Part shown: one piece after another, positions 1-36,918 of the stretch | How positions within the stretch are numbered: position 1 is the first letter of the stretch | Layout: the number at the start of each line of letters is the position of its first letter | Assembly (NCBI GenBank): GCA_016190205.1 | Contig: JACPQZ010000043.1 | Location: 1-36,918, forward strand | DNA length: 36,918 nucleotides | DNA from: Candidatus Omnitrophota bacterium | GTDB taxonomy: Bacteria > Omnitrophota > JACPQZ01 | Direction of reading: 5' to 3' | Translations under genes and position numbers: made by a program | Notes under the pieces: generated by a model | Told to the model about the DNA's origin: nothing | Seen by the model: the letters and a program-made list of their open reading frames with translations, nothing else | The model's database searches: none

Positions 1-359
1 CTCCCGTAGGAGTCAGGGCAGTGTCTCAGTCCCAGTGTGGCTGACCATCCTCTCAGACCAGCTACCCATCATCGCCTTGGTAGGCCATTACCCCACCAAC
101 TAGCTAATGGGCCGCGGGCCCCTCATCGGCTGATAGCTTACAAGTAGAGGCCATCTTTCACCCCAAGGACCAAAGTCCCCGGTGTCGTATCCGGTATTAG
201 CACGTCTTTCGACATGTTATCCCGATGCCAAAGGTAGGTTACCCACGTGTTACTCACCCTTTCGCCACTCTGGTTTGATTGCTCAAACCATCGTTCGACT
301 TGCATGCCTAATCCACGCTGCCAGCGTTCGTTCTGAGCCAGGATCAAACTCTCCGTAAA
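1..359 (-). rRNA. 16S ribosomal RNA, 5' part only (runs off the window)
   Basis: The complement of the universal 27F site (AGAGTTTGATCCTGGCTCAG) lies at 333-352, which puts the mature 5' end near 359. The complement of the conserved 338-357 region (ACTCCTACGGGAG) is at the very edge, positions 1-13. About the first 350 nt of the gene are present, and the rest lies outside the window. The gene is read leftward, codirectional with all protein genes, about 200 nt after tyrS. The 5' end is estimated by alignment to E. coli numbering. The fragment covers V1-V2 and would place the organism. Confidence 0.97.
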
Positions 360-391
360 AATAAAGAGTTGACGTTGGCCTGCACCGACTT

Positions 392-402
392 TTCAAAGAG
401 CA
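392..402 (-). promoter_or_regulatory. boxA antitermination element of the rrn leader
   Basis: The minus-strand sequence TGCTCTTTGAA agrees with the first eight bases of the E. coli rrn boxA. It lies 33 nt before the 16S 5' end. boxA in nascent RNA recruits NusB-NusE and SuhB to suppress premature termination. Its presence after a terminator-like hairpin makes functional sense. Confidence 0.6.
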
Positions 403-442
403 ATCTTTTCTGATACAAAAACTAAAGAGAAAAAATGAAGGC

Positions 443-468
443 AAAAAAAGAGCACCCTTGAGGGTGCC
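443..468 (-). terminator. Terminator-shaped hairpin between tyrS and 16S, inside the rrn leader
   Basis: On the minus strand GCACCC, a 4-nt loop and GGGTGC (452-467) are followed by TCTTTTTTT. This is a canonical intrinsic terminator shape. It would stop transcripts reading through from tyrS. Because it lies downstream of the rrn promoter (539-567), it would also lie in every rRNA transcript, so rrn transcription must read through it or be attenuated by it. Confidence 0.75.
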
Positions 469-538
469 ATGTTACCGCTTCTCAAGGCCGGCTTTTAGAA
501 GAGATCCTCCAAAAAGCAATAGCGAATCATGTGCCCCT

Positions 539-567
539 ATAATAGTTATATAAGATATATTTGTCAA
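539..567 (-). promoter_or_regulatory. rRNA operon promoter (sigma70 type)
   Basis: On the minus strand the -35 box TTGACA (562-567) is followed by a 17-nt spacer and the -10 box TATTAT (539-544). The -35 is perfect and the -10 has one mismatch. The initiation region is near 531-533. The TGA inside TTGACA is the stop codon of tyrS (564-566), so promoter and coding sequence interlock. No other promoter-like sequence was seen before the 16S gene. Confidence 0.85.
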
Positions 568-1760
568 GGAACTTTAACGATGAGGCGCCTAAAGAACCGC
601 TTTCCTACCTTCAAAACCTGTCCATTTTCCACATCAATAAGGCCCTTGGATTCTTTGATCCTTGAGCCACCTAGGGTTACACCTCCCTGCTCAATCAATC
701 TCCGGGCCTCGCTTTTGCTTGCCGCACCCCCCGAATCTGTCACCAGGAAGACGGGGTCCACCTTGCCGTCCGATACTTTATCCCGCGGAACTGCATATTC
801 AGTTACCCGGCCCGGAATCTCCTTTTTCTGCACCACCTGCTCAAATTCGCACGCCGCCTCCAGGGCTTTTTGGCCCCCCCAGCATTCTTCTGTCAGCCGC
901 CGAGCAAGATCCTTCTTCGTTTCCAAGGGACGGGCGGAATCGAAGAGACGCGCAGCGGGAAACAAAATGTCTGCGTATTCACCGGTCAGCTTATCTGAAA
1001 GCGACATGATCTTTCCATACATGGAACTGGGAGGTTCCTGAATACCAATGTGATTCCCCAGGCTCTTGCTCATTTTGTCGTGTCCGTCCGTTCCGACCAA
1101 CAGGGGCATGGTGAGAACGATTTGAGGTTCCTGGCCCGCCTGACGCTGGAGCTCTCGGCCCACCAGGAGATTGAACTTCTGGTCGGTGCCTCCGATCTCG
1201 ACATCCGCCCTGACTCGAACGGAGTCATAACCCTGTATGAGGGGGTACAAAAACTCGTGCACGCCGATGGGCTGCTTCGCCTTTAAACGCTTTTCAAAAT
1301 CATTGCGCTCCACGAGCCGGGCCACCGTGTAGCCGGCGGCGATCCGTATGACCTCCTCCAATTTGAGTTCGTCCAGCCAATCGCTGTTGTCTACGACTTC
1401 GGTTTTCTTCCGGTCCAGATATTTGAACACCTGTTCCTGGTACGTCCGGGCGCAGCGGTCGACCTCTGTTCGCGTGATCTGCGGACGCGTCTGGGATTCG
1501 CCGCTCGGGTCCCCAATACGGGCGGTAAAGCCTCCGATGATAAATACGACGTGGTGCCCGAGCTCTTGAAAAGTTCGTAGCTTCCTAAGAACGACCGTGT
1601 GACCGAGATGAAGATCGGGATGGGTGGGATCGGCCCCGAATTTGATGCGGAGGGGCTTGCGGGCATGGTCAGCGCGCTTGAGTTTTTCCTCAAGCTCGCC
1701 TGCGCTCAAAAGCTCCGCAGAGCCGCATGAGATGAGTTCAATCTGCCGTTGAATGTCCAT
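564..1760 (-). CDS. tyrS: Tyrosyl-tRNA synthetase
   Basis: Class I aminoacyl-tRNA synthetase that charges tRNA-Tyr in the cytoplasm. The HIGH motif appears as HLGH inside DPTHPDLHLGHTV. The KMSKS loop is intact in GHDKMSKSLGN. A C-terminal S4-like RNA-binding domain contains SEARRLIEQGGV. Length of about 398 residues is normal for the TyrZ-like group with KFGADPTHPDLHLGH. The reading frame is open to an ATG at 1796, but the ATG at 1760 (MDIQRQIELI) fits family N-termini better. Neither start has a convincing Shine-Dalgarno sequence. tyrS is the last gene of the aromatic/S1 block, separated from rpsA by a 45-nt hairpin; its stop codon lies inside the rrn -35 box. Confidence 0.95.
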   Translation of the reverse strand: MDIQRQIELISCGSAELLSAGELEEKLKRADHARKPLRIKFGADPTHPDLHLGHTVVLRKLRTFQELGHHVVFIIGGFTARIGDPSGESQTRPQITRTEVDRCARTYQEQVFKYLDRKKTEVVDNSDWLDELKLEEVIRIAAGYTVARLVERNDFEKRLKAKQPIGVHEFLYPLIQGYDSVRVRADVEIGGTDQKFNLLVGRELQRQAGQEPQIVLTMPLLVGTDGHDKMSKSLGNHIGIQEPPSSMYGKIMSLSDKLTGEYADILFPAARLFDSARPLETKKDLARRLTEECWGGQKALEAACEFEQVVQKKEIPGRVTEYAVPRDKVSDGKVDPVFLVTDSGGAASKSEARRLIEQGGVTLGGSRIKESKGLIDVENGQVLKVGKRFFRRLIVKVP

Positions 1761-1825
1761 TGAGAACGCTGGTGAGATCCCTCGACTCGACCTCATTCAA
1801 TTCGGTCTCGCTCGGGACTTCATTC

Positions 1826-1870
1826 GCACGGATAACTTACGGAGCCTTTCAGGCTCCATAAGTTATGTGC
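1826..1870 (-). other. Long intercistronic hairpin between rpsA and tyrS
   Basis: GCAC, ATAACTTA and GGAGCC are mirrored by GGCTCC, TAAGTTAT and GTGC around a 5-nt loop. One C/A mismatch and one 2-nt bulge interrupt the stem. The hairpin begins directly after the rpsA stop codon (1871-1873) and has no T-run on either side. It is therefore more likely an mRNA 3'-end stabiliser or processing site than an intrinsic terminator. Confidence 0.7.
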
Positions 1871-3454
1871 TCATTGAAGCTTCAGGCTCAAGCCGATGCG
1901 GCGCTGCCCCTCATCAATCTTGATGATACGGGCTTCGATTTCCTGGCCGACCTTGAAGGACGTGGCAAGCTGGTGGGCCTGGGGCTCCTGAACTTGCGAG
2001 AGATGCACAAGGCCCTCGCAATCGTCGCGCAGATGTACAAACATCCCGAAGTTCGTGATTTTAGAGATTTCCCCTTTGATCTTCTCCCCCACCTTAAAAC
2101 CCCTGACGATGGAGGGCCAGGGATCCTCCTCGAGCTGTTTCCGGCCCAGCGCGATCTTCTTCGCTTTGGCATCGACGGAAAGGATGACCACTTCTATCTC
2201 ATCACCCTTTTTCAAAACCTCTCCAGGGCTCGTCACTTTCCTCGTCCAGGAAATATCAGAACTGTGCAGGAGGCCGTCTACACCGGGCTCCAGCTCTACA
2301 AAGGCGCCATAGTCCGTCAGGTTGCGGACTGTCCCCTTCACCTTCTGATGGACGGAGAATTTTGACTCGACCCCGCCCCAGGGATCCGTCTCCAGCTGCT
2401 TCAAACCTAGAGAGATCCTCTGGGCCTCCGACTCCACATTCAAAATCACGGCCTCCACCACATCCCCCACCTTAAGGATCTCGGATGGATGGGCCACGTG
2501 CCGGGTCCACGACAGCTCCGAAATGTGCACCAGGCCTTCGATGCCATTCTCAATCTCGACAAACGCGCCGTAAGGCATGAGGTTGACCACCTTGCCCTTG
2601 ATCTTGTCACCCGCCCGGTACTTCTTTCTGACCCCCTCCCACGGGTTGGGTGTCTGGTGCTTGAGACTTAAGGAAACTTTCTCATTGTCCTTATCGATGT
2701 TAAGTATCGTCACGTCGATCTCGGATCCCACCGACAGGACTTCCGAAGGGTGACCGATCCGGCTCCAGCTGATATCGGTAATGTGGAGCAGTCCATCCAC
2801 GCCCCCCAAATCAATAAACGCCCCGAAGTCGGTGATATTTTTCACGCGGCCCTTCCGCACCTGTCCTGTTTCAAGCGTCTCCAAGACCTTTCGGCGACTC
2901 GTGCGCCGCTCGTCCAAGAGGAAATCCTTGTGAGAAAGGACGATATTCTTCCTCCGTTTGTTGAGCTTGACGATCTTATACTTGAGCTGCTGGCCTATGA
3001 ACTGATCCAGATTCTTGAAGGGCTTGATGGACACGAGCGAGGCGGGCAAAAAGGCTTCCATCCCAATATCTACCATGAGTCCGCCGCGAACCTTTTTGAA
3101 GATCCTGCCCTCGACAATGCTGCCCTCCTCGCACTTCTCGATGATGCGGTCCCACCCCGCCACGCGATCCGCCTTGCGCTTGGAGAGAACCACCTGGCCC
3201 TCCTCGTTTTCGAGGGCCTCGATCAAAACCTGAAGCTCATCGCCTATCTGGGGCTGGCCTACATCCGAAAACTCCTGCAAGAGGATCGAGCCTTCCGACT
3301 TATATCCAATATCCACCTTGACGTGCGTGACAGAGACGGCGACGACCGTCCCCTTCACGATCTGCCCCTCCCGGAAATCTTTGAAAGACTGATAATAGAG
3401 TTCCTCCATGCCCTTGTCGACAGGGGCCTCCTGTTCCGCCAAATCAGACTTCAT
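1871..3454 (-). CDS. rpsA: 30S ribosomal protein S1
   Basis: S1 binds mRNA leaders and helps the 30S subunit start translation. Successive S1 (OB-fold) repeats are visible, with signatures such as GAFIDLGGVDGLLHITDISW, YGAFVEIENGIEGLVHISEL and YGAFVELEPGVDGLLHSSDISW. There are six in about 527 residues, as in proteobacterial S1. The frame opens at an ATG at 3481, 2 nt after the ispH stop. The ATG at 3454 (MKSDLAEQ) is preceded by AAAGGA at about 10 nt and is the more likely start. The order cmk, ispH, rpsA is a widely conserved cluster. Confidence 0.96.
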   Translation of the reverse strand: MKSDLAEQEAPVDKGMEELYYQSFKDFREGQIVKGTVVAVSVTHVKVDIGYKSEGSILLQEFSDVGQPQIGDELQVLIEALENEEGQVVLSKRKADRVAGWDRIIEKCEEGSIVEGRIFKKVRGGLMVDIGMEAFLPASLVSIKPFKNLDQFIGQQLKYKIVKLNKRRKNIVLSHKDFLLDERRTSRRKVLETLETGQVRKGRVKNITDFGAFIDLGGVDGLLHITDISWSRIGHPSEVLSVGSEIDVTILNIDKDNEKVSLSLKHQTPNPWEGVRKKYRAGDKIKGKVVNLMPYGAFVEIENGIEGLVHISELSWTRHVAHPSEILKVGDVVEAVILNVESEAQRISLGLKQLETDPWGGVESKFSVHQKVKGTVRNLTDYGAFVELEPGVDGLLHSSDISWTRKVTSPGEVLKKGDEIEVVILSVDAKAKKIALGRKQLEEDPWPSIVRGFKVGEKIKGEISKITNFGMFVHLRDDCEGLVHLSQVQEPQAHQLATSFKVGQEIEARIIKIDEGQRRIGLSLKLQ

Positions 3455-3483
3455 ATCCTCATCTTCCTTTCTCCTTTTCATGG

Positions 3484-4359
3484 TTATTTGACTTTCAGTT
3501 CCACTTGAGATCCCACGCGCTCAATCGCTTCCCTGACCTCGCGGATGGCCCAATCAGGGGTGGAGGCGCCGGCCGTGAGCCCGCAGCGCTCAATCCCATC
3601 GAACCACGATGGGTTGAGCTCCGCCGCCGTCTCAATGTGATAGGACCTGACGTGATGGGACCGGCATAACTCCACGAGCTCCTTAGTATTTGCGCTATTG
3701 CGTCCCCCGATCACCACCATGACATCCACTTCCCGGGCGAGCTCGGCCGTTGACTTTTGCATCTTAATGGTCTCGAAACAAATCGTGTTGAAAATTCTAA
3801 GCTCCAGATATTTCTGCGTGCGCTCAAGCCGATCCACAGTCCGGACGAATTGCCCCATGCCCTGCGTGGACTGCGACAAAAATGCCACGCGACGGCCCAG
3901 GAGCTTCAACGCGTCGACATCATCCGGTCCCCGGACGATATGCGCCTTCCCTTCTGAAAATCCGAAGAGGGACTTGACCTCGGGATGCTCCGGCTCGCCC
4001 AAAATGACTATTTCATAGCGATCCTTCAGGAGCTCCCGAATGATGCGCTGTTCCCTTACCACAAGGGGACAGGTCAGATCCAACAGCTCCAATCCCCTGT
4101 CCTGGGCTTCCTGAATGGATTTTGGAGGCAGCCCGTGCGCGCGAATCAAGGCCGTCCCGCCCCCTTCGATCTCCGAAAGATCATCGACGACATTGAGCCC
4201 GCCCTGCTCGAGCCGCTCAATGGTGGGCGGATTATGGATCAGGTGTCCCACCGAATGCACGGTCCCCTTGGGCGAATTGGCCAGGACCTGTTCGGTTTTT
4301 TCAACAGCCCGCTTCACGCCAAAGCAGAAGCCGCAATCCTTAGCCACTTCGACTTGCAT
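3484..4359 (-). CDS. ispH: 4-hydroxy-3-methylbut-2-enyl diphosphate reductase
   Basis: Last enzyme of the MEP isoprenoid pathway, reducing HMBPP to IPP and DMAPP with a [4Fe-4S] cluster. The three cluster cysteines are Cys12 (CGFCFGV), Cys97 (LDLTCPLV) and Cys194 (FNTICFETIKMQ). The acid/base glutamate lies in GEPEHPEV near residue 127. At 291 residues the protein is close to the usual bacterial length. GAGG sits 5 nt before the ATG. The gene precedes rpsA by a 2-29 nt gap, depending on the rpsA start, and follows cmk after 61 nt that hold a possible promoter. Confidence 0.96.
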   Translation of the reverse strand: MQVEVAKDCGFCFGVKRAVEKTEQVLANSPKGTVHSVGHLIHNPPTIERLEQGGLNVVDDLSEIEGGGTALIRAHGLPPKSIQEAQDRGLELLDLTCPLVVREQRIIRELLKDRYEIVILGEPEHPEVKSLFGFSEGKAHIVRGPDDVDALKLLGRRVAFLSQSTQGMGQFVRTVDRLERTQKYLELRIFNTICFETIKMQKSTAELAREVDVMVVIGGRNSANTKELVELCRSHHVRSYHIETAAELNPSWFDGIERCGLTAGASTPDWAIREVREAIERVGSQVELKVK

Positions 4360-4382
4360 AGGGACCTCAAAAGGTGCCTAAC

Positions 4383-4412
4383 AGTATACAGGATACAACT
4401 AATTTTTCCCAA
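4383..4412 (-). promoter_or_regulatory. Possible promoter upstream of ispH-rpsA
   Basis: On the minus strand TTGGGA (4407-4412), 18 nt and TATACT (4383-4388) lie in an AT-rich gap after cmk. The -35 box is imperfect. It would give ispH-rpsA-tyrS a start of their own inside the longer operon. The same bases contain ACAGTAT, ACAGGAT, ACAACTA, a short 7-nt-period run. Confidence 0.35.
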
Positions 4413-4420
4413 CCTTTAAT

Positions 4421-5086
4421 TTATTTTGAATTCAAATAAAGCACAATGCGATCCACCACCTCGCCTACCGATAGCCTCGTGGAATCTATCACCAACGCTC
4501 CTTGAGGAATGCGCAGAGGAGCTGACTCGCGTAACTGGTCGATCTCATCGCGCGTCCTGAGATCCTCCTCAATATGCTCCGTGGAATCACTTCCCCAATC
4601 CCCGGCCTGTCTTGACCTGCGTTCCACACGGGTCTCGAAGTTCGCGTCCAGGAAAACCTTCTTCCGTACCCCCGGAAACACGACGCTGCCCATATCCCGC
4701 CCTTCCACTACTGCGCCTTGAGAGAGGTCCCATAACAAGCGTGTAACCGCCTGCCGCACGCCTGGCACTTTAGCGACGAGCGAGACAGTTTCGTCCACCC
4801 GGGGCGACCGGAGGCGCGTGGTGACCGGAGTGCCGTTTACCTTAACCAGGGGCGGTTTGGCCGGATCGGTTTCCACCTCAATCTTGAGTTCCGCGGCCAG
4901 CTCTTGAAGCGCCTGCGTGTCATCCAAATCGAAACCCCGATCCAGCGCCTCAAGGGTGATGGCCCTGTAGATGGATCCGCTGTCTACGTACCGCACCAGG
5001 AGCCGCCGCGCAAGCGCGCGGGCTGCTTCGCTTTTCCCGGCGCCTGCAGGGCCGTCAATCGTGACGAGAGGGCTGCCCGATCCCAT
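4421..5086 (-). CDS. cmk: Cytidylate kinase
   Basis: Phosphorylates CMP and dCMP using ATP. The Walker A motif GPAGAGKS is at residues 12-19. VDSGSIYRA, VEGRDMGSVVFP and the lid region RTRDEIDQLRES correspond to the substrate-binding motifs of the family. Length of 221 residues is typical. The ATG overlaps the end of tyrA by 32 nt, and GGGAAAAG lies just upstream. cmk next to ispH and rpsA is a common bacterial arrangement. The aroA gene usually found between tyrA and cmk is absent. Confidence 0.95.
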   Translation of the reverse strand: MGSGSPLVTIDGPAGAGKSEAARALARRLLVRYVDSGSIYRAITLEALDRGFDLDDTQALQELAAELKIEVETDPAKPPLVKVNGTPVTTRLRSPRVDETVSLVAKVPGVRQAVTRLLWDLSQGAVVEGRDMGSVVFPGVRKKVFLDANFETRVERRSRQAGDWGSDSTEHIEEDLRTRDEIDQLRESAPLRIPQGALVIDSTRLSVGEVVDRIVLYLNSK

Positions 5087-5933
5087 GTATCTTTTCCCGC
5101 AGCGCCCTTGCGCGCACCAGAAATCTTACCAAACTGCGGCCTTCCCCTCTACGGATCCAACGCTCCACCTGACCAAGGTTAAGCCTAAAACGCGATAGCG
5201 CGTCGGCAACCTCATGCCGGTTGGATAGAAAAATCTCGCCCCAAAGGTTAGGATCGGAGGAGGCAATCCGGGTCACATCCTTAAATCCCCCCGCCGCGAA
5301 ACGCAAGTGACTGGATTTCAGGCTCCCGGCGAGGGTCCCAGCCACCGCATGGGGCAGATGGCTTGTTAAAGCGAGTATCTCATCGTGCTCCTGCGGTGAC
5401 ATCACCGCGATGCTTACTCGAAGCTTGGAAAGAAATTTGGCCAACGAGGCGATAGCCTTGGGTGAAGTCCGGCGCGAACGGGTCAGGATCCATGTCGCAC
5501 CACGGAAAAGGCCGGGCCGGGAGGCCTTTAGCCCCGCCTGCTCCGAACCCGCCAAGGGATGCCCTCCCACGAAAAGAAAGCTATCCGGTGTCCCGCTCTC
5601 GATGTTCCGGACAATGAGCGACTTCGTGCTGCCCACATCTGTGACCACAACGCCAGGCTCCGCCTGCCGCGCGATCACCCTGGCCAGGCGCATGATCTCC
5701 TGCGGAGGAGTGCACAAAAATATGAGGTCTGCACCGTCGATACCCTGCTTCAGGCGGATCGTTCCCCGGTCGCAGGCACCCATCCTGATGGCAGGTGCGA
5801 TGGAGGAAGGTCGGCGGCAGATCCCGACTACCTCTCGAGCAATCCGCGCCTTCCGGATCGCGAGACCCAGCGACCCTCCTATGAGGCCCATGCCGACGAT
5901 GGCAACCACAGGCTTCCCGCGTTTAGGGCTCAT
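5055..5933 (-). CDS. tyrA: Prephenate dehydrogenase (tyrosine pathway)
   Basis: NAD(P)-dependent oxidative decarboxylation of prephenate, or oxidation of arogenate; the substrate cannot be told from sequence. The Rossmann motif GMGLIGGSLG is at about residue 14 from the chosen start. The region continues with DVGSTKS, GGHPLAGSE and SHLPHAVA, all hallmark motifs of this family. The protein has no fused chorismate mutase or ACT domain. The frame opens at a GTG (5942), but ATG 5933 (MSPKRGKP) has AGGA about 10 nt upstream. The 3' end overlaps cmk. Confidence 0.93.
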   Translation of the reverse strand: MSPKRGKPVVAIVGMGLIGGSLGLAIRKARIAREVVGICRRPSSIAPAIRMGACDRGTIRLKQGIDGADLIFLCTPPQEIMRLARVIARQAEPGVVVTDVGSTKSLIVRNIESGTPDSFLFVGGHPLAGSEQAGLKASRPGLFRGATWILTRSRRTSPKAIASLAKFLSKLRVSIAVMSPQEHDEILALTSHLPHAVAGTLAGSLKSSHLRFAAGGFKDVTRIASSDPNLWGEIFLSNRHEVADALSRFRLNLGQVERWIRRGEGRSLVRFLVRARALREKIHGIGQPSRHD

Positions 5934-5967
5934 GTCAAGCACGTCCTACGAGAGATATGCGTGATTC

Positions 5968-6057
5968 GTACTGCGTACAGCGTACAGCGTACTGCGTGTA
6001 GAGTACCGTGCGTAGTAAAAGCCTGCGATTCACGATCCACGATTCACGATCCACGAA

Positions 6058-6060
<3 letters not shown>
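5968..6060. repeat. Heptad array between aroF and tyrA
   Basis: Two blocks of 7-nt-period repeat fill the gap. The first (5968-6009) reads GTACTGC, GTACAGC, GTACAGC, GTACTGC and decays from there. The second (6026-6060) is CGATTCA, CGATCCA, CGATTCA, CGATCCA, CGAATCA. The last heptad contains the aroF stop codon. No gene, promoter or T-run is seen. Confidence 0.85.
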
Positions 6061-7070
<1,010 letters not shown>

Positions 7071-7074
<4 letters not shown>

Positions 7075-8186
7075 GCCGTCCGCTCCTTTACTCTCGGCTT
7101 AAGCTGAATGACCGTTTCCAAGGCCTTCACGAAACGCTTGTTTTCCGCCTCAGTGCCCACGGTGACCCGCAGGGCCCGTTTGAGGCCGTAGGCATCCATT
7201 TCCCGGACGATGACGCCCTGTTTGAGAAAAGCTGCCGCTGCCTGTTTGCTCGGCAGGGGAAGCGTGAAGAGAACAAAATTAGCGGCGCTCCTGACGTAGG
7301 ACACCCCGAGCGCCTGGAAAGACTTCTCAAGCGCGGCCCTCCCTTTTTCCACCATCTTGCGCGTCGCCGTGAGGTGATCTGTATCCTCCAGCGCGGCCCT
7401 TGCCGCTACAAGGGCAAGAGAATTTACATTAAAGGGCTGACGGACCTTATTCATGGAACGAGCGATCTCTCTCATCGCGACTCCGTACCCGATACGCAGG
7501 CCCGCAAGACCGTACGACTTGGAAAATGTACGCACCACCACCACGTTTGGCCGACGATCGCGCATGAGGTCTGGAAAGGTCTTCAGCTCGCTGAAGTCAT
7601 AATAGGCCTCGTCGAATACGACCAGGACCCGCTCGGGTACCTTTCGCAAAAAGTCATTGACCTCGTCCCGATCGAGCGCAGTGCCGGTAGGGTTATTGGG
7701 ATTGGAGATAAAAATAACCTTGGCCTTCTCCGAGATCTGGCCTGCGATGGAGTCAAGATCATAACGATAATCTTTGAGGGGCACGAAACGGCCCCTTGCC
7801 CCCGCGACATGCACGAGGGCCTCGTATACCAGAAATGTGCTCTCCGACGTCAGGATCTCATCTTGTGGTTCCACAAAGGCGCGCGTGACGAGCTCCAGGA
7901 TCTCGTTGGATCCGTTGCCCAGAACGATCTCCTGGGAATCCACCCCCAATGACCCCGCCAGGCTCTCTTTAAGCTCGCGCACGAGTTCTCCATCTGGATA
8001 GCGATGGATCTCATCCAGATAAGATTTTACTGCCTTAAGCGCCTTCGGAGAGGGCCCCAGCGCGTTTTCATTCGAGGCGAGTTTTATAACGTCCTTCATG
8101 CCCAACTCGCGGACCACCTCTCGGATGGGCCGGCCCGGCACGTAGGGCCGGATTTTAGCAATGCTTGCGCGGGGATTAATCTTCAC
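7071..8186 (-). CDS. hisC: Histidinol-phosphate aminotransferase family protein
   Basis: PLP-dependent fold-type I aminotransferase. Visible motifs are LASNENALGPSPKA, the substrate-side GNGSNEILEL, NPNNPTG, VFDEAYYDF and the PLP lysine in RTFSKSYGLAGLRIGYG. No other his genes are present, and the setting between pheA and aroF/tyrA suggests it serves phenylalanine and tyrosine transamination, as many HisC-like enzymes do. The frame runs upstream to 8258, but that stretch is repeat-derived. GTG at 8186 (VKINPRASIAKI) has GGAGGAAG 8-10 nt upstream, a strong start. The 3' end overlaps aroF. Confidence 0.93.
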
Positions 8187-8226
8187 GTAAATAGCTTCCT
8201 CCCGTACTGCGTCCTTCGCTTGCCGC

Positions 8227-8471
8227 GTATCTCGTATCTCGTGAAGCGTATCTCGCAAACCGTTGCTCGTCTATCGCCTGTCGTGAGTGGTGAGTGATGG
8301 GTGATGAGACTGTCACATCACACACCCCTCAACACACACCCCTTCGTGCGTATCTCGTATCTCGTGAAGCGTATCTCGCAATCGGATGTTACTACGTTTG
8401 CGCTTCACGCTTCACGAGCGACGCTTCACGCATGTGGTGCGCCACGCTTCACGCGCCACGATCGTTCACGA
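8227..8471. repeat. Composite heptad-array element between pheA and hisC
   Basis: About 245 nt of 7-nt-period sequence. It holds GTATCTC, GTATCTC, GTGAAGC, GTATCTC at 8227-8254 and again at 8350-8377; a 34-nt block is identical between 8225-8258 and 8348-8381. The centre (8283-8346) has GTGAGTG, GTGAGTG, ATGGGTG and a partly inverted CACA-rich half. The part nearest pheA (8402-8471) has GCTTCAC, GCTTCAC, GAGCGAC, GCTTCAC and ends over the pheA stop codon. GTGAAGC and GCTTCAC are reverse complements, so the element can fold on itself. No gene or promoter is visible. Confidence 0.85.
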
Positions 8472-9545
8472 GCGCGCCTGCGGATACGAACCCAGCACCT
8501 TCAGGTACCGGCAGGAACGTTCCAGAGACTTGAGGGCCTTGCGAACCCTGGGCTCCTCTACATGGCCCTCGAGGTCTACGAAAAAGTAATAGTCCCAAGC
8601 CTTCCTCTTCGATGGACGGGATTCTATCTTTGTGAGATTGATCCGATATTTGCGAAACGGGTAGAGCATGCGCTGCAGCGCCCCCACCCGGTCGGTGATG
8701 GAAAAAAGTATGGAGGTCTTATCCAGGCGCGTGCGTCCGCTGGACTGACGCCCGATCACCAAGAATCGCGTCCAATTGTGCGCGCTGTCCTCGATGGAAC
8801 TGGCCAGCGGCTTTAAGCCGTATATTTTGCCTGCGAGCTCGCTCGCGATGGCGCCCACCCCCCTTTCCCGGGCGGCCCTCCGGGCAGCCTCTGAAGTACT
8901 GGAGCACTCCATGAGCGCCGCGTGCTTGAGATGCGTCTCGAGCCACTGGCGGCACTGCCCAAATACCTGCGGGTTCGAGTAGACCCTGCGCACCCGCGCC
9001 AGGCTTTTCTCCCGGCTCAAGAGATGATGAGAAATCTCCAAGAGGACCTCGGAACAGATCTTGAGCGGCGAATCCACGAACATGTCCAGCGTATGGTTAA
9101 CGGCACCCTCAATGGAGTTTTCTATCGGGACCACCCCATATTCGCAGCGCTCACGCTCTATCTCGGTGAAGATGTCGCTGATCGCGCGGCAGGGGTAATA
9201 TTTAACGGAGTCGCCGAATTTTTTCATGGCTGCAAGGTGCGTAAAGGTGGCCTCCGGGCCCAGGTAGGCGATGGTGAGCTCTTTTTCCACCGCCAGGGAT
9301 CCGGACATGATTTCCCGAAATATCGCCTCCACGGCACGCGGCTTTAAGGGCCCGCGGTTCGACCCGAGAAGCTTCCTTAAAACAGTCGTCTCCCGATGGG
9401 GCACGTAGACCCCCAGCCCATGCTGCCTCTTCAGCCGCCCGATCGTGATGGCGAGCCGGGTGCGCTGGTTTAGAAGGTCCAGAATCCTGTGATCCAGACG
9501 GTCAATCCGCCGTCTGAGGAGTTTGAATGGGTTGTCTTTGTTCAT
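8466..9545 (-). CDS. pheA: Bifunctional chorismate mutase / prephenate dehydratase
   Basis: Converts chorismate to prephenate and then to phenylpyruvate. Residues 1-90 are an AroQ-type mutase (LRRRIDRLDHRILDLLNQR). The dehydratase follows from about 95 (YLGPEATFTHLAA, GVVPIENSIEGAV, VYSNPQVFGQCRQWL). An ACT domain closes the protein (VGALQRMLYPF, LTKIESRPSK) and should bind phenylalanine. Length 359 is typical. The ATG overlaps the end of scpB by 44 nt and has no clear Shine-Dalgarno sequence. The final codons run into a heptad array, so the last few residues may be array-derived. Confidence 0.96.
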   Translation of the reverse strand: MNKDNPFKLLRRRIDRLDHRILDLLNQRTRLAITIGRLKRQHGLGVYVPHRETTVLRKLLGSNRGPLKPRAVEAIFREIMSGSLAVEKELTIAYLGPEATFTHLAAMKKFGDSVKYYPCRAISDIFTEIERERCEYGVVPIENSIEGAVNHTLDMFVDSPLKICSEVLLEISHHLLSREKSLARVRRVYSNPQVFGQCRQWLETHLKHAALMECSSTSEAARRAARERGVGAIASELAGKIYGLKPLASSIEDSAHNWTRFLVIGRQSSGRTRLDKTSILFSITDRVGALQRMLYPFRKYRINLTKIESRPSKRKAWDYYFFVDLEGHVEEPRVRKALKSLERSCRYLKVLGSYPQARS

Positions 9546-10083
9546 CGGTTAGTGGTGTTTCAGCCGTTTCATCCTTCCGCCACTTCGGCAGGTCCTCCAG
9601 AGACTTCAAGCCAAAGTACTCCAGAAACTCCTGGGTCGTTCCGTACAAAATGGGTCTTCCCAAGCCTTCCTTGCGGCCGCGGATCTTGACGAGACCCCGC
9701 TCAAGCAGGGTCTCCAGGACACCGTCGGAACTGACGCCCCGGATAGACTCGATCTCGCCCTTGGTAATCGGCTGGCGGTACGCGATAATCGCCAGGGTCT
9801 CCAAGGCCGGCAACGAGAACCGCCGCTCATGGCGCGTCCGGATAAGCCTTTTGAGCCACTGGAAGTGCTCCGGTTTCGTGGTAAAACGGTACCCCCCCGC
9901 CACTTCTTCGATCCTCAACCCCCGGCCCTGGGCCCCGCACTCCTCCCTAAGTTCCTCGATCGCCTGCACAATCTCGGCTTGGGTGACAGGACCCAGAACC
10001 TCTCTGGCCTGATCGACCGATAGCGGGAATTCACTTGTAAAAATCATGGCCTCGAGGACCGACTTCAACTGGGCGCGTTCCAT
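9502..10083 (-). CDS. scpB: Segregation and condensation protein B
   Basis: ScpB works with ScpA and SMC in chromosome condensation. The tandem winged-helix protein shows the family motifs LESMIF-like LEAMIFTSEFPLS, LETLAIIAYRQPITKGEIESIRGVSSDGVLETLLERGLV and GRPILYGTTQEFLEYFGL. ATG 10083 overlaps the scpA stop (TGATG) and has GGAG 8 nt upstream. It is preferred over the TTG at 10086. The tail (about residue 170 on) is low-complexity and overlaps pheA. Confidence 0.96.
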   Translation of the reverse strand: MERAQLKSVLEAMIFTSEFPLSVDQAREVLGPVTQAEIVQAIEELREECGAQGRGLRIEEVAGGYRFTTKPEHFQWLKRLIRTRHERRFSLPALETLAIIAYRQPITKGEIESIRGVSSDGVLETLLERGLVKIRGRKEGLGRPILYGTTQEFLEYFGLKSLEDLPKWRKDETAETPLTDEQRQPIQTPQTAD

Positions 10084-10793
10084 CAAGGTTTCTCCACCCG
10101 CACGAGATAAATATCTCCAAACGCTGCGAGCTGCCGCACCACGATCTCCTTCACACGGATAAGTTCAAGCACCGCCAGAAAGGTCGCTATCACCTCATTG
10201 CGACTTCGCATTCGCTCCAAAAGCTCCGTAAAAAGCATCTGGGTCCGCACCTTCAAGGCCTCCAGGACTGCTCCCATTTTTTCCTCGATGGTGAACTCTT
10301 CCTCGGGAACACCCTGACCGGTCTCATCCGGCAGCTTTACCAGCACCTTGGAGAAAACGCTGATGAGATCAAAGATGCTCGCCTCAATATACTCGGTTTC
10401 CCGCCCCACCTCGCCCGCCTCCGGCCGGTGCGTGAAGAGCTTAAGCCGATCAGTCTCGCGTTCTCCCAAAAACCCGGCCACCTCTTTGTATTTCTGGTAC
10501 TCCAGGAGGCGGCTGACCAGATCCCCGCGGGGATCTTCCTCTTCCTCCTCCGGCGGCAATGCCTCGGGCGGCAGGAGCGACCGGGACTTGATGTGCATCA
10601 AGGTCGCCGCCATGACGAGAAATTCACCCGCGATCTCCAGATCCAAAAGCTGCATGAGTTCGAGGTATTCCAGGTACTGCTCGGTGATGCGGGCAATGGG
10701 GATATCACAGACATCAATCTCGTCTTTCTTGATAAGATAAAGCAGGAGATCCAGCGGGCCTTCATAAATAGGCACGCGGATGCGGTACTTCAT
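10083..10793 (-). CDS. scpA: Segregation and condensation protein A
   Basis: Kleisin subunit of the SMC-ScpAB condensin. The N-terminus YEGPLDLLLYLIKKDEIDVCDIPIARITEQYL is the hallmark ScpA helix that binds SMC. The C-terminal winged helix (VIATFLAVLELIRVKEI) contacts the SMC head. The true start is ATG 10793 (MKYRIRVPIYEG). The open frame continues 31 codons upstream, but only through a proline-, arginine- and tyrosine-rich translation of the heptad array. Overlaps scpB by one base. Length 236 is usual. Confidence 0.96.
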   Translation of the reverse strand: MKYRIRVPIYEGPLDLLLYLIKKDEIDVCDIPIARITEQYLEYLELMQLLDLEIAGEFLVMAATLMHIKSRSLLPPEALPPEEEEEDPRGDLVSRLLEYQKYKEVAGFLGERETDRLKLFTHRPEAGEVGRETEYIEASIFDLISVFSKVLVKLPDETGQGVPEEEFTIEEKMGAVLEALKVRTQMLFTELLERMRSRNEVIATFLAVLELIRVKEIVVRQLAAFGDIYLVRVEKP

Positions 10794-10812
10794 GACCGCA
10801 CAGTCAGTGTTT

Positions 10813-10896
10813 GGGTATCGGGTATCGGGTACCGGGTACCGGGAAGCGGGAAGCGGGAAGCGGGGTTCGGGCGAAGCACGAGGCATGAAGTACTAG
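10813..10896. repeat. Heptad array between trpS and scpA
   Basis: Consecutive 7-nt units on the plus strand: GGGTATC twice, GGGTACC twice, GGGAAGC three times, then GGGGTTC, GGGCGAA, GCACGAG, GCATGAA and GTACTAG with growing decay. The unit mutates stepwise along the array. No long inverted partner is seen, though GGTACC is itself palindromic. Remaining flanks (10794-10812, 10897-10908) hold nothing recognisable. Confidence 0.88.
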
Positions 10897-10908
10897 GTGT
10901 GCGTTCTT

Positions 10909-11880
10909 TCATAGCCCAACCTTATCCTTTGCTCCTGCTAGGGTCTCATTGGCCACAGCCTGGGCCTTTTGATCGCCTCCGGCCAGGATCTCTTCTATAC
11001 GTCCCTTCCTGCTCATGACAGCCGCGCGGCGCTCGCGTATGGGATCCATGTATTGATTCAGCCGCGCTGCCATTTCCGCCTTGCACTCAACGCACCCGCG
11101 CGCCGCGGTGGTGCACTCCCTATGAACGGTCTCCACCTGATCGCGGTTCACAATTTTATGAAAGGTGAAGACATTGCAAACCTCGGGACGGCCCGGGTCT
11201 GTCCGCAGCTTGCGCTGGGGATCGGTGACCATCGACGCCACCTTTTGCTTCACGGCCTTCTCGTCATCGGCCAGATAGATGCAGTTGTTATAACTCTTGC
11301 TCATCTTGCGCCCGTCGAGCCCCCCCACCCGAGGCGCCTCCGTCAGGCGGTGCTCCGGCTCCGGAAAAAACGTGCCGTAAAGAAAATTAAAACGGCGCGC
11401 GATTTCCCGGGCCAGCTCCAGGTGCGGAAGCTGGTCCTGCCCGACCGGCACGAGCCCCGCGCGGTAGACCAGGATGTCGGCAGCCTGGAGCACAGGATAT
11501 CCCAAAAAACCATATGTCCCCAGGTCCCTGTCCTTAAGCTCCTTAAGCTGCTCCTTGTACGTAGGATTGCGCGTGAGCCACGGGATGGGCACTATCATGG
11601 AGAGCAGTAGATGCAGCTCTGCATGCGCCGGGACATGTGACTGCACGAAGATAACGGAGCGCTCCGGGTCCAAGCCGGCCCCGATGTAGTCGGCTGCCAC
11701 CTCCCTTACGGTCGAGCGGATGGATTTGGAACGTTCATACTCTGTGGTGAGGGCATGCCAATCGGCGATCATGAAAAAACTTTCATGCTCGCTCTGTATC
11801 TTCTTCCAGTTCTCCAACGCCCCCAAGAGGTTACCGAGATGCAGGCGATCGGTGGGACGTGTGCCGCTCAAGACCCTCAT
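10909..11880 (-). CDS. trpS: Tryptophanyl-tRNA synthetase
   Basis: Class I synthetase charging tRNA-Trp. MRVLSGTRPTDRLHLGNLLGAL carries the HIGH-equivalent HLGN, and GRKMSKSYNN carries the KMSKS loop. GQDQLPHLELAREIARRFN is the tryptophan and ATP region. The frame opens at an ATG at 11889, but GGGAGGA abuts that codon, while ATG 11880 has it about 10 nt upstream and fits the family N-terminus. The gene has its own promoter at 11913-11941. It opens the trpS-scpA-scpB-pheA block. Confidence 0.96.
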   Translation of the reverse strand: MRVLSGTRPTDRLHLGNLLGALENWKKIQSEHESFFMIADWHALTTEYERSKSIRSTVREVAADYIGAGLDPERSVIFVQSHVPAHAELHLLLSMIVPIPWLTRNPTYKEQLKELKDRDLGTYGFLGYPVLQAADILVYRAGLVPVGQDQLPHLELAREIARRFNFLYGTFFPEPEHRLTEAPRVGGLDGRKMSKSYNNCIYLADDEKAVKQKVASMVTDPQRKLRTDPGRPEVCNVFTFHKIVNRDQVETVHRECTTAARGCVECKAEMAARLNQYMDPIRERRAAVMSRKGRIEEILAGGDQKAQAVANETLAGAKDKVGL

Positions 11881-11912
11881 GCGCGCCATTCCTCCCTCTC
11901 AAAAGTGTTGTA

Positions 11913-11941
11913 TATATAGCACATGCCACAACATAAGTCAA
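11913..11941 (-). promoter_or_regulatory. trpS promoter (sigma70 type)
   Basis: On the minus strand TTGACT (11936-11941), a 17-nt spacer and TATATA (11913-11918) lie about 30 nt before the trpS start. Both boxes have one mismatch to consensus. The promoter sits just downstream of the long heptad array, whose heptads end before the -35 box. No T-box or tryptophan attenuator was recognised in the very short leader. Confidence 0.75.
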
Positions 11942-11953
11942 TTAACGGGTCTC

Positions 11954-12260
11954 GTTCTTCGTGCTTCGTGCTTCGTGCTTCGTTCGTCGCTGGTTGCTTG
12001 CCGCGTATCTCGTGAAGCGTATCTCGCCATTCAACCGAATGACCCCTTCGGTTACCGGTGTTCGGTGATCGGTTATCGCAAGAAAAGAAAAACCTTGGTC
12101 ATTCAGCTTTTACTGATAGAAGACAGCTAACAGCGCTTGCGATGACCGATAACCGATAAACGATCACCGATCAACGATCCTGCGATCACCGATGACCGAT
12201 CGACGAGCGACGCTTCACGAATCTTGCGCTTCACGATTCACGATTCACGATTCACGATCA
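11954..12260. repeat. Composite heptad-array element between xerD and trpS
   Basis: About 300 nt almost entirely of 7-nt period. In plus-strand order: GTGCTTC three times (11961-11981); GTATCTC, GTGAAGC, GTATCTC (12005-12025); CGGTTAC, CGGTGTT, CGGTGAT, CGGTTAT (12049-12076); a 55-nt non-periodic centre; GATGACC, GATAACC, GATAAAC, GATCACC, GATCAAC (12141-12175); GAGCGAC, GCTTCAC (12205-12218); GCTTCAC and GATTCAC three times (12228-12255), ending over the xerD stop. The CGGTTAT and GATAACC halves are inverse complements and can pair. No gene is seen in this stretch; the trpS promoter lies beyond it. Confidence 0.87.
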
Positions 12261-13128
12261 GGGTCTCGGGTGGTACTTCTCATGCACCGTTTTCAACCGG
12301 CTGCGGTCGATATGGGTATAAATCTGGGTGGTCGCAATATCTGCATGCCCCAAAAGTTCCTGAACCACCCTTAAGTCAGCGCCTCCCTCCAATAGATGCG
12401 TTGCAAAGCTGTGCCTCAACGTATGAGGCGTAATCAGCTTTTTGATATGGGCCTGGCGGGCATATTTTTTTACGAGCTTCCAGTAACTTACGCGGGAGAT
12501 GGGACGCCCCAGCTTGTTCAGAAAGAGTGCGTCTGTTTCAGCCCGCCTGTTGAGCCTGGGACGGGAAGCTCGGATATACCGTTGGGCCAGCTCGCGCGCC
12601 GCCCTGCCGATGGGGATTACCCGCTCCTTTCCGCCCTTGCCCTTGATGCGGACATATCCGGCCTCCCAGTTGACGTCAGACAGCTTCACCCGGGATACCT
12701 CATCTACGCGCACACCTGTAGCATACATGAGCTCCAAAATAGCGCGGTCACGAAGCCCGAGCACGCGTTTGATGTTGGGAACTTTTAACATGCGCACGAC
12801 CTCATCCTGGGTCAGGACCTCGGGAATTCGCTTCCACAGGTGAGGTGAAGAAAGAACGCTGGTGACATCCTCGGATATCTTGCCCTCCTGCCAGAGAAAA
12901 CGGTGAAACACGCGGATGGCCGCGAGGGCGCGGCTCACGGAACTCGCCGCCAATTTCCGGTCGCGCTCAAACAGGAGAAAGGCATTGATGTCGCCGCGCT
13001 TGACATGGCTTAAGTCGGTGATTCCCTGCCCGGAGAGAAAGTTTAGATAACGCGTGAGGTCCCTTCCGTAAGCGGCTAACGTGTTGCGCGCAACACCACG
13101 CTCCGCGGAAAGGAAGTAGAGAAATTCT

Positions 13129-16459
<3,331 letters not shown>

Positions 16460-16467
16460 ATGCGTTT

Positions 16468-16547
16468 AGACTACAGACTGAAGACTGAAGACTTAACGAT
16501 AACCACCTCTTTTAGTCTGTGGTCTGTGGTCTGTCGTCTGTAATCTC
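16468..16547. repeat. Inverted pair of heptad arrays between acyP and the phosphoesterase gene
   Basis: Left arm AGACTAC, AGACTGA, AGACTGA, AGACTTA (16468-16495). Right arm TAGTCTG, TGGTCTG, TGGTCTG, TCGTCTG, TAATCTC (16513-16547). The arms are imperfect reverse complements around a 17-nt loop. The right arm is exactly 35 nt and abuts the acyP stop codon. There is no T-run, so this is not a standard intrinsic terminator. Confidence 0.88.
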
Positions 16548-16820
16548 TTAAAATGCCACCCCGAATTTATCATACGTTCCCCGAGCAGTCTCCCACTCGA
16601 TTTCCAAATCACGAATCGTGGAGCCCAGTTCCCCCTCACGGATAGCAGACAGAAAATCCTTGAGCTCCTGTTCCTCCCCTTCCGCGACTACTTCCACCCG
16701 GCCGTCGCGTAGATTCTTTACAAATCCCGTGACCTGAAAATGCCGGGCGATACGCTCCGTGGTGTACCGAAAACCGACACCCTGGACCATGCCAGAGAAT
16801 AACGCGTGCAACCGCTTCAT
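16548..16820 (-). CDS. acyP: Acylphosphatase
   Basis: Hydrolyses the carboxyl-phosphate bond of acylphosphates. The signature GMVQGVGFRYT contains catalytic Arg18, and the second catalytic residue Asn36 lies in GFVKNLRDGRVEV. Length 90 is exactly that of the family. Flanked on both sides by heptad arrays, so it is an isolated small gene within an otherwise packed block. The physiological substrate is not known for bacterial AcyP. Confidence 0.93.
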   Translation of the reverse strand: MKRLHALFSGMVQGVGFRYTTERIARHFQVTGFVKNLRDGRVEVVAEGEEQELKDFLSAIREGELGSTIRDLEIEWETARGTYDKFGVAF

Positions 16821-16838
16821 ATCCGGCTCATACCCGTT

Positions 16839-16915
16839 CGGTCATCGTGGATCGGTCATCGTGAATCGCAAACATCTTGCGATCACCGATCACCGAAAAC
16901 CGATCACCGAATCTA
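16839..16915. repeat. Inverted pair of heptad arrays between the peroxiredoxin gene and acyP
   Basis: CGGTCAT, CGTGGAT, CGGTCAT, CGTGAAT, CGCAAAC (16839-16873) faces GATCACC, GATCACC, GAAAACC, GATCACC, GAATCTA (16881-16915). The halves are inverse-complementary around CAAACATCTTG. The final heptad includes the peroxiredoxin stop codon (CTA on this strand). Confidence 0.88.
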
Positions 16916-17500
16916 GGCGTTAACGGTCTCGAAATACTTCTTCGAGTCGACGGGATTGGGCTTGATGGATTTGGCGCCGGGTTTCCAGTCGGCCGGGCAG
17001 ACTTCCCCATTTTTCTCGAAGAACTGCAGGGCATCGATCATGCGCAGGGTTTCATCCACGCTTCTCCCCAGGGGGAGATCGTTGACGACCATGTGGCGTA
17101 TGGCCCCCTCGCGATCGATGAGAAACAGCCCGCGCAGGGCCACCCCCATCCCTTCCAGAAGCACCCCGTATTCGCGCGAGATCTGCTTATTGAGATCGGC
17201 CACAATGGGATACTGAACCTGCCCCAGCCCCCCTTGTTTGCGCGGGGTCCGAACCCAGGCCAGATGCGTGTAATGACTGTCAACGCTCACCGCCAGGACC
17301 TGCACGCCCCGCTTCTCAAAATCCTGGATGCGGTCACTAAATGCCGTGATTTCTGTGGGACACACGAACGTGAAATCCAGAGGATAGAAAAAGAGTAAGA
17401 CATACTTACCCCGGTAATCCGCTAATTGAACGTCCTTAAACTCTCCTCCTACCACGGCCTTCGCCTTAAAATCCGGTGCCTTCTGCTGAACCTGAATCAT
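16913..17500 (-). CDS. Typical 2-Cys peroxiredoxin (AhpC/Prx1 family)
   Basis: Reduces hydrogen peroxide and organic peroxides. The peroxidatic Cys47 is in [13 protein letters not shown], and the resolving Cys168 is in GEVCPADW. The GGLG motif (residues 90-93) and the C-terminal YF (189-190) mark the hyperoxidation-sensitive form. Length 195 is typical. A strong Shine-Dalgarno AAAGGAGG lies upstream of the ATG. The reductant (thioredoxin or AhpF/AhpD) is not encoded here. It follows the SemiSWEET gene with a 15-nt gap. Confidence 0.95.
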
Positions 17501-17515
17501 CTTAACCTCCTTTGG

Positions 17516-17770
17516 TTACCCGTGTTTGATTTTTAAAACCAAAACGATCGCTGAAAATATAAGGACGATTGCATTCGCCGCGATAATGGGCCATTCGCCG
17601 AGCAGGACTCCATAGGCAAGCCACAACCCGACCCCGAATGTAAATACGGCATACATCGCAAGCGAAATATCCTGCGTCCTGCGCGTGCGCCAGGTCTTCA
17701 CCACCTGGGGGATAAAGGCCAGGGTGGTCAGCGTCGCTGCGACGCAGCCAACCCAAGTTGTTAAACCCAT
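17516..17770 (-). CDS. SemiSWEET / PQ-loop small membrane transporter
   Basis: The 84-residue protein has three hydrophobic helices and one PQ-loop motif, TLAFIPQVVKTWRTRRTQDIS, typical of SemiSWEETs, which dimerise to move sugars through the inner membrane. GAGG lies 10 nt before the ATG. A larger frame from 17786 on the same strand encodes no recognisable protein. Upstream is a hairpin of tRNA-like sequence and tRNA-Pro; downstream is the peroxiredoxin gene. The substrate is not predictable. Confidence 0.85.
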   Translation of the reverse strand: MGLTTWVGCVAATLTTLAFIPQVVKTWRTRRTQDISLAMYAVFTFGVGLWLAYGVLLGEWPIIAANAIVLIFSAIVLVLKIKHG

Positions 17771-17790
17771 TAGATCGATACCTCAAAATT

Positions 17791-17839
17791 GGGATGGCGG
17801 GATTCGGCGGGTTGGGCTCCTTTCAAGTCCCACCATCCC
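17791..17839 (-). other. Hairpin made from a degenerate copy of the tRNA-Pro 3' end
   Basis: 17791-17802 (GGGATGGCGGGA on plus) pairs with 17828-17839 (TCCCACCATCCC) over 12 positions with one G-U. The left arm and following bases resemble the 3' end of the neighbouring tRNA-Pro (GGGATGGTGGGATTCG at 17869-17884, one mismatch in 16). On the minus strand the stem is followed by AATTTTG, a short T-run, so it could terminate tRNA transcripts just before the SemiSWEET start. Confidence 0.6.
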
Positions 17840-17866
17840 TAGACCTGTTATATAAACAGCTAAATG

Positions 17867-17941
17867 TCGGGATGGTGGGATTCGAACCCACGGCCTCTTG
17901 GTCCCGAACCAAGCGCTCTAGCCAAGCTGAGCTACATCCCG
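17867..17941 (-). tRNA. tRNA-Pro (anticodon CGG)
   Basis: The minus strand folds into a full cloverleaf. Acceptor arms CGGGATG and CATCCCG pair perfectly. The D arm is GCTCAG to GAGC. The anticodon stem CTTGG/CCAAG encloses TTCGGGA, giving anticodon CGG. The T arm is GTGGG-TTCGAAT-CCCAC. The C1-G72 pair is characteristic of bacterial tRNA-Pro. Discriminator base A is at 17867, and CCA is not encoded. A palindrome (GTAATCT, AGATTAC) at 17941-17956 abuts the 5' end. Confidence 0.95.
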
Positions 17942-17979
17942 TAATCTAAAGATTACTCTCGTGTGTATGAATTTCTTCA

Positions 17980-18573
17980 TCAAATCTTTTTTCCGGGAAG
18001 GGCTTGGCCCCCCCACGACTTCAGTGCCCAGAGACCGCCGATCAAGAGCACGACAAACCCCAGGGTAAACCACTCAAAGTAGCGGTCAATCCACTCCTGG
18101 GCTTGCTGCCCAAACCAATAAATGCAGGCCGCCACGAGAAAGAAACGCCCTCCCCGCGCTAAGATGGAAACCCAAAAAAATCTCCAAAAATGAATCTTAA
18201 AAACACCGCCGCTCACCGTAAAAACTTTATAGGGAATAGGCGTAAAACCGGCAATCCCGATCGCCCACACATCGTACCGCTGGAAATAATTCTGAACGCG
18301 CTGAATGCGCGCCAGGGGCATCAGTTTCTCCAAGAGCGGACGGCCCCCCCAGCGCCCGAGCCCATAGCCAAGACACGCACCCAGCACAGACCCAACCGTC
18401 GTGAGCGCGGCCAGCCCAAAAACCTGCTGGGGGGCTGCCAGGCCCATCAAGATCAGCAAAATATCAGGCGGTACAGGGAAAAATGAGGATTCCGCGAACG
18501 CCAGGAGAAAAAGGCCCCACGGACCCGCCCCTAAGACCAGCGTCTTGGTCCATTCTAAAATGGAAGAAATCAC
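17980..18573 (-). CDS. YqaA-family (DedA/VTT-like) inner-membrane protein
   Basis: 197 residues with four to five hydrophobic segments. Conserved DedA-superfamily elements are FAESSFFPVPPDILLILMG near residue 30 and GFTPIPYKVFTVSGGVF near residue 110. Members are linked to lipid scrambling and membrane homeostasis; the role of YqaA itself is not established. Start is GTG with AAGGA 4 nt upstream, 21 nt after pcm. It is followed by tRNA-Pro after 38 nt. Confidence 0.88.
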   Translation of the reverse strand: MISSILEWTKTLVLGAGPWGLFLLAFAESSFFPVPPDILLILMGLAAPQQVFGLAALTTVGSVLGACLGYGLGRWGGRPLLEKLMPLARIQRVQNYFQRYDVWAIGIAGFTPIPYKVFTVSGGVFKIHFWRFFWVSILARGGRFFLVAACIYWFGQQAQEWIDRYFEWFTLGFVVLLIGGLWALKSWGGQALPGKKI

Positions 18574-18594
18574 GCCATCCTTATGCGCATAGTC

Positions 18595-19239
18595 TTAACG
18601 AAACCCTGCCTCTCCAACCAAAGGGACGAACACGCATCCGCCCAGCTGCTTCGACTTAAGGCCCTGGGCCGTGCGCTCCACCAGGACAAAATCCTGCGCG
18701 GAGGCGTCTCCAATCGGAATGCCCAGCCTGCCGCCCACGGAAAGCTCGTCCATCAAGGTTTGAGGCACCTGCGGGGCGGCACAAGACACGATGATAGCGT
18801 CAAAGGGAGCCTCTTCGGGCCAACCCCGGCTGCCGTCGCCCACCCGAAGCGACACATTCGCGATCCCCAGTTCCTTCAAAATCTTTTCGGCTGAAGCGGC
18901 GAGCTCTGGAATACGCTCGCAGGAAAAAATCTCCTGCGCCAGTGAAGCGAGCAGGGCCGTTTCATAACCGGAACCCGTCCCGACCTCGAGCACCCTCTCC
19001 CCGCCCACAAGGCCCAGCGCCTGAAGCATATACGCCACCATAAAGGGCTGTGAGATCGTCTGCCCGAAGCCTATCTCAAGCGGATGGTCCTCATAGGCAT
19101 GGGCCGCAAGCCTCGGCTCAACAAACCGGTGCCGGGGTATCTTTCGAAAGGCCGCGAGAACCCTGGAATCTGTGATACCGCGTGCGATGAGCTGGCCCTT
19201 GACCATCTTTTCGCGCCATTCATCCCAAGAGCGGCTCAA
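18595..19239 (-). CDS. pcm: Protein-L-isoaspartate O-methyltransferase
   Basis: Methylates isoaspartyl residues to begin their repair, using S-adenosylmethionine. The motif I EVGTGSGYETALLASL is clear, preceded by PLEIGFGQTISQPFMVAYML, the PCMT signature. Length 214 is normal. The start is TTG at 19239, overlapping the glycosyltransferase stop (TTGA). An internal ATG 11 codons on (MVKGQLIARGI) is the alternative start. Confidence 0.94.
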   Translation of the reverse strand: MSRSWDEWREKMVKGQLIARGITDSRVLAAFRKIPRHRFVEPRLAAHAYEDHPLEIGFGQTISQPFMVAYMLQALGLVGGERVLEVGTGSGYETALLASLAQEIFSCERIPELAASAEKILKELGIANVSLRVGDGSRGWPEEAPFDAIIVSCAAPQVPQTLMDELSVGGRLGIPIGDASAQDFVLVERTAQGLKSKQLGGCVFVPLVGEAGFR

Positions 19240-19910
19240 CGGCTTAAGAGGTCCTTAAAGTAAAAACGAAAAAAACGGATGCCGTCCCGCAGCGGCCGGA
19301 TCTTGCTCTCTTCCCACCCGTAGATCGACCGGATGGGAACGGTCCCGATACGGAAGCCCGCCCGCGCAGCCCGCAAAATCATTTCGGACTCGATCTCGAA
19401 TTTGGAGGAAGAAAAATCCAGCTTTTCCACCACCTTCCGTTTCAAAAGCCTGAAGCCACACTGCGAGTCCGGGATCTGAACGCCCGCCCGCAGCGAAATG
19501 AGAAGCGATAGAAACCGATTGGTCAGCCGCCTTAAGACCGGCATCCCTTCCGGACGCTGCATGCGGTCTCCGATCACAACGTCCAGATCTTCGGCCGCAG
19601 CCTTTTGCTTAAATCGCGGTACATCCAGGGGGTCGTGCTGACCATCCCCGTCCATCAGCACGCACGCTTCGTAGTCATGCTCGAGAAAGAAGGCGAGACC
19701 CGTCCTTAAGGCGCTTCCCTTACCCCTCCTCTGGGCATGCCCCAACAGCCGGACTCCCCTCTTACGAACGATTTCGGCTGTTTCGTCGGTGGAGCAGTCG
19801 TCGATCACCACGCACGTGTCGCTTGGAGACAACAATCCTCTTAAACGGTCGATGAGATCCCCGATGGCGCGGGCCTCGTTATACGCCGGAATCAGAACGC
19901 AAAGGTTCAT
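19236..19910 (-). CDS. Family 2 glycosyltransferase (DPM1-like)
   Basis: The GT-A fold shows LIPAYNEARAIGDLI at the N-terminus, the VVIDDCSTDET nucleotide site, and the metal-binding DGDGQHD. This pattern is that of dolichol- or polyprenyl-phosphate mannosyltransferase-like enzymes, but no C-terminal membrane helices follow, so it is a soluble single-domain form. The start at ATG 19910 (MNLCVLIPAYNEA) fits the family; the frame extends further upstream without homology. Overlaps the acyltransferase gene by 32 nt, so the pair may act together in lipid-linked glycan or envelope synthesis. Confidence 0.88.
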   Translation of the reverse strand: MNLCVLIPAYNEARAIGDLIDRLRGLLSPSDTCVVIDDCSTDETAEIVRKRGVRLLGHAQRRGKGSALRTGLAFFLEHDYEACVLMDGDGQHDPLDVPRFKQKAAAEDLDVVIGDRMQRPEGMPVLRRLTNRFLSLLISLRAGVQIPDSQCGFRLLKRKVVEKLDFSSSKFEIESEMILRAARAGFRIGTVPIRSIYGWEESKIRPLRDGIRFFRFYFKDLLSR

Positions 19911-20853
19911 AAGACCGGCGCCCGGACGCCCCTGCTGAATCGAGTGCTCCGGTGGGCCACATCGGAAGAAACAGCGTCCACTGGAAGGGATGGCTGGCAA
20001 TCACCTTTTCCAGGATATGTGCGAACCGGGCCGTCAAATAGAGAATCTCACGCTCAATCTCCCCGGTCACCGGGGCCGCGATGGGAGGCTCAATGGAAAA
20101 CACATATCCATCCTCGTTATCCCTAAGGCTGAACACAGGGACAAAGGCCGCTCCCGATTTCAGGGCGAGCGCTGCGGGACCTTTGGGAAATTCCGCCTTC
20201 CTGCCGAAAAAATCAACCCACACGCCCTGCCCCCCTGTAAAATCCTTGTCCCCTAGAATAGCGACCAGCTTGTTTTCCTTCAAAAGCTCCAGACAGCGGC
20301 GCAGCCCGAATTGGGTGCTGACCGTGTGCACGCCTGCGGCAGACCGTCTGCGGTTAAAATAGGCAGTGACTTCCGGCGTCGCATGGGGAAGGGCCAGGAC
20401 GCTTACGTCATAACCCAGCCTCGACACGATGCCCGCACCCAACTCCCAGCCTCCGACATGCCCCGAGACCAGAAGCGCGCCCTTCCCGCGCGCGAGCGCG
20501 GTCTCTAAATGCTCTTTTCCCTGAACCTTCACATGAGAGCGGATAAAATCCCCGTCCAGCCGGTCGATGAGGAGAAAATCCGAGACATTTCTCGAAAATT
20601 GACGGAAGATCTCCCGGCAGGAGCCGCTCTCCTTTTCCCGGCCATCCGCATGGAGCACTGCCGAAAGATTCCTCTCTACGATTCCCCTGTTCCGGCACGA
20701 GAAGGCAAACCTTAAGTCTGCGACGCGGTCAGCCAGCCAATAAGAGCGCCGGCGGCCCAGCATGGACGCCAACGCCTGTCCCAGGCGATAGATAAAAAAA
20801 CTCAAAAAACGCACCCCAAGACCCTCTGGGCAGAAAACCACGCCTTTTTTCAT
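19879..20853 (-). CDS. LpxL/HtrB-like lipid A acyltransferase family protein
   Basis: Member of the lysophospholipid acyltransferase superfamily that adds secondary acyl chains to lipid A. The catalytic H-x4-E/D motif is in LLVSGHVGGWELG near residue 145. FPKGPAALALKSGAAFVPVF and the N-terminal RLGQALASMLGRR segment also fit. Length 324 is slightly long, with a C-terminal tail overlapping the next gene. It supports a diderm envelope. A -10 box ends 5 nt before the ATG, so the mRNA may be leaderless. The acyl donor and exact position are not predictable. Confidence 0.88.
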   Translation of the reverse strand: MKKGVVFCPEGLGVRFLSFFIYRLGQALASMLGRRRSYWLADRVADLRFAFSCRNRGIVERNLSAVLHADGREKESGSCREIFRQFSRNVSDFLLIDRLDGDFIRSHVKVQGKEHLETALARGKGALLVSGHVGGWELGAGIVSRLGYDVSVLALPHATPEVTAYFNRRRSAAGVHTVSTQFGLRRCLELLKENKLVAILGDKDFTGGQGVWVDFFGRKAEFPKGPAALALKSGAAFVPVFSLRDNEDGYVFSIEPPIAAPVTGEIEREILYLTARFAHILEKVIASHPFQWTLFLPMWPTGALDSAGASGRRSYEPLRSDSGV

Positions 20854-20858
20854 AACAT

Positions 20859-20864
20859 ATTATA
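20859..20864 (-). promoter_or_regulatory. -10 box TATAAT directly before the LpxL-like gene
   Basis: A perfect TATAAT on the minus strand ends 5 nt before the ATG at 20853. Initiation would fall on or next to the start codon. No good -35 box is visible 16-18 nt upstream, and no Shine-Dalgarno sequence can fit, so a leaderless transcript is the simplest reading if the box is used. Confidence 0.45.
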
Positions 20865-20893
20865 ATAACACAACTAGGGATATGCGGTAAAGT

Positions 20894-22126
20894 TCAGGTT
20901 TGAACTTCCAGGAGGGCTTTGATGCGCCTGACCGCCTCGCGCAGGCGGTCCTCATCGGCCACCAGGGCAAAACGTACAAATCCTTCGCCGTATTCGCCAA
21001 AGCCCGTGCCCGGGGAGGCGGCTACACCGGCCTCCCGCACTAAGAGCTCTGAAAACTCCATGGAGGTAAGCCCGCTGTATTTGGGCGGGATATGGGCCCA
21101 AACGTAAAATGTGGCTTGCGGCATGTCGACTTTCCAGCCGATGCGGTTGAGGCCATTGACGAACACATCACGCCTCTTTTTGTACGTGGCGACGATCTGT
21201 TTGACGCACTGCTGGGGACCGGTCAGGGCGGTAACGGTGGCTTCCTGGATGGCGCGGAAAAGCCCGAAGTCTATGTAGCTTTTCACCTTCTCCAGGGTAC
21301 GCAGGATCTCTGCATTCCCCACGACAAACCCGATGCGCCAGCCGGCCATATTGTAAGATTTCGAACACGTATGAAATTCCACGGCGCAGCCGCTGGCGCC
21401 CTTGACCTCCAGGATGCTCGGGGCCCTGTACCCGTCAAAGACGATGTCCGAGTAGGCATTGTCATGACACACGATAAGGTTTCGCCCCTGGGCCCATTTG
21501 ACCACATCCTTGAAAAATTCAAGTGGAGCGACTGCGGTGGTAGGATTGTTGGGATAGCTTAAGATGAGAAGCTTGGAGCGCTTGACAATATCCCTCTGCA
21601 CAGAGCCCAAGTCCGGCAGATAACCCCTCTCCTTATAAAGCGGCAGGTTATAGAGAATCCCGCCGGCAATAATGACGCCGTTGAAATGCACCGGGTATGC
21701 GGGGCTGGGGACGAGGGCAATATCGTCATTGTTCAAGAATGCCATGGAAAGATGGGCAATTCCCTCTTTGGAACCGATAAGCGGCAAGACCTCGTGCTCG
21801 GGATCCAGCTTGACCCCGAAGCGGCTGTCATACCATCGGGCAATGGCCCTCCTTAAGTTTTTCTCCAGCGCTCCATCGCTGCGCGAATAGCGGTGGCTGT
21901 CGGGCTTACGGGCGGCCTTGCACAAGGCATTCACGATATGAGGCGGAACGGGCTGGTCTGGATTGCCCATCCCGAGATCAATAACGTCCACCCCGCGCGA
22001 GCGCGCCTCGGCCTTCATGTGATCGAGTATCGTAAAAAGGTAGGCCGGCAGGCGCTTGAGGCGCAGGGCCTCATGCATATGCAGTTCGTGCTGGGGACCG
22101 GGTTTGAGTTTCACTATTTTTTTCAT
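20894..22126 (-). CDS. Class I/II PLP aminotransferase (AlaC / LL-diaminopimelate aminotransferase-like)
   Basis: Fold-type I aminotransferase. Motifs are DLGMGNPDQPVP, SKEGIAHLSMAFLNNDD, SYPNNPTTAVA, CHDNAYSDIVFDGY and the PLP lysine in HTCSKSYNMAGWRIGF. Members of this subgroup make alanine, act on aspartate, or form LL-diaminopimelate; the sequence alone does not choose. The start codon overlaps the lipA stop (ATGA). It closes the operon from the PilZ gene through lipA. Confidence 0.9.
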   Translation of the reverse strand: MKKIVKLKPGPQHELHMHEALRLKRLPAYLFTILDHMKAEARSRGVDVIDLGMGNPDQPVPPHIVNALCKAARKPDSHRYSRSDGALEKNLRRAIARWYDSRFGVKLDPEHEVLPLIGSKEGIAHLSMAFLNNDDIALVPSPAYPVHFNGVIIAGGILYNLPLYKERGYLPDLGSVQRDIVKRSKLLILSYPNNPTTAVAPLEFFKDVVKWAQGRNLIVCHDNAYSDIVFDGYRAPSILEVKGASGCAVEFHTCSKSYNMAGWRIGFVVGNAEILRTLEKVKSYIDFGLFRAIQEATVTALTGPQQCVKQIVATYKKRRDVFVNGLNRIGWKVDMPQATFYVWAHIPPKYSGLTSMEFSELLVREAGVAASPGTGFGEYGEGFVRFALVADEDRLREAVRRIKALLEVQT

Positions 22127-22995
22127 CGGGCGTTTCTCTTTTCAAGCAGGGAGGCTGCCCGGTAAGACGTTCTGACGAAGGGCCCCGCCTCGACCCAGGG
22201 TATCCCACGCTCTTCGGCACGAGCGCGGTAATAAAAGAAGCGTTCCGGAGCCAGATATTCCTTGACGCGCAGTCGGCTCGTCGGAGGCTGAAGATACTGG
22301 CCGAGGCACAAGGCCTCGCACCCATGACTTGCCAGTTCATCGAACACGGAAAGCACCTCTTCTTCTTCTTCTCCCAATCCCAGCATCAGACTACTCTTGA
22401 CCATCGGATGCGCGCCCGCCGCACGGGCCCGCGCGAGAATATCCAGCGACGCCTCAAACGAGGCCCCCGGACGTACCGCTCGATATAACCTCGGAATAGT
22501 CTCCATGTTGTGACTCAAGACATCGGGCACTGCTGCCAAGACCTCATCCACGCTTTCCATCCTCCCTGCGAAATCCGGGATCAGCACTTCTATCCGGATC
22601 CCCGGTACCTCTTCACGCACGCGGCGGACGGTCGCTGCGATATGCGCGGACCCTCCATCGGCGAGATCGTCCCGCGTGACGGAAGTCAGCACCACGTATT
22701 TCATCCCCAGGCGCCGGAGTGCCCATGCTGTCTTGACCGGCTCGAGGGGGTCCAGCTCGCCCGCGGGGGCAAAGGGGACATCACAAAAAGGACAACGCCG
22801 CGTACACTTCGAGCCCATCAAAAGAATGGTCGTGTGTGAAGCGGCGTAACATTCCACGCGATTGGGGCAGGCCCCGCTCTCGCAGATTGTGTTTAAGCCC
22901 AGCTCCGAAATAACGGCGGAGGTCTGCCGGTACACCCCGACGTCGGCCGGCCAGCCTTTCTTGAGCCACGCCGGCAAACGCGCCCGCTCACGCAT
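22123..22995 (-). CDS. lipA: Lipoyl synthase
   Basis: Radical SAM enzyme that inserts two sulfurs into octanoyl-protein. Auxiliary cluster cysteines are Cys38, Cys43, Cys49 (C-x4-C-x5-C). The radical SAM triad is Cys64, Cys68, Cys71 (CTRRCPFC). The C-terminal RTSYRA matches the conserved serine ligand motif (RSSY). Length 290 is usual. It overlaps nnrE by 8 nt and the aminotransferase gene by 4 nt. lipB and lipoylated complexes are not in the window. Confidence 0.97.
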   Translation of the reverse strand: MRERARLPAWLKKGWPADVGVYRQTSAVISELGLNTICESGACPNRVECYAASHTTILLMGSKCTRRCPFCDVPFAPAGELDPLEPVKTAWALRRLGMKYVVLTSVTRDDLADGGSAHIAATVRRVREEVPGIRIEVLIPDFAGRMESVDEVLAAVPDVLSHNMETIPRLYRAVRPGASFEASLDILARARAAGAHPMVKSSLMLGLGEEEEEVLSVFDELASHGCEALCLGQYLQPPTSRLRVKEYLAPERFFYYRARAEERGIPWVEAGPFVRTSYRAASLLEKRNAR

Positions 22996-23683
22996 GCGAT
23001 AATGAGCTCACATTATACTCGGGAAGGCCGATATCCACAACCCAAACCCTTCCCACGAACGGCCTTGCTGATTTCAGGAAAAAACCTTTTTTGGGAAGGC
23101 CACAGGTTGCCGTCACTTTGGCCCGCACCGCCTCACCCAGAGGGATGCCGCGATCGGCATCCAGCCCTGACGGAACATCCACCGCAAGCACCTGTGAACC
23201 GGAGCGATTCACTTCACGTATGACCGAGCCATACGGCTCCCGGGGCGGCTGGGAAAGGCCTGTTCCCAAGAGGGCATCCACAACCAGATCGGCTCGGACA
23301 AGTTCCTGCCTCAGTCGGTTCAATGCCCCCGGACCCAGTAACCGGAGCCTAACTCCGGCTCGCCGGGAAATATCATAATGGAGACGTGCCCACGGCGACA
23401 GGATGCCGCGTCCGGCGAGCATCCAAACACCCACGCGGGCGCCCCAACTCTTTAGATAACGGGCCGCCGCAAAGCCGTCGCCCCCGTTATTGCCTTTTCC
23501 ACACAAGATGAGCACGCGGTCCCCCCGACGGAGACCGCAAACGCGGGCAGCCACCTCGGCCACCCCCCGGCCCGCATTTTCCATCAGGACGGGGCCCGGG
23601 ATACCCACCGTCTCAATTGCGCGGCGGTCGATGGCCTCAATCTTGCTCACGCTGACCGCCGCCCGCCTGTCAGCCCTTTTCAC
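22988..23683 (-). CDS. nnrE: NAD(P)H-hydrate epimerase (YjeF N-terminal domain)
   Basis: Epimerises damaged hydrated NAD(P)H for repair. Motifs are EAIDRRAIE, LMENAGRGVAE, ILCGKGNNGGDGFAAARYL, DALLGTGL and AVDVPSGLDAD. Only the epimerase domain is present; the dehydratase domain often fused to it is absent. The frame opens to 23803, but the first ~40 codons overlap the hydrolase gene and lack homology. GTG 23683 (VKRADRR) has GGATGA upstream and is chosen; ATG 23695 and GTG 23650 are alternatives. Confidence 0.92.
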   Translation of the reverse strand: MKRADRRAAVSVSKIEAIDRRAIETVGIPGPVLMENAGRGVAEVAARVCGLRRGDRVLILCGKGNNGGDGFAAARYLKSWGARVGVWMLAGRGILSPWARLHYDISRRAGVRLRLLGPGALNRLRQELVRADLVVDALLGTGLSQPPREPYGSVIREVNRSGSQVLAVDVPSGLDADRGIPLGEAVRAKVTATCGLPKKGFFLKSARPFVGRVWVVDIGLPEYNVSSLSHA

Positions 23684-24548
23684 CCATATGCTCATCCAGA
23701 AATCCCAAGATGCTCGTTTCGTATTCCTCCCGGTAGGCCGAGGCCCCCATATGATCTTGGGTGGCCGCAATCCAGAGCTTTTTTGGCTCGGGGACCTTGT
23801 CAAACAGTCCGCGCACTTCCTCTTCCAGGATCGTCCGGTCCCCCCGGCTGTGAATGAAGTAGATAGGGGCCTTTAGTGTTTTGATATGAAGATCTGGATC
23901 GAGTCCCCTGAAGCGCATTCCGAGTCTCAACTCAGTCATCCAGATTGCGGCATCCGCAAGTCCTGCGGCCGGGAGAAACGGATACATGAGCTTATGATGA
24001 CGCTTGATCGTCTTACCTAGATGGATATAGGTATTGTCGGCCACCACCGCCCGAATGTCAGCACCCCGGACGGCTTGTCGGATCGCTATAGCCCCTCCCA
24101 TGCTAAAACCATAGAGTCCCACGGGCTTCGCCTGCGTGCGTTCATCGGTCCGCGCCCACGCGAGCACGGCCTCAAGATCCTTCATCTCATCCTTCCCCAG
24201 GGTGGACCGCCTTCCCCCGCTCTCTCCGTGGTTCCGGAAGTCGAAAAGCACGAGTGTGTAACCCGCGTCGCATATGAACCGGGTTACCCAGAATAAATCC
24301 GCCTTGGAGCCCCCGTAGCCATGACAGCCCACGATGAGGCCCCGCGAATGCTCCGGATGCATGAGCCACACTGAAATGGGGATCCCATCGGCGGTGGTCA
24401 GGGTAAGGTTCTCGTACGCCATGCCCTCATCGCTGGGTACGAGCTCAAGCTTGAGGCGGGGAGGAAATAAGATCTTTTGCGATCCAAATAACCCCCACAC
24501 CCCGAGGATGAGGACAACATCCACAAAGATCCTAATGGCCCACGACAT
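23670..24548 (-). CDS. Membrane-anchored alpha/beta hydrolase (serine aminopeptidase-like)
   Basis: One N-terminal hydrophobic segment (residues 4-22, AIRIFVDVVLILGVWGLFG) is followed by a hydrolase fold. Oxyanion region is GCHGYGGSKAD, nucleophile elbow GLYGFSMGGA, acid in HSRGDRT and histidine in TQDHMGA. Length 292 fits the CocE/YqkD-like single-domain group. GAGG lies 5 nt before the ATG. The substrate is unknown. It overlaps the nnrE start by 14 nt and follows PilZ by 24 nt. Confidence 0.85.
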   Translation of the reverse strand: MSWAIRIFVDVVLILGVWGLFGSQKILFPPRLKLELVPSDEGMAYENLTLTTADGIPISVWLMHPEHSRGLIVGCHGYGGSKADLFWVTRFICDAGYTLVLFDFRNHGESGGRRSTLGKDEMKDLEAVLAWARTDERTQAKPVGLYGFSMGGAIAIRQAVRGADIRAVVADNTYIHLGKTIKRHHKLMYPFLPAAGLADAAIWMTELRLGMRFRGLDPDLHIKTLKAPIYFIHSRGDRTILEEEVRGLFDKVPEPKKLWIAATQDHMGASAYREEYETSILGFLDEHMGEKG

Positions 24549-24572
24549 ACGAACCTCGTGCCGGTGGTATCT

Positions 24573-24944
24573 TTAAATCGTCTGGCGGGCCTGGCGGCCT
24601 TTCACGAAACGGTCTATGGAGAGGGCTTCCTCTTCCCCGAGCGCCGGGAAAAAAATGGCCGTTTCGAAACGCCCCTTCGGCCCGACCGGGTCGCAGCGAA
24701 CGATCACCCCCTCGGTCCGGATCTCCCGGGTTCCCTCCCGCGGTCCCGGCCCGGTCGGCGGCAGACACAGGGAAATCTTTACGCGGGTCATGGGCTGAAC
24801 CTCCTCCGGCAAGGTGCACATAATCCCCGAACGGCTCAAGTTTTCCGCAGAAGCAACCAGGACAGCCCCCTGCCGCGTCACCTCGAGGGCGAAGCTCGCC
24901 TTGATGCGGGGGTGCGCCCGCCGTTCACTCTGTTTTCTCGTCAT
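24573..24944 (-). CDS. PilZ-domain protein (predicted c-di-GMP receptor)
   Basis: A small 123-residue protein with the two PilZ ligand motifs. RRAHPR near residue 9 matches RxxxR, and NLSRSG near residue 36 matches (D/N)xSxxG. These bind cyclic di-GMP in the family. There is no partner domain, so it is a stand-alone receptor or adaptor. A run of AAGGAGGAGGGAGG precedes the ATG, a very strong ribosome site. The signal's target is not evident; motility or secretin-linked functions (a secretin lies at the window edge) are possible. Confidence 0.85.
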   Translation of the reverse strand: MTRKQSERRAHPRIKASFALEVTRQGAVLVASAENLSRSGIMCTLPEEVQPMTRVKISLCLPPTGPGPREGTREIRTEGVIVRCDPVGPKGRFETAIFFPALGEEEALSIDRFVKGRQARQTI

Positions 24945-24983
24945 CCTCCCTCCTCCTTCTTCCTTCCTCCATCATCTATCGCC

Positions 24984-25025
24984 CGACGTCCAACGTCCCA
25001 CGTCCAACGTCCCACATCCTCACAT
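24984..25025. repeat. Heptad array between argS and the PilZ gene
   Basis: CGACGTC, CAACGTC, CCACGTC, CAACGTC, CCACATC, CTCACAT run in step over 42 nt. The last unit contains the argS stop codon (25020-25022). ACGT is repeated in each of the first four units. No inverted arm is seen here. Confidence 0.82.
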
Positions 25026-26672
25026 CTTTTCCGGGGCGGTCACACCCAATATCCCCAGGCCATCTTTCAAAACCGCCTGGACTGCCCGCGCGAGCCCCAG
25101 GCGCGCGCGAGTGAGCGACGCATCGTCGCTGACCACCCGGTGCCTGTCATAAAAAGTGTGAAAGGCCTGGGCCAAGTCCTTAAGATAAACCGTCACAAGG
25201 TGCGGAGCCAAAAGCTCGGCGCATTTCACCAGGAGATACGGATACTGCCACAAGAGCCTCATGAGCTCGGTCTCCTCTTGGGCCTCCAGGCGATCGAAAT
25301 CACCCGCTGCCGGCTCACCCAGGGCCCCCGCAAAGCGTCCGAGACTTGCGATGCGCGTGTGGGCATATTGAAGATAATACACGGGATTCGCCTGGGACTG
25401 GCTCTTCGCCAGTTCCAGATCAAAGTCGAGCGGGCTCTCGGACCGCCGCATGAGAAAGAAAAACCGGGCCGCGTCACGGCCGACCTCGCGCACGAGCTCG
25501 TGGAGGGTGACGAACTCTCCCTCGCGGGTGGACATCCGCACAGGCTGCCCGTTCCGGAAGAGCGTCGTGAGCTGAACGATGATGACCGAAAGCTGATCCT
25601 TCGAAAACCCCAGGGACTCGACCGATGCCTTCAGACGCGGGACATAACCGTGATGATCCGGGCCCAGGATGTTGATGAGCCGGTTAAACCCGCGCGCGAA
25701 TTTATCCTGATGGTACGCAATGTCCGCGGCGAGATAGGTCAGGCCCCCGTCGCTCTTCCTGACCACGCGGTCCTTATCGTCCCCCGCGCGGGTGGACTTG
25801 AGCCACAGGGCGCCCTCTGCTTCATAAAGCCACCCATCCTGACGCAAACGGTCTAAGACCTTCGCGATCGCCCCCCCGGCATGCAGTTTCTTTTCGCTGA
25901 ACCATACGTCGAAGCGCACATCGAACTCCTCCAAATCCTCGCGAATTCCCTGGAGGATTTTGGATGCGGCAAAATCTGTGAACCGTTCGAGCTGCGCGCC
26001 TTCCGAATCCAGCCAGCCCCCTTCTTCGCGCCGGTAAAGCTCCTGGGCCAGCTCCCTTAAATAACCGCCCTTATACCCATCGTCCGGAAACTGCGCAGGT
26101 CTACCGCACGCCTCCAGATAATGGCTAAACAAGGAGGCCCCCAATATTCGCATTTGGTTTCCCACATCATTGAGATAATACTCTTTGGTGACCTCAAAGC
26201 CGGCGCGCTGCAAAAGCCGGGCCAGGGTATCGCCCACCGCGGCCTGGCGGCCATGGGCGATGGTCAAGGGGCCTGTGGGATTGGCACTTACAAACTCAAT
26301 CACCACCCGCTCGCCGTTTCCAAACTGAAGCGGGCCCAAATCGCCGGCACTTTGTATCCAATGAGGAAGGAAAGACTTGAGATAGGAGGGTTTGAGAAAA
26401 AAATTGATAAATCCCGGCCGAACGGCCTCCACCTTTTCTATCGACCGGGAAAGCGACGCGTCACCCGTGATCGAGCGATGGAGGGACCCTTCAACCTCCT
26501 GGGCCCAAGCCCACCCCCGCGTCCGGCTCGGACCCTCACCCGTAAGACACGCAGAAGTTGTCAGGTCACCGTGGCTGCGATCTTTGGGGATCTCGAGCAG
26601 CCCTCCCGGGCGTCCCTGGTAAGATACCTCTTTGGCGACGAGACGCTCAAGATCGCTGTGGATCCAGTGCAC
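25020..26672 (-). CDS. argS: Arginyl-tRNA synthetase
   Basis: Class I synthetase charging tRNA-Arg. EFVSANPTGPLTIAHGRQAAVGDTLARLL is the HIGH region, here degenerate (TIAH for HVGH). MSTREGEFVTL stands in for KMSKS, a common form in ArgRS. The Add-1-like N-terminal domain (IPKDRSHGDLTTSACL) and DALR anticodon domain (YDRHRVVSDDASLTRARLGLARAVQAVLKDGLGILGV) are present. Length 550 is normal. GTG start has GAGG about 9 nt upstream, 18 nt after rsfS. Confidence 0.95.
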   Translation of the reverse strand: MHWIHSDLERLVAKEVSYQGRPGGLLEIPKDRSHGDLTTSACLTGEGPSRTRGWAWAQEVEGSLHRSITGDASLSRSIEKVEAVRPGFINFFLKPSYLKSFLPHWIQSAGDLGPLQFGNGERVVIEFVSANPTGPLTIAHGRQAAVGDTLARLLQRAGFEVTKEYYLNDVGNQMRILGASLFSHYLEACGRPAQFPDDGYKGGYLRELAQELYRREEGGWLDSEGAQLERFTDFAASKILQGIREDLEEFDVRFDVWFSEKKLHAGGAIAKVLDRLRQDGWLYEAEGALWLKSTRAGDDKDRVVRKSDGGLTYLAADIAYHQDKFARGFNRLINILGPDHHGYVPRLKASVESLGFSKDQLSVIIVQLTTLFRNGQPVRMSTREGEFVTLHELVREVGRDAARFFFLMRRSESPLDFDLELAKSQSQANPVYYLQYAHTRIASLGRFAGALGEPAAGDFDRLEAQEETELMRLLWQYPYLLVKCAELLAPHLVTVYLKDLAQAFHTFYDRHRVVSDDASLTRARLGLARAVQAVLKDGLGILGVTAPEKM

Positions 26673-26690
26673 AGAAAAAAGCCTCGACTT

Positions 26691-27029
26691 CTAGAGCGTC
26701 TCGCACGGCGCGTCTCCCCACAGGTTTTCGAGCTGGTAATAATCCCGGGTGGTAGTATGAAAAATGTGCGCGATGACATCCCCACAATCGATCAGAACCC
26801 ACCCGCCCCTCTCGCTGCCCTCGCGCCGGGGGCGCCTCAATTTCTTTGCCCTGAAATCCTGAACAACCTGATCGGTGATGGCTCGAAGCTGGGGGGCGGA
26901 ATCTCCGCTCGCCAGGACGAAGTAATCCGTAAAATTGGCCAGGCGGCGGAGATCTAATATCTTGATGTCATGCGCCTTGCGCGCGCTCGCCGCTTGAGCG
27001 ATCAAGCGGGCCTTGGCAAGCGTGTTGAT
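26691..27029 (-). CDS. rsfS: Ribosomal silencing factor RsfS (Iojap/YbeB), probable ATC start
   Basis: Binds L14 and blocks 30S-50S joining when nutrients are scarce. KAHDIKILDLRRLANFTDYFVLASG and HTTTRDYYQLENLWGDA are the family signatures. The open frame reaches 27092, but its 5' part is a perfect hairpin and a GGAGGAGGA ribosome site (27039-27047). In-frame with the homologous part, the codon 9 nt beyond that site is ATC (27027-27029) and aligns with the usual initiator Met. The only upstream in-frame GTG (27053) lies inside the hairpin. nadD, the usual neighbour, lies about 2.8 kb upstream. Confidence 0.9.
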   Translation of the reverse strand: MNTLAKARLIAQAASARKAHDIKILDLRRLANFTDYFVLASGDSAPQLRAITDQVVQDFRAKKLRRPRREGSERGGWVLIDCGDVIAHIFHTTTRDYYQLENLWGDAPCETL

Positions 27030-27045
27030 GTTCTGACATCCTCCT

Positions 27046-27088
27046 CCAGACACTCTGTCGTGTCTGGCAGACACGACAGAGTGTCTGG
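27046..27088 (-). other. Perfect 20-bp inverted repeat with 3-nt loop upstream of rsfS
   Basis: CCAGACACTCTGTCGTGTCT (27046-27065), GGC, then its exact reverse complement (27069-27088). It overlaps the ribosome-binding purines of rsfS by two bases. TGTCTGG recurs 21 nt apart, and CAGACAC also 21 nt apart, three times seven. On the minus strand no T-run follows. It could sequester the rsfS ribosome site or be a short heptad hairpin. Confidence 0.75.
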
Positions 27089-27096
27089 ACACAGAT

Positions 27097-27148
27097 AAAA
27101 AGGCATGCGGGCTGGCTCGGGGGCCCCGGCCGAAATCTCACGCATGCC
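27097..27148 (-). terminator. Intrinsic terminator after the DUF5679-like gene
   Basis: On the minus strand GGCATGCG (27141-27148) and CGCATGCC (27102-27109) form an 8-bp outer stem enclosing a GGGGCCCC-rich inner hairpin. TTTTT (27097-27101) follows. It separates the small zinc-ribbon gene from rsfS-argS. Confidence 0.8.
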
Positions 27149-27189
27149 TCTTAAATCAGATAGAGAACTCCTGATAGGATTCGAGATTG

Positions 27190-27218
27190 CTTCGCCCTCC
27201 GAATCCCGAAGGGCGAAG
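27190..27218 (-). other. Hairpin in the 3' region of the DUF5679-like gene
   Basis: CTTCGCCCT (27190-27198) and AGGGCGAAG (27210-27218) form a 9-bp stem with an 11-nt loop, between the gene stop and the terminator. No T-run follows. The remaining 27149-27236 sequence holds nothing else I can recognise. Confidence 0.55.
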
Positions 27219-27236
27219 GAGGGCTCGCAACGATGG

Positions 27237-27383
27237 TTAGGAACCCGTTCCCAAGATGCGGTACAACCCGGTCCCACAAGTAGGGCATTTGCCCTTGACC
27301 GCCTTCCTTCCGTTCTTCATCGTAACTTCTTGGGCTTCCTTTATTTCTGTCTTTTTCTTGCACTTAACGCAATAGGCCTGCAA
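27237..27383 (-). CDS. Small zinc-ribbon protein, DUF5679-like
   Basis: A 48-residue protein reading LQAYCVKCKKKTEIKEAQEV then TMKNGRKAVKGKCPTCGTGL. Two CxxC knuckles (YCVKCK and CPTCGT) flank the TMKNGRKA core, the pattern I associate with DUF5679. Function is unknown. Start is TTG at 27383, with AGGGGGGTGA 6 nt upstream, a very strong ribosome site; stop is TAA. A promoter candidate lies at 27437-27466 and a terminator at 27097-27148, so it looks monocistronic. The non-ATG start and short length make it easy to miss. Confidence 0.85.
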   Translation of the reverse strand: MQAYCVKCKKKTEIKEAQEVTMKNGRKAVKGKCPTCGTGLYRILGTGS

Positions 27384-27436
27384 GGGAATTCACCCCCCTT
27401 CAATCTGTCCTAGGTTGTGGTACGTTAACGGGTTAG

Positions 27437-27466
27437 AGGCTACCATACGCCCCCTCTGGGTGTCAA
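27437..27466 (-). promoter_or_regulatory. Candidate promoter of the DUF5679-like gene
   Basis: TTGACA (27461-27466 on the minus strand) is followed after 18 nt by TAGCCT (27437-27442). The -35 is perfect and the -10 is weak. The -35 forms one half of the 17-nt inverted repeat TGTCAA-GCTAT-TTGACA (27461-27477), which could be an operator. It lies between a heptad array and the gene. Confidence 0.45.
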
Positions 27467-27490
27467 GCTATTTGACATGGCAAATTAGAC

Positions 27491-27661
27491 GTCCGTCGCT
27501 CGTCGCTAGGGACTGGTCGCTAGCAAACAAAAACTTCGTCGGTCGTTAGTGGCGGGTTTCCTGTTACCAGCGAAGAGCGACTGCTTTTTTGCTAGCGACC
27601 AGCGACTAGCGTTGCTATTTACTGTTTCTTGCTAGCGACCAGCGACCAGCAACTAGCGTGT
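27491..27661. repeat. Inverted heptad arrays between the second CorC-like gene and the DUF5679-like gene
   Basis: GTCCGTC, GCTCGTC, GCTAGGG, ACTGGTC, GCTAGCA (27491-27525) is the reverse complement, 20 of 23 over 27504-27526, of GCTAGCG, ACCAGCG, ACTAGCG (27589-27611). A second copy of the latter, GCTAGCG, ACCAGCG, ACCAGCA, ACTAGCG, is at 27631-27658 and ends 3 nt before the stop codon of the upstream gene. The two halves can form a 23-nt stem. Confidence 0.88.
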
Positions 27662-28612
27662 TTATAACGTTATAAGGTCCTGCACGGTCACGAGCCCGAG
27701 CGCGTCTCCGGACGATGAGGTCACGATGGCCATCCTCTGTCTGCGTACCCTTAGCTCAATAAGGGCTTTTTCCACGACCGTATCGGTTTTGATAAGCACA
27801 AGTTCACGTACATGCGGAGCCATCGGCGCATCCAAGCCTTCGAACAGGCAATCCAGGATATGCAGAATCCCTATAAATCTGCCGTCCTGTGACCTCACGG
27901 GAAGGCGGGAGAACCCGGAACGTTTGAAGACCTCCCTGGCCTTTGCGATGGTTGCCCCCTCGTCGATACTCGTGATGTGCGCCTTCCGGGTCATGACCTC
28001 CTTGACCGTAATCGCCCCGAATTCAAAAATGCGCTCAATGATGCGCCGCTCGTGGGGCTCCAGCAGGCCCTCCGCCTGGCCGTCCTGGATGAGATGCCGC
28101 AGCTCCTCTTTTCCGACATAGGGGCTCTTGACACTAGCCCCCCTCGGTACCACGCTAAAGATGAGCCTCCTCACAAGGAAAAGCAGACTGCCGGCAACCC
28201 GGCGTGAAATCTTAAAATAAATGTTCAGGGGATCCACCAGCGTAAAAATGAGTTGATTCGCCTCGTGCCTGAAAATTACTTTGGGGATAATGTCTACAAA
28301 GATTAGGACGAGAGGGGTCATGATCAAGGTTGAAAGCCATTCCGCCTCCACCTCTCCCAAGGGGTACACCATCAGCGTAAAAAGGCAGACGGCGCCTACC
28401 ACCGAAAGATTGTGGCCCAATAGGAGCGCGGTCAGGACCTCCTCCTTTTCTTCCTGGAGTTCGCGCACGCGCTCCGCCTTGGGGTTGCCCAAGCCGGAGA
28501 GGTGTTTGAGCCGAAGTTGATTAACGGATACGAAGGCCATTTCCACCCCCGAGAAGAAGGCGGACGCAGCCATAAAAATGAGGATTCCTCCTGCATACAC
28601 AAGCTGGGTCAT
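27662..28612 (-). CDS. CNNM/CorC-like membrane protein (DUF21 plus CBS pair)
   Basis: Four hydrophobic helices of a DUF21 domain (residues 1-150, ending IIPKVIFRHEA) precede a CBS pair (VKEVMTRKAHITSIDEGATI and VRRQRMAIVTSSSGDALGLVTVQDLI). The C-terminal CorC_HlyC domain is absent; the protein stops after the CBS pair. Related proteins export or sense Mg2+ or Co2+. Start ATG 28612 overlaps the upstream stop (TGATG); GTG 28615 is the alternative. It is the second of two tandem paralogues. Confidence 0.88.
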   Translation of the reverse strand: MTQLVYAGGILIFMAASAFFSGVEMAFVSVNQLRLKHLSGLGNPKAERVRELQEEKEEVLTALLLGHNLSVVGAVCLFTLMVYPLGEVEAEWLSTLIMTPLVLIFVDIIPKVIFRHEANQLIFTLVDPLNIYFKISRRVAGSLLFLVRRLIFSVVPRGASVKSPYVGKEELRHLIQDGQAEGLLEPHERRIIERIFEFGAITVKEVMTRKAHITSIDEGATIAKAREVFKRSGFSRLPVRSQDGRFIGILHILDCLFEGLDAPMAPHVRELVLIKTDTVVEKALIELRVRRQRMAIVTSSSGDALGLVTVQDLITL

Positions 28613-29865
28613 CACGGGATTCGCCCCTTGCTTCCCCGCGTCAAGAGGACGGAGGTCACCCTGCGGCCGATCACACGCTCGACCTCGAGGGCAACCGATC
28701 CCGCATTCACCTGAATACCCTCCTGCGGGATGTGGCCGTACAGGGAGAGCACGAGACCGGCCACGGTTTCGACATTTTCGTGCTGCGGGAGGACTAGACC
28801 CAGCTTCTCGCTCACATCCTTAACCGGCACGTTGCCCCCGATCCGGTACCGGCCCCCGCCCAGATCCACGATCCCTTCATCCGGCCGCTCAAATTCATCG
28901 TAGAGCTCGCCGACCACTTCCTCTAGTATGTCTTCGCGCGTCACGAGCCCCGCCGTCCCCCCGTACTCGTCAACCACCAGGGCCAGCTCCATCCGCTTGT
29001 GCTCGAAATCCGTCAGGAGGTCGCCGATCCTCCTGGTTTCTGGAACGAAATAAAGCGGCTGTATCATCTTTCTAAAGTCCGGCTCGGGCCCCAAAAGAAA
29101 AGCCCGAGTAGAGACAAAGCCCACCATCTGATCCATGCGCTCGCGGTAGATCAAGATGTGGCTGCGTCTTGTCTCACGCATTTTTTCTACCAGGGCCTCC
29201 CGTGTGGATTGCATGGAGCAGGCGACGAGATCCGTATGCGGGGTCATGATCTCCTTAACAGGCCTTTCACCAAAGGAGAAGACATTTTCAATCATCTCGC
29301 CCCGGCGGGAGTCGATCACCCCCTCCCGTGCACTCAAAGACACGATGGCCCGGAGCTCCTCTTGACTGACCCAGTTTTCCTGGGCGGCCATGTGCTTTAG
29401 AAAATTGCGCAGGAACGGGTTGGTCATCCACTTGAGGCACGCGCGCAAGGGTGTCGTCAGGCGGGCGAAGAGATCCAGAGGCCAGCACAGGGCCGCGGCG
29501 ATCGAGTCGGCGCGGTGGACCGCGTAGATCTTGGGAGTCACTTCCCCTACCACCAAGAGCGCACCCGTAAAACCAATGATGGCCACCCAAACCCCTTCGC
29601 TCCCAAAGACACCCACCGCCCACGTCGTAGCCAAAGACGCCGCCATCACGTTGACCAGATTGTTCCCTATGAGGATGGCGGTCAGCGTGCGGCGGGAACG
29701 TGTGATCAGGGTATGGATAAGGTTTCCGGCGGCCGGATTCTTCCGCCGGATGCGCCAGATCTGAAGACGGCTTAAAGAAAAAAGGGCCGTCTCGGACATA
29801 GAAAAAAACGCGGACAGCCCTAAAAGAAATGAGATCCCGAGAAGATACCCCAGGTGAGCGCTCAC
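28612..29865 (-). CDS. CNNM/CorC-like membrane protein (DUF21, CBS pair, CorC_HlyC)
   Basis: Full-length paralogue of the following gene: DUF21 helices ([41 protein letters not shown]), a CBS pair ([41 protein letters not shown]) and a C-terminal CorC_HlyC domain ([15 protein letters not shown] to GRRVTSVLL). GTG at 29865 overlaps the nadD stop (GTGA); the open frame reaches 30072, but the extra residues lie inside nadD. Likely a divalent-cation efflux or sensing protein of the inner membrane. Confidence 0.9.
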
Positions 29866-30446
29866 GGGCTCGGCTTTTTCCGGTACAAACGCCGGCTTTG
29901 GATATAGGCAAGTACGGGATCGGGCAGGAAGGGCCTTAAGTCTTCGCCTCTTTGGATCTTCTGCCTGACGGCGCTTGAGGAGATATCCGGTGTGGCCAGC
30001 ACGATGCTCAAGACTCCCTCCGGGATGCGCGCCAGGCAGTAGCCGGGCCTCGAGACCGCGGTCAGTCGGCACAGCTTGACCAGCTCGGAGAAACGGTGCC
30101 AGGAGTCGAGATCAGCGAGGCAGTCGGCTCCTACTAAAAAGAAAAGTTCCAAATCCCTGCCGAAACGGTCTCTGAAAATACGAACCGTATCGATGCTGTA
30201 AGACCTTCCGGGTCGATCCAGCTCGAGGCGCGAGGTCTCGAAAGCGGCTTCGCCTTGAACGGCCCGCCTCACCATCTCGTAGCGATCCTCGGCAGGTGCC
30301 TCCGGAACCCGAGTCCGGTGCGGCGGGGTCCCGCACGGCACAAAGTGCACCCGGTCGAGCTTCAGGAGATTCAAGGCCCCCCTGGCCAGAGCCAGGTGGC
30401 CGTTGTGGACCGGATCGAACGTACCTCCTAGTATACCTATTCTCAT
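29862..30446 (-). CDS. nadD: Nicotinate-nucleotide adenylyltransferase
   Basis: Forms deamido-NAD from nicotinate mononucleotide and ATP. GGTFDPVHNGHL is the nucleotidyltransferase signature at residues 7-18, FVPCGTPPHR and DISSSAVRQKI (ISSxxIR) follow. Length 194 is typical. The frame continues upstream into array and proA sequence; the start is ATG 30446 or 30449. No Shine-Dalgarno sequence is visible. nadD after proB-proA is a common order. It overlaps the next gene by 4 nt. Confidence 0.95.
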   Translation of the reverse strand: MRIGILGGTFDPVHNGHLALARGALNLLKLDRVHFVPCGTPPHRTRVPEAPAEDRYEMVRRAVQGEAAFETSRLELDRPGRSYSIDTVRIFRDRFGRDLELFFLVGADCLADLDSWHRFSELVKLCRLTAVSRPGYCLARIPEGVLSIVLATPDISSSAVRQKIQRGEDLRPFLPDPVLAYIQSRRLYRKKPSP

Positions 30447-30460
30447 CATAATATAATTAG

Positions 30461-30633
30461 ATACCAGCAACCAGAAACCAGTAACCAGATAGATACCAGA
30501 GACCAGATACCAGGTCCGTACTTCGAACTTCGAACATCTGCCTTCGAAGTCCGAAGTTCGATGTCCGATCGACGGTTTCGTCTGGTTTCTGGTATCTAGA
30601 ATCTTCTGGTATCTGGCAACTGGTATCTGGTTA
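30461..30633. repeat. Large inverted heptad element between proA and nadD
   Basis: 173 nt, nearly all 7-nt period. Left arm: ATACCAG, CAACCAG, AAACCAG, TAACCAG (30461-30488), a 4-nt slip, then ATACCAG, AGACCAG, ATACCAG (30493-30513). Centre: CTTCGAA twice, CATCTGC, CTTCGAA, GTCCGAA, GTTCGAT, GTCCGAT (30521-30569). Right arm: CTGGTTT, CTGGTAT (30582-30595), CTGGTAT, CTGGCAA, CTGGTAT, CTGGTTA (30606-30633). Arms are reverse complements, and TTCGAA is self-complementary. The last heptad contains the proA stop codon (TAA). Confidence 0.92.
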
Positions 30634-31875
30634 CTCTCTGATTTGTCCCGTCCCCCTGACCACGTACTTATAGCTCGTGAGGTCCTCGATCCCCATGGGC
30701 CCACGGGCATGGAATTTATCGGTCGAGATGCCCACCTCCGCGCCGAATCCGTAGACCCCCCCGTCGGCCAGCCGGGTTGAGGCGTTGACAAATACGCTGG
30801 CAGAATCCACCGCATGCACGAAAAGCTCCGCCGCGCGTTTATTGCGTGTGACGATGGCATCGGAATGCTGGGAGCCGTAACGCGTGATATGGCGAACCGC
30901 CTCATCCAGCGAGGGGACGACCCGCACGGCGAGGATGAGATCCAGATACTCCTCGTACCAATCCTGTTCCCGCGCCTCTTTAATCCCGGGGAGGATGCGG
31001 CGCGTCACCGGACAGCCCCTCAACTCCACTCCCGCCTCGAGGAAGAGTTTTCCGAGCCGCGGTAGGACAACCGGCGCGATCCGGCGGTGCACGAGCAGGG
31101 TCTCCATGGCGTTACAAACCCCCGGCCTTTGAACCTTGGCATTATAGGCAATTGCAACCGCCTTCCCAATATCTGCGTCCCGGTCGATATAGACGTGGCA
31201 GTTGCCCCGGTAGTGTTTGATGACAGGAATCCGCGAGAGGGCGGCGATCTTGCGGATCAAGGCCTCCCCTCCACGAGGAATAACGAGGCTGACGTTCTCC
31301 GTCTCTTTAAGAAGAAGGTTGACGGCCGAGTAGGCCCGCGTCTTAACGAAACCGATTGAGGCGGGCGGGAGATTGAAGGAGGCGAGAGGCTTCCTAAGGG
31401 CGTCAACAATAGCCCGGTTGGTCTCAACGGCCTCCCGCCCGCCCCGCAGGATGACAGCGTTCCCAGACTTTAGGCACAGGCTCGCGCAATCGGCAGTGAC
31501 GTTGGGCCGGGACTCGTAAATAATGAGGATCACCCCGAGCGGCACACTCACCTTTTCGATCCAAAGCCCGCTGGGGCGTCTCCAGCGCTTGAGCACGCGG
31601 CCCACGGGATCCTTAAGATGCGCGACCGTGCGGACGGCCTCGGCCATTTCTTCAATCCGCCCGTGATCGAGATACAGCCGGTCCTTCATGGCTGCGGTGA
31701 GCCCAAACCTTCCTGCCTTCCGAAGGTCTTTCTCGTTTGACCGGCGAATGGCCCTCCAGTCCCTTTCCAGCGCCCGCGCCATTTTAAGAAGGAGGCGGAC
31801 CTTGACCCTCGAGTCCAAAAGGGCAAGCGTCGACGCCGCCTGCTTTGCTTGCACACAAATTTTATGAATCGTCAC
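30631..31875 (-). CDS. proA: Glutamate-5-semialdehyde dehydrogenase (gamma-glutamyl phosphate reductase)
   Basis: Reduces gamma-glutamyl phosphate in proline synthesis. Motifs: PLGVILIIYESRPNVTADCASLCLKSGNAVILRGG, the catalytic cysteine in RPGVCNAMETLLVH, and GTGQI-type end. Length about 414 from GTG 31875 (VTIHKICVQAKQAAS). The open frame extends to 31941 through array-derived codons, and the exact start is uncertain; no clear ribosome site precedes the GTG. It follows proB across a heptad element. The TAA stop sits in the next array. Confidence 0.95.
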   Translation of the reverse strand: MTIHKICVQAKQAASTLALLDSRVKVRLLLKMARALERDWRAIRRSNEKDLRKAGRFGLTAAMKDRLYLDHGRIEEMAEAVRTVAHLKDPVGRVLKRWRRPSGLWIEKVSVPLGVILIIYESRPNVTADCASLCLKSGNAVILRGGREAVETNRAIVDALRKPLASFNLPPASIGFVKTRAYSAVNLLLKETENVSLVIPRGGEALIRKIAALSRIPVIKHYRGNCHVYIDRDADIGKAVAIAYNAKVQRPGVCNAMETLLVHRRIAPVVLPRLGKLFLEAGVELRGCPVTRRILPGIKEAREQDWYEEYLDLILAVRVVPSLDEAVRHITRYGSQHSDAIVTRNKRAAELFVHAVDSASVFVNASTRLADGGVYGFGAEVGISTDKFHARGPMGIEDLTSYKYVVRGTGQIRE

Positions 31876-31908
31876 TTCAGCATACCCAATCGGCGTCTCA
31901 TGCCTCCC

Positions 31909-32133
31909 GTATCTCGTGAAGCGTATCTCGCCAGCCATCACTCGTCAACCGGCTGTCATGAGGGGTGTGTGATGGGTGGTGAGACCAGGCTCATCACTCA
32001 CCACTCAGCACACACGACAAACGATGCTCTCCATGTAAGTTTGCGATTCCTGTGTCGGCTTTCGGCTGACGGCTGATAGCTGATGGCTGAAAGCTGACGG
32101 CTTCACGGTTCACGAGCGACGCTTCACGCACTC
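31909..32133. repeat. Composite heptad-array element between proB and proA
   Basis: GTATCTC, GTGAAGC, GTATCTC (31909-31929) near proA. GTGTGTG, ATGGGTG, GTGAGAC (31965-31985) faces TCATCAC, TCACCAC, TCAGCAC (31991-32011), an inverted pair. Then eleven heptads in step: GGCTTTC, GGCTGAC, GGCTGAT, AGCTGAT, GGCTGAA, AGCTGAC, GGCTTCA, CGGTTCA, CGAGCGA, CGCTTCA, CGCACTC (32057-32133), ending over the proB stop. Same family as the elements at 8227 and 11954. 32012-32056 holds no recognisable signal. Confidence 0.9.
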
Positions 32134-33253
32134 ATAATAGGACCAAGTTATCTCTATGTATCACCTCGGGTCCATGCCCCTCCCCCAGCACAGAGCGGAT
32201 CTGGGCCGAGCTCATGCCCCGGATGCGCTCCACTTGGGCCCGCGTATGGTTGGCGAGCCCCCGCGCAAACTCATGGCCCTTTAAGTCTTTCACCCGAATC
32301 AAGTCCCCCACGCCGAAATGGCCCGAAACAGCCCGCACCCCGCTCGCCAAAAGACTCCGGCCGCCTTCCGTAAGGGCCCGGCAGGCCCCGTCATCCACCA
32401 CAACATCCCCGCCGGGGCGCATGCTAAACCCAAGCCAGCGCTTGCGCGCGCTTAAACGCGTTCCCTTGGCGAGAAAAAGCGTGCCCGCCTCGCGGCCTGT
32501 AAATATCTTCCTTAAGACAGCTGGGTCCCGCCCGTTTGCAATGACGGCCGGAACGCCGGATTGCGTCACCATCCGCACCGCCTTGAGCTTTGAACGCATC
32601 CCCCCCGTGCCAGGTCCCTGGCCCGGCTCATCCCGGATGAGTTCCCGCTCCAATTGAGGGGTGATCTCCTCCACCACGGAGAGGACACCGCCCGTCCCGT
32701 GGTGCACGAGGCCGTCCACATTCGTCAAGATAATGACGAGATCCGCTTCCACGAGCCCGGCCACCTGACCCGCCAGTAAATCGTTGTCACCGAACTTAAG
32801 TTCATCCACCGCCACAGTGTCGTTTTCGTTGACGATCGGCACGATGTTCATGGCAAGCAGGCGCATGAGGGTATTGCGCGCGTTCAAGTACCGGCCCCGG
32901 TGATGAAGATCGTCCTGCGTCAAGAGCACCTGGGCGGCCAGATACCCGCGGCGGCGGAAGTACGTATTGTAAAGATGGATAAGCTCGCCCTGTCCGACGG
33001 CCGCGCAGGCCTGTAGATCCGCCAAGGCCTCCGGACGCCTGTCTTTATTGAGAAGCCCCATGCCCGCCCCGATCGCTCCGCTCGAGACCAGGACCACCTG
33101 GCGGCGCTCTTCCTTGAGCCGTTTGATCCCGCGGACCAGGCCCTGTATGACACGCGTGTCCAGCGAGCGGCCGCTGGCCGTGAGCACACCCGTACCCACC
33201 TTGATCACCACGCGCCCGGCCGATTTAAGATGCGCCTTTCGCGATCCCTTCAT
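32132..33253 (-). CDS. proB: Glutamate 5-kinase
   Basis: First committed step of proline synthesis. Amino-acid kinase domain (RVVIKVGTGVLTASGRSLD, VSSGAIGAGM, VPIVNENDTVAV, FGDNDLLAGQVAGL) is followed by a C-terminal PUA domain (GDVVVDDGACRALTEGGRSLLASGV). Length 373 matches the PUA-containing form. Starts ATG 33253 or GTG 33256 inside the end of obgE (about 29 nt overlap). The last few residues border a heptad array. Proline feedback is expected from the family. Confidence 0.95.
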   Translation of the reverse strand: MKGSRKAHLKSAGRVVIKVGTGVLTASGRSLDTRVIQGLVRGIKRLKEERRQVVLVSSGAIGAGMGLLNKDRRPEALADLQACAAVGQGELIHLYNTYFRRRGYLAAQVLLTQDDLHHRGRYLNARNTLMRLLAMNIVPIVNENDTVAVDELKFGDNDLLAGQVAGLVEADLVIILTNVDGLVHHGTGGVLSVVEEITPQLERELIRDEPGQGPGTGGMRSKLKAVRMVTQSGVPAVIANGRDPAVLRKIFTGREAGTLFLAKGTRLSARKRWLGFSMRPGGDVVVDDGACRALTEGGRSLLASGVRAVSGHFGVGDLIRVKDLKGHEFARGLANHTRAQVERIRGMSSAQIRSVLGEGHGPEVIHRDNLVLL

Positions 33254-34226
33254 CACGCGCTAAAGCCCTCACCGCCTTAAAAACGTCCCGCCTCAATACC
33301 CCTAAACCTAACCCTGATTGCGCAGATACCCCCAAGACAGGCTTGCCCACGAGACGCTGAAATTCCTGACACAGTTTTTCCGCGCCCTTAAGATCCATTT
33401 TACTCGCAACGACCACCTGGGGCTTTTTCAAAAGATCTCTATCATAACCGGCAAGTTCCGAGTTCATTTTTTCAAATCTTTCCAATGGACCCATTCCCGC
33501 CGCCTCTTGCATTTCCACCAGGTGGAGCAAAAGCCGGGTGCGCTCGATGTGCCGCAAAAATGTGCTTCCCAAGCCCCGGCCCGCGTGAGCCCCCTCAATC
33601 AAGCCCGGGATGTCACACAGGACGAGGCGCTCGTAAGTTTCCGGGTCCTCCAGTACGCCCAATTCAGGGCTTAGGGTCGAAAAGGGGTAGGCGGCCACCT
33701 TGGATTTCGCCCCCGTGAGGGCATTGAGGAGTGTGGACTTGCCGCAATTGGGAAACCCCACGATCCCCACGTCTGCGATGAGCTTTAGGACGATGCGCAA
33801 GGCGCGCTCCTCGCCTGGGGTGCCGGCCGTCGCGGGCCTGTTGCGCCCATTGGCGCTTCCGCCCCGGCCCCCCCGTGCGACTACAAGCCTCTCGCCCGGC
33901 ACCACAAGGTCACGAAGGTGATCCCCATGCCGTTCATCCTCGACCACAGATCCCACAGGCACCCTGATCTCAATGTCCCGGCCGGTGCGGCCCCTGCGTT
34001 TGTTGCGGCCCCCGTGCCGACCCGCCTCGGCCCGATAATGGGGCTTAAGCTTTAAGTCCAACAGGGTCGCGATCCTTTCATCAGCCACGAGCGCCACGGC
34101 CCCGCCCGGCCCCCCCGGTCCTCCCTCCGGAACGCGCTTACGCTTGAGCCGAAGCACCCGCACCGCGTCCGACCCATTTCCCCCGCGCCCTCCTTCCACG
34201 TGTATGACTGCTTCGTCTATAAACAT
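33225..34226 (-). CDS. obgE: Obg GTPase (CgtA)
   Basis: Essential GTPase in 50S ribosome maturation and stress control. The glycine-rich Obg domain (VEGGRGGNGSD, GGPGGPGGAVAL, GRHGGRNKRRGRTGRD) is at residues 1-155. G domain: G1 GFPNCGKST at 157-165, the G3 DIPG at 205-208, G4 ASKMD and a final G5 region. No OCT domain follows. Length 333 is typical. The start is ATG 34226 with no good Shine-Dalgarno sequence. The canonical FRREK-like segment is divergent (VRVLRLKRKRV). Sits in the conserved rplU-rpmA-obgE context. Confidence 0.96.
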   Translation of the reverse strand: MFIDEAVIHVEGGRGGNGSDAVRVLRLKRKRVPEGGPGGPGGAVALVADERIATLLDLKLKPHYRAEAGRHGGRNKRRGRTGRDIEIRVPVGSVVEDERHGDHLRDLVVPGERLVVARGGRGGSANGRNRPATAGTPGEERALRIVLKLIADVGIVGFPNCGKSTLLNALTGAKSKVAAYPFSTLSPELGVLEDPETYERLVLCDIPGLIEGAHAGRGLGSTFLRHIERTRLLLHLVEMQEAAGMGPLERFEKMNSELAGYDRDLLKKPQVVVASKMDLKGAEKLCQEFQRLVGKPVLGVSAQSGLGLGVLRRDVFKAVRALARDEGIAKGAS

Positions 34227-34233
34227 TTAGATG

Positions 34234-34261
34234 GTCCCAAGTCCCAGGTCCCATGTCGTTG
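34234..34261. repeat. Short heptad run before obgE
   Basis: GTCCCAA, GTCCCAG, GTCCCAT, GTCGTTG: only three clear 7-nt units, upstream of obgE and after the rpmA terminator. It is weaker than the other arrays and could be chance or a young or decayed array. Confidence 0.5.
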
Positions 34262-34283
34262 GATTCACTGCGAAACGATAGAC

Positions 34284-34324
34284 GAAAAAAGCCAGGGCTG
34301 AGGTTCATCCTCAACGACTGGCTT
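34284..34324 (-). terminator. Intrinsic terminator after rpmA
   Basis: On the minus strand AGCCAG...CTGGCT (34290-34295, 34318-34323) encloses an inner TGAGG/CCTCA stem with a 5-nt loop, followed by TTTTTT. It lies 24 nt after the rpmA stop and would end the rplU-rpmA transcript, leaving obgE to a separate or read-through transcript. Confidence 0.85.
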
Positions 34325-34347
34325 CATCCACGCCGGGCTCGTGATCT

Positions 34348-34608
34348 TCAGGCTCCCTTTGCGCTCTTGGCCTCCTCAACGTGGATGGTGCCGGAGGGCG
34401 TATAACGCACCACGCCCGGGACGAGGGAAAAAAGGGTGTCGTCTTTGCCGCGGGCCACATTAAATCCGGGCCTGAAACGCGTCCCCCTCTGGCGGACCAG
34501 GACCTCGCCGCTCTTTACAAGCTCTCCCCCAAAGCGCTTACAACCCAGCCTCTGGGCATTGCTGTCGCGCCCGTTTTTGGTACTGCCGAGCCCCTTCTTA
34601 TGCGCCAT
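34348..34608 (-). CDS. rpmA: 50S ribosomal protein L27
   Basis: Sits near the peptidyl transferase centre. [45 protein letters not shown] matches L27, and the N-terminus has no Firmicutes-type leader for cleavage. Length 86 is typical. The ATG overlaps the rplU stop by 11 nt. Followed by a terminator. Confidence 0.97.
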
Positions 34609-34945
34609 CCTTCACGCCCCCAAATTTGATTTCCTTGACCCATAAGTCCGTATAGGAACGTCTGAATCCCCGCTTCCTGCGTACGCTCTCCCTGCGCCTG
34701 AACCGAAAAGCAATATCTTTCCTGTCACGGATGTGCGCCTTGACCTCGCACTCCACCCGGGCCCCCTTGACGGTCGGCCGGCCCACTGCAAAATCCTCCG
34801 GCGTCCGGACAAAGAGGACGTCCTCCAGGGTAACAGGCGCCCCGACCTGCTCCTTGCGCCGGGGCACGCGCATGACCTCGCGCGGCCGGGCCAGGCACTG
34901 CGAGCCGCCCACATCCACAATGGCAAATGCATTTGGATCAGTCAT
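34598..34945 (-). CDS. rplU: 50S ribosomal protein L21
   Basis: Large-subunit protein binding 23S r[50 protein letters not shown] and [26 protein letters not shown] match the L21 pattern with some divergence (SQCL for KQYR). Length 115. The ATG has AGG 4 nt upstream. Its last codons overlap rpmA by 11 nt. It is the first gene after a strong promoter. Confidence 0.95.
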
Positions 34946-35014
34946 GTAACCTATTCTCTAATAATAAGTTGGAATCTAAGCCCTTATTGTGTCCTTCGCG
35001 GAAGGTTGGTCTAG

Positions 35015-35043
35015 ATTATAGGGATTGGCGGCGTTAATGTCAA
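35015..35043 (-). promoter_or_regulatory. rplU-rpmA promoter (perfect sigma70 consensus)
   Basis: On the minus strand TTGACA (35038-35043), exactly 17 nt, then TATAAT (35015-35020). Both hexamers are perfect. Initiation is expected near 35008, giving a leader of about 60 nt to rplU with a small CCTTC/GAAGG hairpin (34993-35005). The TGA in TTGACA is the stop codon of rng (35040-35042). Confidence 0.92.
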
Positions 35044-36515
35044 TAGAGTTCAACGCGCACATCCTCTAGCTCACGGCCATTCGCGGACACAAGCTCTATA
35101 CGCGCGTGAAAGCTTCTCTCGATCGCCCGCAGGTATTCCTGCTCCTTTTCCTGGAAACGGCGCACGAGGTCAGGGCACGCCGTAATCCTGGCCCTGTGTC
35201 TTCCGCGATGCTCACTGAGCATCTTCTGCACGTGAGCTAGGGTGTCCACCACCACGGTGGTGGGGTTTTTGACGAGGCCCCGCCCCTCGCAGCGCGGGCA
35301 GTTCTCATAGAGCGACTGCTCCAGCGAGGGACGGGCCCTTTGCCGCGTCATCTCCACGAGCCCCAGCTCCGAAAAGCGCAGGATGTTTGTCTTCGCCTTG
35401 TGCTTCGCCATGGCGTCGCTCAAGGTCGTGTACACTCTTTTACGGTTTTCCGGCCGATTCATGTCGATGAAATCGAGGATCACGATCCCCCCCACGTCGC
35501 GCAGCCGAAGCTGGCGCGCGATCTCTTCCGCGGCCTCCACGTTCGTGCGCATGGCCGTGTCCTCCAGATTCCGGCTGCCGGTGTACCGCCCCGTATTGAC
35601 GTCAATGCTCAAGAGGGCTTCGGTCTGCTCGATCACGATGTAGCCCCCGCATTTCAAGTTGACGCGGTGGTTAAAGATCTTCTGGATCTCCTCCTCCAGA
35701 TGATATTTGCTGAAGAGCGATTGACGGTCGCCATAAAATTTGAGGCGGCGCTTGATATCCGGCACCATGGGTTTTAAGAAGTGGAAGATGCGCTTCCATT
35801 CGTTCTTGTCGTCCACCCACAGCTCATCGAAGTCCTCCGTCACAAAATCGCGGATGGTCCGCAGGGTAAGATCGAGCTCCTTGTGCACCAGGGCCGGCGG
35901 CTTGGCTTGGGCGGCGTTCTTCTCGATCTCCTGCCAGAGGTGCACCAGGTACTTGGCGTCGCGTTCGAATTCCCTTTCCGATTTGCTAGCCCCCAGCGTG
36001 CGAATAATCACCCCCATCTCGGACCCCACGGGGAGGCTGTCCAGGATCCTGCGCAGCTTGCGCCGTTCGTCCTCGTCCTCAATCCTTTTGGAGATGCCCT
36101 TCTGGTTGGAATAGGGCATGAGGACCATGTAGCGGGCTGGAAGGGTGATATCCGTCGTCAGCCGCGGCCCCTTCGTGCCGATCATGTCCTTCGCCACCTG
36201 CACCAAGATGGGCTCGCCCGGTTTAATCCTGTCCTGCGAGAGCGGAGGCTTCATCTCGTGAATATCCAGAAGTTCCTCGATGTGCGATTCCCGCTCGATA
36301 TCCGCAAGATACAGATACCCGTCCTTTTCAAGGCCCAGATCCACGAAGGCGGCCTCCATACCCGGGATCACCGTCTTGACCATTCCCTTGTAAATGTTTC
36401 CCACAATCCGCTCGCCATCCGTGCGCTCCACGTTGTATTCCTCGAGGACGCCGTCCTCCAAAATGGCGATGCGCTTTTCATGCACTCCCACGTTGACCAG
36501 AATTACCTTTGACAT
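35040..36515 (-). CDS. rng: Ribonuclease G/E family endoribonuclease
   Basis: Single-strand RNA endonuclease involved in rRNA maturation and mRNA decay. An N-terminal S1 domain (NIYKGMVKTVIPGMEAAFVDLG) precedes the DNase I-like catalytic core: LLSIDVNTG and ILDFIDM carry the metal-binding aspartates, and NCPRCEGRG is the zinc-link. Length about 491 matches RNase G (no long RNase E scaffold). ATG 36515 (MSKVILVN) with GAGGAGG upstream is favoured over ATG 36548. Upstream is a terminator-like hairpin; downstream is the rplU promoter. Confidence 0.94.
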   Translation of the reverse strand: MSKVILVNVGVHEKRIAILEDGVLEEYNVERTDGERIVGNIYKGMVKTVIPGMEAAFVDLGLEKDGYLYLADIERESHIEELLDIHEMKPPLSQDRIKPGEPILVQVAKDMIGTKGPRLTTDITLPARYMVLMPYSNQKGISKRIEDEDERRKLRRILDSLPVGSEMGVIIRTLGASKSEREFERDAKYLVHLWQEIEKNAAQAKPPALVHKELDLTLRTIRDFVTEDFDELWVDDKNEWKRIFHFLKPMVPDIKRRLKFYGDRQSLFSKYHLEEEIQKIFNHRVNLKCGGYIVIEQTEALLSIDVNTGRYTGSRNLEDTAMRTNVEAAEEIARQLRLRDVGGIVILDFIDMNRPENRKRVYTTLSDAMAKHKAKTNILRFSELGLVEMTRQRARPSLEQSLYENCPRCEGRGLVKNPTTVVVDTLAHVQKMLSEHRGRHRARITACPDLVRRFQEKEQEYLRAIERSFHARIELVSANGRELEDVRVELY

Positions 36516-36534
36516 AACCCTCCTCGCCTGCTTG

Positions 36535-36583
36535 CAAAAAAAGACCACACCCCCCGGGCAAACTTACCCAGCGGTCGTGGTCT
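36535..36583 (-). terminator. Terminator-like hairpin between the secretin gene and rng
   Basis: On the minus strand AGACCAC (36577-36583) and GTGGTCT (36542-36548) form the outer stem, with inner GGG/CCC pairs, followed by TTTTTTT (36536-36542). It follows the secretin stop by 24 nt. Only about 20 nt separate it from the rng start codon, leaving no room for an rng promoter downstream. Confidence 0.8.
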
Positions 36584-36606
36584 CTTGAAAAGTTTGGGCC
36601 TAACCC

Positions 36607-36918
36607 CTACTTGGCTGCGCCTTGAGGTCCGGCCTGACTGACCAAAATGTCCTGCGGAGTCGTATTATCATCCAGGACATGGACCGTCATGAAAAAGAGA
36701 AGATCGGTCTTCGTGGTTCCCTTCTCGGTCTTCTTAAATAGATAACCGAGCAAGGGGATATCGCCCAAGACCGGCAGCTTCTTCACGACATCCGCGTCCG
36801 TCTCGCGCACCAAACCCCCGATGGCGATCGTTTCCGCGTTCCGCACCATCACCTGCGTCGTCGCCTCGCGCGTGGAAATAAGCGGGGCCGACACTTCAGG
36901 GGTAAACTGCTGGAAGCC
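36607..36918 (-). CDS. Secretin, C-terminal fragment (PilQ/GspD-like)
   Basis: Outer-membrane secretin of a type IV pilus or type II secretion system. The visible 104 residues contain the hallmark VMVRNAETIAIGGLVRE, KKLPVLGDIPLLGYLFKK and TDLLFFMTVHVL, the end of the beta-barrel domain. The frame is open to the window edge (FQQFTPEVSAPLIS at the edge), so the 5' part lies outside. PilQ versus GspD cannot be decided from this fragment. Stop is TAG. Confidence 0.92.
   Translation of the reverse strand, partial: GFQQFTPEVSAPLISTREATTQVMVRNAETIAIGGLVRETDADVVKKLPVLGDIPLLGYLFKKTEKGTTKTDLLFFMTVHVLDDNTTPQDILVSQAGPQGAAK

Follow-up and report, generated by a model that had tools for sequence, protein, structure and literature searches.

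The rsfS gene of the window (the entire 36,918-nucleotide stretch of Candidatus Omnitrophota DNA analysed here) very likely starts with AUC, a codon that bacteria almost never use for initiation. It would join infC among the genes kept on start codons against which IF3 discriminates, and would itself be repressed by IF3. To our knowledge, few bacterial genes occupy such start codons, and their discovery has mostly proceeded species by species. For rsfS, the sequences compared below turn what was a guess from a single genome into a pattern across relatives. In a literature search covering open-licence papers, we met no previous account of rsfS genes with rare starts.

A probable AUC start codon for rsfS

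The rsfS coding sequence occupies 26691..27029 on the minus strand and, with the proposed AUC start, specifies 112 amino acids followed by a TAG stop. The protein read from 27029 is full length. It matches Pfam RsfS (PF02410) over positions 2–98 of 98 (105 bits, at 26718–27005) and the NCBIfam equivalog TIGR00090 over positions 2–99 of 99 (107 bits; cut-off 56.9). Judged by this full-length match above a curated cut-off, it is a member of the RsfS/YbeB/iojap family.

The proposed initiation codon, ATC at 27029–27027 on the minus strand, is in the rsfS frame and 8 codons before Pfam position 2. A Shine-Dalgarno (SD) sequence, GGAGGAGGA, can be read directly from the same strand at 27047–27039. 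It is separated from the ATC by the 9 nt spacer TGTCAGAAC (27038–27030, minus strand). The calculated pairing energy of the SD is −11.7 kcal/mol, and the 9 nt from the last paired base to the ATC make a rather long spacer. The earlier note on this DNA placed the end of GGAGGAGGA 9 nt before an in-frame ATC; its coordinates, spacing and frame were all right. It also stated that no ATG, GTG or TTG stands at proper spacing in the rsfS frame. The only such codons around the ATC are GTG 27092, 27074 and 27053, at least 8 codons upstream, and TTG 27005, 8 codons downstream. The three GTG codons have no SD and lie inside or adjoining a palindrome. Together with the comparison below, this arrangement makes it very probable that rsfS translation in the window begins at AUC 27029.

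Rare codons occupy the homologous position in relatives

We compared 130 rsfS loci from the phylum of the window genome. Each was oriented and read, and codons were numbered from the Pfam RsfS domain; the window ATC is codon −8. Relatives of the window genome in the genome set belong to the same phylum only, with none from its genus or family, and a scan of named genomes for relatives of the window found nothing above 48% identity. Codon −8 is ATA in 29 of the 130 loci, ATC in 12, ATT in 5 and ACG in 4; a further 34 loci have ATG, GTG or TTG. One of the four rare codons is thus present in 50 loci, which supports the earlier suggestion that the ATC sits at the usual initiator position. The 46 AUA, AUC or AUU (AUH) codons compare with 6.2 expected from neighbouring positions, and the flanking columns contain 6 and 8. 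When a codon between −13 and −4 was drawn at random for each locus, the AUH count never exceeded 23 in 20,000 draws. AUH codons at −8 are present in 19 of 45 families and form the majority in 14.

Many of these loci offer little else to start with. From the last in-frame stop to the rare codon, 31 of the 50 rare-codon loci (ACG included) contain no ATG, GTG or TTG. For 16 of the 50, this remains so through Pfam position 6; a non-canonical start is therefore forced, unless initiation occurs inside the domain. An SD is present in 15 of these 16 loci, the exception being that of genome G179. The median SD energy across phylum rsfS loci is −7.1 kcal/mol for AUH codons, compared to −4.2 for canonical codons and −2.9 for in-gene control sites.

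As read from these loci, a rare rsfS start is not obligatory in the phylum. The remaining 80 of the 130 loci have no rare codon at −8, and some lineages have TTG, GTG or ATG. Moreover, not every rare codon at −8 is a start; in G082, L346 and L353, for instance, it follows an ATG by only one or two codons. On a 62-column tree, the distribution of rare and canonical starts needs at least 11 changes, compared to 26.8 with shuffled labels; the well-supported branches force only 2, and resolution is too poor for a firm count of gains.

Similar starts were found in two further phyla. In Candidatus Tectomicrobia, GGAGG-type sequences precede an AUC or AUU in 12 of 18 rsfS loci; nine of these 12 have no ATG, GTG or TTG in the open frame. 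The leader of one, L317 (GAGGAGGATGCAGACCC-ATT), resembles that of the window (GGAGGAGGATGTCAGAAC-ATC), with the same 9 nt distance. In Nitrospirota, ATA occurs at −8 in 13 of the 30 best-scoring rsfS loci. In two of the 13, an ATG precedes the ATA by one or two codons, leaving about 11; eight of these have no canonical codon upstream. The boxed-in loci of both phyla have a strong SD at the same distance as in the window. Near-cognate starts (AUA, AUC or AUU, sometimes ACG) in many relatives from three phyla suggest a feature kept by selection and no local accident.

The rsfS gene of E. coli starts with UUG (PMC10917681), and our reading of the E. coli sequence confirmed this start, which is directed by AGGGGG. 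The same gene thus has a weak start there too, but UUG is a canonical minor start outside the AUH class. Taken together with the AUH codons of three phyla, this indicates that weak starts may be usual for rsfS, with AUH as the extreme form.

The rare-start habit belongs to infC and rsfS

We next consider other genes of 30 genomes with a rare rsfS start. The infC start is non-AUG in 27 of the 28 readable cases (12 AUU, 10 AUC, 2 AUA and 3 ACG) and AUG in one; 26 of these starts were assigned by script and two (L243 and L247) were read by eye. In the window genome, infC has an AUU start behind AGAGGAGGT. Conversely, control genes have ordinary starts. In the same phylum genomes, all 28 of 28 frr genes and 24 of 25 smpB genes have a canonical codon in frame. 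Outside the phylum, 22 rare-start genomes were checked for frr, and each has a canonical start. The controls, consisting of these two genes and a thin HPF set, thus rule out a genome-wide habit of odd starts, with one smpB gene (L294, from G214) as a possible exception. Rare starts are a trait of infC and rsfS and do not characterise the genome at large, and the start-codon parallel with infC drawn in the earlier note holds.

The smpB gene L294 has no in-frame ATG, GTG or TTG upstream, and ATA stands where its congener G196 has ATG. Going by its sequence, it is possibly another rare start. SmpB was not found by Pfam search in the window genome, G072 (one contig), G137, G229 or G266, which could reflect real loss, divergence or incompleteness. 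One frr gene (L271, from G056) contains a single in-frame TAG within the ribosome recycling factor sequence. An ACG codon stands behind a strong SD at the initiator position of infC in G214, G196 and G038, and of rsfS in G300 and G355. In this phylum, ACG may be part of the codon set against which IF3 discriminates.

We also searched for S30AE/HPF (RaiA) genes. Eight were found in the 30 rare-start genomes, with none in the window genome or in 22 of the 30 relatives. The HPF genes that were read have an in-frame ATG or GTG near the domain, which argues, weakly given eight genes, against rare starts being a habit of hibernation factors. From these searches, the usual 70S-hibernation factor seems to be absent from the window genome. 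Since most rare-start genomes, that of the window included, have no detectable HPF/RaiA, they may depend for silencing mainly on RsfS.

A model for control of rsfS by IF3

IF3 acts on the 30S subunit as an anti-association factor. It makes initiation complexes unstable unless they stand on AUG, GUG or UUG, and represses its own gene, infC, and the GTC-started sigR gene of Streptomyces (PMC5472188). In S. aureus, expression from AUA and AUU starts is about 10% of that from AUG, rising to as much as 30% for ccpN in rich medium (PMC13009471). RsfS of other bacteria attaches to the 50S protein uL14 and blocks subunit joining (PMC7125091, PMC9503621). Both IF3 and RsfS are elevated in E. coli lacking RimM, for which a joint checkpoint was proposed (PMC13246957).

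Hence, we propose the following. The ordinary initiator tRNA would decode AUC 27029 as the start of rsfS, under the direction of the strong SD. By rejecting initiation complexes on AUH codons, IF3 would hold RsfS synthesis low. Should free IF3 fall relative to 30S subunits, RsfS synthesis would increase, as for infC. Because IF3 on the 30S and RsfS on the 50S both hold ribosomal subunits apart, having starts of one type would link the quantities of the two proteins. We have considerable confidence in the full account, comprising an AUC start, repression by IF3 and an infC-like response. That the rsfS start is sensitive to IF3 is likely, by analogy with published work on other genes. Physiological coupling of the two factors is plausible, at about even odds. 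We give much the same even chance to the broader proposal that, in at least three phyla, a single translational switch keeps RsfS and IF3 in step, so that a shortage of IF3 against 30S subunits raises both.

The rare start could be real and merely fix RsfS at a constant low level, with no useful sensing of IF3. The plain weak UUG of E. coli is consistent with this, as is the use of TTG or GTG at −8 by several lineages of the phylum, since low output may itself be selected. However, the codons chosen (AUA, AUC, AUU and ACG) are exactly the class that IF3 rejects, and are the same set used by infC in these genomes. Furthermore, rare codons are paired with stronger SDs than canonical starts, which would be needless for simple weak expression. 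We consider a constant low level possible but rather doubtful.

The infC gene, with its AUU, AUC or AUA start, resembles rsfS in combining a near-cognate codon with a strong SD at a position conserved over long distances. Both products are ribosomal anti-association factors, and both genes are rare-started in the same genomes. The two differ in that IF3 acts on its own mRNA, whereas control of rsfS would come from another protein, IF3. In addition, the infC start is nearly always rare in the phylum but the rsfS start only in some lineages, and infC has the stronger SDs (median −12.3 kcal/mol, compared to −7.1 for AUH rsfS). Expression of E. coli pcnB is lowered by a conserved AUU start with an extended SD. 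The S. aureus genes ccpN (AUA) and cvfC1 (AUU) have conserved, expression-lowering AUH starts with extended SDs (PMC13009471), as rsfS would have. The products of ccpN, cvfC1 and pcnB are unrelated, however, and conservation is narrower than for rsfS here. Streptomyces sigR likewise encodes a regulator other than IF3 and is kept on a non-canonical start, but the codon is GTC and not AUH, a single genus is involved and control by IF3 was shown experimentally (PMC5472188), whereas for rsfS such control is predicted.

If the model is true, a second translation factor with a rare start across phyla would make IF3-gated initiation a small regulon, reaching beyond the infC feedback loop. It would also connect the two anti-association factors, whose joint rise has been observed in E. 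coli (PMC13246957), in a direct way open to experiment. A practical consequence concerns annotation: rsfS is misplaced or truncated by gene callers in these phyla because callers allow only ATG, GTG and TTG.

Other candidate start sites

The pattern of substitution marks a coding boundary. When loci of a family were compared in pairs, substitution rates were flat across the three codon positions for codons −14 to −9 (0.56, 0.53 and 0.58 at positions 1, 2 and 3) and codon-like for codons −7 to −1 (0.35, 0.21 and 0.55). This points to a start at codon −8. The constancy of codon −8 itself results from the way loci were selected and was left out of the argument.

This boundary bears on GTG 27053, with which the AUC would be an internal isoleucine codon. 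GTG is an accepted start codon and this one is in frame, 8 codons upstream. The earlier note, which offered it as the alternative, described it as inside a perfect hairpin, and it does lie (27053–27051) within a palindrome with perfect 22 bp arms (27045..27089, no strand assigned). The palindrome is a copy of a dispersed repeat; GTG 27074 is also inside it and GTG 27092 is three bases past its end. No SD precedes GTG 27053, and in relatives nothing upstream of the AUH codon is homologously conserved or coding. We saw no relative with a clear ATG at the position of this GTG. Initiation there is very improbable and the site was rejected.

Equally improbable is a start at TTG 27005, an internal codon bordering the RsfS domain, even though TTG is an accepted start and has AAGG 5 nt upstream. 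The seven codons from the AUH codon to the domain are under the codon-like constraint described above, so that coding sequence extends upstream of this TTG. Only 12 of the 130 loci have TTG at the homologous position, and the 16 boxed-in phylum loci have no ATG, GTG or TTG between stop and domain. An out-of-frame ATG at 27039–27037 (minus strand), missed in the earlier note, abuts the SD. It was rejected as a start, having no spacer and the wrong frame and being absent from the similar leaders L319 and L323. Loss of an ATG or a frame shift through assembly or sequencing error is barely credible: the genome is fragmented (76 contigs) and an out-of-frame ATG is nearby, but tens of independent genomes from three phyla share this rare-start layout.

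Sequences upstream of rsfS

A short conserved zinc-ribbon-like gene lies upstream of rsfS at 27240..27383 on the minus strand, with a probable TTG start; we take it to be DUF5679-like. It adjoins rsfS across much of the phylum (tblastn matches in 78 loci). Among 80 named genome loci, it occurs only in L089 (Candidatus Omnitrophota), at 72% identity; judged by this distribution, the phylum compared here is probably Omnitrophota. Further upstream, between a CBS-domain gene and the small gene, GCTAGCGACCAGCGACTAGC is the unit of both direct and inverted repeats in the intergenic region 27497–27658.

A promoter scan upstream of rsfS in the window found nothing. Between the upstream gene and rsfS, folding revealed a terminator-like hairpin followed by TTTTTA (27098..27152, minus strand; arms 27098–27109 and 27141–27152). 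It was not listed by a terminator pattern scan because its loop exceeds the length that the scan allows.

The dispersed palindromic repeat at 27045–27089 has the form CCAGACAC...GTGTCTGG. Partial or full copies are present on six further contigs of the window genome (C27, C13, C59, C24, C67 and C36), and L306–L310 contain copies. Some copies vary yet retain pairing (CTCTGTC in the window, CGCTGTC in L306), like REP- or MITE-like elements.

What the first reader, a model, noticed from the sequence alone, without database searches (positions are those of the whole stretch)
30461..30633. Intergenic arrays with a universal 7-nt period: a family of degenerate, inverted heptad repeats
At least ten gaps (5968-6060, 8227-8471, 10813-10896, 11954-12260, 16468-16547, 16839-16915, 24984-25025, 27491-27661, 30461-30633, 31909-32133) are filled with tandem 7-mers. 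The unit differs between loci (ACCAG-, CTTCGAA-, GGGTATC-, AGACTGA-, CGATCAC-, GCTAGTC-type), but the period is always 7. The element at 30461-30633 is the clearest, with ACCAG heptads on one side and CTGGT heptads on the other. Known heptanucleotide short tandem repeats in filamentous cyanobacteria are the nearest parallel I know; these differ by having a locus-specific unit and inverted partners. Their mechanism and role are unknown to me. Possibilities include transcript 3'-end structures, slippage by a polymerase with a 7-nt step, or sites for a modular DNA or RNA binding protein.
Basis: partly seen in the sequence, partly recalled or inferred. Interest (0 to 1): 0.88.

Follow-up and report, generated by a model that had tools for sequence, protein, structure and literature searches.

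The report
Heptad repeats end S23p mobile elements
The mysterious 7-letter tandem repeats between genes are the two ends of a tiny mobile DNA element whose only gene makes a ring-shaped protein (S23p), and of its many gene-less copies, which would explain a class of bacterial repeat noted for decades without a known source.

Summary
In the 1.65-Mb Omnitrophota genome holding the window, intergenic DNA shows a spike at lag 7 only: about 371 intergenic arrays, against 10 or fewer at every other lag from 5 to 11. Arrays are not of random length; they peak at 30-32 nt, i.e. five boxes spaced 7 nt. They fall into families, often as inverted pairs of fixed polarity.

Four of the genome's five genes for the S23p / 23S-rRNA-IVP protein (PF05635, a four-helix-bundle homopentamer) are bracketed by inverted heptad arrays, each by a different family. 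One is the ACCAG family of the finding. The rule holds across phyla: 58 of 77 S23p genes have adjacent arrays (control genes 4 of 73), and 34 of the 39 with arrays on both sides carry the same word inverted. Sampled Omnitrophota lacking S23p have almost no arrays. In cyanobacterial plasmids, occupied and empty sites show array-S23p gene-inverted array as the insertion.

The window element 30459-30633 is a gene-less ACCAG copy. I propose that each S23p ring reads five 7-nt boxes of its own word. That step, and the enzyme that moves the element, are inferred or unknown.

The parts
30459..30513 (+). Left arm of the ACCAG element: four heptads (AG)ATACCAG CAACCAG AAACCAG TAACCAG, a short shift, then three heptads ATACCAG AGACCAG ATACCAG
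   Evidence: same 4+3 layout as the S23p-bearing copy on contig C24 around 40190-40690
30517..30538 (+). Inner (nested) array, left half, CGAACTT-type heptads, in the place where the S23p gene lies in the full-length copy
30545..30569 (-). Inner (nested) array, inverted half, CGAAGTC/TTCGAAG-type heptads
30581..30633 (-). Right arm of the ACCAG element: 3 + 4 heptads of CTGGTNN; overlaps the stop codon of proA (30631-31938, minus strand)
5967..6060 (.). Gap with a CGTACWG array (5967-5997) and a CGATYCA array (6026-6060); the CGTACWG family has a resident S23p copy on contig C13
8226..8471 (.). Gap with CGTATCT arrays (8226-8242, 8349-8365), a TGAGTGR array (8284-8308) with CACTCAT-type heptads, and GCTTCAC heptads; the TGAGTGR family has a resident S23p copy on contig C31
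10813..10864 (+). GGGTAYC and CGGGAAG arrays joined
11952..12258 (.). Compound gap: TCGTGCT array (family with resident S23p copy on C21), CGGTGAT / CGATCAC inverted arrays, TTCACGA array flush with the stop codon of xerD
16468..16541 (.). Inverted pair: AGACTGA (16468-16496) and GTCTGTG (16515-16541)
16838..16911 (.). Inverted pair: TCGGTCATCGTGAA-type (16838-16868) and CGATCAC (16880-16910)
24944..25019 (.). TCCTCCT and ACGTCCM arrays (GGGACGT family, on the plus strand as its complement)
27491..27661 (.). AGCGACC / GTCGCTG family gap; clearest array 27634-27658
31909..32133 (.). Compound gap between proA and proB: CGTATCT, CACTCAC-type (31990-32024) and GGCTGAN (32055-32102) arrays
34234..34257 (+).

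Best explanation
The heptad arrays are the inverted ends of small mobile elements, about 0.4-0.6 kb long, whose only gene encodes an S23p / IVP-type four-helix-bundle protein (PF05635), and of gene-less copies derived from them. The full-length layout is: array, S23p gene, inverted array. Each S23p lineage has its own 7-nt word, so one genome carries many families that share only the period and the length. Gene-less copies arise by internal loss and spread between (and within) genes, often nested in one another; the window's ACCAG element is such a copy. SHOWN: the S23p-array association, the inverted same-word ends, occupied and empty sites, several copies of one element, an internally deleted copy. 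INFERRED: the S23p homopentamer wraps single-stranded element RNA or DNA with one 7-nt box per subunit (five boxes = 31 nt), as TRAP does with its triplets; the upstream array lets it act on its own leader, and binding the ends marks the element for copying. UNKNOWN: the enzyme that copies or integrates it.
For: Period 7 only, genome-wide. Length quantised at 30-32 nt in this genome, in foreign loci and beside S23p genes. Four of five S23p genes in the genome bracketed by arrays of four different families. Across phyla 58 of 77 S23p loci have adjacent arrays, 39 on both sides, 34 of these the same word inverted; control genes 4 of 73, Fisher p ~ 6e-20. S23p-free Omnitrophota: 2 arrays in 388 kb, against 450 in 1.63 Mb here. 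Empty versus occupied plasmid sites: cleanest pairs with flanks 97-99% identical, 428-nt insert = array + S23p gene + inverted array, 5-bp repeat GTAAT; further occupied loci have relatives lacking the gene. Several copies of the ACCAG S23p element in this genome, one internally deleted, one identical over 124 nt with another flank. Word similarity tracks protein similarity (Mantel p 0.0005). Homologue 2gsc solved with 5 chains; S23p is a toroidal homopentamer, and tandem heptamers stand upstream of the S23p ORF in the Coxiella rRNA insertion (PMC4990558). In-frame array insertion in glutamate synthase.
Against: Only four of the 22 larger families here have a resident S23p gene. Many arrays are single, with no inverted partner. 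19 of 77 S23p genes, and the fifth copy here (C16), show no 7-nt array (three plasmid cases look like 8-nt arrays). The closed 1.14-Mb genome behind L052 has arrays but no S23p hit. No consistent target duplication: the clean 5-bp repeat is seen for one insertion event only, others give 0-3 bp. S23p has no known catalytic activity, so it cannot by itself be assumed to move DNA. The word-protein link may partly be shared descent. Binding of five boxes by the pentamer is untested.
Confidence: 0.82

Rival explanations
1. Replication slippage: a polymerase or repair system with a 7-nt step expands short seeds in place (the proposal made for heptanucleotide repeats by Mrazek et al. 2007, as reported in PMC4679880).
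For: Period is always 7; runs of up to 43 copies are reported in some species (PMC4679880); some long pure arrays occur (L280, L281), so slippage probably adds copies afterwards.
Against: Lengths peak at 4 heptads + 3 nt instead of decaying; families are dispersed with sharp borders to unrelated loci; sampled S23p-free relatives lack them; plasmid insertions include a gene.
Confidence: 0.07
2. RNA hairpins selected as terminators, attenuators or RNase III sites; the inverted heptads are simply stems.
For: Inverted arms fold strongly (median z -8.3); A-runs after the 5' arm and T-runs before the 3' arm; IVS stems in 23S rRNA of several bacteria are cut by RNase III (PMC4990558).
Against: Variant heptads do not mirror between arms (68 pairs, mean mid-p 0.64); the sense strand prefers CAG in both arms of one family (87:36 and 98:40), giving mismatches; many single arrays; arrays scarce between convergent genes.
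Confidence: 0.06
3. REPIN-like elements moved by a Y1 (RAYT) transposase, with S23p a passenger.
For: Four Y1_Tnp genes in the genome; REPINs are likewise gene-less inverted doublets whose relatives flank the transposase gene (PMC3116915).
Against: None of the four Y1 genes is flanked by heptad arrays; it is S23p that sits between the arms, across phyla.
Confidence: 0.06
4. S23p genes merely prefer to sit in repeat-rich intergenic regions; the arrays are older and unrelated.
For: Arrays are common in the wider flanks of S23p loci too (14 in 55 kb of far flanks).
Against: Near flanks are about six times denser than far flanks (31 in 19.7 kb), the words on the two sides are the same word inverted (34 of 39), and the clean empty sites lack gene and arrays together.
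Confidence: 0.04

Closest known systems
IVS of 23S rRNA with S23p ORF (Coxiella, Leptospira, Brucella; PMC4990558)
   Same: S23p ORF between inverted repeats; in Coxiella three to four tandem heptamers (GACAGAT) directly upstream of the ORF; long suspected to be a mobile or selfish element
   Different: Known as insertions in rRNA helices; here the elements lie between and inside protein genes and on plasmids, with family-specific words and hundreds of gene-less copies
Heptanucleotide repeats: STRRs of filamentous cyanobacteria, GGGAATC of Xanthomonas (PMC4692102), TAACTGA of Beggiatoaceae (PMC4679880), 4 x GGGACCG of Geobacter metallireducens (PMC2700814)
   Same: Tandem 7-mers, mostly intergenic, sometimes in genes, sometimes as inverted pairs; four copies typical in Geobacter; Xanthomonas campestris also has a solved S23p (XCC0516, 2gsc)
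   Different: Reported as words of unknown origin, one or a few per genome, explained by slippage, G-quadruplexes or regulator binding; no link to S23p is made in the papers found
REPIN / RAYT system (PMC3116915)
   Same: Gene-bearing founder with short inverted end repeats, many gene-less doublets, several families each with its own gene
   Different: The RAYT is a Y1 transposase and REPs are palindromes; S23p is no known enzyme and the ends are 5-box heptad arrays
Small dispersed repeats of Nostoc (Elhai et al. 2008, from memory)
   Same: Very small (21-27 nt) mobile repeats, nested, often embedded in tandem heptamers
   Different: Those are non-tandem sequences; no S23p link recalled
TRAP, the trp RNA-binding attenuation protein (from memory)
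   Same: Ring with one nucleotide box bound per subunit; proposed here as the mechanical analogue
   Different: Eleven subunits, triplet boxes, trp regulation in Bacillus; no sequence relation claimed

Membership tests
S23p / IVS-type element | PF05635 gene between inverted repeats | tested here: met
   For the families CGTACWG, CGTGCWT, TGAGTGR and ACCAG. The window copy itself is gene-less; it matches the arms and 4+3/3+4 layout of the C24 copy
S23p / IVS-type element | Tandem heptamers directly upstream of the S23p start | tested here: met
   Last upstream array a median 20 nt before the start; Coxiella precedent in PMC4990558
S23p / IVS-type element | Insertion in 23S rRNA, excision by RNase III | not tested
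   Copies studied lie between or in protein genes; RNA processing cannot be seen from sequence
Heptanucleotide repeats (STRR) | Tandem 7-mers, mostly intergenic, no other period enriched | tested here: met
MITE / non-autonomous mobile element | Inverted terminal repeats shared with a gene-bearing founder | tested here: met
   (internally deleted copy)
MITE / non-autonomous mobile element | Insertion shown by empty sites | tested here: met
   (for the gene-bearing form, in plasmids; not for gene-less copies in this genome, which has no close relative)
MITE / non-autonomous mobile element | Constant target-site duplication | tested here: inconclusive
   5 bp GTAAT in one insertion event, 0-3 bp in others; no excess over shuffled pairs in 114 elements
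REPIN / RAYT | End repeats flank a Y1 transposase gene | tested here: not met
Selected RNA stem (terminator-like) | Compensatory variation between the arms | tested here: not met
Slippage-driven simple repeat | Copy numbers decay from the minimum | tested here: not met
TRAP-like ring-array recognition | Number of boxes equals number of subunits, and the protein binds the array | not testable with these tools
   Five boxes in 31 nt; homologue crystallised with 5 chains and described as homopentamer (PMC4990558); binding untested

The most novel reading that the evidence does not exclude
Heptanucleotide repeats throughout bacteria trace to one unrecognised class of mobile element that encodes no recombinase: a ring-shaped pentamer (S23p) reads five 7-nt boxes of its own private word at the element's ends, recruits a host or foreign enzyme for copying, and protein and word co-evolve into many orthogonal pairs within one genome.
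Probability: 0.5. Interest if true: 0.93.

Novelty: new variant of a known kind. Interest (0 to 1): 0.87.

Why it matters
Heptanucleotide repeats have been recorded in cyanobacteria, Xanthomonas, Geobacter, Beggiatoaceae and others, with 7 nt the commonest long repeat unit in many genomes, and no accepted source. S23p has a solved structure and no known function. Joining the two makes both questions directly testable: does the pentamer bind its own word, and what copies the element? If each S23p reads its own word, this is also a large natural set of orthogonal protein-nucleic acid pairs with a simple repeating code, and it tells annotators that array-encoded peptides in conserved proteins (glutamate synthase, CarA, FtsK) are insertions.

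Tried and rejected
Y1/RAYT transposase as founder: four genes, none flanked by arrays. Reverse transcriptase (RVT_1) as copier: none found. Register sharing between neighbouring unlike arrays: no signal (offset 0 in 5 of 18). Mirror order of variants between arms (fold-back copying or selected stem): absent. Autonomous elements of 0.5-5 kb between inverted arrays in this genome: no clear excess beyond 250 bp; the S23p copies are too few to show there. General target-site duplication: no excess. Match of this genome's families to words of S23p elements elsewhere: barely above shuffled words (mean distance 1.0 v 1.21), so not claimed. G-quadruplex explanation: fits G-rich words only, not ACCAG, CGTACAG or CGTGAAT. 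KdsB alignment was ambiguous as evidence of insertion. Searches returned errors; one search ended early and was redone.

Full report
OBSERVATION. The window (36,918 nt) is contig C33 of a 1.65-Mb, 76-contig genome, 93% complete, whose nearest named relatives are Candidatus Omnitrophota. I loaded 1,647,403 bases of it. In intergenic DNA the self-match at lag 7 is 0.320 against about 0.258 at neighbouring lags, with echoes at 14, 21 and 28. Arrays scoring 13 or more number 371 intergenic and 76 in called ORFs at lag 7; other lags from 5 to 11 give 10 or fewer intergenic arrays, mostly in seven withheld all-N contigs. The ten gaps of the finding are confirmed. The element at 30459-30633 is an inverted 4+3 / 3+4 set of ACCAG heptads around an inner TTCGAAC-type pair.

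ANATOMY. Block length peaks at 30-32 nt (166 of 391 blocks), with small side peaks at 25 and 38. That is four heptads plus about three bases, or five copies of the constant core spaced 7 nt. Slippage would give a decaying distribution. Blocks fall into 48 families, 22 with four or more members. Family copies have sharp borders against unrelated flanks, e.g. (CGGGAAG)4CG in more than ten places. Near pairs are same-word inverted in 29% against 5% for random pairs, almost only within 250 bp and with one polarity in every family counted. The arms fold well (median z -8.3), but variant heptads do not mirror each other (68 pairs, mean mid-p 0.64), and the sense strand prefers CAG over CTG in both arms of the CGTACWG family (87:36 and 98:40). 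So base pairing of the arms is not what is conserved.

ARRAYS ENTER GENES. Some arrays are read in frame inside conserved proteins. In glutamate synthase the 99-nt compound array accounts for about 33 extra residues that split the amidotransferase domain. A longer insert region that includes an array occurs in CarA. Geobacter metallireducens was reported to have four-copy heptads within genes as well (PMC2700814).

THE GENE BETWEEN THE ARMS. The lead came from a paper noting three to four tandem heptamers upstream of the S23p ORF in the Coxiella 23S rRNA intervening sequence (PMC4990558). PF05635 has five genes here. Four are bracketed by arrays: C13:857-1168 by CGTACAG / CAGTACG, C21:23009-23323 by CGTGCTT / AAGCACG, C31:33670-33984 by TGAGTGR-like / CACTCAT, and C24:40299-40613 by ACCAGNN / NNCTGGT, the last being the family of the finding. 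The C24 element has further copies: an internally deleted one at C24:38958-39229, one identical over 124 nt with a different flank running off the contig at C24:47851, and one at the end of C15. Gene-bearing founder, fresh copies and a gene-losing derivative are thus in one genome.

GENERALITY. 81 of 145 Omnitrophota genomes have PF05635. Among 72,556 plasmids, 29 hold a relative of the query, mostly in filamentous cyanobacteria, the classical heptad-repeat organisms. I examined 77 S23p loci: 29 Omnitrophota, 18 plasmids, 30 from other genomes of several phyla. 58 have an adjacent heptad array, 39 on both sides, and in 34 or more of these the two sides carry the same word inverted (34 at one mismatch or less). 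Control genes (LigA, ProA) score 4 of 73 and none on both sides; one-sided Fisher p ~ 6e-20. In plasmid flanks lag 7 hits 21 of 36 windows, lag 8 hits 8, other lags 0-2. Sampled Omnitrophota without S23p have 2 arrays in 388 kb; this genome has 450 in 1.63 Mb. Of 12 foreign loci with arrays, 9 lie in genomes with S23p, five or more copies each.

EMPTY SITES. In plasmids of Trichormus variabilis and Scytonema an insert of 414-428 nt (array TCAGRAG, S23p gene, inverted array) is missing from Nostoc linckia, Tolypothrix and N. carneum plasmids with flanks 97-99% identical; a 5-bp repeat GTAAT borders it. Nostoc ATCC 53789 and C052 show a 417-nt insert of the same word family at another locus (flanks 92-96%), and ATCC 53789 a 506-nt insert of another word at the next gene junction (flanks 91-94%). 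Other plasmid loci also have relatives without the gene, but there the borders are less clean. The S23p genes often sit inside operons, for instance between cas6 and cas4, or between cas10 and cmr3, in 12 of 15 scorable cases in the direction of both neighbours (my count).

MECHANISM. Word distance falls as S23p identity rises: 64% of pairs above 70% identity share a word within one mismatch against 2% below 45%; Mantel r -0.157, p 0.0005. Shared descent contributes to this. A homologue is solved with five chains (2gsc), and the fold is described as a toroidal homopentamer (PMC4990558). Five subunits and five boxes per array suggest one box per subunit along a single strand, as in TRAP; a 7-bp step suits a wrapped single strand better than B-DNA with about 10.5 bp per turn. 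This is inference. The upstream array ends a median 20 nt before the start, so binding could also set S23p's own translation. No reverse transcriptase and no array-flanked Y1 transposase was found; what copies the element is unknown.

KNOWN VERSUS NEW. Known: heptads as the commonest long simple repeat in many genomes (Mrazek 2007 as cited in PMC4679880), inverted GGGAATC pairs in Xanthomonas (PMC4692102), four-copy GGGACCG in Geobacter, heptamers beside one S23p ORF, and the suspicion that rRNA IVSs are mobile. New, as far as the searches reach (most subscription papers are not held): arrays as the ends of S23p elements across phyla, many private words per genome, gene-less derivatives as a large part of intergenic repeats, five-box length, and empty sites. 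I file the full-length copies with S23p/IVS-type elements and call the non-rRNA, multi-word form a new variant.

LIMITS. Nineteen of 77 S23p genes show no heptad array; three plasmid cases look like 8-nt arrays. One array-bearing closed genome has no S23p hit (L052). Most families here lack a resident S23p. Target duplication is not constant. The genome has no close relative in the collection, so turnover at the window's own gaps could not be followed.

Noticed in passing
C47:10690-10788 (L134), C60:14677-14706 (L147), C59:27632-27663 (L193), C23:12278-12307 (L111), C13:17557-17594 (L021): Heptad arrays translated in frame inside glutamate synthase, CarA, lipoamide dehydrogenase, FtsK and phosphoglucomutase genes, giving peptides such as RDVGRGT or REAGSGKREAG.
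   Followed up: partly
L280 (Anabaena sp. 90), L281 (Pseudanabaena galeata): S23p elements with quite different words (ACAGGTG, AAAAGCT) sit at the same place, between cas6 and cas4; either the word was replaced in situ or the junction is a repeated target.
   Followed up: no
L288, L291, L294: S23p genes without 7-nt arrays appear to be flanked by 8-nt arrays (e.g. GGAGATAA, CTCCTGCC), hinting at S23p variants with a different step; the Geobacter paper also lists an octanucleotide class.
   Followed up: no
L052 (CP070655.1): Closed 1.14-Mb Omnitrophota chromosome with typical inverted heptad arrays but no PF05635 hit.
   Followed up: partly
window, all genes: All genes called in the 37-kb window lie on the minus strand; genome-wide, same-direction gaps far outnumber others (413 of 465 long gaps), and arrays are rarer in convergent and divergent gaps.
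   Followed up: partly
contigs C6, C10, C14, C22, C45, C53, C58 of G000: Seven contigs of about 2.2-2.9 kb read entirely as N (withheld), so elements on them could not be checked.
   Followed up: no
C17, C18, C37, C54, C13 gaps: CGTACAG compound copies share a conserved spacer (cgtcggggcgagcaaagatt) between two direct arrays, so a unit larger than the array is copied in that family.
   Followed up: no
G000 families oriented by polarity: A-rich sequence follows the array on its inner side (A 45-54% at the first two positions), e.g. GCAAAAAAG after the 5' arm and the complement before the 3' arm.
   Followed up: partly
L354 (Nostoc N6 plasmid pNPM1): S23p element disrupted: the annotated ORF is shortened to 240 nt and the insert is 599 nt instead of 417, so something entered or duplicated within the element.
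   Followed up: no
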